Assembly (NCBI RefSeq): GCF_029267215.1
Contig: NZ_JARIDH010000066.1
Coordinates: 1-52,644, forward strand
Direction: 5' to 3'
Length of the DNA stretch: 52,644 bases
DNA from: Clostridium sp.
GTDB taxonomy: Bacteria > Bacillota > Clostridia > Clostridiales > Clostridiaceae
Shown: positions 1-52,644 of the stretch, piece after piece
Position numbering within the stretch: the first letter of the stretch is position 1
How the letters are laid out: every line of letters begins with the position of its first letter
Translations under genes and position numbers: made by a program
The notes under the pieces: model-generated
Seen by the model: only the letters and a program-made list of their open reading frames with translations
The model's database searches: none
Told to the model about the DNA's origin: nothing

Positions 1-69
1 TGGCCTCATAGCTTTAACTATAAAACCAGACCCTTTTATATAATCAGTCTAAATATTTAATTTTAAAAA
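1..69. other. intergenic stretch downstream of gap
   Basis: AT-rich, with no open frame, terminator or regulatory motif that I can recognise. The gene that would follow gap (pgk in most clostridia) is outside the window. Confidence 0.5.
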
Positions 70-1080
<1,011 letters not shown>

Positions 1081-1165
1081 CTAAAAGATGTTGTTTATTT
1101 TTATTTATATATAAAATATTAAAAAATATTTTAAACAAAGTTATTTTTAGAGATTTCTATTTTTT

Positions 1166-2209
1166 TTATTCATCTCTATCTAAAAAATTTAATATTTCAT
1201 TTGCTGCTCCTTCATCGGTAACTAAAATAGCATTTGCATTCCCATATATTGTAGTTAATATAGCTTCTGCTTTATTTTTACCACCTGCTACAGCAATATG
1301 ATTTTTTATTTTTCTTAAATCATTTATTGTAAATCCTAAAGTAGGCATTACATAAACAACTTCAGATTTATCATTGAAATAACATCCTACAGCTTCTCCA
1401 ATAGCTCCTAATTCAAGAAGTTTCATAACTTCTTCCTTTGGAACTCCTCTTTTATCCGCCATTTTTTTAGCTTGACCTATTCCATATATCAGCATATCAG
1501 CATTTTTTATGTTTGATATAAGTTCTTTCATATCTTCTTGTTTCATCAAAGCATCCATTACTTCCTTGCTTATATTATCTGGAACATGAAGCATTTTATA
1601 GTTACCATTCAATTTTTTAGCTAAATTAGCAGCTAATGTATTTGACTGAGTTTCTACTTTCTTACCCATACCACCTCTTGCAGGTACCACTAATATATTA
1701 TGTAGATTTACCATTTCCGGAAGTTCATCTATAACTTCTTTTACAGTACTTCCACCAGTCACAGCAATTGTATATCCATCTTCAATGATATTTTTAGAAT
1801 AATTTGCAGCTGCTTTTCCAAGTTCTTTTATAGTACTCTCATCTTCACAGCTGTCTCCAGGAACAACTATTACTTCTCTTACATTTAGTAAATCACATAA
1901 TTGTTTTTCCAGATTAGATAGGCCTTTTATTTCATGTATAAATCCTTTTAATGACTCTAGCATGAATTCCCCCTTTGAGGTTACAGACATACCCGGAGTG
2001 TTTATTTGAATAAGATTTTGAGATTTTAAAAAACCTATTTCTGTTCTTACAATTCTTTCACCTAAATTTAAATTATTTGCCAAAGCTCTTCTTCCTATTG
2101 GCTGATTATAATAAATTGTTCTGATTATATTGTATCTTTTTACTAATAGTTCAACCATTTCAGGAACTATTATTTTTTGCAATTTTAAAATCTCTAGCAA
2201 ATCTAACAA
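1166..2209 (-). CDS. cggR: central glycolytic genes regulator CggR
   Basis: A 347 aa SorC-family repressor. In Bacillus, CggR represses the gap operon and is released by fructose-1,6-bisphosphate. Seen: an N-terminal winged-helix segment of about 90 residues (GRRALANNLNLGERIVRTEI), then a phosphosugar-binding domain with TGGSTVKEV near residue 150 and a Gly-rich ARGGMG segment. Length fits the family (about 340 aa). It lies immediately upstream of gap with a gap of about 100 bp and no terminator seen, as in the classical cggR-gap order. A CggR-type operator just upstream of its start predicts autoregulation. The identity is well supported by context and sequence; the effector is taken from the family. 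Confidence 0.93.
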   Translation of the reverse strand: MLDLLEILKLQKIIVPEMVELLVKRYNIIRTIYYNQPIGRRALANNLNLGERIVRTEIGFLKSQNLIQINTPGMSVTSKGEFMLESLKGFIHEIKGLSNLEKQLCDLLNVREVIVVPGDSCEDESTIKELGKAAANYSKNIIEDGYTIAVTGGSTVKEVIDELPEMVNLHNILVVPARGGMGKKVETQSNTLAANLAKKLNGNYKMLHVPDNISKEVMDALMKQEDMKELISNIKNADMLIYGIGQAKKMADKRGVPKEEVMKLLELGAIGEAVGCYFNDKSEVVYVMPTLGFTINDLRKIKNHIAVAGGKNKAEAILTTIYGNANAILVTDEGAANEILNFLDRDE

Positions 2210-2290
2210 CTCCTTTGGACATTCAAAGTCCCACTAGTTTCTTAAATGTCCCACACGTTTATTATAAAACATATTAAAAAAAATTTAAAG
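2210..2290 (-). promoter_or_regulatory. cggR-gap promoter and CggR-type operator
   Basis: Reading the minus strand, a TATAAT (plus 2261-2266) is followed by GTGGGAC at about 2248-2254 and again at about 2228-2234. The two GGGAC elements are 20 bp apart, the same period as the B. subtilis CggR operator (GGGAC-N6-TGTC-N5 tandem). The second copy is complete, GGGAC-TTTGAA-TGTC; the first lacks the TGTC half. The tandem lies just downstream of the -10, so bound repressor would block initiation or elongation. No good -35 was found. Confidence 0.72.
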
Positions 2291-2309
2291 GGTTTTTAGA
2301 AATTTTTTT

Positions 2310-2352
2310 AAAAAAATATAGAGAGATTACCTAATCTCTCTATATTTTTCAA
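2310..2352 (-). terminator. rpoN terminator
   Basis: A 13 bp perfect stem, ATATAGAGAGATT paired with AATCTCTCTATAT around a 4-base loop, is followed on the minus strand by a run of T. It lies about 55 bp past the rpoN stop and separates rpoN from cggR. Confidence 0.85.
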
Positions 2353-2407
2353 TATTAATAAGCTTTTTTTAAATTTTAATTGCAATTTATTTAACATTTA
2401 CCTATTT

Positions 2408-3793
2408 TTAAAATCTTTTTCTTTTACTAGATGATTTTATACCAATTTCCTCTCTATATTTTGCTACCGTCCTTCTTGAAATAGCTAATCCTTTTTCTTT
2501 TAGTATTCCACTTATTGCTTGGTCTGATAATGGCTTTGATTTATTTTCTTCTTTTATTATTTCTTCTAGCGCCTTTTTTATATTTATTACTGTGATATCT
2601 TCTTCTCCACCTCCTAATTCTTTATTACTTATAGAATTCACAAAAAGATCCTTTATTTTTATGGTTCCCATAGCAGTTAAAATATACTTATCTCTTATTG
2701 CTCTTGATACAGTTGATTCATGCATTTTTAATTGTTCTGCAATTTCTTTAAGAGTCATAGATTTTAAATACTTATCCCCATTATCAAAGTACTCTTTTTG
2801 TTTTTCTAATATTTTTTCCAAAACTTTATATAGCGTACTTTTTCTTTGTTCTATACTTTTTATAAGAAACATAGCTTTTCCCATTTTCTCTTTTACATAC
2901 TCAAAAGCTTCTTTATCACTACCACTCTCTTTTAATATGGATGAGTATAAAGGATTTACTGAAAGCATAGGAAGTACACCATCATTCATTATTATAAAAA
3001 ATTCCCCATCAATTTTTCTTATTTCTGCATCTGGAATTATAAATCCAACTTCATCACCTGTATAAAAACCTCTAGATGGTTTTGGTTCTAATCTCTTTAT
3101 TAAATCACCATAATCTTGTGCCTTTTTAGGAGTTATTCCTAAAGACTTAGCTATAACTTGATATTTATTATCTGCTAAATCGTCCAAATGATTTTCTATT
3201 ATTTCCTCTAAAACTTCATCAAACTCACCTTTACGTTCTAGTTGTATTCTTAAACATTCTTTCAAATCCTTAGCACCAATCCCAGCTGGTTCTAAATTAT
3301 GAAGAACTATAAGAACTCTTTCAAAAATTTCTTCAGAACAGCCAAGTTCTTTTAAAACTTCCTCTTTAGATATGTCTAAGTATCCTTTATGATCTAAGCA
3401 TTGAACCATATAGCTACATACGCTTCTCTCATAATCATTAATAGGTAATTCTCTTATTTGTGATTCTAAATAATCTAAAAGAGATTCTGGTTTACTTATA
3501 AAAGTAAATGGAGAAACACTTTCTTTATCATATTCTCCATAACTTTGAGAACCATAATTATCTGATTCTAAATATTTTACCAATTCTTTATAATCTAATC
3601 TATCTTGCTCTTTTACTATTTCTTTTTGAGATTCATACTGAGCTTCTAAAACTGGATTTTCCGAAAACTCTTTTTCTATATATTCTCTCAAATCATATGT
3701 AGACATTTGCAAAAGCTTAATTGAAAGTTGCATTTGCTGAGTCATTATTAATTTTTGTTCCTGAGTTAAATTTAAATTAAAATCCATTAACAT
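2408..3793 (-). CDS. rpoN: RNA polymerase sigma-54 factor RpoN
   Basis: Sigma-54 directs RNA polymerase to -24/-12 promoters that need AAA+ activators. Seen: a Gln-rich region I at the N-terminus (LTQEQKLIMTQQMQLSIKLLQM), a core-binding region, an HTH segment (MHESTVSRAIRDKY) and the C-terminal RpoN box (SRRTVAKYREEIGI). Length of about 461 aa is normal. The longest frame begins at GTG 3802, but that codon overlaps the AGGTGA ribosome site. ATG 3793 lies six bases past AGGTG and is the likelier start; ATG 3787 is also possible. No sigma-54 activator gene is present in the window, so its targets are elsewhere. It is separated from cggR by a strong terminator. Confidence 0.93.
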   Translation of the reverse strand: MLMDFNLNLTQEQKLIMTQQMQLSIKLLQMSTYDLREYIEKEFSENPVLEAQYESQKEIVKEQDRLDYKELVKYLESDNYGSQSYGEYDKESVSPFTFISKPESLLDYLESQIRELPINDYERSVCSYMVQCLDHKGYLDISKEEVLKELGCSEEIFERVLIVLHNLEPAGIGAKDLKECLRIQLERKGEFDEVLEEIIENHLDDLADNKYQVIAKSLGITPKKAQDYGDLIKRLEPKPSRGFYTGDEVGFIIPDAEIRKIDGEFFIIMNDGVLPMLSVNPLYSSILKESGSDKEAFEYVKEKMGKAMFLIKSIEQRKSTLYKVLEKILEKQKEYFDNGDKYLKSMTLKEIAEQLKMHESTVSRAIRDKYILTAMGTIKIKDLFVNSISNKELGGGEEDITVINIKKALEEIIKEENKSKPLSDQAISGILKEKGLAISRRTVAKYREEIGIKSSSKRKRF

Positions 3794-3856
3794 ATATATC
3801 ACCTAAAATTATATAAATTCTAAATTATTAGCTTTTAAATAACCTTCCTTATTTTA

Positions 3857-3906
3857 ATTATCTACCATATTATAATATTTTTCAACATTGTAATATGGTA
3901 GATAAT
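3857..3906. repeat. long perfect inverted repeat without a T-tract
   Basis: Arms 3857-3872 and 3891-3906 (ATTATCTACCATATTA and its complement) are perfectly complementary over 16 bp and extend to about 20 bp with one wobble, leaving a 10-base loop. Neither side has the run of T expected of an intrinsic terminator. It lies between the cblS 3' end and the rpoN start. It could end or stabilise the cblS transcript, or be an operator. Confidence 0.6.
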
Positions 3907-3981
3907 AATTCCTGTATTTATATTTCACTTAAAATATGTAATATACACGGTATAATAAAGTTTAAGACCTTCATATCTTTA

Positions 3982-4746
3982 TCACCTTATTGTTCCTATT
4001 TTAATTAATGGAATTTTTATTTCTTTTTTTATTTTCTTCAAAATTTCCTCATTACACACAAAAAGCAATGCTGTAGAAGGGCCTGCTGATTTTTTTAGCA
4101 ACTCTCCTTCATACTCTAATTCAATATCAACACCGTTACTTCTCTCTATTTGACCTATTTCATACAAAGCACCCTTAGATCCTATAGGAAGTATTTCTTT
4201 TATATTGTTTTTCAATAAAATTTTAATATCTTTAAAGCTTATTATTTCGCTTTTTTCACCTTTTATATCTTCTAGCAAAGCCTCTCCAACTTTAGGAATT
4301 CCAAGAAGAAATATATTTTCTCCTTTTTCTATCTTCTTTTTATCTTCTTTTCCTTTTTCTCCTATTATCGTTAAGCCCAAAAAGGTTTGAAGTGTTTTAA
4401 TATTATCTTCTGTACTTCCAGTTAAACATTCTTTTAAATTTATTTTTCTTGAAAAACCTGCTTTATTATATTCCTTTATAGCTTTATTTATTCCCTTTAT
4501 TATATTTTCACCATATTTCTCCATAGGCATACCTAAATTATTTACTATTACATTAGGATATGCCCTAAAGGCTAATAATTCAAAAATACAAACTCTTGCT
4601 GAAAAATATCCAACAATTTCATTAGATGTTCTTACAATATCATTTTCCATTTCACCTATTCCACAACAACTATCACAAGCTATAACAATCTTTTCGTTTT
4701 TTCCACTATCAATTATTGTTAGATCTCTAAATTTGTATATTTGCAT
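3982..4746 (-). CDS. cblS: probable alpha-ribazole kinase CblS (PurM/AIR-synthase-like fold)
   Basis: A 254 aa protein with an AIR-synthase-like N-terminus (RDLTIIDSG, then VIACDSCCGIGEMEND) and a C-terminal PurM-like half. CblS of Listeria and Geobacillus has this fold and phosphorylates alpha-ribazole, feeding assembly of the lower ligand of cobalamin. The identification leans on the neighbour: its ATG lies inside the 3' end of the preceding ECF S-component gene (20 bp overlap), the same pairing as known cblT-cblS. Translational coupling is likely. Alternatives: another PurM-like or thiamine-monophosphate-kinase-like enzyme. No cobalamin riboswitch was recognised upstream. Confidence 0.72.
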   Translation of the reverse strand: MQIYKFRDLTIIDSGKNEKIVIACDSCCGIGEMENDIVRTSNEIVGYFSARVCIFELLAFRAYPNVIVNNLGMPMEKYGENIIKGINKAIKEYNKAGFSRKINLKECLTGSTEDNIKTLQTFLGLTIIGEKGKEDKKKIEKGENIFLLGIPKVGEALLEDIKGEKSEIISFKDIKILLKNNIKEILPIGSKGALYEIGQIERSNGVDIELEYEGELLKKSAGPSTALLFVCNEEILKKIKKEIKIPLIKIGTIR

Positions 4747-5242
4747 TTCTTACCCCTTTGGCTATAATAAAAGCTAGTACTATATTAACGAAACTTGCTA
4801 AAGTAAGAGGAAGTCCCATTAAACTTAATAGTCCAATAGGTGTTGTTCCACCTAAGAATATCTTCATAAAAAATCCAGTTATCAAAGTAGAAACTATTCC
4901 ATTTAATAATATTCCTGTTATTCCAGCTAATAAAACTTTTCTTCTCTTATATATAATTGATGTTATATACACTACAACAAACATTTCAAATCCTATAAGT
5001 ATATGTATAGGTATAGTAAATGGAAATCCTTTCAAAAGTGATGTAGCCAAATGACCAATTAGACCTATAATTCCCCCAATAACCGGTGAAATTAATATTC
5101 CTCCTATAAAAGCTGGCATAGAATCAAAAGATATTGTAGAAAAAATAGTTACATTTGATAGTATTACACTCAATGCTATCAAAATAGCTGTAAAACACAT
5201 CTTCCTAACACTAAATTTATTACTTTCATTAAATAATTTCAC
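4727..5242 (-). CDS. cblT: ECF transporter S component, probable alpha-ribazole uptake protein CblT
   Basis: A 171 aa integral membrane protein with five to six hydrophobic segments, typical of S components (substrate-binding subunits) of energy-coupling-factor importers. Seen: VRKMCFTAILIALSVILSNV at the start, a Gly-rich FIGGILISPVIGGIIGLIGH segment, and a HILIGFEMFV helix. It would use a shared EcfA/A'/T module encoded elsewhere. The overlap with cblS suggests that the substrate is alpha-ribazole. The substrate is inference from context; the S-component assignment itself is firmer. The start ATG at 5242 has an AGGAGG-like site. Confidence 0.72.
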   Translation of the reverse strand: MKLFNESNKFSVRKMCFTAILIALSVILSNVTIFSTISFDSMPAFIGGILISPVIGGIIGLIGHLATSLLKGFPFTIPIHILIGFEMFVVVYITSIIYKRRKVLLAGITGILLNGIVSTLITGFFMKIFLGGTTPIGLLSLMGLPLTLASFVNIVLAFIIAKGVRNANIQI

Positions 5243-5301
5243 TGTAAGCCTCCTAAAACATTTAAAATAATATTTTTTTATTTTATCATAAATAATTTAA
5301 T

Positions 5302-5332
5302 AAAAAAACTGATAGGAAAATTCCTATCAGCC
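5302..5332 (-). terminator. terminator after the BMP lipoprotein gene
   Basis: CTGATAGGAA paired with TTCCTATCAG, followed on the minus strand by TTTTTTTA. It lies about 50 bp beyond the stop of the lipoprotein gene and before cblT. Confidence 0.85.
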
Positions 5333-5383
5333 AACAAAATGATATACTAACTATTTAAAATATTATTAAAGAAAAATTTTTTG

Positions 5384-6466
5384 TCACTTTCCCTGTTGTT
5401 TATTAACCTTAAAATTTTCTAATTCCTTTAATGTTTTAGGCACATCCAATTCTCCATTTATTATTAATTCTTTGTAGTTATTAACAATATTTAAAATTTC
5501 TTTAGGAACTAAATTTTTAGTTGATTCTGCAACCTCTATTCCATTATTCTTCAATCCATTTTCCATAACATTATCAGGTCCTGACTTAAAATTGCTATTT
5601 ATAACTTCTTTAGATGTATTATAAATTGCTGTATCTATATTTTTAAGCATAGATGAAAGTATATTGTTTGCGTATTCGGGGAATATAGCTGCTGCATCAA
5701 TATCAACACCTATAGCGTATTTATTACGTTCTTTAGCTGCCTTAAACATTCCTAATCCAACATCTCCTGCAGCATTAAATATAATATCTACTCCCTCATC
5801 ATACATTTCATTAGCTATTTTATATCCATCCTCTTGATTTTCAAAATCCCCTACATATTTTATAAACTTAGCATTTTCCATATTTTTATAAGCTTCTTCA
5901 TTTGAAATTTTGATTCCTGATAAATATCCTGATAAAAAATTTTCTATAACATCAGACTTAACCCCTCCAATAAATCCAACTTTATTACTTTTAGTCATGT
6001 TTCCAGCTATTAATCCCATTAAAAAAGAACCTTCTTCATCTTTAAAATCTATAGACTTTACGTTTGGCAACTCTGATATAGTATCAACTATAGTAAAATT
6101 TTTATTTGGATAATCCTTAGCCACATTATCTAAACTTTCTAGAAACTTAAATGTAGAAGCAAATGTTAAATCATTATTTTGAGCAGCTTCTCTAAGTCTT
6201 TTTTCATAGTCTTTTTGAGAATTTGTATCAAAAATTTCTATTTTAGCCCCATATTCTTTCTTTATTCTTTGTAATCCATCTACAGCTAAATCTGTGAAAT
6301 AATTTTTTTCATTAACAAAATTATCCTTTATGAGAGCGAAATTGTAAGTTTTCTTTTCTATAATATCTAATTTTTCCACAGAAACAGACTTATTTGATAA
6401 ACATCCTACGTTTAGGAAGCTAAATAAAAACAATATTAGTAATAAACCAATCTTTTTTAACCTCAT
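5384..6466 (-). CDS. BMP/Med-family substrate-binding lipoprotein
   Basis: A secreted, lipid-anchored protein of the basic membrane protein family, whose members bind nucleosides for ABC import (PnrA, BmpA) or act as sensors (Med). Seen: a signal peptide with lipobox FLNVGC, the KVGFIGG motif, a Gly-rich DIIFNAAGDVGLGMFKAA stretch and AIGVDIDAAA near the C-terminal lobe. These match the ligand-cleft segments of the family. The longest frame starts at GTG 6478, which abuts the AAGGAG site; ATG 6466 has better spacing and gives about 360 aa. No permease or ATPase gene lies beside it, so it either partners with a distant transporter or has a sensory role. Confidence 0.75.
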   Translation of the reverse strand: MRLKKIGLLLILFLFSFLNVGCLSNKSVSVEKLDIIEKKTYNFALIKDNFVNEKNYFTDLAVDGLQRIKKEYGAKIEIFDTNSQKDYEKRLREAAQNNDLTFASTFKFLESLDNVAKDYPNKNFTIVDTISELPNVKSIDFKDEEGSFLMGLIAGNMTKSNKVGFIGGVKSDVIENFLSGYLSGIKISNEEAYKNMENAKFIKYVGDFENQEDGYKIANEMYDEGVDIIFNAAGDVGLGMFKAAKERNKYAIGVDIDAAAIFPEYANNILSSMLKNIDTAIYNTSKEVINSNFKSGPDNVMENGLKNNGIEVAESTKNLVPKEILNIVNNYKELIINGELDVPKTLKELENFKVNKQQGK

Positions 6467-6535
6467 ATTAACTAACACTCCTTATCTTTTACATCAAATA
6501 ATATTATTTCTATGAAACACTTAAATTATGTATAA

Positions 6536-6568
6536 AAAAAGTAATTTACCACTTGGTAAATTACTTTT
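6536..6568 (-). terminator. terminator of the trmL-degV unit
   Basis: AAAAGTAATTTACC paired with GGTAAATTACTTTT around a 4-base loop, followed on the minus strand by TTTTTTTATA, immediately after the degV stop. Confidence 0.87.
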
Positions 6569-6572
6569 AGTT

Positions 6573-7412
6573 TTAATATTCTTCTACATAGAATAAAGCA
6601 CAAACCTTAGTACCTGAATGTATCGCAACAGAACATCCTAAAGGAAGTTTCATATACTCTATATTATTTTCTTCTAAATATTCTTTTATAGGAATATATA
6701 TATCTTCGTTCTCAAGTTCAACTAAAATTATAGGTTCCCCCTCTTTTTTAGGAATAGAAGCAAATTGTTCAATCATTTCTTTAACCATCTTTTTAGTTCC
6801 TCTTATCTTACCTTGAACATTCATTTCTCCATTTTGAACATTTAACATAAGTTTTATTCCTAAAGCATTTACAAATAAAGCTTTTCCCTTTGAAAGTCTT
6901 CCCCCTCTTACTAGGTTATCTAAACTTTCAAAAGCTATTGTACTTTTTATATGATCTCTATATTCTAATATTTCTTTTTCTAATTCACTTAAACTTATTC
7001 CCTTTTCTATTAAATTAGCAGCTTTTAATATTACAAGACCTAATCCAACAGTTACATTTTTTGAATCAATTACAACAATATCATCACTTTCTAACTCGCT
7101 TTTAGCCAAACATGCTGATTGGTATGTTCCACTCATGTGAGATGATATATGTATAGATATAACTTTGTAACCTTCATCTAAGTACTTTTTATACCTCTCA
7201 ATAAATCTACTTGGAATTATTTGAGCTGTTGTTGGAAGAGTATTTTCTCTTTCAATTCTATCAAGCATAGCATCAACTTTTATTTCAACACCATCTAAAT
7301 AACTATCTTCCCCAAAATTTATTAACATAGGCATAACATCTATGTCATACTTATCTATAATCTCTTTAGATAAGTCACACGTACTATCCGTTATAATCTT
7401 TATTTTCTCCAA
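6573..7412 (-). CDS. DegV-family fatty-acid-binding protein
   Basis: A 279 aa protein of the DegV fold. Family members bind a fatty acid in the cleft between two domains, and FakB members hand it to the kinase FakA for phosphorylation. Seen: the N-terminal ITDSTCDL motif, the HISSHMSGTY loop that lies at the ligand head group in the family, and LDNLVRGGRLSKGKA in the C-terminal half. The start is TTG 7412 behind a GGGGG site. It lies 14 bp after trmL with a terminator beyond, so the two are likely co-transcribed. No FakA-like gene is next to it. Which lipid it binds cannot be seen. Confidence 0.86.
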   Translation of the reverse strand: MEKIKIITDSTCDLSKEIIDKYDIDVMPMLINFGEDSYLDGVEIKVDAMLDRIERENTLPTTAQIIPSRFIERYKKYLDEGYKVISIHISSHMSGTYQSACLAKSELESDDIVVIDSKNVTVGLGLVILKAANLIEKGISLSELEKEILEYRDHIKSTIAFESLDNLVRGGRLSKGKALFVNALGIKLMLNVQNGEMNVQGKIRGTKKMVKEMIEQFASIPKKEGEPIILVELENEDIYIPIKEYLEENNIEYMKLPLGCSVAIHSGTKVCALFYVEEY

Positions 7413-7426
7413 AATTTATTTCCCCC

Positions 7427-7888
7427 TTATTTCATACCTGGAAATCTTATTTGTCTTAATGCCTCATATGTTATTATGGCAACAGTATTTGATAAATTTA
7501 AACTTCTTGTAGTTGTATTTATCATTGGAATTTTTATTCCATGATGTGCATTATGAACATCTTCAGGAACTCCTGCAGTCTCTTTCCCAAACATAATAAA
7601 TGATCCTTCTTCATACTTAACTTCATCATAATGATCAGTAGCATGAGTTGTTGATAAGTATATTTTGTTATGTCCGTATTTTTCCATAAAAGCCTCATAA
7701 CTTTCATGTATTTCTATATCTAACTGATCCCAATAATCAAGTCCAGCTCTTTTTACACGCTTATCATCTATTACAAAGCCCATAGGTTTTATTATATGAA
7801 GCTTTGAATTTGTTAAAACACAAGTTCTTGCTATGTTACCTGTATTTTGTGGTATTTCTGGTTGATATAAAACTATATTAAGATTCAC
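7427..7888 (-). CDS. trmL: tRNA (cytidine/uridine-2'-O)-methyltransferase TrmL
   Basis: A SPOUT-class methyltransferase that 2'-O-methylates the wobble base 34 of certain leucine tRNAs. Seen: LYQPEIPQNTGNIARTC at the N-terminus, GKETAGVPEDV and the C-terminal MINTTTRSLNLSNTVAI that forms the trefoil-knot SAM site. At 153 aa it has the compact length of the TrmL/YibK family. The start is GTG 7888 with GGAGGG six bases before it. It is the first gene of a short unit with degV. Confidence 0.92.
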   Translation of the reverse strand: MNLNIVLYQPEIPQNTGNIARTCVLTNSKLHIIKPMGFVIDDKRVKRAGLDYWDQLDIEIHESYEAFMEKYGHNKIYLSTTHATDHYDEVKYEEGSFIMFGKETAGVPEDVHNAHHGIKIPMINTTTRSLNLSNTVAIITYEALRQIRFPGMK

Positions 7889-8008
7889 CTTTGTCCCTCC
7901 AAATAAATGTAAAAATATATAAATTTTTAATTCAAGTTATAAATATATCATAGTATCTAATCGAATAAATTGCAAGTTAATCATTTTTTAATATAAATTA
8001 CCTTAATA

Positions 8009-8046
8009 TAAAAAAACTGTATCAAAAAATTATTTTGATACAGTTT
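8009..8046 (-). terminator. terminator of the VanW/G5 gene
   Basis: A 12 bp stem, ACTGTATCAAAA with TTTTGATACAGT around a 5-base loop, with TTTTTTTATA on the minus strand, about 20 bp after the stop. Confidence 0.87.
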
Positions 8047-8063
8047 AGAAAAATCACTTTATT

Positions 8064-9635
8064 CTAAGCTTTGTTAGTAACCTTAGAACTTTCAGCATTT
8101 TGTGTATTCTGAGATGTTGTTGTACCTTGAGTAACTGGTTTCTCAGGTGTTTGGTTTGATGGCACAGGTTTTTCATTTTTTGATGGTGTTGGTGCTGGAG
8201 TAGGAGTTGGCGCTGGATTTGGTGTTGGTACCGGTTTTTCTTCTGCTTTCTTAGTTCCCACTTTTATTATTTCATCCTTCATCTTGTAAACATCATGAGC
8301 TATAAGTTTTTTATCAATTTCTTTTCCATCTTTATATGTTACCAAATAACCAGTTGACTTATATCCAGTAACAGGTCTTTGTTCAATAACTCTTTGCCCT
8401 ACTGGAAGATTAGGATCATCTACAGTTTTGACAGATGGTGTTAATTTTTCATTTATTACTGTTTGTAATTTATATGTTTTTCCATCCATACCTTCTTTAT
8501 TTCCATATATATTGAATACTACATGTCTATCACTTGTATATCCTTGAATATATATAGGAAAGTCATATGTATTTTTAAATTGGTAATCTAATGATCCCCA
8601 TGCCACAGTAGAATCTCCACTAGGCCCAGAATAACTAGTTGTCATACTATGATTGTGTCTTTCTGTTGGTAATATACCCGCTCTTAAAACTGCTCTGTAT
8701 AAAGTTGTTGAAACTTGGCATATTCCTCCACCAGTTACCATAACAACTTTATTAGCTATGTAAGCTGCTCCATCTCTATAACCTTTCTCTTTAGTTCTTT
8801 CTCCTAAAGTATTATTATAACTAAATGTTTCTCCTGGCATTAATATTTTCCCATTAACAGTTCTTGTTGCAATCTCAACATTCGCACTTCTGCTTGCATC
8901 TGAACTTGCATAACTAGTTGAAAAACTTCCTATTACTCCATCTATCTTTAAAAGCATATCTTTTGTAATTTTAGGTTTAGTTACATTTACAGGTATTTCC
9001 ACAATATTATTTCCATTTGGATTAGTATTTATGGCTTCCTTAAGTAAAGTAGCCATTTTTTCTTTTTCTATCTCTTGTCCATCTTTTCCTTCAAGGATAC
9101 TTATATTATCACCATTTATTTTTATTGTAGCATTTTTTGCATTCCTATTAACCATTTTAGATAACTTATTTTCATATTCAGCTAATTTGCTTTCATCGTA
9201 TGTAAAATCTAAATGTAATTCTTTCTTTTCATCACCTGTTATTAAACTATTCTTTTCAAAAAGACCTAAATTCTTTCCATATTCCATAACTCTTTCAACA
9301 GTTGAATTTATATTGTATTTTGGAGATAAATCAGTATATTTTATTTTTATGCTTTTGTCTCCTGCCTTAACTGTTATAACCTTATTTTCTATAGGCTTCA
9401 TTATCTTTTCATTCAAAAGATTTATTGCTTCTTCTTTATTTAATCCTGATAAATTTATATTTTCAACGTATATGTTAGGATATATCTTACCACTCCACTC
9501 TTCAACTCGTTTTTGAACACTTAATACATATACGCCTACCAAACAAGCTAAAATAGAAATAATAACTAAAATAGAAATTATTATTTTCTTTTTACTTTTA
9601 AAGAAGCTTGTATTACTTTTTTTATTTTCGCTCAC
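8064..9635 (-). CDS. VanW-family cell-envelope protein with G5 domain
   Basis: A 523 aa protein with a cytoplasmic Lys-rich start, one membrane helix (about residues 17-40) and a long exterior part. Order seen: a PG_binding_4-like domain (about 55-215), a VanW domain with FSYNNTLGERTKEKGY and GGGICQVSTTLY (about 260-390), and a G5-like domain (about 390-465). A Pro/Thr/Ser/Asn-rich C-terminal tail of about 50 residues includes PTPNPAPTPTPAPTP and probably crosses the wall. The family is linked to peptidoglycan but its chemistry is not established; this is not evidence of vancomycin resistance, as no vanHAX genes are present. The start is GTG 9635 behind GAGGAG. The gene is monocistronic with its own terminator. 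Confidence 0.83.
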   Translation of the reverse strand: MSENKKSNTSFFKSKKKIIISILVIISILACLVGVYVLSVQKRVEEWSGKIYPNIYVENINLSGLNKEEAINLLNEKIMKPIENKVITVKAGDKSIKIKYTDLSPKYNINSTVERVMEYGKNLGLFEKNSLITGDEKKELHLDFTYDESKLAEYENKLSKMVNRNAKNATIKINGDNISILEGKDGQEIEKEKMATLLKEAINTNPNGNNIVEIPVNVTKPKITKDMLLKIDGVIGSFSTSYASSDASRSANVEIATRTVNGKILMPGETFSYNNTLGERTKEKGYRDGAAYIANKVVMVTGGGICQVSTTLYRAVLRAGILPTERHNHSMTTSYSGPSGDSTVAWGSLDYQFKNTYDFPIYIQGYTSDRHVVFNIYGNKEGMDGKTYKLQTVINEKLTPSVKTVDDPNLPVGQRVIEQRPVTGYKSTGYLVTYKDGKEIDKKLIAHDVYKMKDEIIKVGTKKAEEKPVPTPNPAPTPTPAPTPSKNEKPVPSNQTPEKPVTQGTTTSQNTQNAESSKVTNKA

Positions 9636-9749
9636 AATAATTCTCCTCTCTTTAGTTCTTCTATGTATGATAATATAATGAAATTAAAAGTCATTATTTT
9701 ATAATAACATTTTTATTATAACAAATTTCTTACAACTTTGAAAAAAAAT

Positions 9750-9784
9750 TAAATAGAGTTAAAAACTTTTAACTCTATTTAATT
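9750..9784 (-). terminator. terminator of the GH25 gene
   Basis: AATAGAGTTAAAA paired with TTTTAACTCTATT around a short loop, followed on the minus strand by a T-rich run, just beyond the GH25 stop. Confidence 0.85.
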
Positions 9785-9796
9785 TAAATAACTTTA

Positions 9797-10741
9797 TTAA
9801 TCTATTATAAATTCACTTCTCTCTTTAGAAAAATCCCCAGTAACATCAAATGCTTCTATAGAGATTTTAATAGGCTTTCCTTTTGGTAAGTAAAATTTAT
9901 TTTTATTTATAACAAATTTAGTTGCTTTTCTTGATAATGTACCTGCATAATTATCATTAACAAATATATTATATCCGTTTAAATCATCTTCTTTGTTACT
10001 ATTCCAATAAACATATATATTATCATTGTCATCATAAGCTTTTAGTCCAGTTACCTTATAAGGTGGCATAAGTCTAGCCACACTATTTGGTCCCCAGTTT
10101 AAATCTAGAGGATTTCCTACCCCATCTAATTTACCCTCATCTGTATATTGCCATATAGTCCATCTTCTCCACCCACCAATATTTGGTGGTATTTTAGGGT
10201 TTGAAGGTATTCTTTTATACATAGCAATCCATAGTGGCATATCACTTAGAGGATATCCTTTTCCTGTAACTTTAAAACCATCATACAAATCTATAAAGAA
10301 TAATCCTGTATAAAGCATAAGTCGTCTTCTTGTTTTCTCCTCAAATCTATCTCTAAACTTATCAATCCAATTAACAAGTTCAGTAGTAGTTAGGGATTTA
10401 TTAACAGGAACCTCAACATCCAAAACAGGAAACAAATCACCATAGTCTCCTTTTCCAAAACCTTGTTGAAGTACATCAATGAATTGATCAGCTTGTTGAA
10501 CTGCCGTTTGTAAGTCCTTGTAAGGTTTTGCAAAGTGATATGCTCCACATGGAATTCCATATTTTCTACATTCTTTAGCAAACTCTATAAATTTTTTATC
10601 AATCCTTAGTTTTCCAGTTCCTGAACCAGATCCTCTTAAATATATAAAGTCTGAATTTTTTGCTAACTTCTCAAAGTTAACATCCTTACTAAATTCATTT
10701 AAATCAGGTCCAAATGTACTTAGTGGATTTTTATCTTGCAT
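9797..10741 (-). CDS. GH25 N-acetylmuramidase with C-terminal FN3 domain, SleM-like
   Basis: A 314 aa muramidase that should cut the MurNAc-GlcNAc bond of peptidoglycan. Seen: the GH25 barrel (about residues 8-215) with the N-terminal acidic GPDLNEF, the LDVEVP catalytic Asp-x-Glu and WQYTDEGKLDGVGNPLDLNW, then a fibronectin-III-like domain (about 225-314). There is no signal peptide. Size, domain order and lack of a leader match SleM, the spore cortex-fragment muramidase of C. perfringens that is made in mature form. That match is from memory of the family, not an alignment, so other GH25 enzymes remain possible. It stands alone with its own terminator, upstream of the VanW gene. Confidence 0.8.
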   Translation of the reverse strand: MQDKNPLSTFGPDLNEFSKDVNFEKLAKNSDFIYLRGSGSGTGKLRIDKKFIEFAKECRKYGIPCGAYHFAKPYKDLQTAVQQADQFIDVLQQGFGKGDYGDLFPVLDVEVPVNKSLTTTELVNWIDKFRDRFEEKTRRRLMLYTGLFFIDLYDGFKVTGKGYPLSDMPLWIAMYKRIPSNPKIPPNIGGWRRWTIWQYTDEGKLDGVGNPLDLNWGPNSVARLMPPYKVTGLKAYDDNDNIYVYWNSNKEDDLNGYNIFVNDNYAGTLSRKATKFVINKNKFYLPKGKPIKISIEAFDVTGDFSKERSEFIID

Positions 10742-10811
10742 AAATACTCTCCTGAAAATTAATTCTCATTATAAAATATAATTTTCAAAATGAATATGTT
10801 CCTATTTAAGA

Positions 10812-11717
10812 CTATTCTCTATTAACCTTTAAAGATTTTTCTATTATTGTATCTAAAAGATTTTCAAAACTCATTCCATCCCCTGCTGCACTTTTAGGGA
10901 ATAAACTATTTTTAGTCATACCTGGTAATGTATTAACTTCTAATATATAAGGAACATTATCTCTTATAAGCATATCAACTCTAGCATAAACATCACATTT
11001 TAATAATCTATATGTTTCTAAAGCCATAAATTCAACTTCTTTATGAAGATCTCCATTTAAGTTTACTATAAATTCATCTGCTCCACCATCTGCATATTTT
11101 GATTCTATATCAAAGAATTTTCCTTTTGGTTTTATTGCAATAACAGGTAACATTCTACCATTAATTATAGGACAAGTTATTTCATCACCTTTTATATATT
11201 CTTCTATCATTACTTCTGTATCATATTTTAAAGCCTCAGAAACAGCATTTTCTACATCTTCTTTCTTCTCAACTAATGTAGTTGCAACTGAAGAACCTCC
11301 ATTATTAGGCTTTATGAATACTGGATATCCTAAATTCTCTATTTCATCGTAGTTTATTCCTTCTACTGAATTAACCATAGTCCATCTAGCTGTTCTAACA
11401 TTTCCAAAGGCTAATATTCTTTTTGTCATATCTTTATCCATGCATATAGCACTACTTAAAGAACCACATCCTGAAAAAGGTATTCCTAATGTTTTAAGAA
11501 CAGATTGAACAGTTCCATCTTCTCCAAACTTCCCATGTAAAGCTAAAAGTGCAAAATCAATTCCTTTAACTTTTTTTATTAAATCTTCTTTTTCATTTAA
11601 AACTATAGGAATAGCTTCATATTTATCTTTATCTAAGGCATTTACTACAGCATTACCACTTTGTATTGATATCTCTCTTTCTGAAGAAATACCTCCCATT
11701 ATTACTCCAACTTTCAT
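10812..11717 (-). CDS. ddl: D-alanine--D-alanine ligase
   Basis: Makes the D-Ala-D-Ala dipeptide for peptidoglycan precursors in the cytosol, an ATP-grasp enzyme. Seen: the N-terminal GVIMGGISSEREISI, the ATP-grasp FIKPNNGGSSVATTLV, MIEEYIKGDEIT and the Mg-binding ILEVNTLPGMT near the C-terminus. At 301 aa it has the usual short-Ddl length. ATG 11717 has a good GGAGGAG site. A terminator separates it from the upstream kinase gene; only about 70 bp separate it from the GH25 gene, with no obvious terminator in between. Confidence 0.95.
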   Translation of the reverse strand: MKVGVIMGGISSEREISIQSGNAVVNALDKDKYEAIPIVLNEKEDLIKKVKGIDFALLALHGKFGEDGTVQSVLKTLGIPFSGCGSLSSAICMDKDMTKRILAFGNVRTARWTMVNSVEGINYDEIENLGYPVFIKPNNGGSSVATTLVEKKEDVENAVSEALKYDTEVMIEEYIKGDEITCPIINGRMLPVIAIKPKGKFFDIESKYADGGADEFIVNLNGDLHKEVEFMALETYRLLKCDVYARVDMLIRDNVPYILEVNTLPGMTKNSLFPKSAAGDGMSFENLLDTIIEKSLKVNRE

Positions 11718-11730
11718 ATTTTCTCCTCCA

Positions 11731-11777
11731 AAACAAAAAACAAATTAAGGACTTGTTTTTTTAACAAGTCCTTAATA
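11731..11777 (-). terminator. terminator of the histidine kinase gene
   Basis: A 14 bp stem, ATTAAGGACTTGTT paired with AACAAGTCCTTAAT, followed on the minus strand by TTTGTTTTTTG. It falls just before the ddl ribosome binding site. Confidence 0.82.
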
Positions 11778-11829
11778 TTATATCACTATACTTTTAAAAT
11801 ATAAAGTTTGTCCTCCTATTAAATTCCTT

Positions 11830-14184
11830 TTAATATATTTCATAAATATCAGCAAATTCAATAGATATTTTTTCAAATTCTGTTTTATAATCTAAACTTT
11901 CTCTTTTCTCTTCATTCTCTTTAAGCCTTATGTTAGGAATAAGTACTGAAAATTCACTTCCTAATTCACTACTTTCTCTTAAAAAGGCCTTTCCATTATG
12001 AAGCTCCACTAATGATTTAACTAAAGACAATCCTATTCCACTTCCTTCTTTGTTCCTATTTAATGACTTATCATTTTGAATAAACCTTTCAAATATAAAT
12101 TCTTTCATATGAGAAGGAACACCAATTCCAGTATCCTTAATTCTTATGTCAACCCATTTATCATTAGTTATTATATTAACATCTATCTTTCCTCCTGATT
12201 CTGTAAACTTTATAGCATTAGATAATAGATTTAATATAATTCTTTCAATTTTATCTGGATCGCACTTTATCTCTAACTCTTCACAATCAGTATCAAATAG
12301 CATATCTATATTCTTAGATTCAACATATGGTATTACAGACATAGTTATATCTTCTGCAAGTTTTATTATGTCATAATTTACAAATCCCATCTTCATAAAA
12401 CCTGAATCTATTTTAGTTATATCTATAAGATTATTTACAAGTCTTAACATTCTAAAGCAATTTTGCTTTAGAGTTTTCTCATATTTTTCATAGAAATTAG
12501 AAAATCCAACTTCATTTTTTTTATTATTATTTAAAAGTTGTATGCAAGAATATATTATATTTATAGGTGTTCTAAGTTCGTGTGATAAATTAGCAAAAAA
12601 CTCACTTTTCACCTTATCATATTGTTTTATCTCTTCAAATTTATTTTTTAAAAATTCAATTTCTTTAACGTCTTCAATATTTCTAGCTACTTTTACCCAT
12701 CCTAGTGTTCTATTTTTGTTATCTATTATTCTACTTGATATTGATTCTAGTTCCACAACAGATTCCTTACTTTTCACCTTATCTATAGTAAGAATTTTGT
12801 CCTTATCAAAACAATTAGAATCAATAAATTTTGCATTAGATTCTATAAGTAAAAAATCAAAATATTCTTTTCCAATTAGTTCATTTTCATCATATCCTAA
12901 AACATCTTTTACCGCCTTATTAACATAAGTTATTTTCCCATCAACATCTATTGTTATGATTAAATCTTTGATATTTTCAGTTATTCCTCTTAGCCTTTGT
13001 TCATCTAATTTAAGTTGTTTTTCCATTTTATATTTTTCTGTAATATCATTAATTCTTAATACATAATAAATCTGATTTCCTTTTTTTAAGTTTTGAATAT
13101 TAACATTTAAAACCTCATCTTCATAATTTAATTTTATTATTCCATTCCATTCGTTCTTATTTTTTAAAACACTTTCTATATTTAAAATATTTTTATTATA
13201 TAAAAACTCTTTAATTTTCATCTCAAGTTCAGAATATTTATTATCTTTTTCATTTGTTAATCTATTTTTCCTACACTTCTCATTTGCATAAATAACCTTC
13301 AATTTATTACTAAGCAATATAATTTCACTATTACAATCAAATTCTATTAGATTAAAAAAAGCCTTTAAATCTTCTTGCATAGATTGTTTATTTTTCATAA
13401 TTTGTAAATAATCAAAAAATGTTCCAAAAACAAAAACTATGAATGATATAAAGAATAAAAATATTATATTAATTTTAAGGATGTAATTTCCAGTTATTAT
13501 TAATGATACTGAATATATAAACTTAAGTAAAAGCATTGCTACACTAATCATTATTACTAGATAAATTAATTCTTCATTTTTAAATGTTTTAATAAATGAT
13601 ATTATTACAATCAAAATATATAATATCATTATAAGCACTATAAGCGTTTTAAATATAATATTATTTTTATCTGTAATAAAATATTGTGAATTAAAATTTT
13701 TCAAAATACAAGTTATAAAAACTACAAAAACTATAGCTGTTTTTTTATATTTACATATTAAATTTTCAAACCACTTATAAGATGATATTGATAAGAAAAA
13801 TAAACTTACTCTAAATAATATACTTAATAAATTCAAATCATAAACTTGAATAGCATTTGTTGTTTTGTTAATAACCATAGTTATCATTTCTGTAACTATA
13901 CTTATATATACTAATGAAATTCCAAAAAAGCATTTTTTATTTAATCCTCTATAATAAATAAAACATATACTAAGAACCATAAGAGAAAGTAAAATAATAG
14001 TTAATACTATAATTTCTTCAATAGCACAATTTATATCTATCCCAGTAAATACCCCCTCATTGGTTCCTTTAAATATATTTAAACATTTTATATAAAATAA
14101 AGATAATAGAATAATTGACACTATAGCTATTATCCTTATATTTCGTCCCTTTAAATTAAAATCATCAAAAATTTCAATAAACAT
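11830..14184 (-). CDS. orphan membrane sensor histidine kinase with PAS domain
   Basis: A 784 aa sensor kinase. Seen in order: about seven or eight membrane segments in the first 255 residues (MASE-like sensor), a linker of about 130 residues, a PAS domain (about 395-510, with ITIDVDGKITYVNKAV), and a HisKA domain with the phosphoacceptor His in NLSHELRTP near residue 536. The HATPase domain carries the N box NLLSNAIKFTE and the G boxes DTGIGVP and GSGIGLSLV. All catalytic motifs look intact. No response regulator gene is next to it, so its partner is encoded elsewhere. In clostridia, such orphan kinases often feed Spo0A or other distant regulators; that link is inference. Monocistronic, with its own terminator. 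Confidence 0.88.
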   Translation of the reverse strand: MFIEIFDDFNLKGRNIRIIAIVSIILLSLFYIKCLNIFKGTNEGVFTGIDINCAIEEIIVLTIILLSLMVLSICFIYYRGLNKKCFFGISLVYISIVTEMITMVINKTTNAIQVYDLNLLSILFRVSLFFLSISSYKWFENLICKYKKTAIVFVVFITCILKNFNSQYFITDKNNIIFKTLIVLIMILYILIVIISFIKTFKNEELIYLVIMISVAMLLLKFIYSVSLIITGNYILKINIIFLFFISFIVFVFGTFFDYLQIMKNKQSMQEDLKAFFNLIEFDCNSEIILLSNKLKVIYANEKCRKNRLTNEKDNKYSELEMKIKEFLYNKNILNIESVLKNKNEWNGIIKLNYEDEVLNVNIQNLKKGNQIYYVLRINDITEKYKMEKQLKLDEQRLRGITENIKDLIITIDVDGKITYVNKAVKDVLGYDENELIGKEYFDFLLIESNAKFIDSNCFDKDKILTIDKVKSKESVVELESISSRIIDNKNRTLGWVKVARNIEDVKEIEFLKNKFEEIKQYDKVKSEFFANLSHELRTPINIIYSCIQLLNNNKKNEVGFSNFYEKYEKTLKQNCFRMLRLVNNLIDITKIDSGFMKMGFVNYDIIKLAEDITMSVIPYVESKNIDMLFDTDCEELEIKCDPDKIERIILNLLSNAIKFTESGGKIDVNIITNDKWVDIRIKDTGIGVPSHMKEFIFERFIQNDKSLNRNKEGSGIGLSLVKSLVELHNGKAFLRESSELGSEFSVLIPNIRLKENEEKRESLDYKTEFEKISIEFADIYEIY

Positions 14185-14311
14185 ATTAATCCTCTCATTT
14201 TCCCTTTTATGCTATTATTATATATTAAATCCTTATTTATAACAGTTTTATTTGTATATTTTTTCAAAAACTTATTTATTTCTTCATAAAATTACCATAT
14301 TTTTATTAATA

Positions 14312-14340
14312 TTGACCATTTTCTTTCTAAGAACTACAAT
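14312..14340 (+). promoter_or_regulatory. promoter of the EamA transporter gene
   Basis: TTGACC, a 17-base spacer and TACAAT, ending 36 bp before the ATG, with AGGAGG between. The spacing and hexamers fit a housekeeping sigma-A promoter. Confidence 0.65.
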
Positions 14341-14376
14341 AATATTATAAAAAATTTTAATATATAGGAGGATTAA

Positions 14377-15237
14377 ATGAATAATAAAACAAAAGGGATA
14401 ATTTTCATACTTATATCTGCTTTTAGTTTTGCACTTATGAGTACTTTTGTTAAATTATCTGGAGATTTACCATCCATAGAAAAAAGTTTCTTTAGAAATT
14501 TAGTAAGCTGTGGTGTTGCTTTTTATTTAATAAAAAAAAATAAAGCTCTTTTATTTGGACATAAAGAAAATCGATTAGCTTTAATAGGACGTGCTACCTT
14601 AGGAACCTTAGGAATTTGGGCAAATTACTATGCAATTGATAATCTTATATTATCAGATGCAACTATTCTTAATAAATTAAGTCCATTTTTCGTTATTATA
14701 TTTTCTTATTTATTTTTAAAAGAAAAACTAAAACCAATTCATATAATTTCATTATTAGTTGCTTTTTTAGGAGTATTATTTATAGTTAGACCAACTGGAA
14801 ACTTGACTAGTAATTTAATTCCATCAATATTAGGATTATGTTCTGCTGCATTTGCTGGTGGTTCTTACACATTTGTTAGATATTTAGGAGGGAAAGAAAA
14901 AGGAGCTACAATAGTATTTTTCTTTTCATTCTTCTCACTTGTAACAACATTTCCTATTATGATTGCACAATTTGAAATGTTTACTTCATACCAATTTATG
15001 TTTTTAATCTTAACTGGAGTAGCAGCTTCATGTGCTCAGTTTGCATTAACAGCTGCATATAAATATGCCCCTGCTAAAGATATATCAATATATGATTACA
15101 CTCAAGTAATATTTACAGCATTAATAGGATTTACTTTATTTGGGGATTTTCCTGATAAGATTTCTTTAGTAGGATATTTATTAATACTTGGTGCATCTTT
15201 TGCAATTTTTTTACACAATAAAAAGGAGTCAAAATAA
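14377..15237 (+). CDS. EamA-family (DMT superfamily) transporter
   Basis: A 286 aa inner membrane protein with ten predicted helices made from two EamA repeats (about residues 5-135 and 148-280). Seen: the N-terminal GIIFILISAFSFALMSTFVK helix, the end of the first repeat LVAFLGVLFIVRP and the second repeat ending YLLILGASFAIFLHN. Family members export or exchange small metabolites and amino acids. The substrate cannot be read from sequence. It stands alone on the plus strand between a minus-strand kinase and nth, with its own promoter and a shared terminator. Confidence 0.83.
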   Translation: MNNKTKGIIFILISAFSFALMSTFVKLSGDLPSIEKSFFRNLVSCGVAFYLIKKNKALLFGHKENRLALIGRATLGTLGIWANYYAIDNLILSDATILNKLSPFFVIIFSYLFLKEKLKPIHIISLLVAFLGVLFIVRPTGNLTSNLIPSILGLCSAAFAGGSYTFVRYLGGKEKGATIVFFFSFFSLVTTFPIMIAQFEMFTSYQFMFLILTGVAASCAQFALTAAYKYAPAKDISIYDYTQVIFTALIGFTLFGDFPDKISLVGYLLILGASFAIFLHNKKESK

Positions 15238-15270
15238 AAATAAGCTACACAAAAGTGTAGCTTATTTTTA
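15233..15270. terminator. bidirectional terminator between the EamA gene and nth
   Basis: AAAATAAGCTACAC paired with GTGTAGCTTATTTT around an AAAA loop, with A-rich and T-rich flanks on both sides. It can serve both converging genes and overlaps the nth stop region. Confidence 0.87.
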
Positions 15271-15897
15271 TTTTATATTCTTAAAAAAATCACAATATTT
15301 ATTTATTGGACACAAATCACATTTTGGCTTTCTAGCTATGCAACATCTTCTTCCATGGAATATTAATAAGTGATGAGTTAAAGACCACTCTTTTTTAGGT
15401 AATTCCTTTTGAAGTTGCCTCTCTGTTTCCAAAACATTATCAGAATGAGCTAAGCCAATTCTATTAGATACTCTAAATACATGTGTATCTACTGCTATTG
15501 ATGGCACTCCAAAAGCATTTGATAATACCACATTAGCTGTTTTTCTACCAGCCCCTGCTAAGGATGTTATTCCTTCCATAGTCTTTGGAACCTCACCATT
15601 AAAATTTTCTTTTAATTGGTGAGCCATCATTATTAAATTTTTAGCTTTATTTCTATATAATCCAATTTGTTTTATCCTATCTTCTAACTCATCTTGAGTT
15701 ATATTCAAAAAGGAATCTAAATCTGGATAATCCTTAAATAAAGTTTCTGTTACTTCATTTACCTTTTTATCAGTTGTTTGAGCTGATAAAATTGTAGCAA
15801 CCAAAAGTTGAAAAGGTGTTTCATAATTTAGCTCACACTTTGCATCTGGATACTCACATTTTAAAATTTCTAAAATTTCTTTAGTTTTCTTTTTCAT
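15268..15897 (-). CDS. nth: endonuclease III (DNA glycosylase/AP lyase)
   Basis: Base-excision repair enzyme that removes oxidised pyrimidines and nicks at abasic sites. Seen: the helix-hairpin-helix SLAGAGRKTANVV with the catalytic Lys near residue 117, AVDTHVFRVSNR with the catalytic Asp, and the C-terminal [4Fe-4S] cluster cysteines (C-x6-C-x2-C-x5-C) in CIARKPKCDLCPINKYC. Length of 209 aa is standard. It starts 12 bp after the plsC stop, so it is last in a queG-plsC-nth unit. Confidence 0.96.
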   Translation of the reverse strand: MKKKTKEILEILKCEYPDAKCELNYETPFQLLVATILSAQTTDKKVNEVTETLFKDYPDLDSFLNITQDELEDRIKQIGLYRNKAKNLIMMAHQLKENFNGEVPKTMEGITSLAGAGRKTANVVLSNAFGVPSIAVDTHVFRVSNRIGLAHSDNVLETERQLQKELPKKEWSLTHHLLIFHGRRCCIARKPKCDLCPINKYCDFFKNIK

Positions 15898-15909
15898 AAC
15901 AATCTACCT

Positions 15910-16617
15910 CTAATCTTTATAGAAACCTCTATAACTTTCAGGTAAAAGATTTGCAATCTTTTTCATAACATAATAAAGACATTTTTCTTCATATTTATGT
16001 TTATCCTCATCTTTTTCCTTCTTAGATAAAGTTAAAGGAGTACCAAATTTAATATTAACTTTTGCATGATGAAATTTCTCAGATCCCATATCACTATCAT
16101 TAATAGGCATAAGGTTTTGTGTTCCAGTCATTCCAAATGGAACTATTTTAGCTTTAGTAAGCCTTGCTATAAGTAAGACTCCTTTTTTTGCTTCTATCAT
16201 TTCACCAGTTCTACTTCTAGTTCCCTCTGGAAATATAACTATATTTTGTCCTGATTTTACTTCTTTAACTATTTTACTTAAAGATTCTCTATCTGCTGAA
16301 TTTGGCTTTATTTTTATATTTTTAACCAATCTAGTTCCAATATTAGTTAAAGCCTCTCCATCAAGTTTCACTCCTGCTATAAAATAAGGATCATAATCCT
16401 TTCTTAAAACTTTATCTAAAACTAAGCCATCAGCATTGCTTAGGTGATTCCCTATAAATATAAATGGTCCTTTTTCATCCTTCAAATTTTCAAGTCCTTC
16501 TACTTTTAAGTCAGCATATTTATTTAAACATCTATCAATTAAAATTCTTGCTGCTGGTTTAAATATGCTATCTGGTAATCTAACTAATAAATTAGCACCA
16601 ATACGACTAAACATCAT
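15910..16617 (-). CDS. plsC: 1-acyl-sn-glycerol-3-phosphate acyltransferase (PlsC family)
   Basis: Adds the second acyl chain to lysophosphatidic acid at the membrane in phospholipid synthesis. Seen: the NHLSNAD catalytic HX4D motif near residue 60, the substrate-binding FPEGTRSRTG, and VPFGMTGTQNL further on. At 235 aa it is a normal PlsC. The start is ATG 16617 (or 16614) behind AGGAGGT. It sits 41 bp after queG and 12 bp before nth, so the three are probably one transcript, though their roles are unrelated. Confidence 0.88.
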   Translation of the reverse strand: MMFSRIGANLLVRLPDSIFKPAARILIDRCLNKYADLKVEGLENLKDEKGPFIFIGNHLSNADGLVLDKVLRKDYDPYFIAGVKLDGEALTNIGTRLVKNIKIKPNSADRESLSKIVKEVKSGQNIVIFPEGTRSRTGEMIEAKKGVLLIARLTKAKIVPFGMTGTQNLMPINDSDMGSEKFHHAKVNIKFGTPLTLSKKEKDEDKHKYEEKCLYYVMKKIANLLPESYRGFYKD

Positions 16618-16658
16618 ACTAAAACTTACCTCCTTAATTGAATTTTAATGATATACTA

Positions 16659-17651
16659 TTATACCTCATAAAAATTCAAAAGTCTATTTTTTACCTCTTT
16701 TAAAGCCTCTGAGTTAACCTTAAATTTTGATATATCCTTATGTTCAAATAGAGCCCTTCTTATCATCACATTTCTTAAAATTATATTTTTACCTCTCCAT
16801 CCACAGGATGTTTTCTTAAAAGTCTCATTAAATTCTTTTTTGCTAATTTCGTCTAATCCCTCTAAGTTTTCATCTTGCATAAAACCAAAAGGCTTAAAAC
16901 CTTCTATATTACTATATTTAACATTCTCATTATAAGGACATTTTTTTTGACAACTATCACACCCAAAGACTCTTCCATTCATAAGTTTTAAAAATTTATC
17001 TTCAATTTCCTTTTTCTGTGTTATGTAAGACATACAAGAATTTGTATTCTTTATGTTACTTCTATTTAAAACTTTTGTTGGACATTCTCCATAACAAATT
17101 TCACAATCCCCACACTCTTTAAATTCTCTCAAAGATTCCAAATTCCTTTTTTCTTCACAATCAATATCTAAATTTGTTATTATTTCTCCTAAAAAAACAA
17201 AAGAACCATATTTTTTAGTTATAAGCATATTATTTTTCCCTATAAATCCCAAACCTGCCAAATAAGCTATGTATCTCTCTGGAAGAGAATTACTATCAAC
17301 TAATCCTAAAGCTTTCCCACCTAAACTCTCTATATATTCACATATCTTCTTTAAATAAGATTGAACAACCATATGATAATCTCCTCCTCTTGTATAAAGA
17401 GAAAATCCATTATCAACATACTCTTCTTCATACAAATAAGGAAAGGCTATTGATATAATAGTTTTTCCATCTTCCATATATATATTAGGATTTATTCTTT
17501 TTTCTATATCACTTTCTTCAAAATCATTTTCAAAGCCTTTTTCTTTTCTAAGTTTATAAACTTCTTCTAATTCTAAAAATTTTCTACACTTAATAAATCC
17601 AACATTATCTAGCCCTAATTCACTACAAAACTTTATTATTTTATCTTTCAA
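16659..17651 (-). CDS. queG: epoxyqueuosine reductase QueG-like iron-sulfur protein
   Basis: QueG reduces epoxyqueuosine to queuosine in tRNA using cobalamin and two [4Fe-4S] clusters. Seen: DUF1730-type N-terminal half with SIAFPYLYEEEYVDNGFSLY and GLGFIGKNNMLITKKYGSFV, then two ferredoxin-like Cys clusters, CGDCEICYGECPTKVL and CDSCQKKCPYN. At 330 aa it lacks a long C-terminal HEAT extension, as in the shorter QueG proteins. The start is TTG 17651 with GAGGTGAT before it. The need for cobalamin fits the corrinoid salvage genes elsewhere in the window. QueG versus a close paralogue cannot be fully separated by eye. Confidence 0.85.
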   Translation of the reverse strand: MKDKIIKFCSELGLDNVGFIKCRKFLELEEVYKLRKEKGFENDFEESDIEKRINPNIYMEDGKTIISIAFPYLYEEEYVDNGFSLYTRGGDYHMVVQSYLKKICEYIESLGGKALGLVDSNSLPERYIAYLAGLGFIGKNNMLITKKYGSFVFLGEIITNLDIDCEEKRNLESLREFKECGDCEICYGECPTKVLNRSNIKNTNSCMSYITQKKEIEDKFLKLMNGRVFGCDSCQKKCPYNENVKYSNIEGFKPFGFMQDENLEGLDEISKKEFNETFKKTSCGWRGKNIILRNVMIRRALFEHKDISKFKVNSEALKEVKNRLLNFYEV

Positions 17652-17822
17652 AGATTATCACCTCATAAAATAAAAATAAGAGTTTTTAAATTATATTTTA
17701 TATCTGCCAAATAAAATCCATATAATTAAGATAGCATCAACTGATTTATAATCTTCATAACTCTTTTTTTAAAATTTTCTTAATAAATTTAAATATTTAT
17801 CTTATTAACTTCATATGTAAAT

Positions 17823-17882
17823 AAGTATTGATTTAGAGATAACTTGCCTATAAAATAAAAAATATCTCTAAAATCAATACTT
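17823..17882. repeat. long inverted repeat downstream of cysE
   Basis: Arms 17823-17841 (AAGTATTGATTTAGAGATA) and 17863-17882 are complementary over 19 bp with one bulged base; the loop is 21 bases. The adjoining T content is modest on both strands. It is probably the cysE terminator or a stabilising 3' hairpin. The rest of 17652-17898 shows no coding sequence. Confidence 0.6.
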
Positions 17883-17898
17883 CTCTTTAATCAATAAA

Positions 17899-18408
17899 CT
17901 AATTCTTTATAACCGCAGGTATTCCAACAGCTGTTTTTCCTTCTGGAACATCTTTTAAAACCACAGCATTAGCACCTACTTTAGAATTATCTCCTAATTC
18001 TATAGGCCCTAAAACCTTAGCACCACAGCCAATTATAACATTGTCTCCCACTGTCGGATGCCTTTTTCCTTTATGCTTTCCTGTTCCTCCCAAAGTAACA
18101 CCATGATATATTGTCACATTATCACCAACTTCTGCTGTTTCTCCAATTACTACACCCATTCCATGATCTATAAATAAGCCTTTTCCAATCTTAGCACCTG
18201 GATGTATTTCTATTCCTGTAAAAAATCTTCCAAGTTGAGAAACTAATCTTGCTAAAAAGAATCTCTTCCACCTATATAATTTATTTGCTATTCTATAAAA
18301 AATTAAAACATGAATATTTGGATAAAGCATTAATACTTCTAACTTTGTTCTAGCAGCTGGATCATTTTTCATAACATTTTCTATATCATATTTAAGTCTT
18401 TCAAACAA
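17899..18408 (-). CDS. cysE: serine O-acetyltransferase
   Basis: Makes O-acetylserine from serine and acetyl-CoA, the substrate of CysK. Seen: a left-handed beta-helix of hexapeptide repeats ([20 protein letters not shown], then [20 protein letters not shown]), with the catalytic-site His residues, and GNNSKVGA-like repeats ([12 protein letters not shown]) at the end. The longest frame begins at GTG 18417, but this overlaps GGAG. TTG 18408 lies eight bases after it and gives the usual [10 protein letters not shown] start and about 169 aa, the short CysE form. It lies 10-20 bp after cysK and shares its T-box. Confidence 0.94.
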
Positions 18409-18427
18409 ACTTTTCACTCCTATTTAA

Positions 18428-19327
18428 TTACTCAAATAGTCCTGTTGAGAAATATTTTTCTCCCCCATCAGGAGCTATTACAACAATCTTTTTATCCTTA
18501 CCTAATTTCTCTCTTATTTCTTTTGCTCCAACTAAGGCTGCCCCTGAAGATATTCCAACTAATATACCTTCTTTTTGTGAGAATTCCTTAGCCATCTTAA
18601 ATGCATCTTCATTTGTAACCTTAATTATTTCATCAACAACAGTTTCATCATATATCTTTGGTATAAATCCTGCCCCAATTCCTTGAATTTTATGACTTCC
18701 TGATTGTTCACCTGATAATACTGCTGAAGTGCTAGGTTCAACAGCAACCACTTTAATATTAGGGTTTATCTCTTTTAATCTCTTACCTATACCACTTATT
18801 GTTCCACCAGTTCCAACCCCCGCTACAAAAACATCAACCTCTTTAACATCTTTTATTATTTCCTCTGCTGTTGTTTCATAATGTTTCTTAGGATTTGCTT
18901 TATTTAAAAATTGTTGTGGCATAAAGTATCCTTTTTCCTTAACTAACCTTTCAGCTTCTAAAATAGCTCCTTTCATCCCCTTACTTCCTTCAGTCAATAT
19001 AATTTCAGCTCCATAAGCCTTTATCATATCTATTCTTTCTTTACTCATAGTTTCAGGCATAGTTAATATAACTTTATACCCTTTAAATTTCCCAATCATA
19101 GAAATAGCAATCCCTGTATTTCCACTAGTGGGTTCAACTATTACTCCCCCTTCTTTTAATAGCCCTTCTTTTTCAGCTTCTTCAATCATTCCTAAAGCTG
19201 CCCTATCTTTTATGCTTCCACCAGGATTAAATTTCTCTAACTTAACAAAAACATTTTTATCCAAACTTTTTTCCGCTTCTAATATTGGTGTATTTCCTAT
19301 TAAAGCTAAAACATTTTTAAAAACCAT
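18428..19327 (-). CDS. cysK: cysteine synthase A (O-acetylserine sulfhydrylase)
   Basis: PLP enzyme that makes cysteine from O-acetylserine and sulfide. Seen: the Lys in PGGSIKDRAALGMI that binds PLP, the substrate loop EPTSGNTGIAI, the PLP phosphate-binding GVGTGGTISGIG and the C-terminal APDGGEKYFSTGLFE. 299 aa is the usual length. It is the first gene of cysK-cysE. Transcription should depend on uncharged tRNA-Cys through the T-box just upstream. Confidence 0.97.
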   Translation of the reverse strand: MVFKNVLALIGNTPILEAEKSLDKNVFVKLEKFNPGGSIKDRAALGMIEEAEKEGLLKEGGVIVEPTSGNTGIAISMIGKFKGYKVILTMPETMSKERIDMIKAYGAEIILTEGSKGMKGAILEAERLVKEKGYFMPQQFLNKANPKKHYETTAEEIIKDVKEVDVFVAGVGTGGTISGIGKRLKEINPNIKVVAVEPSTSAVLSGEQSGSHKIQGIGAGFIPKIYDETVVDEIIKVTNEDAFKMAKEFSQKEGILVGISSGAALVGAKEIREKLGKDKKIVVIAPDGGEKYFSTGLFE

Positions 19328-19353
19328 ATAATTTTCCTCCTTAAATATATAAT

Positions 19354-19633
19354 AAAAAATCCCTACCTATTTAGAGACGAAGCTTATGCTCCGTGGTTCC
19401 ACTCTAATTAGGTAAAGACCTCACTTAATCAAGTACAATAAATACTCTATCACTTTAACGGGTGATCCTCGAAAATTCCTACTATTTAAGTAAATTCAAA
19501 ATTTCTGTTCAAAAGCGCACTTCTTATAAAGCTTAAGTGAAAGATTTCCAGCCCCACTTTCTCTCTGCAACCTATCTTTATAATACTTTACTTTATCACA
19601 ACATTTATCCGACTATTTCGATATGAATTGTAT
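19354..19633 (-). ncRNA. T-box leader, cysteine specifier
   Basis: The minus-strand leader of cysK holds the T-box core TGGAACCACGG (plus 19391-19401). It is followed by a terminator in which CCTAATTAGAG pairs with CTCTAAATAGG ahead of TTTTTT (ends near 19354). Stem I material lies at about 19480-19600. The likely specifier is TGC (plus 19517-19519) in AAGAAGTGCGC, a Cys codon that suits the genes controlled. Uncharged tRNA-Cys would stabilise the antiterminator and switch on cysK-cysE. The specifier was placed by eye. Confidence 0.88.
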
Positions 19634-19639
19634 ATTTTT

Positions 19640-19667
19640 ATTATATGCATTTATTAAATTTTGTCAA
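19640..19667 (-). promoter_or_regulatory. cysK T-box promoter
   Basis: Minus-strand TTGACA (plus 19662-19667), a 16-base spacer and TATAAT (plus 19640-19645), both perfect consensus hexamers. Its -35 abuts the stop of the MgtE-N/CBS gene. Confidence 0.85.
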
Positions 19668-20939
19668 CTAATCTGTATGCTTTTTCTTAAATTTTTTCTT
19701 TAAGTTGTTTGGAATTAATTCATCAACTATATCATGAATCAAAACTATTCCAACTAATTTTTCTTCATAATCAACAACTGGAATAGATATTAAATCATAC
19801 TTAGTTGATTTTTCTATTGCATCTTCTATAGTACTATCTATATTAACGCTTATGGAAGAAGTATGCATAATTTCCTTAAGTCTATCATCATATTCATTCA
19901 TTATTAAATCTCTTAAAGTAACAACTCCTTTTAACCTATCTTCCTCATCAGTTATGTAAACATAATACATAACTTCCTCATCGGCATTTAACTCTCTTAA
20001 AAGCTCTGTTGTTTCTTTTACTGTAAGATCTAAATTAAATGATATGAAATCTTTATTCATTATACTTCCTACTGATTCATGGGAATATCCCATAAGTTCC
20101 TTAACTTCTTTTGCATCCTCATTTTCTAAAGCAATAAGAACCTTTTCTCTTTCCTCTTCATCAAGTTCGTCTATAATATCTGCAATCTCATCATTTGGAA
20201 TATTTTCAAAAAGTTCAGCTGTCTGTGAATGAGAAAGCCCCTTTATAATACTGCTTTGAACCTCAGGTTCAATTTCTTCTAAAGTATCTGCTGCTAAGTC
20301 CTCATTTAAACTATCAAAGACTTTTTTTCTATTAGTAGCATCTAATTCTTCTAATATATCAGCTAAATCTGCTGGGTGAAGTTTTTGTAATTTTTTATAG
20401 GGTATAGCTAGTTTTAAATTTTCATTTATCATTTCTAAAGACTCAACATCTTCCCACATAATAACTTTTTCTTGGAATTTTTCTTTAAATACCTTAGCTA
20501 ATATCTTACCTAATGTCTCCATTCCTTTTCTTCTAAACTTAACTATTTTTCCAGTTTCAACTGCTATTACTCTAAATTCCCCAGCAATTTTTACAATTCT
20601 TAAATCATCAACTTTTACAACTTTCTTTCCATTTATATCTACTATTTTTCTATCTAATAAATTCTGTGATAATAAATAACTATAATTTCTAGGTAAAATC
20701 TCTCTACTTCCTCTTATTTGTATTTTTATTTTACCATTATCCTTTTGATAAAAGTCTATGCTCTTAAATTCATAGTCAAATATACTACCATCTCTTTTAA
20801 CCTTGTATCCTATTATTCTTGGATACCCTTCTTCTGTGGTTACATAAACATCCTTTAATATTCCCATTACTTCATTGAATTCATCATATATTTTCCTGTT
20901 TATTATGTTACTGTAAAGAAACATTGTTAACTTATTCAT
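19668..20939 (-). CDS. soluble MgtE-N/CBS-domain protein (no transport domain)
   Basis: A 423 aa cytosolic protein built like the intracellular part of the Mg2+ channel MgtE but without its membrane helices. Seen: a PRC-barrel-like N-terminus (about 1-160), an MgtE-N superhelix (about 175-285; LQKLHPADLADILEELD, FENIPNDEIADIIDELD) and a CBS pair (about 290-415; GSIMNKDFISFN, VVTLRDLIM, ISIPVVDYEEKLVGIVLIHD). In MgtE these domains bind Mg2+ and gate the pore. A regulatory role tied to Mg2+ is therefore inferred, not shown. It is preceded by an attenuator-like leader and ATG 20939 has a strong GGAGGAGG site. The protein ends in a Lys-rich tail. Confidence 0.85.
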   Translation of the reverse strand: MNKLTMFLYSNIINRKIYDEFNEVMGILKDVYVTTEEGYPRIIGYKVKRDGSIFDYEFKSIDFYQKDNGKIKIQIRGSREILPRNYSYLLSQNLLDRKIVDINGKKVVKVDDLRIVKIAGEFRVIAVETGKIVKFRRKGMETLGKILAKVFKEKFQEKVIMWEDVESLEMINENLKLAIPYKKLQKLHPADLADILEELDATNRKKVFDSLNEDLAADTLEEIEPEVQSSIIKGLSHSQTAELFENIPNDEIADIIDELDEEEREKVLIALENEDAKEVKELMGYSHESVGSIMNKDFISFNLDLTVKETTELLRELNADEEVMYYVYITDEEDRLKGVVTLRDLIMNEYDDRLKEIMHTSSISVNIDSTIEDAIEKSTKYDLISIPVVDYEEKLVGIVLIHDIVDELIPNNLKKKFKKKHTD

Positions 20940-20990
20940 TTTACCTCCTCCTTTTAATCCTAAAAATAAATTTTAAAATTAATTTAAATA

Positions 20991-21098
20991 TTAAAAAAAG
21001 GAGAATCCATTAAGTTTTCTAAATGGAATTTTCACTCCCTCTTTTTTAATATATTCAACTTTTCCTTGGCACCTATCTTCTCGAGGGCTATCTTCCAT
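20991..21098 (-). CDS. putative 35 aa leader peptide upstream of the MgtE-N/CBS gene
   Basis: ATG at 21096-21098 follows the ribosome-site-like GGTGGTG by about nine bases and opens a 35-codon frame ending at TAA 20991-20993. The N-terminus MEDSPREDR is acidic and contains Pro; the middle is Lys-rich and the end is FSFF. The start codon lies inside one arm of a predicted antiterminator, and the stop lies at the end of the terminator T-run. This places its translation exactly where it could choose between the two RNA folds. It may equally be a chance frame within a structured aptamer. No homologue is known to me. Confidence 0.4.
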   Translation of the reverse strand: MEDSPREDRCQGKVEYIKKEGVKIPFRKLNGFSFF

Positions 21099-21102
21099 TT
21101 AG
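20993..21102 (-). promoter_or_regulatory. transcription attenuator leader of the MgtE-N/CBS gene
   Basis: Two exclusive folds are visible on the minus strand. Terminator: GGAG..ATTCCATT pairs with AATGGAT..CTCC, followed by TTTTTTT (20993-21038). Antiterminator or aptamer P1: CTAAATGGAA (plus 21093-21102) is a perfect 10 bp match to TTCCATTTAG (plus 21019-21028), reinforced by CCCTC (21083-21087) with GAGGG (21037-21041). The second strand of P1 is the 5' arm of the terminator. The enclosed core of about 40 bases does not match any riboswitch class I can recall, including the M-box. Confidence 0.62.
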
Positions 21103-21145
21103 TTTCACCACCTTTTTACAAAAAAATTATACAACTCTCTAATTT

Positions 21146-21173
21146 ATTATATTATATAAACTCTAAATTGCAA
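21146..21173 (-). promoter_or_regulatory. promoter of the MgtE-N/CBS leader
   Basis: Minus-strand TTGCAA (plus 21168-21173), a 16-base spacer and TATAAT (plus 21146-21151). It predicts a leader of about 200 bases. Confidence 0.65.
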
Positions 21174-21225
21174 CTTTTTACTCTTAATTAAAAATAATTT
21201 AATTTAAAAATCCAATTGACTTCTT

Positions 21226-21245
21226 CACTTTATCATGATAAAGTG
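21226..21245. promoter_or_regulatory. 20 bp perfect palindrome, candidate operator of the amino-acid ABC operon
   Basis: CACTTTATCATGATAAAGTG is its own reverse complement. It lies 28 bp before the ABC operon start, just after a TTGACT (21216-21221) that could be a -35, so a bound dimer would overlap the promoter. It has no loop and no T-run, so an operator is likelier than a terminator. The regulator is unknown. Confidence 0.6.
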
Positions 21246-21273
21246 ATAATAAATTAAATCAACGGAGGCGTTT

Positions 21274-22062
21274 ATGAAAAGATTATTATTTTTATTATTA
21301 AGTATTTTTATTTTATCAACACTCCTTTATGGTTGTTCCTCAAAAGAAAGTATAAAAGTAAAAGATAAAAATACTGTTGTCATTGGAATTGACGATACTT
21401 TTGTTCCAATGGGATTTAGAGATATTAAAGGAAATATTGTTGGATTTGATATAGATTTAGCAAAAGAAGCATTTCATAAAATGGGATTAAAAGTTAAATT
21501 TCAACCCATAGATTGGTCAATGAAAGAAACTGAACTTAACAATGGAAATATAGATGTTATATGGAATGGATATACTATGACTCCTGAGAGAGCCAAAAAA
21601 GTAGCCTTTTCAAAACCATATCTAAAAAATAGACAAGTTATAGTAACCTTAGCATCTTCTAATATAAATTCTTTAAATGATTTAAAAGGAAAAGAAGTTT
21701 CAACTCAAGATGGATCTAGTTCATTAGATGTATTATTTGAAAATCCTAAGTTAGTTTCTACTTTTAAAGGAAAAGAACCTGTTTTATTTGATAGTTTTAA
21801 CGACTGTTTTATGGACTTAGAAGCTAAAAGAAGTGATGCTGTAGTATGTGATGAAATATTAGCTCAATACTACATGAATAAAAGAGCTAAGGTACCATTT
21901 AAAATACTAAAAGAGGATTTAGGAAAGGAAAGCTATAGCGTAGGACTTAGAAAAAACTCTCCACTATTAGCTCCACTTAATAAAACCTTAGAAGAAATGA
22001 AAAATGACGGAACCATAAAAAAAATATCAATAAAATGGTTTGGAAAAGATTTAGAGAATTAA
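21274..22062 (+). CDS. amino-acid ABC transporter, substrate-binding lipoprotein
   Basis: A 262 aa family-3 solute-binding protein. Seen: a signal peptide with lipobox LLYGC, the opening VIGIDDTFVPMGFRD, the family signature GFDIDLAKEAFHKMGLKV, and WNGYTMTPERAKKVAFSKPY lining the ligand cleft. Family members bind polar amino acids such as cystine, glutamine or arginine. The ligand cannot be fixed from sequence; the neighbouring cysteine genes make cystine tempting, but they are on the other strand with separate control. It is the first gene of a three-gene importer operon behind a perfect palindrome. Confidence 0.88.
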   Translation: MKRLLFLLLSIFILSTLLYGCSSKESIKVKDKNTVVIGIDDTFVPMGFRDIKGNIVGFDIDLAKEAFHKMGLKVKFQPIDWSMKETELNNGNIDVIWNGYTMTPERAKKVAFSKPYLKNRQVIVTLASSNINSLNDLKGKEVSTQDGSSSLDVLFENPKLVSTFKGKEPVLFDSFNDCFMDLEAKRSDAVVCDEILAQYYMNKRAKVPFKILKEDLGKESYSVGLRKNSPLLAPLNKTLEEMKNDGTIKKISIKWFGKDLEN

Positions 22063-22078
22063 GAAGGAGGAAAAAATT

Positions 22079-22720
22079 TTGGATTATATTATTACATTAA
22101 TACCTTCAATACTTGAAGGATTAAAAAATACATTAGGAGTTTTTGTTATTACATTATTATTATCAATTCCACTAGGAGTTGTTGTTTCCTTGCTTAGATT
22201 GTCAAAAATAAAATGGATAAACAATATATCATCATTTTATGTATGGGTTATGCGTGGAACTCCCCTTTTACTCCAATTAATATTTGTATTTTTTGGACTT
22301 CCTATAATAGGAATAAGTATAGACAGATTTCCTTCAGCAATTTTAGCCTTTGTCTTAAATTATGCAGCTTACTTTGGAGAAATATTTAGATCTGGGATAA
22401 AAGATGTTCCATCTGGTCAATATGAAGCTTGTGAAATACTTGGTTTTTCAAAATCTTACACATTTAAAAAGATAATATTACCTCAAGCATTTAAAAAGAT
22501 ACTACCTGCTATAGCAAATGAAGTTATCACTCTAGTTAAGGATACTTCCCTAGTATATGTTGTAGGTATTGGAGAGTTATTAAGAGCTGGTAAAATAGCA
22601 AGTAATAGAGATGCTTCTTTAGTTCCTCTTTTATTAACTGGTGTTATTTACTTAATCTTAGTTGCAATATTAACAAAATTTTTCAATAAACTTGAGAAAA
22701 AATATTCTTATTATAATTAA
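22079..22720 (+). CDS. amino-acid ABC transporter, permease
   Basis: A 213 aa inner membrane subunit of the HisM/GlnP type with five helices. Seen: LGVFVITLLLSIPLGVVVSLLR, RGTPLLLQLIFVFFGLP and the ATPase-contacting EAA loop EACEILGFSKSYTFKKIILPQAF. It starts at TTG 22079, nine bases after AAGGAGG, and is 16 bp from the preceding gene. Only one permease gene is present, so the channel is probably a homodimer. Confidence 0.92.
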   Translation: MDYIITLIPSILEGLKNTLGVFVITLLLSIPLGVVVSLLRLSKIKWINNISSFYVWVMRGTPLLLQLIFVFFGLPIIGISIDRFPSAILAFVLNYAAYFGEIFRSGIKDVPSGQYEACEILGFSKSYTFKKIILPQAFKKILPAIANEVITLVKDTSLVYVVGIGELLRAGKIASNRDASLVPLLLTGVIYLILVAILTKFFNKLEKKYSYYN

Positions 22721-22732
22721 GGAGGATAAAAA

Positions 22733-23425
22733 ATGATAGAAATTAAAAATTTAGAAAAATCCTTTAAAGGAAACAAAGTATTAAAAAATATAAACTTCTC
22801 TCTTTCTGAAGGAGAAATTCTAACATTATTAGGTCCTTCTGGTGCCGGTAAAACAACTATTTTAAGAATATTAAATGGTTTAGAAACCTGTGATAAAGGA
22901 AGTATTTTAATCGATGAAGAATATATATGTGATAATGGTAATTATAAAAATTTTTGTGACTTAACTTTTCTTCACAAAAAAATAGGACTAGTTTTTCAAA
23001 ATTTTAATCTTTTCCCTCACATGAGTATATTAGAAAATTTAATAGTGGCTCCTATTCACACCTTAAATATGAGTAAAAAAGAAGCAATTTCTAAAGCTAT
23101 GATAATTTTAAAAAATCTAGAATTAGATTCTAAAGCAAATTCATATCCCTTTGAACTTTCAGGTGGGCAAAAACAAAGAGTTGCTATTGGAAGAGCATTA
23201 ATGTTAAACCCTAAATATATATGCTTTGACGAACCAACATCAGCCTTAGATCCAACACTTACACTAGAAATTGCAAAAATAATAAAAAATTTATCTAAAG
23301 ATTCCATAGGAGTTCTAATAATAACTCATGACATGGACTTTGCAAAGGAAACTTCTACTCGTGTTATTGAATTGAATTCTGGTGAAATTTTAAATGATTC
23401 ATTAGCCTGTGATTTTTTCAAATAA
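22733..23425 (+). CDS. amino-acid ABC transporter, ATP-binding subunit
   Basis: A 230 aa ATPase of the GlnQ/HisP type that drives the importer. Seen: Walker A GPSGAGKTTILR near residue 35, Q loop VFQNFNLFPHMS, signature ELSGGQKQRVAIGRALM, Walker B YICFDEPTSALDP and switch His in LIITHDM. It starts 12 bp after the permease with its own AAGGAGG. It closes the operon and is followed by a hairpin terminator. Confidence 0.95.
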   Translation: MIEIKNLEKSFKGNKVLKNINFSLSEGEILTLLGPSGAGKTTILRILNGLETCDKGSILIDEEYICDNGNYKNFCDLTFLHKKIGLVFQNFNLFPHMSILENLIVAPIHTLNMSKKEAISKAMIILKNLELDSKANSYPFELSGGQKQRVAIGRALMLNPKYICFDEPTSALDPTLTLEIAKIIKNLSKDSIGVLIITHDMDFAKETSTRVIELNSGEILNDSLACDFFK

Positions 23426-23451
23426 CCAATTTATTTTTATTTTAAAACCCC

Positions 23452-23525
23452 AATAAAAAGCTTACAAACATAGTTATGATTAGATACTATTCAAATCACA
23501 AGATGATGTTTGTAAGTTTTTTATA
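23452..23525. terminator. bidirectional terminator after the ABC operon
   Basis: AAAAGCTTACAAACAT (23456-23471) pairs with ATGTTTGTAAGTTTTT (23506-23521), with a 34-base loop and A/T runs outside. It lies between converging genes and can serve both the ABC operon and the lipoprotein gene. Confidence 0.75.
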
Positions 23526-23546
23526 AATATTTTATTCCTATACTTT

Positions 23547-23990
23547 TTAATTAATATTATTCTCTATTTTAACTTTTAGCTCCTTTATTTTTTCATCATT
23601 ACTATTTCCATTTAAATATTTATCATATTCTGAAATCAAATCTTTTAAAATAGGACTATTCTTAACGCTCTCTACTCCACTTAATTCATTTTCAGCCTTC
23701 TTAAGTTCATTCATATAAGTACATTTAAAATTACTCCAATCTTTTTCATCAAAAGATTTATTATTTTCGGCCTCTTTTACTAATCTTTCATAAAGTCCTT
23801 TTATTCTAATTTTACCATGTTCCTCCTTAGAATTTTTATCCTCAGGAATTTCATTAGGATCTGGTGAAACTCCTTGTGCTGGATTTATTTGTTGAGTATT
23901 TGATTCTTCAGGAATTCTATCTGATGAACTCTTACATCCAAATGAAAACATAGAAATTCCTATTAAAAAAACTACAAGTATCTTTTTCAA
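23547..23990 (-). CDS. hypothetical lipoprotein
   Basis: Not recognised. The open frame starts at GTG 23999, but this is embedded in the GGAGGTG ribosome site. TTG 23990 lies eight bases beyond it and gives a typical lipoprotein leader, KKILVVFLIGISMFSFGC. After the lipidated Cys comes a Ser/Pro/Asn-rich linker, then a charged, helical region rich in Glu, Lys and Asn (about residues 65-147). It is surface-anchored on the outer face of the membrane. It lies between a membrane protein gene and the end of the ABC operon, with no hint of function. Confidence 0.68.
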   Translation of the reverse strand: MKKILVVFLIGISMFSFGCKSSSDRIPEESNTQQINPAQGVSPDPNEIPEDKNSKEEHGKIRIKGLYERLVKEAENNKSFDEKDWSNFKCTYMNELKKAENELSGVESVKNSPILKDLISEYDKYLNGNSNDEKIKELKVKIENNIN

Positions 23991-24032
23991 AATTTTCACC
24001 TCCAGTAATTTTTAATAGTATTCCCTAAATTA

Positions 24033-24068
24033 TAAAAAAATAAATGGATAGTTAAAAACTATCCATTT
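24033..24068 (-). terminator. terminator of the 222 aa membrane protein gene
   Basis: AAATGGATAGTT pairs with AACTATCCATTT around a 3-base loop, with a T-rich run on the minus strand. It overlaps the stop codon of the gene. Confidence 0.8.
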
Positions 24069-24727
24069 AAAAGCACTCTATTTTTTTTAAATGTATTAAC
24101 AATATAAAAACATAAAAAAGTTAACATACATTCACTTATTACAAATCCATTTAAAAATTTTATTCCTATTAAACTCAGTAAATTTTCACCTAATATAATT
24201 ACTGATACACATATTAAAAATATTAGCCCATTTTTATTTGAATGACTTTCCTTCTTAAAAAATAAAATAACTCCTAATATAAAAACTATTAAAATCGAAT
24301 AAATCCCTCTAAAGAAAAGTTCATTTTCAACTCTTATAATATATCCATATTCCCAAGTTGCCTTAAAAAATGGCTTAAATAATAATATCATCCCTAAATA
24401 AAAGGCACCTAAAATACAAATTGCCCTATTTATTTTACTCACATTTAACTTATCACTTCTTAAAAATATATAAAAAGCCAATATAATTATTAATGGTATA
24501 TAAAAAATATCTAAGAAAACCGTATACTTAAAAAAACTCACATAAATTTGTCTATTTACAATACCTAATACAATGAAAGATAATATTCTTGTAATCTGAA
24601 ATAATAATGCAAAACCTATTGTAAGCCTTATCCTTTTAGGGGAATATTTATAGTTTTCCACCAAATTATTTATAGTAATGAAAATTATAAATAACAAAAA
24701 TGTGTAATAAATAAATGTTTGATTCAT
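24059..24727 (-). CDS. hypothetical polytopic membrane protein
   Basis: Not recognised. A 222 aa protein with seven likely helices (about 3-21, 35-58, 65-90, 103-120, 137-155, 165-185 and 192-211) and short loops, with a basic C-terminus (NTFKKNRVLLNG). Helix number resembles seven-TM sensor domains, but no signalling domain is attached. ATG 24727 has AAGGAGG. The next gene upstream is a lipid kinase about 75 bp away on the same strand, so it may be co-transcribed with it. Confidence 0.7.
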   Translation of the reverse strand: MNQTFIYYTFLLFIIFITINNLVENYKYSPKRIRLTIGFALLFQITRILSFIVLGIVNRQIYVSFFKYTVFLDIFYIPLIIILAFYIFLRSDKLNVSKINRAICILGAFYLGMILLFKPFFKATWEYGYIIRVENELFFRGIYSILIVFILGVILFFKKESHSNKNGLIFLICVSVIILGENLLSLIGIKFLNGFVISECMLTFLCFYIVNTFKKNRVLLNG

Positions 24728-24803
24728 AAATCCTCCTTAAATTATTACTAACCTATTTTGTTTACATATTAAAAGTAATCATTACTATAAATTATTATTA
24801 AAT

Positions 24804-25685
24804 CTACTTATTTATTCCTAAAACTTTTATCCCATCTTTTATACATTGAACTCTTAATGGGAAGTTTGGCCCTTTTTCTCCATCTATATCAGTAGCAATA
24901 TTCTCATCTGATTCTATAAGAAGTTCATCTGTTCTTATATATTCAATTCTTGAATCTTTTAAGTGCTCTCCCTTTAAAACCTTTATAAACATTGGTAATA
25001 ATTCTGGTATATGACAAGCCTTAAATATAACTACATCTAATAATCCATCTTGAACCTTTGCCTTAGTTGCTAATTTAAAATTACCTGCTGTTTGCCCATT
25101 AAAAACAAGCATTATATACATAGGTTCATTAAAAACCTTACCATTTGCTGTTATTTTTATATCAAGCTTTCTGAAATTTGGCAATTCTTCTATACCTTTA
25201 ATGTAATAAGCTAATTTTCCTATAGTATTTTTTAAATTAGTATCTGTTTTTTGAGACACATCTGTAAATAATCCTGTAGATAATACATTTACAAAGTATG
25301 AATCATTAACCTTACCTAAATCCACTCCCATAGGATATGACTCTAGTATTTGCTCAACACAAGCACCTGCATCTTGAGGCATTCCTAAATGTTTTGCAAA
25401 ATCATTTGCTGTTCCTACTGGAATTATACCTATTGGTAAATCTATATTTCTTTTTTTCATAGCATTTACAACTGTATCTATTGTTCCATCTCCGCCAGCT
25501 ATTAATATGTATTCATAAGTAGAATCTACTATATCTAAAGAATTTATAACATCTACCCCTTTTTGTATTCTATAAGGAACTATGGTATATCCTTTTTCTT
25601 GATGCATAGCTACTATTTTATCAAGCTCTCTTAATATTGCGTTTTCTCCCGAATATGGATTATATATAAATCTTACTTTTTTCAC
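24804..25685 (-). CDS. diacylglycerol-kinase-family lipid kinase (YegS/DgkB-like)
   Basis: A 293 aa soluble lipid kinase of the DAGK catalytic family; Gram-positive DgkB recycles diacylglycerol released by lipoteichoic acid synthesis. Seen: the N-terminal RFIYNPYSGENA, the nucleotide-binding LIAGGDGTIDTVVNAM near residue 75, IPVGTANDFAKHLG and the C-terminal GLLDVVIFKACH and IATDIDGEKGPNFP, which carry metal and phosphate ligands in the family. It starts at GTG 25685 behind GGAGGGG. Divergent pssA makes this a phospholipid locus. Substrate is taken from the family. Confidence 0.86.
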   Translation of the reverse strand: MKKVRFIYNPYSGENAILRELDKIVAMHQEKGYTIVPYRIQKGVDVINSLDIVDSTYEYILIAGGDGTIDTVVNAMKKRNIDLPIGIIPVGTANDFAKHLGMPQDAGACVEQILESYPMGVDLGKVNDSYFVNVLSTGLFTDVSQKTDTNLKNTIGKLAYYIKGIEELPNFRKLDIKITANGKVFNEPMYIMLVFNGQTAGNFKLATKAKVQDGLLDVVIFKACHIPELLPMFIKVLKGEHLKDSRIEYIRTDELLIESDENIATDIDGEKGPNFPLRVQCIKDGIKVLGINK

Positions 25686-25816
25686 TTTTGCCCCTCCAAT
25701 TTTAATTCCTTATTATAAATTGCATTGATATTTCTTTTAATTAATGGTATGATTTTTATTATATTACACAAATTCTACAATATTATAAAATTATATCATT
25801 TGTTAAAACTATTGTC

Positions 25817-25835
25817 GATAAAATAGTATTTTATC
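25817..25835. promoter_or_regulatory. 19 bp palindrome between the lipid kinase gene and pssA
   Basis: GATAAAATAGTATTTTATC is a perfect inverted repeat around one central base. It lies midway in the 244 bp divergent region of two lipid-metabolism genes. A second palindrome, ATCATATATATGAT, is at 25874-25887. It could be an operator, but the region is very AT-rich, so chance is a real possibility. No FapR consensus was seen. Confidence 0.45.
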
Positions 25836-25929
25836 CTCATTTCTTTTAACATATTTTTGCAATATTATATATTATCATATATATGATGTAATTTTATTGT
25901 TGTCAATTAAATTATATAGGAGTGATTGT

Positions 25930-26451
25930 ATGAGAAAAAGTAGTATACCAAATATATTTACTTTCATAAACCTTTCTTTTGGTATATTATCACTATTAGA
26001 AACTTTTAAATCAAACTTTTTTTTAGCATCAATATTTATATTATTAGCTGGATTAGTTGATAGATATGATGGTAGAATTGCTCGTTATTTAAATGTTTCT
26101 AGCGACCTTGGTAAAGAATTAGATTCATTGGCTGATTTAGTTTCATTTGGTGTTGCACCATCTGTATTAACTTTTCTATGTTATAACTTTGTTAATTTAG
26201 GTCCTAAGGGGATAATTGGATATGCTATATTACTTATTTTCCCAATATGTGGAGCTTTCAGATTAGCAAGATATAATGCAACTGAGTTTGATGGTGTGTT
26301 TAGAGGAGTACCTATAACAATTGCAGGTGCTGTAGTTGCCTTATTTATATTAATAACTCAAAGTAACCCTATAAACATATTTATTCCATTAATAATAATG
26401 ATTTTATTCTCTTATTTAATGGTTAGTAAATTAGAATTGAAAAAATTTTAA
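25930..26451 (+). CDS. pssA: CDP-diacylglycerol--serine O-phosphatidyltransferase
   Basis: Makes phosphatidylserine from CDP-diacylglycerol and serine in the membrane, the route to phosphatidylethanolamine. Seen: the CDP-alcohol phosphotransferase motif D-x2-DG-x2-AR-x8-G-x3-D-x3-D as DRYDGRIAR then GKELDSLAD (about residues 43-70), and six hydrophobic helices. At 173 aa it has the short length of Gram-positive PssA. The frame is open from 25897, but ATG 25930 follows TAGGAGTG at the right spacing. It is monocistronic. Confidence 0.9.
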   Translation: MRKSSIPNIFTFINLSFGILSLLETFKSNFFLASIFILLAGLVDRYDGRIARYLNVSSDLGKELDSLADLVSFGVAPSVLTFLCYNFVNLGPKGIIGYAILLIFPICGAFRLARYNATEFDGVFRGVPITIAGAVVALFILITQSNPINIFIPLIIMILFSYLMVSKLELKKF

Positions 26452-26521
26452 AAAAAGCCTATTAAAGTTTTTAAACTGTCCTTAATAAATGGTACACTTT
26501 ATTTCTTTAATAGGCTTTTTA
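26451..26521. terminator. bidirectional terminator after pssA
   Basis: AAAAAGCCTATTAAAG (26453-26468) pairs with CTTTAATAGGCTTTTT (26505-26520), with a 36-base loop. It serves pssA and the converging 116 aa gene. Confidence 0.8.
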
Positions 26522-26872
26522 TTATTCATCTTCACGATTTGTGGAATTATCAAAAAGCAAATCTTCTTCAACTTCGGTTAAAATAATATCTTTAGATGCC
26601 TTTGAATTTAAAATCTCTGATTTAAGCCTTATATATTTAATATAGACATCTTCATTTTCTTTTATTATTTCTAAAACAGAATCTATTATTTCACCCATTT
26701 CTTTAACCCTATCTAATGCATCATCTAAATCCCTTTTTCTTACCTTATAAATATTATTTAACTCTCCAGCCGCTCCAACTAATAATCTATAACTATTAAC
26801 ATAGTTATTTAAAAGAGAACTTAAATTTTTTACTTCGTTAAAATGACTTTTGAAAACATCACTATTTCTCAT
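26522..26872 (-). CDS. hypothetical helical protein
   Basis: Not recognised. A 116 aa acidic, largely helical protein, with heptad-like spacing across residues 10-95 (VKNLSSLLNNYVNSY, LDRVKEMGEIIDSVLEI) and an acidic tail NSTNREDE. No signal peptide or membrane helix. ATG 26872 follows AAGGGG. It lies 17 bp after the rubrerythrin gene on the same strand, so co-transcription is likely. Confidence 0.65.
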   Translation of the reverse strand: MRNSDVFKSHFNEVKNLSSLLNNYVNSYRLLVGAAGELNNIYKVRKRDLDDALDRVKEMGEIIDSVLEIIKENEDVYIKYIRLKSEILNSKASKDIILTEVEEDLLFDNSTNREDE

Positions 26873-26888
26873 TAAAACTTAGCCCCTT

Positions 26889-27425
26889 TTACTCTTCGCA
26901 TAAAAGTTTAAAATAACCTTGCTCATATTTACAAAGAGGACACTCTTTAGGGACTTCTTTTCCTTCATATATATATCCACAGTTTAAACAAATCCATTTA
27001 AGCTTATTTTCTGAACTATATAAAGTTCCACTTTTATATTTTTCATATAACTTCATAAATCTTTCTTTATGAGCTTCTTCAACCTCTCTAAGTTCTTTAT
27101 AAAATTCTGCTATCTCATTGAACCCTTCTTTTTTAGCTGTTTCTTCAAAATCTTTATATATATACTTATATTCATCTGTTTCACCCATAGCAGAGCTCAT
27201 TAGATTTTCTTCAATACTTCCCACATTATTTAAAAATCTTTTATAAACTTCTCTTGCATGAGCATATTCATTTATTGCAGTTTCATCAAAAACACTTCCA
27301 ATCCACCTATTCCCTTCTTCTCTAGCCTCTTCTGCAAATAAGTTATACTTTGCTCTTGCTCTACATTCCCCTGCAAATGTTTTATAAAGATTTTTTTCTG
27401 TCTGAGATCCTTTTAAATTCTTCAT
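26889..27425 (-). CDS. rubrerythrin-family protein
   Basis: A non-haem di-iron peroxidase family that removes hydrogen peroxide in anaerobes. Seen: the N-terminal four-helix domain with FAGECRARAKYNLFAEEA and INEYAHAREV, a central EEAHKERF holding Glu and His ligands, and a C-terminal rubredoxin-like iron site with CLNCGYIYEG and CPLCKYEQGYF (two CxxC pairs). 178 aa fits rubrerythrin. It lies downstream of spoVR with no terminator seen, and just before a small hypothetical gene. Confidence 0.9.
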   Translation of the reverse strand: MKNLKGSQTEKNLYKTFAGECRARAKYNLFAEEAREEGNRWIGSVFDETAINEYAHAREVYKRFLNNVGSIEENLMSSAMGETDEYKYIYKDFEETAKKEGFNEIAEFYKELREVEEAHKERFMKLYEKYKSGTLYSSENKLKWICLNCGYIYEGKEVPKECPLCKYEQGYFKLLCEE

Positions 27426-27475
27426 ATTATCCTCATCATATATTAATTACCCTATATTTATATGATGATTTTTAA

Positions 27476-28825
27476 TTATTCATCACACATAAATAAAATA
27501 TCTTCACCATCTTTTCCTTTGCTTGTTAATGTAACTTTTCTTCCCCACAAAGTATTTATATATTTTAATGTCTTTTTAGTATATATAGACTCTAATTCTC
27601 TTCCATCAAAAACATGTTCTAAATTTAAAGTCATATCCTTTTTATTAAGTTCCTTAACTCTTATATATGGAATTGATCCTACTCCACATTCATCAGCTAT
27701 TAAATTCCTAATAGTCATCCATCCTTTATGGTCAGATACTTCATCAACAATATAATCAAAACCCTTTTTAACATACTTAAAAAGATTTAATTCTTCACAA
27801 AGTTCAAAAGTTAAATACTTTCTTATAAAAGAATTATCTCTTTCTAAAGCTCTCACCTCAAAAATTTTATCCTTTCCATATCTCTTTTCTATATCTTGAA
27901 AAATTCTAAACCCAATATAATAAGGATTTAATCCATATTTAACTGGTGCTACTACATCATTATGCCTTTTTAAAAATTCTAAATGTAAATCCTGTGGTAA
28001 TTCTAACTTTTTTAATATATTATAATGCCAATAACTTGCCCATCCTTCATTCATAATTTTAGTTTCTATTTGAGGAAGAAAATAAAGACTCTCTCTTCTC
28101 ACTATCTTTAAAATATTTTTCTCCCACTCTTCTAAATTACTATAATCTATTATGAATTGAATAATATCATCCTCTGGAGTAAAGGGAATTTTACTTACGT
28201 CAGGTGGAAGTAAGTCTTCTAAAGTGTCTAAAGGCCCTCTATTAGCTTTTCTCTCATTGAATATTTCTAATATCCTTTTTCTTTCTTCTTCTTTAGACTC
28301 CTTTTTTTCCCCAATCACCCTTGGAATTTGATATCTTATAGAATGGGCAGCATCTAATATTCTCTCTACCTGACTGTATCCAATACTAGGATCATTTATA
28401 TACCCTCTAATAATATCTGCATCTAATTTAAACATTTCTAAAGCGCTATCTGCATCTGTTCCCAATTTAAATAATCTATTATTTTTAAAAAAATCATTAT
28501 GTCCATACACATGAGCCATAGTTAATATTTGAAGTAACAAGGTGTTATCTTTCATTAAATAAGCTAAACAGGGATTTGAATTTATAACCATTTCATATGG
28601 TAATCCAGTAATATTTAGTGAATATAATGTTTTATTTTTTTCATAAGCCTTACCATAACTCCAATGTGGATATTTAGAAGGCATTCCCACATAGGCTTCA
28701 TAACTTAACATCTCATTATACCCAATAATCTCATATTCCTGAGGATAATAATCTAACCCTTCACCTTTAGCTATTTCTTCTATTTTATTGTTCCATACTT
28801 CTAAATCCCTTAAATTATAATCCAT
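27476..28825 (-). CDS. spoVR: SpoVR-family sporulation protein
   Basis: A 449 aa SpoVR/YcgB-family protein. In B. subtilis SpoVR is needed for normal spore cortex formation; its biochemistry is unknown. Seen: the N-terminal GLDYYPQEYEIIGYNEMLSY, HWSYGKAYEKNKTLY with conserved His and Trp, MAHVYGHNDFFKNN, and MNEGWASYWHYNIL, all recurrent in the family. It is the third gene of prkA-yhbH-spoVR, starting 25 bp after yhbH. The order equals E. coli yeaG-yeaH with ycgB. Confidence 0.93.
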   Translation of the reverse strand: MDYNLRDLEVWNNKIEEIAKGEGLDYYPQEYEIIGYNEMLSYEAYVGMPSKYPHWSYGKAYEKNKTLYSLNITGLPYEMVINSNPCLAYLMKDNTLLLQILTMAHVYGHNDFFKNNRLFKLGTDADSALEMFKLDADIIRGYINDPSIGYSQVERILDAAHSIRYQIPRVIGEKKESKEEERKRILEIFNERKANRGPLDTLEDLLPPDVSKIPFTPEDDIIQFIIDYSNLEEWEKNILKIVRRESLYFLPQIETKIMNEGWASYWHYNILKKLELPQDLHLEFLKRHNDVVAPVKYGLNPYYIGFRIFQDIEKRYGKDKIFEVRALERDNSFIRKYLTFELCEELNLFKYVKKGFDYIVDEVSDHKGWMTIRNLIADECGVGSIPYIRVKELNKKDMTLNLEHVFDGRELESIYTKKTLKYINTLWGRKVTLTSKGKDGEDILFMCDE

Positions 28826-28850
28826 ATTCTTAAAGCCCCTATCTTTAACA

Positions 28851-30026
28851 TCACATATCTTCTTCCTGTAATTGCTCAGAAAGCATATATTTTATGGAAT
28901 TCCACAAATCTTTCTTCTCTTTAACAACCACAGAAACAAAATTCTTTTTACTTATTTCTTTTTTGAACCTAGAAAACATTGTTGTAGAATAAGTAGATGG
29001 TAAAAGTTCAATATATCCAAACATATTACTTAAATCTGAAATTTCATTTACAGCATTTATAGCTTTTTTATTATCCTCACTCCAGTTATCTCCATCAGAA
29101 GCATAGAAAGGATATATATTCCACATACCAGGATTATATTTTTCTTTTATCAAATCAATAGCCATATTTACACCTGATGATATATAAGTTCCACCTGACT
29201 CTCCCTTATGAAAAAATTCATACTCTGTAACATTTTTAGCTATTGTTGTATGAGAAATAAATTCAAAAGCTATATTATTATATTTTCTTCTTAAAAATCT
29301 TGATAAAACAAAGAAAAATGACCTTGCTAAATATTTCTTTGTATTATCCATAGACCCTGAAACATCCATTATAAATATCATTAAAGCATTACTTTCTTTT
29401 CTTGGCTGTTTTTTTACTTTATAATATTTTAAATCATCCTCTCTAAATGGAAATCTTTCTATCTCAGGCGATTTTCCAAGTTCTAATAAAACTCTTTTTT
29501 TCCCTTGCTTTCTTGCAATCTTAGACATGACAGTTCTCTTCTTTGCAAGCCTTGGTCTTATTCCATAGTTTTGATATCCTCTTTTTCTAGCTGAACTTTC
29601 AACTATTATTTCAGAATATTTCTTTCTATCTAAATTAGGAAGATCAAGATCCTCAACTATATAATCCATAAGTTCCTCTAAGGTTATCTCTGTTTCATAT
29701 ATGTCTTTACCCTCTTGATTTCCAGCTTTATTATTTCCTATAGCTTTTCTCTTGTCACTAGATATTCTATCTCCTCTTCTTTCTTCTCCAGTTCCAGTTG
29801 TAACTCCTTTATCATTAGAACCATAAATAAATTGATATTCTTTTATCCCTCTAATTGGAATTTTATATTTTTTATTTTTAGTCTCTCCTATAATACTCTC
29901 CTCAGAAAGTATATCTCCTAAATTTTCTTTTATAGACTTTTCAACCAATTGTCTATGGCGCCTTCTATCTTCTATAGATCTATCATGTTCCACTTGATTT
30001 TCAGCTTGATATCTAAATATAGCCAT
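28851..30026 (-). CDS. yhbH: YhbH/YeaH-family (DUF444) protein with a von Willebrand-A-like domain
   Basis: A 391 aa protein of the DUF444 family. Seen: an Arg/Lys-rich N-terminal half and, near residue 215, [13 protein letters not shown], a MIDAS-type DxSxS metal site, followed by [11 protein letters not shown]. In B. subtilis yhbH is expressed during sporulation. It lies 3 bp after prkA and 25 bp before spoVR and is co-transcribed by all appearance. The pairing with a PrkA kinase is conserved across bacteria and suggests a working partnership, but its nature is not known. Confidence 0.92.
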
Positions 30027-30029
30027 ATT

Positions 30030-31952
30030 TTAATCCTTCCATAGGTTATTAGCTGCGTACTTTAATATTACATCGCAACAATGAGGGCAATAACCATTTT
30101 TCTCCATTTGATTTACCATTGAATTATATTTCTTATCTTGATCCTTATCTCTTACTCTAGATTTTGTTATTATTCTAGATAAATCTTTTACTGATGCTGT
30201 TAACTTCTTTTCAATAGCTTCTTTTAATGGTTCATAAGATCTATAATCTATTTTTCCACCACTTCTAACAACATAGAACATATATGAAGTAACATCTGCT
30301 CTAAATCCCTTAGCTGATGCTTCTCCTATATCTATTTGCTCTTCTATACTTCTCATAAACTCTTCATCTGGTTCTAATTCCTCACTAGTTGAAGAATCCT
30401 TAATCTTAGTCTTGTTAACATAAGCTTCTGCATTGTCTATATAATTATTAAATAAACTTTCTGCTTGTTCCTTAAATGAATGAATAAATGCTTTAGTTAT
30501 TTCTTTTTCAAGAATCTTATTATATTCTTTTCTAATAGTATCTTGAATATATCCTAAATATTTTTTCTTATCATCTTGGGATATATCCATATCTTTAACT
30601 GATCTTATTATGCTTTCCATAACACTTAATGGATTTATACACTTGTGCTCTGCATTAGATAAGGCATTATCAATAGCTTTTATAATAAATCTTGTTGATA
30701 TACCTTTCATTCCTTCCATTTTACCTGCTTCTTCCTTAAGCTCTAAAACATCAATTCTCTTTGTAGTTCCCTTTTCTACTATTTCCTCTCCATTATAAAG
30801 TTTAAGCTTTGTCATTGGATCTACTTTCATAGATGGAAGTAATCTTGTAAGTATTGCAAACATAGAGGCAATTTCTATGGTATGTGGAGCTATATGAGCC
30901 TTAAAATTAGATTTATTTAATATTTTTTCGTAAATCTTTTTCTCTTCACTAAGCTCTAAACAATATGGCACCTCTATTTTTACAATTCTATCTAAAATAG
31001 CCTCGTTCGTATGGTCTGATTTAAACTTATTCCACTCAGCTTCATTTGAATGAGCTATAATAAGACCATCAAAATAAATCATAGATCCTTTACCTGGTGA
31101 TGGAATAGATTTTTCTTGAGTTGCAGTTATAATTGTGTGTAAGTATTCAACATCATTTTTAAACACTTCTATAAACTCAACCATACCTCTATTACCAACA
31201 TTAAAAGCACCATTTAAAGAGAATATTCTAGGATCATCCTCAGGATACATATCCATTTTAGAAATATCTATAGAACCTGTTAATATTGATGTATCTTGAT
31301 TATTTGGGTCTACAGGTGGAACAACTCCTATTCCCTTTCTAGATCTTATTGAAAAATTCTTTGTTGAAACTTTAAATTTTTCATACTCTCCATTAAACTC
31401 ATTTAATAATCTATATTTACATACTGGACATAAATCTCCCTCTATTTTAACTCCTAGCATATTTTCAAAGTCTTTTCTTAAATGTTTAGGAATTAAATGA
31501 AGAGGTTCTTCATACATTGGACAACCATCTAAAACATAAATTGGTGGTGCTTCTTCTAATGCTTTTTTAATTACTTCTACCAAAGAAGACTTACCTGCTC
31601 CAACTGGTCCTACTAAGTATAAAACCTGTCTTGCCTCTTCTCCTTTCATTGATGCTGAATGAAAGTAATTCATTATTTTCATTATTACAGTATCAATTCC
31701 ATAGAAATCTTCCTTAAAGAAATTATATTTTTTAATTTTTTCATTTCCATAAATTTTTCTAATCTTAGCATTTTCCTCAGGTCTTAATATTTCAAATCCT
31801 TTATCAATTATTATGTCATATATTCTCTTATGAGAAAGCTTTGCAATATCAGGATTATCCTTTAAAATCTCTAAATAATCTATAAATGTTCCATTAAATT
31901 TCTCTTTGTTTTGCTTATCCCTATCACTTTTTATAAACTCTTTAAAATCCAT
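30030..31952 (-). CDS. prkA: PrkA-family serine protein kinase/AAA+ protein
   Basis: A 640 aa protein with an AAA+ N-terminal module and a kinase-like C-terminal part. PrkA of Bacillus and YeaG of E. coli act in sporulation and starvation. Seen: Walker A GPVGAGKSSLVE near residue 117, a CPMYEEPLH region, a Cys pair CPVCKYR, and RGMVEFIEVFK typical of the family. The C-terminus has another CPHCC cluster that could bind metal. The frame is open from 31988, but ATG 31952 lies six bases after GGGAGGGG and is preferred. It is the first gene of prkA-yhbH-spoVR. Whether the activity is kinase or protease is disputed in the literature. Confidence 0.92.
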   Translation of the reverse strand: MDFKEFIKSDRDKQNKEKFNGTFIDYLEILKDNPDIAKLSHKRIYDIIIDKGFEILRPEENAKIRKIYGNEKIKKYNFFKEDFYGIDTVIMKIMNYFHSASMKGEEARQVLYLVGPVGAGKSSLVEVIKKALEEAPPIYVLDGCPMYEEPLHLIPKHLRKDFENMLGVKIEGDLCPVCKYRLLNEFNGEYEKFKVSTKNFSIRSRKGIGVVPPVDPNNQDTSILTGSIDISKMDMYPEDDPRIFSLNGAFNVGNRGMVEFIEVFKNDVEYLHTIITATQEKSIPSPGKGSMIYFDGLIIAHSNEAEWNKFKSDHTNEAILDRIVKIEVPYCLELSEEKKIYEKILNKSNFKAHIAPHTIEIASMFAILTRLLPSMKVDPMTKLKLYNGEEIVEKGTTKRIDVLELKEEAGKMEGMKGISTRFIIKAIDNALSNAEHKCINPLSVMESIIRSVKDMDISQDDKKKYLGYIQDTIRKEYNKILEKEITKAFIHSFKEQAESLFNNYIDNAEAYVNKTKIKDSSTSEELEPDEEFMRSIEEQIDIGEASAKGFRADVTSYMFYVVRSGGKIDYRSYEPLKEAIEKKLTASVKDLSRIITKSRVRDKDQDKKYNSMVNQMEKNGYCPHCCDVILKYAANNLWKD

Positions 31953-32034
31953 GTATAACCCCTCCCTTACCATAAATATATTCAACATACTTTATGTTAT
32001 ATGACAAAATATTTTCTATAGATTCATAAAAACA

Positions 32035-32077
32035 AACAAAAAAAAATAAAGGGTAGTAATAAACTATCCTTTATTTT
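32035..32077 (-). terminator. recQ terminator
   Basis: AAATAAAGGATAG pairs with CTACCCTTTATTT (one mismatch), with a long T-run on the minus strand. The stem includes the recQ stop codon. Confidence 0.8.
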
Positions 32078-33842
32078 TATACCTCTCATAATCTTTTATA
32101 GTTGTTATTATGAAACTTCCATATTTAAGTATTTTTTGCTCTCCAAAACCCTTAACCTTTTTAAGGTCCTCCTTACTTTTTGGCATCAAATCTATTATCT
32201 CCATAATCATAGAATCAGTAAATATTATGTAAGGTTTAACCCCTTCTTTTCTAGATAAGTCTTTTCTCAAAATTCTAAACTTCTTAAATAATTCTAAATC
32301 ATTACAAGTAATTTTTTCACTTTCTTTTAAATTAAGAAGAACCCTTTCCTTCCCCTTTAATATGTTAATTGATTTTTGATTTAGCTTAACCATAGAATAT
32401 GTACCTTCTTTTCTTTCTAAAGCATGTACTTCTATAAGTTCTCTTATTATATCCTTTATAAACTTTGATGTATATTCTTTCATTATTCCAAAGGTACTAA
32501 GTTCATATAGTTTATATTTTTCTATTTTAGGGCCGTGAATTCCTCTTAAGATATCTATAAGTACACTCTCTCCAAAAGCCTCTTTTGTTCTATATATACA
32601 AGATAATATTTTTTGAGATTCCACTGTTCTATCCTCAAACTCTGTATTCTTCATACAATTGCTACAGTTATTACAATACTTTATGGAATTTTTTTCTCCA
32701 AAATAATCTAATATATATTTTCTTAAGCATTCATCATAATTACAAAACCTTATTATATCTTCTAGTTTACTAAATTCTATTGTTTTTCTCTCCATATTAG
32801 TTGTAGAACTTATTAAATAATCCATAGTTCTAATATCATATTCACTATAAAGAAGATAGCATTTAGCTAAGCTTCCATCTCTTCCTCCACGGCCAATTTC
32901 TTGATAATAACTTTCTATACTTTTAGGAAATGTAGAATGAATAATAAACCTAACATCTGGTTTATCTATACCCATTCCAAAGGCATTAGTTGCAATCATA
33001 ACATTAAAATTATCATTTAAAAATTCCTCTTGATAATAAATTTTTTCTTTATAATTTAAAGAACCATGATATTTACCTACACTTTTCCCCCTATAAACCA
33101 TATGTTTATAAAGCTCTTCAACCTCACCTTTAGTTGAGCAATATATAATTCCTGACTCTTCCTCATGTTCACTTATTATCTCGCTTATTTTCTCTATCTT
33201 ATCAACTTCTTTTAATATATTAATTTCTAAATTATCTCTACTAAAACTTCCTTTATATATGAAAGGATTTTTAAGACCTAAAAGATTTATGGAATCTTTC
33301 ATAACTTCTTCTGTGGCTGTTGCTGTGAAACAAGTTATAGTTGGTCTATTTTTAAGTTTCTCCACAAATGGTTTTATATTCTCATAACTTTTTCTAAAAT
33401 CATGCCCCCATATAGAAACGCAGTGAGCCTCATCAATAACTATTTGATTTATTTCTCCCTCTAATATATTTTCTAAAAAAAACTTATTCTTAAGTCTTTC
33501 TGGAGAAATATAGAGCATTTTTATATTTCCATTTAGAAAATTGAAAACTCTTTCCTTAACCTCTTCAAAAGAATTATCAGAAGATATATACTCTGCCTTT
33601 ATTCCAAGCGAATTTAATCCATCAACCTGATCCTTCATAAGAGATATTAAAGGGGAAATAACTAAAGTTCCTCTCTTAAATAAATATGCTGGAATCTCGT
33701 AGCAAAGAGATTTGCCCCCTCCTGTAGGAAGAATACAAAATATATCCTGTCCATTTAGTATCCTTTCTATAACCTCTAGCTGTCCTTTTCTAAAATCTCT
33801 ATATCCAAAAATGTTATTTAATACTTCAAATACTTTTCTCAT
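32064..33842 (-). CDS. recQ: ATP-dependent DNA helicase RecQ
   Basis: A 3'-5' superfamily-2 helicase for recombination and fork repair. Seen: Walker A LPTGGGKSLCYEIPA, motif II DEAHCVSIWGHDF, motif III TCFTATATEEV, motif VI QEIGRGGRDG, a zinc site (CNYDECLRKY then CNNCSNC) and a C-terminal HRDC-like domain ending KVKGFGEQKILKYG. Length about 592 aa is normal. The frame is open to 33905, but ATG 33842 follows AGGAG and gives the usual N-terminus VFEVLNNIFGYRDFRKGQ. Monocistronic. Confidence 0.95.
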   Translation of the reverse strand: MRKVFEVLNNIFGYRDFRKGQLEVIERILNGQDIFCILPTGGGKSLCYEIPAYLFKRGTLVISPLISLMKDQVDGLNSLGIKAEYISSDNSFEEVKERVFNFLNGNIKMLYISPERLKNKFFLENILEGEINQIVIDEAHCVSIWGHDFRKSYENIKPFVEKLKNRPTITCFTATATEEVMKDSINLLGLKNPFIYKGSFSRDNLEINILKEVDKIEKISEIISEHEEESGIIYCSTKGEVEELYKHMVYRGKSVGKYHGSLNYKEKIYYQEEFLNDNFNVMIATNAFGMGIDKPDVRFIIHSTFPKSIESYYQEIGRGGRDGSLAKCYLLYSEYDIRTMDYLISSTTNMERKTIEFSKLEDIIRFCNYDECLRKYILDYFGEKNSIKYCNNCSNCMKNTEFEDRTVESQKILSCIYRTKEAFGESVLIDILRGIHGPKIEKYKLYELSTFGIMKEYTSKFIKDIIRELIEVHALERKEGTYSMVKLNQKSINILKGKERVLLNLKESEKITCNDLELFKKFRILRKDLSRKEGVKPYIIFTDSMIMEIIDLMPKSKEDLKKVKGFGEQKILKYGSFIITTIKDYERYKNKG

Positions 33843-34073
33843 CTTTTTCTCCTGATTAAAATTAAATAAGGATTTAGTATAACTATATTTTTTTATTATC
33901 TTCAATCCATATATTTAAAAAGCTGTTTTTAATAATTATAATACAAAAAATTTTTCAATAAAAACTCTCTTTTAATTAATATCTATTTTAATGTGACTTA
34001 TTAATAAATTTAAATAAATATAAATTTCTATTATTCCTAAATTATTTCCTTTAAAAATTAATATATTCAAATC

Positions 34074-34118
34074 ACAAAAAAATAGTTTGTATCAAAGTAA
34101 ACTTTGATACAAACTATT
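34074..34118 (-). terminator. terminator of the thi operon
   Basis: An 18 bp perfect stem, AATAGTTTGTATCAAAGT with its complement and a 2-base centre, with TTTTTTTG on the minus strand just past thiE. The remainder of 33843-34073 is AT-rich and shows nothing else. Confidence 0.88.
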
Positions 34119-34123
34119 AAATG

Positions 34124-34747
34124 CTATTTATTAAGAATTTTTAAAAACTCTTTTGATTTTTCATAAATATCTGAAGCTTTCAAAAGTGCTGAAATAACTG
34201 CAACTCCATCTAAAAGTTCTAAATGTTCTTCTTTTAAATTATCTGTGTTTATTCCACCTATTCCATAAAGAGGTATATTAGAGACACTTTTTATTTCTTT
34301 TAATGTTTCCATGCTCATTAAAGTAGCATCATCTTTGCTGTCTGTTGAGAATAATGCACCTACTCCTAAATTATCCGCTCCTTCTTCTATGGCCTTTATT
34401 GCCTCTTCTTTATTATGAACAGTAACACCTATTACTGAATCTTTAGGAAGTATTTTTCTTGCTAAACTTAATGGCATATCATCTTGTCCTATATGAACCC
34501 CATGTGACTTCACAGCTAATGCAACATCTATTCTATCATTAACTAAAAATAACGCATTATATCTTTCACATAATTCTCTAAGTTTTAATGCTTCATAACA
34601 CATATCCTTAGTACTCATATTTTTAGCTCTATACTGAACTATAGTAACTCCTCCTTTTAATGCACTTTCTATTTTTTCTAAAAGCTCATTAAATGGAATT
34701 CTATAATCTGTAACTAAATATAAATCCCTTTTTTTTGAATTACTCAT
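34124..34747 (-). CDS. thiE: thiamine-phosphate synthase
   Basis: Joins HMP-pyrophosphate and HET-phosphate to give thiamine phosphate. Seen: a TIM barrel with [13 protein letters not shown] (pyrophosphate contact), [36 protein letters not shown] and the phosphate-binding [13 protein letters not shown]. 207 aa is standard. Its ATG lies 8 bp inside the 3' end of thiM, which implies translational coupling. Last gene of thiD-thiM-thiE. No thiazole- or pyrimidine-forming genes (thiG, thiC) are here, so the operon looks like salvage. Confidence 0.96.
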
Positions 34748-35537
34748 AAAAAACTTTTCCCCTCTGACTTATTACATCTTCACTTATAAGTGATAAATTA
34801 TCTAAAAGTTTATGCTTAAAAGTCATAAGACCTTCCCCTTCTTTTAAACTTTCATAAGCTAATTCTCCACATATCCCAAAAGTTTCTACTGCTTTTACAA
34901 CCTCTTCAAAACTTAATTCTTTATCATCATAAAAACTTTGAGCAATTGTTAAAAGAGCTCCAAGCATACAGCCTGTTCCTGTGATTTTACTCATCATAGC
35001 TACCCCATTTTTAACAACTGCTGATTTTTCTCCATTAGTTATAAAGTCACAAACGCCTGATACCACAATTACAGCATTAATTTCTTTTGAATACTCTTTT
35101 ATTTTACTCTTAACATTTTCACTTAAATCATCATCAAAGGAATCTATTCCAATTGAATTTGAAGTTTCTCCAATAAGAGTTTTTATTTCAGCTAAATTCC
35201 CCTTAATTAAAGTTGGATTTCCCTTTTTAATTATTTCACTAGCAAATTTCTTTCTTAAAGATGAAGCTTGTACACCAACTGGATCTAATACCCTTGGAAT
35301 TTCTCTTCTCTTTGCAATTTCCATAGCTATTAAAGAAGCTTCCATTTGATATGGCTCTAAAGTCCCTATATTAACTAGAAGTCCACTAGCCATTCCAGTA
35401 ATATCTTCTAATTCCTCATGATGTGTTGCCATAAGTGGAAGCCCACCATAATTTATTGTTATCTGAGCTAAATCATTAACTGTAACATAGTTAGTTATCA
35501 TATGTATTAACGGATTTTCTTTTTTTAAAACTCTCAT
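34740..35537 (-). CDS. thiM: hydroxyethylthiazole kinase
   Basis: Phosphorylates the thiazole alcohol for thiamine salvage. Seen: [15 protein letters not shown] at the N-terminus, [25 protein letters not shown] and the C-terminal ribokinase-like anion hole [14 protein letters not shown] with its catalytic Cys. 265 aa is the family length. It sits 2 bp after thiD and overlaps thiE by 8 bp. Confidence 0.96.
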
Positions 35538-35539
35538 AA

Positions 35540-36343
35540 TTATTCCACCTCATAAAATTTATAAAAATGATGTGTTGGTCCAACACCTTTTCCTAATTTG
35601 AATCCGTGCTTTATTGCCTCTGTTATATATTTTTTACCCTCTTTAACAGCATCAACTATATTCATACCCTTAGCTAAATTAGCAGTTATTGCAGATGATA
35701 AAGTGCACCCTGTTCCATGAGTATGTTTTGTATTTATTCTTTTCTCTTCAAATATTTCAAAATTTTCTCCATCATAAAGAAGATCTGTTGCTTCTCCTTC
35801 TAGATGTCCCCCTTTTATTAAAACATACTTAGCCCCCATTTTTTTAATATCAATAGCAGCTTTTTTCATATCATCTAATGTATGTATTTCTCTATTTAAT
35901 AACTCCTCAGCTTCTGGTAAATTTGGTGTTATTAAAGTAGCTAAAGGAATTAAATTTTTTACTAATGAATCTTTTGCATCCCTTGATAATAGATTAAATC
36001 CACTTTTCGAAATCATAACTGGATCTAATACTATTTGTGGAAGTTTATTAGCCCTTCTTAAGGCTCTACTTATAGCTTCAATTGATTCTATTTTTGATAC
36101 CATACCTATTTTTATAGCATCTACTTTTATATCATCAAAAATTACATCTATTTGTTTTTCTATAATTTCAGGTGTAACATCCATTATTCCAAAAACCCCC
36201 TGAGTATTCTGAGCTGTTATTGCTGTTATAATACTCATTCCAAAAACTCCATTTGCAGAAAATGATTTTATATCAGCTTGTATTCCAGCTCCACCTGAAC
36301 TATCTGATCCTGCTATTGTTAGTGCATTTATTACTTTAGACAA
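35540..36343 (-). CDS. thiD: hydroxymethylpyrimidine/phosphomethylpyrimidine kinase
   Basis: Phosphorylates HMP twice to HMP-pyrophosphate. Seen: TIAGSDSSGGAGIQADIKSF, ITAITAQNTQGVFG, VLDPVMISKSG, the Lys in YVLIKGGHLEGEA and the anion-hole NTKHTHGTGCTLSSAI with the catalytic Cys. 267 aa is normal. It starts at TTG 36343 behind GAGGAGAGG and is the first gene after the TPP riboswitch. The single-domain form has no fused ThiE. Confidence 0.96.
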   Translation of the reverse strand: MSKVINALTIAGSDSSGGAGIQADIKSFSANGVFGMSIITAITAQNTQGVFGIMDVTPEIIEKQIDVIFDDIKVDAIKIGMVSKIESIEAISRALRRANKLPQIVLDPVMISKSGFNLLSRDAKDSLVKNLIPLATLITPNLPEAEELLNREIHTLDDMKKAAIDIKKMGAKYVLIKGGHLEGEATDLLYDGENFEIFEEKRINTKHTHGTGCTLSSAITANLAKGMNIVDAVKEGKKYITEAIKHGFKLGKGVGPTHHFYKFYEVE

Positions 36344-36373
36344 ATATATCCTCTCCTCTTAATAGCTTAATAT

Positions 36374-36530
36374 ATAAAAAAAGCATATATAGCCAAGGCT
36401 ATATATGCTTTAAAATCAATTAAATATATGGTCTTTGGCTTCCCTACGTTGGCATTATCCAAATCAGGTAAAGGGTCAAGAAATTTTATTTCTACTCTCA
36501 GCCAGACACAACTGGCACCCCTAGCTTTTA
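36374..36530 (-). ncRNA. TPP riboswitch with terminator
   Basis: The minus strand holds the THI-box core: GGGGTGCC, then CTGAGA, then ACCCTTTACCTGAT and GGATAATGCCAACGTAGGGA. It ends in a 14 bp perfect hairpin (AAGCATATATAGCC and its complement, 36381-36410) followed by a T-run. Binding of thiamine pyrophosphate would favour termination before thiD. Confidence 0.96.
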
Positions 36531-36547
36531 TTTTTCTTTTCCTCCAA

Positions 36548-36576
36548 ATCATACCATACACTTTCTTTTTTTTCAA
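36548..36576 (-). promoter_or_regulatory. promoter of the thi operon
   Basis: Minus-strand TTGAAA (plus 36571-36576), a 17-base spacer and TATGAT (plus 36548-36553), just upstream of the TPP aptamer and only 28 bp from the stop of the preceding gene. Confidence 0.7.
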
Positions 36577-36604
36577 TACCACTAAATTTTAATATTTACT
36601 AAAT

Positions 36605-38497
36605 TTATTTAACTAGCCATAATTTCCCTTGGTGTAACATCTTATTTAGTATTTGTGGTGTACTTCCATACCAGAAATCCTTTTGTAATAATTCACCTTG
36701 TTCTGCATCTGAAAGTGAAAGCTTATCATTGTAAATCTTTACAGCCGTTGATTTTTCAACTACTGGAATGAAGAAACATGATTCATTAGTTAATTGCATC
36801 ATTGTTTCAGTTAACTCCTCTGTAGTTTCTTTATCATTAGAGTTAAATAACTTATCAATAGTTTGAGTTACATTTATTTTTTCACCTGTTGATGGTACTT
36901 CTAAGAATAAATCTTGTCCATCTTCTTTTTTAATTCCTAATCTGTGAGGATATGAATTGTAAAGGTCATTATATGATTCCCATGGATGTGAGAATGTAGT
37001 ACATGATCCTAAGAATCCATAAGCAAGGTCATGTTTACCAGCATTTACGTATTCCCAATAAGTTGATGAATCCATAGGCTTAAATTCAGTTGTTATACCA
37101 TACTCTGTTAACATATCACTTGCTGCTTCAACTAATAAGCTTATGCCCTCAGCTGCAAATTCTAACACAACTAATTCTCCATTTTCATCTAACCATTTTC
37201 CTTCTTTATTTCTAGTCCATCCTATTGAAGTTAACAATTCATCTGCCTTTTCAGTATTAACATCATATTTTGTTAATGAATCTAAGAAACTCTTATCTGC
37301 AAATCTTTCTTGTAAGTTTTCTAAAACACCTGAATTTTTAATATCTCCTGGCCAGAATCCTGGATCTCCTACGCTAACTAAAACGTCTCTATCTATTACA
37401 TAACTTATAGCCTTTCTAACTTCAACCTTATCAAGTGGTTTTTTGCTTGAGTTTATCATAATTGAAAGTTGTTCCATACCTGGAGAATAGAAAACTCTTA
37501 GTTTTCCTTCATATCTTTTTAATATCTCTTTATGTTGATCTGGAGATAATCCAGCTCCATCAACATCAAAGGTTCCATCAATTCTAGCTAAAGCTCCAGC
37601 TTCTCCACTACCTGGTTGTTGTATTACAACCTCATCTATATTTGAATCTATTCTATAGTGTTTATTTTCTTTTAATATTGCCTTATCTGAAGTAACCTTC
37701 TCAACAGTATATGCTCCAGAATAAACACCTTCTGAAATTGGAGGTTTATTTTTTATAATTCTTGTATTCATATCATTAATTTTCTTTAAAGTTTCTTCTG
37801 AGAATGTATAATATCCTGTTTTTTCATCTAATACTCTTTCATTTTCTGAAATTTCTTTAAGTTCTTTTGCAAATTCACCAAAAATATGATCTGGTGCTAT
37901 TATAGCTGAACTAAAGAATAAATTTAATAATAGTTCTGGTGTGCTATTAAACGTAACCTTAATCTCTGTATCACTTAATTTCTCAATATTCTCTATATAT
38001 TTCCATATAGAACTTTTACCAACTCTCATATAGGTATTACATAAAATATCCTCTGCATCTAGTGGTGTTCCATCTGACCATTTTAAATCTGGCTTTAATT
38101 TCATTGTTAAAACTTTATTTTCAAAAGTATAGCTCTCTAATAATGATGGTTTAAATGATTTTTCTGGGAATGGATTGTAATCTGCTAAATAATCATATAA
38201 AAATGGAACTAAGTCCCAGTTAGGTCCTGCTGAATCATATGGATTACCATTTATAGTTTCTGCTGAGTTAAATCCTCCAAGTACTGTTATTGATCCTCCT
38301 TCAGCTTTTTCTCCTTCTATTCTAGCTGGCAGATCAGATGGTTTTTGAGTGCTGATCATATCAGCTGTTGTTTGTGGTCTTTTTTCAGAAGCAGAATTAT
38401 TTGAACTTTCTCCCCCACATCCAATAAATAAAGCTCCTGTTATTGTTGTTGCTAAGATTAAAGCTACAACTTTGCTAGTTTTAGTTCTTTTGAACAT
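36605..38497 (-). CDS. Opp-type (family 5) substrate-binding lipoprotein
   Basis: A 630 aa extracytoplasmic binding protein. Seen: a signal peptide with lipobox FIGCGG, LTMKLKPDLKWSDGTPLDAED (the family-5 signature region), and APDHIFGEFAKELKE. Family-5 proteins bind peptides, nickel or oligosaccharides. The operon also encodes a GH1 beta-glucosidase, so a beta-glucoside or cello-oligosaccharide ligand is inferred. Its position last, after bgl, rather than first, is unusual; a cre-like site and about 90 bp precede it, so it may have its own promoter. ATG 38497 follows AAGGGGGA. Confidence 0.85.
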   Translation of the reverse strand: MFKRTKTSKVVALILATTITGALFIGCGGESSNNSASEKRPQTTADMISTQKPSDLPARIEGEKAEGGSITVLGGFNSAETINGNPYDSAGPNWDLVPFLYDYLADYNPFPEKSFKPSLLESYTFENKVLTMKLKPDLKWSDGTPLDAEDILCNTYMRVGKSSIWKYIENIEKLSDTEIKVTFNSTPELLLNLFFSSAIIAPDHIFGEFAKELKEISENERVLDEKTGYYTFSEETLKKINDMNTRIIKNKPPISEGVYSGAYTVEKVTSDKAILKENKHYRIDSNIDEVVIQQPGSGEAGALARIDGTFDVDGAGLSPDQHKEILKRYEGKLRVFYSPGMEQLSIMINSSKKPLDKVEVRKAISYVIDRDVLVSVGDPGFWPGDIKNSGVLENLQERFADKSFLDSLTKYDVNTEKADELLTSIGWTRNKEGKWLDENGELVVLEFAAEGISLLVEAASDMLTEYGITTEFKPMDSSTYWEYVNAGKHDLAYGFLGSCTTFSHPWESYNDLYNSYPHRLGIKKEDGQDLFLEVPSTGEKINVTQTIDKLFNSNDKETTEELTETMMQLTNESCFFIPVVEKSTAVKIYNDKLSLSDAEQGELLQKDFWYGSTPQILNKMLHQGKLWLVK

Positions 38498-38538
38498 ATA
38501 ATTTCCCCCTTAATTCCCTTATTTATATTAATTTTAAT

Positions 38539-38552
38539 TGATAACGCTTTTA
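38539..38552 (-). promoter_or_regulatory. cre-like site upstream of the binding-protein gene
   Basis: On the minus strand TAAAAGCGTTATCA matches the CcpA site TGWAANCGNTNWCA at 13 of 14 positions (second base differs). It lies about 40 bp before the lipoprotein gene. Confidence 0.6.
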
Positions 38553-38589
38553 TTAAAAACTTTTTCTTAATAACTAAATAATATTTAAT

Positions 38590-39969
38590 TTAAAACCCAT
38601 TGTTTTCAGCTACAATTTTAATCCAATGGGCAGATTTTTTAGGTTTCTTTTCCATTGTTTCTAAGTTTAAAGAAATATACCCATATCTATTTTTATAAGC
38701 ATTACACCATGACCAACAATCTATACCAGTCCACATATGATATCCTACACAATTTGACCCCTCTAAAATAGCTTTATGAAGCCATTCTAAATGTTCCCTT
38801 ATGAAGGCTATTCTGTAATCATCTTCTATTATTCCCTCTGGATTTTTGTATTTATCTTCATTTGAAACTCCCATTCCATTTTCAGAAACATACCACTTTA
38901 TATTCTTATACTCTTCTTGTATAAGCTTAGCCATATCATATAATCCTTTAGGGTAAATTTCCCAACCTCTATCTTTATTTATTCTTTTACCTGCCACTTT
39001 GCAATAATCATAATATTTTTCTGGCATCCAAGTATCAGATTTAAATTCACTCTCTTTTTTCTTAACTCTTCTAGGTGCATAATAATTTAACCCTAAAAAA
39101 TCTACTGTATAATTTTTTATAATATCTAATTCTTCCTCTGTGCTTTCCCAAATAACTCCATCATTTTTCAGAATATCAGTTAATTCTTCTTTAAATATTC
39201 CTAATACTCCAGAATCTAGAAATACTCTATCAAATAAATCTGCTTTGTGAGCAGCTTTAACATCTTCTTCGTTGTAATAAGATCTTGGATAAGAAGGAGC
39301 CACATTTAATATAATTCCTATCTCTCCATCACAACTTAAATTTCTATATTCTCTAATAGCTTTAGCTGAAGCTAATGCTATATTATAGGATGCTTGCATG
39401 AATTTTTTTCCATCTATTAAACATGGGTAATGATATTGGTGCAAATATTGCCCATTAACAATAACTGTAGGTTCATTAAATGTAGTCCAGTATTTAACCC
39501 TGTCTCCAAACAATTTAAAGGCAGTTTTTGCAAATTTTGAGAATAAATCTACTACATGTTTAGATTCCCACCCACCAAACTTCTCATATAATTCAATTGG
39601 TAAGTCAAAATGATGTAAATTCATAATAACTTCTATATTATTTTTTATACATTCATCTATAATGTTATTGTAAAATCTTACTCCATCTTCATCAGGCTCT
39701 CCAGTTTCAAAATCTTTTATCAATCTTGTCCATTGAATTGAAGGTCTATAAGAATTTAATCCTATATTGCTTAACATCTTTATATCTTCTTTATAAGTAT
39801 TATAAAAATTTGATGTTACGCTAGGTCCAACATTATTAAAAAAAGTATTTGGAGATATCTCATACCAATAATCAAATATATTCTTATGCTTTTTGTTAAA
39901 TTGCCCCTCTGACTGTGGTCCTGAAGTTGCAGCTCCCCACCAGAATCTTTTCGGGAAATCATGTTTCAT
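38590..39969 (-). CDS. GH1 family beta-glucosidase
   Basis: A retaining glycosidase that hydrolyses beta-glucosides in the cytosol. Seen: the N-terminal FPKRFWWGAATSGPQSEGQF, general acid/base Glu in YWTTFNEPTV and nucleophile Glu in WYVSENGMGVSN, with CVGYHMWTGIDCWSW near the end. The frame opens at 39999, but ATG 39969 follows AAGGAG at seven bases and gives 459 aa, typical GH1 length. Import by an ABC system rather than a PTS suggests an unphosphorylated substrate, but 6-phospho activity cannot be ruled out by eye. It lies between a small membrane protein and the binding-protein gene. Confidence 0.9.
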   Translation of the reverse strand: MKHDFPKRFWWGAATSGPQSEGQFNKKHKNIFDYWYEISPNTFFNNVGPSVTSNFYNTYKEDIKMLSNIGLNSYRPSIQWTRLIKDFETGEPDEDGVRFYNNIIDECIKNNIEVIMNLHHFDLPIELYEKFGGWESKHVVDLFSKFAKTAFKLFGDRVKYWTTFNEPTVIVNGQYLHQYHYPCLIDGKKFMQASYNIALASAKAIREYRNLSCDGEIGIILNVAPSYPRSYYNEEDVKAAHKADLFDRVFLDSGVLGIFKEELTDILKNDGVIWESTEEELDIIKNYTVDFLGLNYYAPRRVKKKESEFKSDTWMPEKYYDYCKVAGKRINKDRGWEIYPKGLYDMAKLIQEEYKNIKWYVSENGMGVSNEDKYKNPEGIIEDDYRIAFIREHLEWLHKAILEGSNCVGYHMWTGIDCWSWCNAYKNRYGYISLNLETMEKKPKKSAHWIKIVAENNGF

Positions 39970-40004
39970 AATATTTCTCCTTTTAATCTCTAGCTCCACG
40001 AATT

Positions 40005-40265
40005 TTAATCATATGAATTAATTTTTTTATTAAATTTTTTATATGCAATAAGTGATATTAGAAACAAAATAATATTTAATCCTATTGTTATTAAATATAT
40101 AACAGTAGCTTCTGATTGTTTATCAACAAAAAACAATCCTATTATGCTAAATATTATAAATGTTATTGATGTTACCATTATTAACTTTATTAAATCTACA
40201 ACATTTGATAGTGTTATTACTATTCCTTGTTTTTTATTTTTTTTCTTTTTATTGGTTCTTCCCAT
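40005..40265 (-). CDS. hypothetical small membrane protein
   Basis: Not recognised. About 86 residues: a Lys-rich start (MGRTNKKKKNKKQG), then two hydrophobic helices (about 27-47 and 56-77) and a short basic tail. It overlaps the end of the preceding ATPase gene by about 46 bp if ATG 40265 is used; the upstream AGAAG is a weak ribosome site. It is kept in line in the operon between the ATPase and GH1 genes, which favours a real gene. Confidence 0.55.
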   Translation of the reverse strand: MGRTNKKKKNKKQGIVITLSNVVDLIKLIMVTSITFIIFSIIGLFFVDKQSEATVIYLITIGLNIILFLISLIAYKKFNKKINSYD

Positions 40266-41245
40266 TTTATTTCTTCTGCAAAGTGACATGCTACAAACCC
40301 CTCACCATATTTTCTTAAATTAACTTCTTCTTTTTCACATTTTTCTTTATAATGTGGACATCTAGGATGAAATCTACATCCTGATGGTGGATTAACAGCA
40401 CTTGGCATATCTATACTTCTTAAAGGTAATTCATTAACAAAGCTTGTTCTCATATTTGGATCTGCAACTGGAACTGCAGATAATAAAGCATGGAAGTATG
40501 GATGTTTAGGACTTTTTATTGCATTTTCTATGGAATTCATTTCTATTACTTTCCCTAAATACATAACAACTATTCTTCCATTTTGAGCAATATATCTTGC
40601 TGTTGCTAAATCATGCGTGATATATACAAATGAAACATTATATTTCTTATTCATTCTTGACATAAGATCTAGCAAAGATATTCTAAGAGAAACATCTACC
40701 ATTGAAACTGGTTCATCAGCTACTATAAGTTTAGGTTTAACTGATAAAGCTCTTGCTAATAATATTCTTTGTCTTTGTCCTCCACTTAACTGATGAGGAT
40801 ACTTTTCTAAAAATTGACTAGGAGGATTTAATCCAACTTCATTAAAATATTCACTTAATATTTCAAAAGCTTCTTCTTTATTTTTAGCAATTTTATGCTG
40901 TAACAAAGGAAGTGATAAGGTTTGAAATATTGTTCTATTTGGATTTAATGCTGCATAAGAATCTTGATGTACCATTTGAACTGCTAATCTATACTTCTCA
41001 TATTCCTTCTTACTCAATTTAGACACATCTTTTCCTTCAAAGAAAAGTTGCCCTTCAGTTGGTGCATGTATATCAGTTATAACTTTTCCTAAAGTAGTTT
41101 TACCACATCCACTCTCTCCTACAATTGCTACAATTTCTCCTTGATCGACATTTAAATTAACATCCACTAAGGCTCCAACTTTAGCTTTTTTATCTGTATT
41201 GCTATTAAAATACATTGATATATTTTTAAGTTCTATTATACTCAT
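40220..41245 (-). CDS. Opp-type ABC transporter ATP-binding subunit (OppF-like)
   Basis: A 341 aa ATPase. Seen: Walker A GESGCGKTTLGK, signature QLSGGQRQRILLARAL, Walker B LIVADEPVSMVDVS, switch His YITHDL, and the C-terminal Opp-type GCRFHPRCPHYKEKC with Cys residues that bind an Fe-S cluster or substrate-gating element in the family. Its ATG overlaps the oppD-like stop by 4 bp. It pairs with the next ATPase to power the oligosaccharide/peptide importer. Confidence 0.92.
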   Translation of the reverse strand: MSIIELKNISMYFNSNTDKKAKVGALVDVNLNVDQGEIVAIVGESGCGKTTLGKVITDIHAPTEGQLFFEGKDVSKLSKKEYEKYRLAVQMVHQDSYAALNPNRTIFQTLSLPLLQHKIAKNKEEAFEILSEYFNEVGLNPPSQFLEKYPHQLSGGQRQRILLARALSVKPKLIVADEPVSMVDVSLRISLLDLMSRMNKKYNVSFVYITHDLATARYIAQNGRIVVMYLGKVIEMNSIENAIKSPKHPYFHALLSAVPVADPNMRTSFVNELPLRSIDMPSAVNPPSGCRFHPRCPHYKEKCEKEEVNLRKYGEGFVACHFAEEIKWEEPIKRKKIKNKE

Positions 41246-42243
41246 AGCTTAACTACCTCTTTCCACATACTACACCTAGAAAATTGTCCTTTTTCAACTT
41301 CTATTAATTTGTTACTATTTCCATAGGTTCCCATACATTTTCCTTTAACTTTAAACATACATCTTTCTCCAAATCTACAATCCTTTGATATCCCTATAAG
41401 ATTTGGAGGTGCTCCTGGAATAGCTTTTCTTGTTTTAACTTCATCAAACAATGATGGTATTGCATTTATTATTCCATAAGTATATGGATGTGATGGCTTT
41501 GAAAATATTGTGTAAACATCTCCATATTCCACAACTTGCCCTGCATACATAACAACTATTCTATCTACAACTGATGCTATAATTGATACATCGTGAGTTA
41601 AAAATATCATTGTAACTCCAAATTCTGTGTGAATTTTTCTTAAAATATCAATTATATACCACTGAGTTATAACGTCTAATGCTGTAGTTGGTTCATCTAA
41701 TATTATTACCTCAGGATCTAATAATAAACTTAGAGCAATAATTGTCCTTTGCTTCATTCCTCCACTTAATTGATGTGGATAACAATCTAAGACTTTTTCA
41801 TCTAACCTAACATACTTAAAAACTTCTTTAGCTTTATTAATTATTTCATCATAATTTCTATTAGGTTCATGAGCTAAAACGGTTTCTAAAACATGTTCTT
41901 TTATTTTTAAAACTGGATTCAAAGCATTTTGCGCTGCTTGGAAAACTGTAGCTATATTTGTCCATCTATACTTATTTAACTCTTCACTTGAAAGTTCATT
42001 TAAAAAAGTTTCTTTTCCTTCGCCAGCTATATAAGCAACTTTTCCAGAACTTATTTTCCCAGGGGATGTTACTAAATTTAATATGGCTGAGGCTAAAGTA
42101 GACTTTCCACTCCCACTCTCTCCAATTACACCTATAATTTCTCCCTTATATATATCTAATGATACATTATCAACTGCTCTTAATTTTCCTCTTTTTGTCT
42201 CAAAATCTACTGATATATCTTTTACTTTTAAAATAGGTTCCAT
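41242..42243 (-). CDS. Opp-type ABC transporter ATP-binding subunit (OppD-like)
   Basis: A 333 aa ATPase. Seen: Walker A GESGSGKSTLASA, signature QLSGGMKQRTIIALSL, Walker B VIILDEPTTALDV, switch His FLTHDVS, and the C-terminal CRFGERCMF cysteines. It starts 12 bp after the permease gene and overlaps the next ATPase by 4 bp. The two non-identical ATPases are the Opp/Dpp family norm. Confidence 0.92.
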   Translation of the reverse strand: MEPILKVKDISVDFETKRGKLRAVDNVSLDIYKGEIIGVIGESGSGKSTLASAILNLVTSPGKISSGKVAYIAGEGKETFLNELSSEELNKYRWTNIATVFQAAQNALNPVLKIKEHVLETVLAHEPNRNYDEIINKAKEVFKYVRLDEKVLDCYPHQLSGGMKQRTIIALSLLLDPEVIILDEPTTALDVITQWYIIDILRKIHTEFGVTMIFLTHDVSIIASVVDRIVVMYAGQVVEYGDVYTIFSKPSHPYTYGIINAIPSLFDEVKTRKAIPGAPPNLIGISKDCRFGERCMFKVKGKCMGTYGNSNKLIEVEKGQFSRCSMWKEVVKL

Positions 42244-42255
42244 TTACTTTCCTCC

Positions 42256-43164
42256 TTATGATCTTAATCTTGGGTTTAATGCTTCATCTAATCCAGTTGC
42301 AAATAAGTAGCATCCTAATTGGAATAAAAGTAATCCTGTAACTGGTGTTAAGAAGTAAACTATTGATGAAGACCCTAATAAGGCACCTGTAGCTGAAAGT
42401 GATAAACTAAGCATTACTCCCCAGTGATTTCCCTGGAAAGGAACAAGCCCAAGTACCATTAAACCAATTGCTGAAAGTATTGAACCCTTCATTATGGTTA
42501 TGAAATTCATAGCTATATATGAAACGATATTTGGTATTATATCGTATCTTATTATATTAAATTTACTAATACCTAAAATCTTACTAGCTTCTATAAAATC
42601 TTTATGCTTTATGGCTAAAACCTGAGACCTTATAGATTTCGCAAGCCCTGCCCATGACCATAAAGATAATACAAGACCAAATGTTACAAAATTTTCTATT
42701 CTTATTAATAAAGCTAATATCATTGTTATTGGGAAAGTTGGTATAGTTAATATAACGTTAGTTATTAGCATTAAAATAACATCTATTTTCCCTCCTAAAA
42801 GACCTGATATAACTCCTACTAAAATTGCAAATAAAATTGCAAATATAGCCGCAACTAAAGCAACCAATAATACATCTTTAGATCCAAGTATAAATTGAGC
42901 TAATGTGTCTTTTCCGGCATAATCAGTACCTAATGGATGTTGCCATGATGGTCCCTGTAATCTGTTTAAATAATCAGCTTTAGGTGAATCTAGGAATATA
43001 GGTCCTAAAATAGCCATTAATATAAACACTGATAAAATTATAAATCCAGCTCTAGATTGTTTATTTTTCCAAATTATTTTAAATACCCCATCAATCTGAA
43101 CTTTATTCTCATCTTTTTGTGAATTAATCTTTTTAATATTTTTTTTATTTAAATTTAATTGCAT
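42256..43164 (-). CDS. Opp-type ABC transporter permease (OppC-like)
   Basis: A 302 aa membrane subunit. Seen: a cytosolic Lys/Asn-rich start of about 35 residues, an N-terminal helix, the OppC-type GPSWQHPLGTDYAGKDTLAQ segment, and the EAA loop EASKILGISKFNIIRYDIIP that docks on the ATPases. Five to six helices. It lies 6 bp after the other permease gene. Confidence 0.9.
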   Translation of the reverse strand: MQLNLNKKNIKKINSQKDENKVQIDGVFKIIWKNKQSRAGFIILSVFILMAILGPIFLDSPKADYLNRLQGPSWQHPLGTDYAGKDTLAQFILGSKDVLLVALVAAIFAILFAILVGVISGLLGGKIDVILMLITNVILTIPTFPITMILALLIRIENFVTFGLVLSLWSWAGLAKSIRSQVLAIKHKDFIEASKILGISKFNIIRYDIIPNIVSYIAMNFITIMKGSILSAIGLMVLGLVPFQGNHWGVMLSLSLSATGALLGSSSIVYFLTPVTGLLLFQLGCYLFATGLDEALNPRLRS

Positions 43165-43170
43165 ATCTTA

Positions 43171-44151
43171 TTACCCCTTTACTCTTAATCTAGGATTAAG
43201 TACAGAATATAATAACTCTGCCACTAAACTAGCTGTTGTAACCATTAATATTATTAAAAAGAACATTCCCTGCATCATTGTAAAATCTCTTTGTCCAGTT
43301 GCTTGTCCTAAATAATAACCCAAACCTGGATATATGAATAAGTTTTCAACAAGTGGTGCTCCTCCAAACATAAATCCAAAGCTAATAGCTAAACTTGTTA
43401 CCATTGGTAAAATAGCATTTCTACCTACATATGAAGTAATTATTCTTTTTTCTGATAATCCTCTAGCTCTTGCATATTGTATATAGTCTTCTCCAAGTAC
43501 ACTAGTACAACTTGCTTTCATTGACATCATCCATCCTCCAACTTGAGTTATAAAATAGGCTGTTATTGGAAGTATTGAATGTTTTATTACACTTAAGATA
43601 AAAGGCATATTAAATCCTCTTATAACATCTGCTCCATAAGCTCCCCTAGCTGGTAATAATCCAAGTTCTATAGATAATATAAATATCAAGATAAAACCAA
43701 TTATATAGTCTGGTATAGCTCCAAATATAGATGAATACATTATAAGTACCGCATCCAAAACCTTATTCCTCTTTAGTGCAATATATATTCCTATGAAACA
43801 TCCTACCGTAAATGAGAGGAATAAGGATACAGTAACTATGAGCAAGGTCCATGGCAATGCATTAAAAATAACCTCTGTTACAGGTCTTCTGTAATACATT
43901 GATTCTCCAAGGTCTCCTGTTACAATACCTTTTAAATATTTTGAAAATCTTTCATGTAAAGGTGTTTTTGGATCATAATTTAAAGTCATTTTTGCTCTTT
44001 CATAAGCCACATCATAAGTTAACCCCTCAGTTCTTACATAAGTATCAGCCATTACTTCTACAGGATTTCCTGGCATACCTTCTATTATTAAAAAGGTTAA
44101 TAATAATGACAATACTACAGTTAAAGCTAATAACCCTAATTTCTTAAACAT
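43171..44151 (-). CDS. Opp-type ABC transporter permease (OppB-like)
   Basis: A 326 aa membrane subunit with six helices. Seen: MFKKLGLLALTVVLSLLLTF, LPWTLLIVTVSLFLSFTVGC, IILGFILI-type helices, and the EAA loop YIQYARARGLSEKRIITSYV. It is the first gene of the seven-gene sugar operon. A long 5' untranslated region of about 300 bases and a cre-like site precede it. Confidence 0.9.
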   Translation of the reverse strand: MFKKLGLLALTVVLSLLLTFLIIEGMPGNPVEVMADTYVRTEGLTYDVAYERAKMTLNYDPKTPLHERFSKYLKGIVTGDLGESMYYRRPVTEVIFNALPWTLLIVTVSLFLSFTVGCFIGIYIALKRNKVLDAVLIMYSSIFGAIPDYIIGFILIFILSIELGLLPARGAYGADVIRGFNMPFILSVIKHSILPITAYFITQVGGWMMSMKASCTSVLGEDYIQYARARGLSEKRIITSYVGRNAILPMVTSLAISFGFMFGGAPLVENLFIYPGLGYYLGQATGQRDFTMMQGMFFLIILMVTTASLVAELLYSVLNPRLRVKG

Positions 44152-44391
44152 AAATCTCTTCCTTTCAACCCATTTTACTTTTTAACGTCTTTTGTTTTAA
44201 CCATAGTCTTATGATATTTAAAGCTTTAAAAACCTTTATACAAAAGAAATAAAAACATTTTAAACTTATAATCTAATTAAAATTTATAACAATTCTATTT
44301 TTTATTTTTCTCTCCCTATTTTATTTTTGTAAACCTACTTTCCCTATTATTCATAAAATTTTTATAAATTAACGATTAATCACTAAGCATC

Positions 44392-44405
44392 GGATAACGT
44401 TTACA
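44392..44405 (-). promoter_or_regulatory. cre-like site in the leader of the Opp/GH1 operon
   Basis: On the minus strand TGTAAACGTTATCC matches TGWAANCGNTNWCA at 13 of 14 positions (last base differs). It lies about 55 bases downstream of the predicted start of transcription, a position where CcpA would act as a roadblock. Confidence 0.68.
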
Positions 44406-44465
44406 GAAAAGTTGTAATATTTCTTTATTTCTATTGCACTAGATCTTAGCTTCATCTTTAAAACT

Positions 44466-44494
44466 ATATTACCATATCTATTTATATATGTCAA
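44466..44494 (-). promoter_or_regulatory. promoter of the Opp/GH1 operon
   Basis: Minus-strand TTGACA (plus 44489-44494), a 17-base spacer and TAATAT (plus 44466-44471). The 314 bases between it and the first ATG hold the cre-like site but no coding sequence or recognised riboswitch. Confidence 0.72.
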
Positions 44495-44562
44495 TATTTT
44501 ACATAATTTATTAACTTTTGTATTTTTAGTTTTTTATGTAATATAAATTTTCTAATAAAATA

Positions 44563-44597
44563 TAAAAAAGGTAAGCATTTTTATACTTACCTATTTT
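44563..44597 (-). terminator. galM terminator
   Basis: AAATAGGTAAG pairs with CTTACCTTTTT around a 10-base loop on the minus strand, followed by T's, 20 bp after galM. Confidence 0.78.
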
Positions 44598-44617
44598 TAA
44601 TTTATACTATTTAAATC

Positions 44618-45646
44618 TTATTGAATTTCAAATTTAAAAATAGTTTTATGATTATACTCTTCTGAAGCTCTTAAAGTAATCTCTTCTATAAAACAATCAT
44701 TATATCCTATAGGTAATCCTTGAGTTTCAAAACAAATCCCATCATGCTTATCTGCTTTTCTTCCCATATCTAATAAAAATTCATCTGGAAAATTCATCGA
44801 ATAACAAACAACTCCTTTTTGATTGGTAGAGATTTTCATTATCCGCCCTGATTCTTCTTCCTTTATTTCAACATCCCACTTTTTCTTTTTATTTAAAATC
44901 CATGGATGATCATACCCTGAGGCTATTTCTAACTGCTTATTATCTAAATATATGTCTTTTCCAATTTCTTTGCTTATTCTAAAATCAAAAGGTGTACCAT
45001 TAACCTTAATAAAATTTCCAGTTGGAATCAAAAATTCATCTAGTTCACATATGTTATCACTATCTATAAAAAGTTTATGTGATAACACACTTTTTTTATT
45101 ATTTCCTGATAAGTTGAAATAAGAATGATTGGTTAAGTTAACTAAAGTATCTTTATCGCTTATTCCTTTATATTCAATAGTTAACAAATCTTCCTTAGTT
45201 AGTGTATATTTTATAGAAACTCTTAAATTACCAGGAAAACCTTCTTCTAAATCTTTACTCTCGTAATTAAAACTAACGCTACAAAAATCTTTATTTTCCT
45301 CTAATTCATATTTCCAATTTTTTTTGCTAAACCCTTCTATTCCTCCATGAAGACAATTCCCATTATTATTTTTTGGTAAAAAATACTCCTTTTCTCCTAA
45401 TTTAAACTTAGAATTTCCTATTCTTCCTGCTACCCTTCCTATAGAAGCACCAAAGTTTGAAGGATTTTTAATATAATCTTCATCATTTAAATATGTCAAA
45501 ACTATATTCTCTTTTTTTCCTTCTCTATCATTCATTAATATTCTTTTTAAAGTTGCCCCTAAATTTAAAAGCTCAATAGAAATATTCTTCCCTTCTATTT
45601 CTATTTTGCTAATTTTATCACTAATTTTTTTTTCTATTATTCTCAT
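44618..45646 (-). CDS. galM: aldose 1-epimerase (galactose mutarotase)
   Basis: Interconverts the alpha and beta anomers of galactose and feeds GalK. Seen: NCLHGGIEGFSKKNW with an active-site His, TNHSYFNLSG with the second His, YDHPWILN, and the catalytic Glu in ICFETQGLPIGYND. 342 aa is normal. It is divergent from galK-galT and shares their 198 bp promoter region. It has its own terminator. Confidence 0.94.
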   Translation of the reverse strand: MRIIEKKISDKISKIEIEGKNISIELLNLGATLKRILMNDREGKKENIVLTYLNDEDYIKNPSNFGASIGRVAGRIGNSKFKLGEKEYFLPKNNNGNCLHGGIEGFSKKNWKYELEENKDFCSVSFNYESKDLEEGFPGNLRVSIKYTLTKEDLLTIEYKGISDKDTLVNLTNHSYFNLSGNNKKSVLSHKLFIDSDNICELDEFLIPTGNFIKVNGTPFDFRISKEIGKDIYLDNKQLEIASGYDHPWILNKKKKWDVEIKEEESGRIMKISTNQKGVVCYSMNFPDEFLLDMGRKADKHDGICFETQGLPIGYNDCFIEEITLRASEEYNHKTIFKFEIQ

Positions 45647-45783
45647 TTACTTCCCCCCTCTTATTTTTACAGGTTAATTTTAACAATTATAAAATATAAA
45701 TTCAATATTTTATTGTATTATCTATTTACTAATAATTTTATTAAAGTTGTAATTAATTTAATAAAAAATATTCAATAAATTAA

Positions 45784-45812
45784 TTGATTTATATATTTTA
45801 TAATTGTATAAT
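45784..45812 (+). promoter_or_regulatory. galK-galT promoter
   Basis: TTGATT, a 17-base spacer and TATAAT, ending 32 bp before the galK ATG. No cre-like site was seen in this divergent region. Confidence 0.65.
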
Positions 45813-45844
45813 CAAATTACATTTATTATATTAGGAGGTATATT

Positions 45845-47008
45845 ATGGAATTAAAATCACTTAAATTAGCTTTTATTGATATTTTTAAAAAGAAACCCGA
45901 ATCTTTCTTTTTTTCACCTGGAAGAATAAATTTAATAGGTGAACATATTGACTATAACGGTGGATTTGTATTACCCTGCCCTATTACATTAGGAACTTAT
46001 GCAGCTGTTTCTCTAAGAGAAGATAAAATTTTTAGAGCTTATTCTGTTAACTTTAAAAATATAGGAGTAATAGAATTCTCTTTAAATGATTTAAGCTACA
46101 AAAAAGAAGATAACTGGACAAACTATTTGAAAGGTATTTTAAAGGTACTTTTAAATAAAGGTTATAAAATAGATTGTGGTTTTGACATTGTTGTAAATGG
46201 AAATCTACCAAATGGTGCTGGTCTTTCCTCTTCTGCTTCTCTTGAGATGTTAATAATAAAAATATTAGACACCTTCTCATCTTTAAACATCTCAAAAGTT
46301 GATGGAGCCTTAATAGGAAAAGAAGTTGAAAATACTTATATTGGAGTTAATAGTGGCATAATGGATCAATTTGCTATTTCTTTAGGGGAAAAAGATAATG
46401 CAATACTTTTAGATTGTAATTCACTTTATTATGAGTATATTCCCCTTGAGCTTTACGATAACTCCATAATAATTATGAATACTAATAAAAGACGTGAACT
46501 TTCTGACTCAAAATATAATGAAAGAAGAAAAGAATGTGATGATTCACTTGAAATTTTAAAGAACTACTGCAAAATAGACAATCTTTGTGAACTCACTTCT
46601 TCAGAATTTGAAATTTATAAAGACAAAATAAATGATCCTAATAAAATAAAACGATGTGTACATGCTATAAGTGAAAATGAAAGGGTTAAAAAAGCAGTGG
46701 AATCATTAAAAAACAATGATTTAATCTCCTTTGGAGAATTACTTAATAAATCCCACATTTCACTTAGAGATTATTATAACGTTACAGGAATAGAATTAGA
46801 TACATTAGTAAAAACAGCCTTAGAACAACCTGGTGTTTTGGGAGCTAGAATGACAGGAGCTGGATTTGGTGGATGTGCAATTGCTATAGTTAATAATAAT
46901 TATATTAATTCATTTATAAAAAATGTAGGTGATATTTATAAAAAGACCATTGGTTATGAAGCCTCATTTTATATAGCATCTGTAGGAAATGGACCAAGAA
47001 AACTTTAA
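45845..47008 (+). CDS. galK: galactokinase
   Basis: Phosphorylates galactose at C1, first step of the Leloir route. Seen: the GHMP-family sugar motif GRINLIGEHIDYNGGFVLP near residue 28, the ATP-binding LPNGAGLSSSASLEM near residue 120, SGIMDQFAISLGEK with the catalytic Asp, and the C-terminal MTGAGFGGCAIA. 387 aa is standard. ATG 45845 follows TTAGGAGG. Co-oriented with galT, 62 bp apart. Confidence 0.96.
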   Translation: MELKSLKLAFIDIFKKKPESFFFSPGRINLIGEHIDYNGGFVLPCPITLGTYAAVSLREDKIFRAYSVNFKNIGVIEFSLNDLSYKKEDNWTNYLKGILKVLLNKGYKIDCGFDIVVNGNLPNGAGLSSSASLEMLIIKILDTFSSLNISKVDGALIGKEVENTYIGVNSGIMDQFAISLGEKDNAILLDCNSLYYEYIPLELYDNSIIIMNTNKRRELSDSKYNERRKECDDSLEILKNYCKIDNLCELTSSEFEIYKDKINDPNKIKRCVHAISENERVKKAVESLKNNDLISFGELLNKSHISLRDYYNVTGIELDTLVKTALEQPGVLGARMTGAGFGGCAIAIVNNNYINSFIKNVGDIYKKTIGYEASFYIASVGNGPRKL

Positions 47009-47019
47009 TTTAAGCTAAG

Positions 47020-47049
47020 TAAGCCATCTAAAGGATGGCTAATTTTTAT
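47020..47049 (+). terminator. weak hairpin between galK and galT
   Basis: AGCCATC pairs with GATGGCT around a 4-base loop and is followed by AATTTTT. It lies 15 bases after the galK stop. It could be a leaky terminator that lowers galT expression, or an mRNA end-stabiliser. Confidence 0.5.
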
Positions 47050-47070
47050 AATTTATGAGGGGGATTATAT

Positions 47071-48579
47071 ATGAAAAACTTATATTCATTAATAGATAGA
47101 TTAATTTGTATATCTATAGAAAATACTCTTATTAGTGAAATAGACACAATTTATGTAAGAAATAGGCTTCTAAATCTTTTTAAGGAAAATTCCTATGAAT
47201 ATTGTAATGAAAAACTATCCTTATCTTTAAATGAAACTTTAACTCACTTAATAGAAATAGCCCTAAAAAAAGAGATTATTGATGATACTCTTTGCTCAAA
47301 AGATATATTTTCAAGTAATATTATGGATATTTTTATTCCTTCACCTTCTTCAATTAATAGTAAATTTAGAGAAAACTATTCTATTTCTCCCAAATTAGCT
47401 ACAGATTATTTTTACTCCCTAAGTAAAAATTCAAACTACATAAGAACTGATAGGATTTCAAAAAATGTAAACTTTAAGTCAAATTCTAAATATGGTCTTA
47501 TGGATATTACAATTAATCTCTCCAAACCAGAAAAAGATCCAAAAGAAATTGCCTTAGCTAGAAATTCTATTAAAAGCAATTACCCAAAATGTTTATTATG
47601 TGTTGAAAATGAGGGATATAACGGAACTTTAAACCATCCTGATAGGGCTAATCACAGAATGATAAGATTAGATTTAAATAAAAATAATTGGTTTTTTCAA
47701 TATTCACCTTATGCTTATTATAATGAACACTGTATAATACTATCTGAAAAACATAGCCCTATGAAGATAACTAAAGATACTTTTAAGAATCTTTTAGAAT
47801 TTTCTAAAATGTTTCCTCACTATTTCATAGGTTCAAATGCTGATTTACCTATAGTAGGTGGCTCTATTCTTTCTCATGAACACTATCAAGGAGGTAACTA
47901 CACCTTCCCTATGCACAAAGCTTTAAAGTTATTTGACTTTAAATTAAATTCATTTGAAGATGTTCATTGTGAAGTCATCAACTGGCCACTGTCAACTATA
48001 AGATTAAGAGGAAATAATATAAATTCTTTAGTTGAAGCTTCCAATCTAATTTTGGAAAATTGGAGAAATTATTCAGATGAAGACTTAGAAATTTTAAGTT
48101 TTACTGATAATGAACATCATAATACCATAACACCTATGGTTAGAAGATCTTCTGATAACTTCATAGTAGAACTTTCTCTTAGAAATAATAGAACATCTAA
48201 GGAACATCCACTTGGTATATTCCATCCTCATAGTGAAGTTCATCACATAAAGAAAGAAAATATTGGTCTAATAGAGGTCATGGGACTTGCAGTTCTTCCT
48301 GGACGACTTTTAAATGAATTAGAGGATATAAAAAAATTTATTCTTGGAAATTGTGAAATTAGTAAAGTTAAAGAATATCATCATCCTTGGAGTATTTATC
48401 TAAAAGATAAATTCAAAAAAGAAAATTATTCTTCAATAGACACCTTTATAGAAGATGAACTTTCACTAAAGTTTTCTAAAGTACTAGAACACTGTGGAGT
48501 TTTTAAATTAAATCCTAAAGGTATAGATGGTTTTAAAAAATTTATCGATTATGTAAATGCGGGGCATACTTCAAAATAA
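47071..48579 (+). CDS. galT: galactose-1-phosphate uridylyltransferase, class II
   Basis: Transfers UMP from UDP-glucose to galactose-1-phosphate. Seen: the class II signature [13 protein letters not shown] with the HxH of the HIT-like active site near residue 270, [15 protein letters not shown] and [17 protein letters not shown]. At 502 aa it is the longer Gram-positive class II form, not the 350 aa E. coli type. ATG 47071 follows GAGGGGG. No galE lies within the window. Confidence 0.95.
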
Positions 48580-48637
48580 CTTTTTATAAAACTTAAAAAT
48601 GTATTTTTATAATTCCCCTATTTTACTAAGAATTTAT

Positions 48638-48730
48638 AATTATTACTTCGAAAATATCACTAAAGCTTAGAAATTTGCTCATCTTATACTAATCTTAGCT
48701 TTTTAAGGTGATATTTTCTACGTAATAATT
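48638..48730. repeat. extended imperfect hairpin between convergent genes
   Basis: AATTATTAC, GAAAATATCAC and AAGCT on the left pair with AGCTT, GTGATATTTTC and GTAATAATT on the right, separated by small symmetric internal loops, around a 30-base centre. The stem spans about 93 bases. It lies between galT and the nucleoside kinase gene. It may be a shared 3' end, a small RNA or a miniature element remnant. The rest of 48580-48847 shows no coding sequence. Confidence 0.5.
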
Positions 48731-48847
48731 TAATTATAAAGATCATTTATTCTCTTTATATTGTTTGTAAGTTTTATTATTATCTTTTTATAAAACTACT
48801 TTATAATTTTAATAGTAGTCTTAAAAAATATAAATATAATATTATTT

Positions 48848-50503
48848 CTAATATTTATAAAAACAACTGCCTCCAACAAATTCTCTTAATATAGAATTCT
48901 TAGGTACTTTATTTACATCTAAATCCACAAAGAATTTTAGTGAATTTATTATTCTTTTAGCTTCATAATAAACCTCACTATCTTCTTTTATTTTTTCTAA
49001 TTCTTTTAAAGCATATTTTTTTAATACAGAGAGTTCATATACTAAAGTTGAATTAAACATAGCATCTGCCTCTTCTTGATATATAAATATATTTTCCTCT
49101 TCCCCTCTTTTTATAGAACTCCACATAGATAAAGTTTGTTCTGCACCATATCCTCTTGACAAAGAATCTCTTACTATTCTTCTAACCTTTCTAACATCAG
49201 TTGTAGGTATTCTATTATGATTGTCTATATTAAGCTGAGTTAATGCAGAAATATATATTTTAAACTTATTTTTTGATGGTATGCTTTCTGTAAGCTTAGG
49301 ATTTAACCCATGTATCCCTTCTATAACAAGTATTCCATTTTCCGGTAAATTAATTTTATTTCCAACCCATTCTCTAACTCCAGTTTTAAAATTATAAGAG
49401 GGTATTTCAACTTCGTAACCCTTTAGTATTGAATTTAAATGACTATTAAATAAGTCTAAATCTAAGGCATTTATTGACTCAAAATCAGGTTTACCCTCTT
49501 CATCTAAAGGAGTATGAGTTCTATCTACAAAATAATCATCTAAGGATATTCCTATTGGCAAATATCCATTTACCCTAAGCTGCACTCCTAATCTTTTAGA
49601 AAAAGTTGTTTTTCCAGAAGATGATGGTCCAGAAACCAATACTACTTTTATATCTTTTCTATCAGCTATCATATCAGCTATATTTGCTATTTTCTTTTCA
49701 TGTAAAGCTTCTGATATTCTTACAATCTCAAAGTCTTTATCATTTGACAATTTATAATCTAAAGATCCAACATCAGGAGTTCCTATAATATTTAGCCACT
49801 TTTCATTTTCTCTAAACACATTAAAAAGCTTTTTTTGTTCCTTAAACTTTGGTACTATAGTTGGATTTTTATGACTTGGTACCATTAAAACAAAGCCATG
49901 ATTATAAAATAAAAGATCAAAATATTTTAATACACCCGTTGAATAAGCCATATCACCATAAAAATAATCATATCTATCTTCTAATTTATAAAGATTAACC
50001 CATTCACTCTCTACCCGTTTAAGTAACTCAACCTTATCACTCATTCCATACTTTTTAAAAATATCTATGGCTTTTTCTTTTTTCATCTTAACTTTTTCTA
50101 TTTTAATATTTTTATTTATTATTTCTTGCATTTTTTTCTTTATATTTTTTATGTCCTCTTCATTTAATGCTTTTTCCTTGTGAACTTCTCCAAATATACC
50201 TTTACTTATTGAATGTTCTATAACTATTCTAGCATCACAAAACAAATCTAAAACAGCCTTTATAAATACAAATTGAAGAGTTCTACTATATGCTATTTTT
50301 CCTAAAGGATTGCTTATATTTATAAAATCAATTTCCCCATCTTCCTTTATATAATCCATAAACTCATAATACTTTCCATTTTGTTTTACTAAAGTTATTG
50401 GGATCTTTGAATCTATATAATCTTCTTTAAGTAAATTAAAAAATTTTTCTCCCTCATTGATTATTTTTTCTTCTCCATAAACTTTTATCTTAAATCTTTT
50501 CAT
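48848..50503 (-). CDS. P-loop nucleoside (uridine-like) kinase with TGS/ThrRS-like N-terminus
   Basis: A roughly 551 aa protein. Seen: an N-terminal part of about 230 residues resembling the TGS and second additional domains of threonyl-tRNA synthetase, and a C-terminal uridine-kinase fold with Walker A GPSSSGKTTFSKRL near residue 285, GISLDDYFVDRTHTP and IEGIHGLNPKL. The family is annotated as nucleoside kinase; the role of the N-terminal part is unknown. The frame opens at 50527, but ATG 50503 follows GGTGG and gives the family start MKRFKIKVYGEE. It stands alone. Confidence 0.82.
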   Translation of the reverse strand: MKRFKIKVYGEEKIINEGEKFFNLLKEDYIDSKIPITLVKQNGKYYEFMDYIKEDGEIDFINISNPLGKIAYSRTLQFVFIKAVLDLFCDARIVIEHSISKGIFGEVHKEKALNEEDIKNIKKKMQEIINKNIKIEKVKMKKEKAIDIFKKYGMSDKVELLKRVESEWVNLYKLEDRYDYFYGDMAYSTGVLKYFDLLFYNHGFVLMVPSHKNPTIVPKFKEQKKLFNVFRENEKWLNIIGTPDVGSLDYKLSNDKDFEIVRISEALHEKKIANIADMIADRKDIKVVLVSGPSSSGKTTFSKRLGVQLRVNGYLPIGISLDDYFVDRTHTPLDEEGKPDFESINALDLDLFNSHLNSILKGYEVEIPSYNFKTGVREWVGNKINLPENGILVIEGIHGLNPKLTESIPSKNKFKIYISALTQLNIDNHNRIPTTDVRKVRRIVRDSLSRGYGAEQTLSMWSSIKRGEEENIFIYQEEADAMFNSTLVYELSVLKKYALKELEKIKEDSEVYYEAKRIINSLKFFVDLDVNKVPKNSILREFVGGSCFYKY

Positions 50504-50582
50504 AAACCACCATTCCTCTCTACTCATAATCCCACTTTATTGTTATTATACACTCAAAAACATAAAAAAGTTATTTGTTTTT

Positions 50583-50612
50583 GAATAAAGATAGCTTAAA
50601 TTTGTTACCCTA
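50583..50612 (+). promoter_or_regulatory. possible forespore sigma-G-like promoter of the DUF421 gene
   Basis: GAATAA, 17 bases, then TACCCTA, resembling the sigma-G pattern gnATRn-N17/18-cAtnnTA at most of the fixed positions. It lies 22 bp before the ATG. The match is partial and no housekeeping alternative was clear. Confidence 0.3.
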
Positions 50613-50634
50613 AAGTACTAAAGGAGGTATTATA

Positions 50635-51333
50635 ATGCTAGTAATATTTATAAGAACACTTCTCTTATATTTTTTAGTTATATTAAGTATTAGACTTATG
50701 GGGAAACGGCAAGTTGGTGAACTTCAACCTTACGAACTTGTTATAACTCTTATGATTTCTGATCTTGCTTCCTTACCTATGCAAGATACTAGACTTCCCC
50801 TTTTACTTGGAGTTATTCCAATAGTCACTCTTTTATTTTTAAAGATGCTTTTATCTGAATTTCAACAAAGAAGTCCTTTATTTGAAAGGATTTTAGATGG
50901 TTCTCCCTCAATAATTATAAGTCACGGAAAACTTAATTTAAGTATAATGAAAAAACAAAGGTTAACAATAAACGATATTTTAGAAGGACTTAGAAGTTCA
51001 GGATACCTAGATATTAGTGAAATACAGTATGCGGTAATCGAAAATAATGGAACAATTTCTGTTATTCCTAAAAGTCATTGTAATACAATAAAAAAAGAGG
51101 ATTTAAATATATTTAATCCTGAAGCCAAAATTCCAATAGTATTATATATAGATGGTTATTTGAATAAAAGAGCCTTAGATACATTAAAACTAGACGAAGC
51201 ATGGCTTGAAAACAAGCTAAAAAAATTAAACGCCCCTCCTAAAGAAGAAATATACCTTATCATGTTAGATTCAAAAAACAATATATTTATACAGGAAAAA
51301 GATGAAGATAGCATAGAGGATACCTTATTATGA
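50635..51333 (+). CDS. DUF421 (YetF/YdfR/YrbG-like) membrane protein
   Basis: A 232 aa protein with three N-terminal helices (about 1-22, 35-50, 58-75) and two soluble DUF421 domains. Seen: LRLMGKRQ-like SIRLMGKRQVGELQPYELVI, and LPLLLGVIPIVTLLFLKMLL. Homologues are found in spore-forming Firmicutes, and some (YetF, 2Duf) affect spore membrane and heat resistance. A sporulation role here is inference. ATG 50635 follows GGAGG. It overlaps the next gene by 4 bp. Confidence 0.82.
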   Translation: MLVIFIRTLLLYFLVILSIRLMGKRQVGELQPYELVITLMISDLASLPMQDTRLPLLLGVIPIVTLLFLKMLLSEFQQRSPLFERILDGSPSIIISHGKLNLSIMKKQRLTINDILEGLRSSGYLDISEIQYAVIENNGTISVIPKSHCNTIKKEDLNIFNPEAKIPIVLYIDGYLNKRALDTLKLDEAWLENKLKKLNAPPKEEIYLIMLDSKNNIFIQEKDEDSIEDTLL

Positions 51334-51728
51334 AAAACTTATTAATATCAGCAATAATATTCTTCTTTATTTTAGGGTCAGCTATTTTTTTGCATACTAA
51401 ATTAATCACTATCTGTGATACTGCATTATTAATAAGTGATAAAATAGAAACTTCATTAAGTTCTGAAGATTTTGAGGAAGCCTACAATGAATCTATTTCA
51501 CTATATTCTTTAATAAATGATAAATACACTTTAATTTCTCTTTATATAAATCATGAAGAAATTGATTTTTTAAATACTGAGGTTTTAGAACTTAGTCAAT
51601 TTACAAAAACAAAAAATCCTTCTGATGCCTTGGCATCTCTTCATACTGTAAAGAGTTCCCTGGTTCACTTAAAAGAAATCGAAAAGTTAAATATAGGAAA
51701 TATTTTATTTTCTAACTTAAAAATATAA
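51330..51728 (+). CDS. DUF4363-family small membrane-anchored protein
   Basis: A 132 aa protein with one N-terminal helix (about 4-25) and an all-helical exterior part (LSSEDFEEAYNESISLYSLI). Its ATG overlaps the stop of the DUF421 gene (ATGA), a sign of translational coupling. DUF4363 next to DUF421 is common in clostridia, which supports the assignment. The function is unknown. Confidence 0.75.
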   Translation: MKNLLISAIIFFFILGSAIFLHTKLITICDTALLISDKIETSLSSEDFEEAYNESISLYSLINDKYTLISLYINHEEIDFLNTEVLELSQFTKTKNPSDALASLHTVKSSLVHLKEIEKLNIGNILFSNLKI

Positions 51729-51759
51729 TTTTATTGTGGAATTTATACTAATTTTAGTT

Positions 51760-51808
51760 TATAATGTTATTGTAAGGACAAAAGTCCCACATGGACTTTT
51801 TATGTCCC
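51760..51808 (+). promoter_or_regulatory. fba promoter region with CggR-like half-site
   Basis: TATAAT (51760-51765) is followed by an inverted repeat, GGACAAAAGTCC and GGACTTTTTATGTCC (51776-51807). The half GGACTTTTTATGTCC nearly equals GGACTTTGAATGTCC of the cggR operator and fits GGAC-N6-TGTC. It lies just downstream of the -10, the same arrangement as at cggR. The second GGAC is offset by 17 rather than 20 bp. The same sequence could form an RNA hairpin, so weak termination of the preceding unit is also possible. Confidence 0.5.
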
Positions 51809-51859
51809 TATATATTTTAAATAAAAATTAATGTAAGATTTTGAAAGGTGGTAAACAAA

Positions 51860-52644
51860 ATGGCATTAGTTAACACAAGAGAAATGTTAAATAAAGCAAG
51901 AGAAGAAAAATATGCTGTTGGTCAATTCAACATAAACAACTTAGAATGGACAAAAGCTATATTATTAACTGCTCAAGAAAACAACTCACCAGTTATATTA
52001 GGAGTATCAGAAGGTGCTGCTAAATACATGTGTGGATTCAAAACAGTAGTTGGAATGGTTAATGGAATGTTAGAAGAATTAAAAATAACTGTTCCTGTAG
52101 CATTACACTTAGATCACGGTAGCTACCAAGGAGCTTTAGATGCTATGGCTGCTGGTTTCTCATCAGTAATGTTTGATGGATCACACTACTCAATCGATGA
52201 AAACATAACTAAAACTACAGAAATAATAAACTTAGCTACTGCTAAAAACATATCAGTTGAAGCAGAAGTTGGTTCAATCGGTGGAGAAGAAGATGGTGTT
52301 GTTGGAGCTGGAGAAATCGCAGATCCTTCAGAATGTAAATCAATAGCTGATTTAGGAGTTACTATGTTAGCTGCTGGTATCGGAAACATCCACGGAAAAT
52401 ACCCTGCAAACTGGGCTGGATTAAACTTTGAAGCTTTAGCTAACATCAAAGCAGCTACAGGAGATATGCCATTAGTATTACACGGTGGTACTGGAATCCC
52501 TTCAGATATGATAGAAAAAGCTATATCATTAGGAGTATCAAAAATAAATGTTAATACTGAGTGTCAATTATCATTTGCTGAAGCTACTCGTAAATATATA
52601 GAAGCTGGAAAAGACTTAGAAGGAAAAGGATTTGACCCAAGAAA
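51860..52644 (+). CDS. fba: fructose-bisphosphate aldolase, class II (5' part; runs off the window)
   Basis: Zinc-dependent aldolase that splits fructose-1,6-bisphosphate. The first 261 codons are present and open, with no stop before the edge. Seen: ATG 51860 after AAAGGTGG, GQFNINNLEW, the metal and catalytic site HLDHGS (Asp85, His86), EAEVGSIGGEEDGV, the zinc ligands in NIHGKYP and LHGGTGIP, and the phosphate loop KINVNTE. Codon use (GGA, AAC, TTC, AGA, GTA) is more biased than in neighbours and looks like that of gap, as expected for highly expressed genes. Confidence 0.95.
   Translation, partial: MALVNTREMLNKAREEKYAVGQFNINNLEWTKAILLTAQENNSPVILGVSEGAAKYMCGFKTVVGMVNGMLEELKITVPVALHLDHGSYQGALDAMAAGFSSVMFDGSHYSIDENITKTTEIINLATAKNISVEAEVGSIGGEEDGVVGAGEIADPSECKSIADLGVTMLAAGIGNIHGKYPANWAGLNFEALANIKAATGDMPLVLHGGTGIPSDMIEKAISLGVSKINVNTECQLSFAEATRKYIEAGKDLEGKGFDPR

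Follow-up and report, generated by a model that had tools for sequence, protein, structure and literature searches.

An acidic/proline leader peptide and a four-arm leader RNA as a candidate translational attenuator ahead of clostridial MgtE-related genes

Introduction

Leader-peptide attenuation is a known kind of control, as are leader peptides related to magnesium. Translational attenuators of the erm type have four segments, and a ribosome stalled on segment 1 frees the Shine-Dalgarno (SD) sequence. They differ from the leader described here in their drug-induced stalling and their peptides, and no drug gene is involved here. The concept of ribosome destabilisation reportedly goes back to Chadani 2017.

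In Salmonella, mgtQ is an ORF of eight codons with Asp2, Pro4 and Glu5, whose RNA forms the stems 1:2 and 3:4 or, alternatively, 2:3, with the ribosome-binding site (RBS) in 3:4 (PMC8092293). In the sections of that paper drawn on here, replacement of Asp2 and Glu5 lowers MgtB production, and the authors argue that ribosome stalling by one Pro alone is not known. The clostridial leader shares with mgtQ a short ORF with early acidic codons and the mutually exclusive 1:2/3:4 and 2:3 pairings with the RBS in 3:4; the gene downstream of mgtQ, mgtB, encodes a magnesium transporter. It differs in its setting. While mgtQ lies in the intergenic region between mgtC and mgtB and precedes a P-type ATPase, the gene in the window encodes a PRC/MgtE_N/CBS protein, and the leaders of relatives have 15-61 codons, precede MgtE_N/CBS, Nramp or MgtE genes and in some cases follow an M-box. 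By analogy, the window leader would work like mgtQ, but it is not filed as mgtQ, and common descent is not claimed.

MgtL, the leader peptide of the enteric transporter gene mgtA, has an EPDP motif that contains Glu2 and Asp4, and Pro at positions 3, 5, 7 and 9 (PMC11282234, PMC6460261); early drop-off of ribosomes on this motif is described for low Mg2+ (PMC11282234). In the part of PMC11282234 used here, which concerns EttA, YFP needed at least DPEE for a clear EttA dependence. Other models for MgtL invoke EF-P (PMC6460261) or TrmD and the Mg-dependent methylation of tRNA-Pro (PMC6335274), as far as the cited portions go. The clostridial leaders share the acidic/Pro start, here M-E-x-x-P, and a downstream gene related to magnesium. 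They seem to differ from MgtL in their output, which there is Rho-dependent termination and here, as the conserved element, SD sequestration; an mgtA-type P-type ATPase was not found downstream in the window (Pfam).

A third described element is the M-box riboswitch (RF00380). In C. acetobutylicum, according to Shin 2014, two Nramp-related proteins linked to M-boxes are Mg2+ transporters, and the legend of Figure S5 places M-boxes ahead of mgtE-nramp operons of Clostridia (PMC4072509). The same gene pair occurs in 22 of 110 relatives of the locus studied here, and the leader ORF goes without mention in the portion of that paper used here. The main text of a survey with uORF candidates (PMC8632094) does not mention mgtE or magnesium, and PMC12288461 and PMC3641672 deal, in their cited parts, with the Bacillus mgtE riboswitch and Salmonella mgtM/mgtP. 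Titles and abstracts of open-access papers, with most subscription papers and preprints outside this scope, yielded no description of a leader of this type ahead of mgtE, MgtE_N-CBS or Nramp genes in clostridia. As a variation on the known kinds of leader control, the clostridial family appears to be new, as do the signature of its peptide and the way it is stacked on the M-box.

Results and discussion

Layout of the locus

The window is a stretch of 52,644 nucleotides from Clostridium sp. (NZ_JARIDH010000066.1). All leader elements are on its minus strand, between a divergent plus-strand operon and a gene for a protein of 423 aa:

21274 onward, plus strand: divergent operon, first product a family 3 solute-binding protein (Pfam)
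21173..21146, minus strand: promoter-like site of the sigma-70 type, TTGCAA-16-TATAAT (consensus scan, 10/12 matches)
21114..21105, minus strand: SD of the leader ORF, AAGGTGGTGA (sequence)
21103..21082, minus strand: arm 1, start codon to codon 6, contains CCCTC; partner arm 2
21098..20991, minus strand: leader ORF of 35 codons, MEDSPREDRCQGKVEYIKKEGVKIPFRKLNGFSFF and stop (ORF list)
21053..21021, minus strand: arm 2, within the ORF, contains GAGGGAG; partner arm 1 or arm 3
21005..20991, minus strand: arm 3, anti-SD TTCTCCTTTTTTTAA; partner arm 2 or arm 4, the strand common to 2:3 and 3:4
20956..20943, minus strand: arm 4, SD region of the gene, TAAAAGGAGGAGGT (3:4 duplex)
20939..19668, minus strand: regulated gene, PRC-barrel, MgtE_N and two CBS domains, 423 aa (Pfam)

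The product carries the PRC-barrel at residues 5-77, MgtE_N at 187-287 and two CBS domains, and the MgtE transmembrane domain is absent from it (Pfam). The NCBIfam mgtE model covers residues 182-411 of the product only and stays under the family cut-off.

A preliminary description of this leader had proposed a transcription attenuator with its own promoter, a 35-codon frame beginning MEDSPREDR with a ribosome site, a start codon inside the antiterminator arm and mutually exclusive stems. The frame and its SD are present, and the start codon lies within arm 1, which pairs with arm 2. The promoter was recovered as a 10/12 match and is visibly shared in its arrangement by L002 and L003; since the same scan gave 19 promoter-like sites in 2.1 kb against 12.9 expected, this match by itself is weak. 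The observation as such is thus confirmed, and its interpretation is partly supported, as detailed below.

Conservation of the leader peptide

The sample of 110 loci combines 30 loci of a first search with 80 regions hand-picked from the listed homologue rows of a search with matches in 188 of 225 genomes; named copies of counted genomes (L031-L036) and two CBS-only loci (L037, L038) were left out beforehand. A frame with the start M-[E/D]-x-x-P lies ahead of the gene at 107 of the 110 loci and in 26 of 2200 simulated upstream regions of the same composition. This bears out the acidic/Pro leader peptide of the preliminary description, which had named a frame broken in relatives as a sign against it; the comparison did not refute the peptide on this point. 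The start is absent at L015, L118 (MESAEP) and L030, the last being a full mgtE gene and not a homologue over its whole length. Starts among relatives include MEGGP, MEGVP, MESGP, MEGDP, MEDGP, MENGP, MECGP and MDVGP, and among the named copies the leader is found in Clostridium tarantellae (L032, MEGVPQRRS), Sarcina ventriculi (L033, MEGVPVDIK) and Clostridium mediterraneense (L034, MEGVPQSYR). A purine-rich site, often GGTGGTG, precedes the leader ORFs of relatives. In the window, the acidic and Pro residues of the early codons are E2, D3, P5, E7 and D8.

Codon usage was counted in 106 distinct leaders. As these were preselected by M[ED]xxP, amino acids 2 and 5 are fixed, and the informative parts are therefore the third bases and the 107/110 only. 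Codon 2 is GAG in 54, GAA in 34, GAT in 11 and GAC in 7 leaders; codon 5 is CCT in 93, CCC in 10 and CCG in 3. CCA never occurs at codon 5, although 523 of the 1035 Pro codons counted in the downstream genes are CCA. Hence, part of the conservation at codon 5 may be due to RNA pairing, and the lack of CCA fits either pairing by arm 1 or a codon effect. A K-L-N motif is in frame in 49 of 73 cases and missing from 33 leaders, a result that is suggestive at most. We considered a peptide acting in trans, but residues after about codon 9 differ in sequence and length among 14 aligned leaders, which makes a folded peptide product unlikely.

A DNA pattern scan gave a match in 113 of 218 genomes. Among the matches listed, many lie just 5' of a homologue of the gene, and others recur elsewhere, e.g., GGTGAAGGAAGAACTATGGAAGATGG in G010, G136 and G138. 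The genus pattern, which detects only leaders with a fourth codon ending in C, has four other matches in the window's genome. At the class level, a homologue reached the cut-off in 17 of 291 genomes, so the claim does not extend to most Clostridia outside the order.

Two minor features of the leaders were noted. GGTCGG at codons 8-9 is conserved in leaders of the MENGP/MDNGP type, where a small hairpin with codons 4-6 is possible (GACCT...AGGTC; L096, L100, L103, L108 and L016). In family f2 (L021, L022, L024, L025 and L026), the leader ORF passes the gene start in a different frame, and a C-terminal stretch is common to some members (e.g., RGTAFALILPYAVLLP in L022).

Alternative pairing of four arms

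Pairing between arms was compared with 200 dinucleotide shuffles per leader, in 103 of the 107 leaders (the others exceeded length limits or had no detectable SD). The mutually exclusive stems of the preliminary description stand in this comparison. In the window, the 1:2 duplex reaches -21.0 kcal/mol (equalled by 0/200 shuffles), the 2:3 duplex -16.8 kcal/mol (1/200) and the 3:4 duplex -14.1 kcal/mol (10/200); the region 20940-21005 folds with -15.7 kcal/mol. Across the 103 leaders, 2:3 lies within the best 5% of shuffles in 91, 3:4 in 71 and 1:2 in 53, and 2:3 and 3:4 taken jointly do so in 96. Complementarity of the arms is kept despite differing sequences, as between GAGAAGGGAAA and TTTTCCTTCTC in L004 and between GCAGAAGAATA and TATTCTTCTGC in L017.

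Covariation was assessed in an alignment of 14 leaders from relatives with an M-box or Nramp arrangement, the window itself being excluded. For 2:3, 91.5% of the cells are paired and 19 cells have both sides changed, a number reached by 0/500 shuffles; these double changes are spread over 7 pairs, which 55/500 shuffles reach. For 3:4, 95.0% of the cells are paired and 4 cells have both sides changed (0/500), spread over 3 pairs (2/500). When the partner strand is slid, pairing falls to 43-60% for 2:3 and 53-65% for 3:4. Both stems covary by the cell counts. The structures were taken from L017, one of the 14, which biases the cells toward being paired, and kinship among the aligned leaders inflates the covarying-cell counts. 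The count of further pair types was not above shuffles (376/500 for 2:3, 211/500 for 3:4). Folding of the whole leader is unexceptional (z -1.38; 19/200 shuffles as good), and the significance rests on the specific arms and on comparison. In our model, these arms would form a switch acting on the SD of the gene.

Ribosome position and the proposed mechanism

Accessibility of the SD was modelled by masking a ribosome footprint of 31 nt in the partition function for 96 of the 107 leaders. The mean is 0.236 for the free RNA, rises to 0.349 when the ribosome sits at codons 3 and 5, and is 0.197 for a ribosome late in the ORF. The early value exceeds the late one by >0.1 in 43/96 leaders and falls below it by >0.1 in 4/96; the mean difference between early and late is +0.151, as against -0.05 to -0.08 in eight shuffled sets. 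Compared with the free RNA, the early ribosome raises accessibility by >0.1 in 32/96 leaders and lowers it in 2, the change being at most 0.1 in 62/96. For the window, a per-codon scan that covered 99 of the 107 leaders gives 0.00 for the free RNA, 0.51 with the ribosome at codon 2, 0.00 at codon 12 and 0.48 at codon 28. Here the ORF extends through arm 3, and the modelled ribosome at codon 28 covers this arm; the longer ORF and the reopened SD make the window ambiguous in this respect.

The preliminary description held that the direction of control could not be deduced. From the model, we propose a default OFF state and an early ribosome that favours ON. By default, arm 1 would pair with arm 2 and arm 3, the anti-SD, with the SD of the gene. 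Pausing within roughly the first eight codons, or repeated rounds of initiation and abortion there, would keep arm 1 covered by the ribosome and arm 2 free, and arm 2 would then capture arm 3 and expose the SD. Moving on, the ribosome would cover arm 2 and the SD would close again. The sensor would be the conserved acidic/Pro start, where ribosomes would become unstable or slow at low Mg2+, as proposed for MgtL and MgtQ, and repeated initiation would keep arm 1 covered and arm 2 free. We infer translation of the leader in the cell and Mg2+ as the signal, and the pause or abort in the early codons at low Mg2+ is suggested by analogy with the enteric leaders. The leader is probably a cis-acting, peptide-driven translational attenuator whose acidic/Pro start would sense low Mg2+. 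Against this mechanism, codons 1-5 of many leaders hold a single acidic residue and a single Pro, which is below the EPDP of MgtL, and the YFP and single-Pro statements on the enteric leaders point the same way. The small modelled effect of the early ribosome in 62/96 leaders, the second opening of the SD in the window, the 1:2 pairing that stands out in 53 of 103 leaders only, the weaker arms of paralog groups B and C and the loci that have no such leader also count against it.

Magnesium context

By pattern, an M-box lies 5' of the leader ORF, and hence ahead of the same gene, in 38 of the 110 loci. In 37 of these the leader has the M[ED]xxP start, with its start codon 137-380 nt past the matched aptamer core; the peptide leader is a separate element. 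On 20 chosen loci, Rfam found the M-box in 11/11 pattern-positive (100-150 bits) and 0/9 pattern-negative cases. Neither the window leader nor a search of the window's genome gave an RF00380 match. The leader has no Rfam match at gathering score; a hit to a known riboswitch class was what the preliminary description had set against its peptide reading. Relaxed thresholds gave two microRNA matches only, far under their gathering scores. An Nramp gene was likewise not found by a search of the window's genome (assembly 95.9% complete, 82 contigs), and the peptide leader, with neither element found, apparently has no such companion there.

An Nramp-like gene follows the gene at 22 of the 110 loci, 12 of which also have the M-box; elsewhere, and in the window too, the next genes are cysK-like or of other kinds. 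Three Nramp examples, two of them from paralogs, match PF01566 at 320-332 bits (Pfam). In the paralogs, an Nramp-like gene is next in nearly all cases. Group B (L130-L147) has acidic leader starts in 16/18, e.g., MDDYDTDK, MDDNDTDED, VDDHDTES and MEDDPEDK, and most of these keep the acidic residues with the early Pro absent. In group C (L150-L152, L154-L159), M-[ED]-x-x-P was read by eye in 7/9. Leaders of distant homologues, also read by eye, begin MDGDPA, MAGDPA, MQDDGGPG (two loci) and MDADSDDTD; such a leader was not seen in L015, L124 and L146-L148.

Full mgtE genes carry similar leaders. Reading upstream of the true mgtE of the window's genome, we located an SD, GGAGGTGGTG, and the leader MEGDPLSRRFGCNFKN... 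(MEGDPLSRR...), 158 nt upstream of the gene. The sister genome has MESVPPSRN... before mgtE, and a third congener has an M-box followed by MDSSWPKRS. By a fixed rule, an acidic uORF precedes 28 of 44 distinct mgtE loci and is missing from 16, compared with 30/1800 simulated upstream regions and 1/44 other window ORFs of at least 150 codons. L168 and L195 are one locus, which reduced 29/45 to 28/44, and L169 is included with its gene start not located, its uORF being probably due to chance. The arms were within the best 5% of shuffles in 18 (2:3), 12 (3:4) and 21 (jointly) of 27 mgtE leaders, one locus being present twice, and in 9, 3 and 8 of 17 leaders from groups B and C.

The leader is therefore not special to the window gene, to which the preliminary description had tied it, as in relatives it stands before many genes of the mgtE and MgtE_N-CBS-Nramp types. 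The MgtL-like logic which that description had suggested for a magnesium-related gene gains support from the peptide start, the arms and the mgtE leaders. The magnesium link is drawn from gene context, and Mg2+ sensing is proposed on that basis. Whether these leaders form a widespread clostridial family of MgtL/MgtQ-like peptides, independent of the enteric ones, is in our estimate evenly balanced. Such a family would sense low Mg2+ and open translation of MgtE, MgtE_N-CBS and Nramp-type genes, often behind an M-box, in which case a single mRNA would read Mg2+ twice, by RNA fold and then by ribosome, and alone in the window's genome. If so, Mg2+ sensing through ribosome stability would be a recurrent solution and not an enteric oddity, occurring also in a distant phylum, where the transporters differ and the peptide has a recognisable signature. 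Outside Gammaproteobacteria, the idea that acidic nascent chains serve as a metal sensor by destabilising the ribosome would become directly testable, as would the question why some lineages stack the leader on an M-box and others have it without a riboswitch.

Alternative explanations

The preliminary description read the leader as a transcription attenuator, with 2:3 and the following U7 as intrinsic terminator and 1:2 as antiterminator. The window does have a hairpin followed by seven U at arm 3, and an alternative 1:2 stem. Without pairing between the A-run and the U-run, however, the hairpin reaches -8.6 kcal/mol only; the U7 finds partners in the A-run in 2:3 and in AAAA of the SD region in 3:4. 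Of 103 leaders, 7 have a run of at least five U at arm 3, and in L002, whose gene product is 94% identical, the run reads TTTTCTT and is still complementary to arms 2 and 4. The consensus scan lists no terminator at this hairpin, which is weak evidence because the scan was restricted to simple stems with loops of 3-8. Moreover, with 1:2 formed, 3:4 would still hide the SD. The mark of an intrinsic-terminator attenuator, a GC hairpin with a U-run conserved among relatives, was not found. Given the low energy and the U-run that is not conserved, we rejected termination as the general mechanism; the rarity of the U-run makes SD sequestration, and hence translation initiation, the likely general output as judged from sequence. 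Terminator identity of the window hairpin is doubtful, termination may contribute to control in the window, and transcription attenuation as the main reading is quite unlikely. A leader that senses nothing, its uORF being a booster by translation coupling or re-initiation only, would agree with the ORF overlapping the gene start in 5/107 leaders (L021, L022, L024-L026, all of family f2). In the other 102, however, the stop lies 15-298 nt upstream, and alternative arms and covariation are unnecessary for coupling; this explanation is very unlikely.

SD sequestration as output leaves the nature of the sensor to be weighed. In an RNA-only sensor, a riboswitch or Mg-dependent fold, the start region would be the aptamer and the ORF incidental. 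Conserved nucleotides near the start, with T as third base of codon 3 and the missing CCA at codon 5, suggest RNA constraints of this kind. The third base of codon 2, however, is free while E or D is kept, and leaders of mgtE and paralogs keep the acid or acid/Pro with differing nucleotides (MDDYDTDK, MDSDPYSR, MEDDPEDK); Rfam gives no match at gathering score, and 38/110 relatives have a separate M-box. We consider this very unlikely. A peptide attenuator could also respond to another signal that slows Pro or acidic codons, such as prolyl-tRNA, m1G37 of tRNA-Pro (TrmD, Mg-dependent), EF-P or ABC-F. Pro5 is present in 107/110 loci, as CCT or CCC in 104/107, and models based on Pro codons, EF-P and TrmD have been put forward for MgtL in the cited portions of PMC6460261 and PMC6335274. 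Yet the early Pro is missing from most group B and some mgtE leaders, which keep their acids (MDDYDTDK, MECDGHSC, MEDDDSSMD), and in the groups examined the genes belong to a magnesium context. Another signal is thus rather unlikely, and a peptide start that responds to low Mg2+ is the reading we prefer.

Neighbouring elements

Several elements near the leader or elsewhere in the window were observed in passing. A perfect palindrome of 20 nt, CACTTTATCATGATAAAGTG, at 21226-21245 immediately 5' of the divergent transporter operon (21274 onward, plus strand) is kept as an imperfect copy in L002 and is a candidate repressor operator. On the minus strand, a T-box leader (RF00230, 19370-19608) lies 3' of the MgtE_N/CBS gene, ahead of genes that resemble cysK (19327..18428) and cysE (18417..17899) by eye; among 20 loci scanned, the T-box also occurs in L002-L008, L079 and L085. 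A TPP riboswitch (RF00059) is located at 36424-36532, minus strand. In relatives, a predicted protein of about 240 aa with an N-terminal hydrophobic stretch (e.g., KKIALYLSVIMITYIITSVYF in L087) is often encoded next after the gene or the Nramp gene, as in L075, L085, L087, L096 and others.
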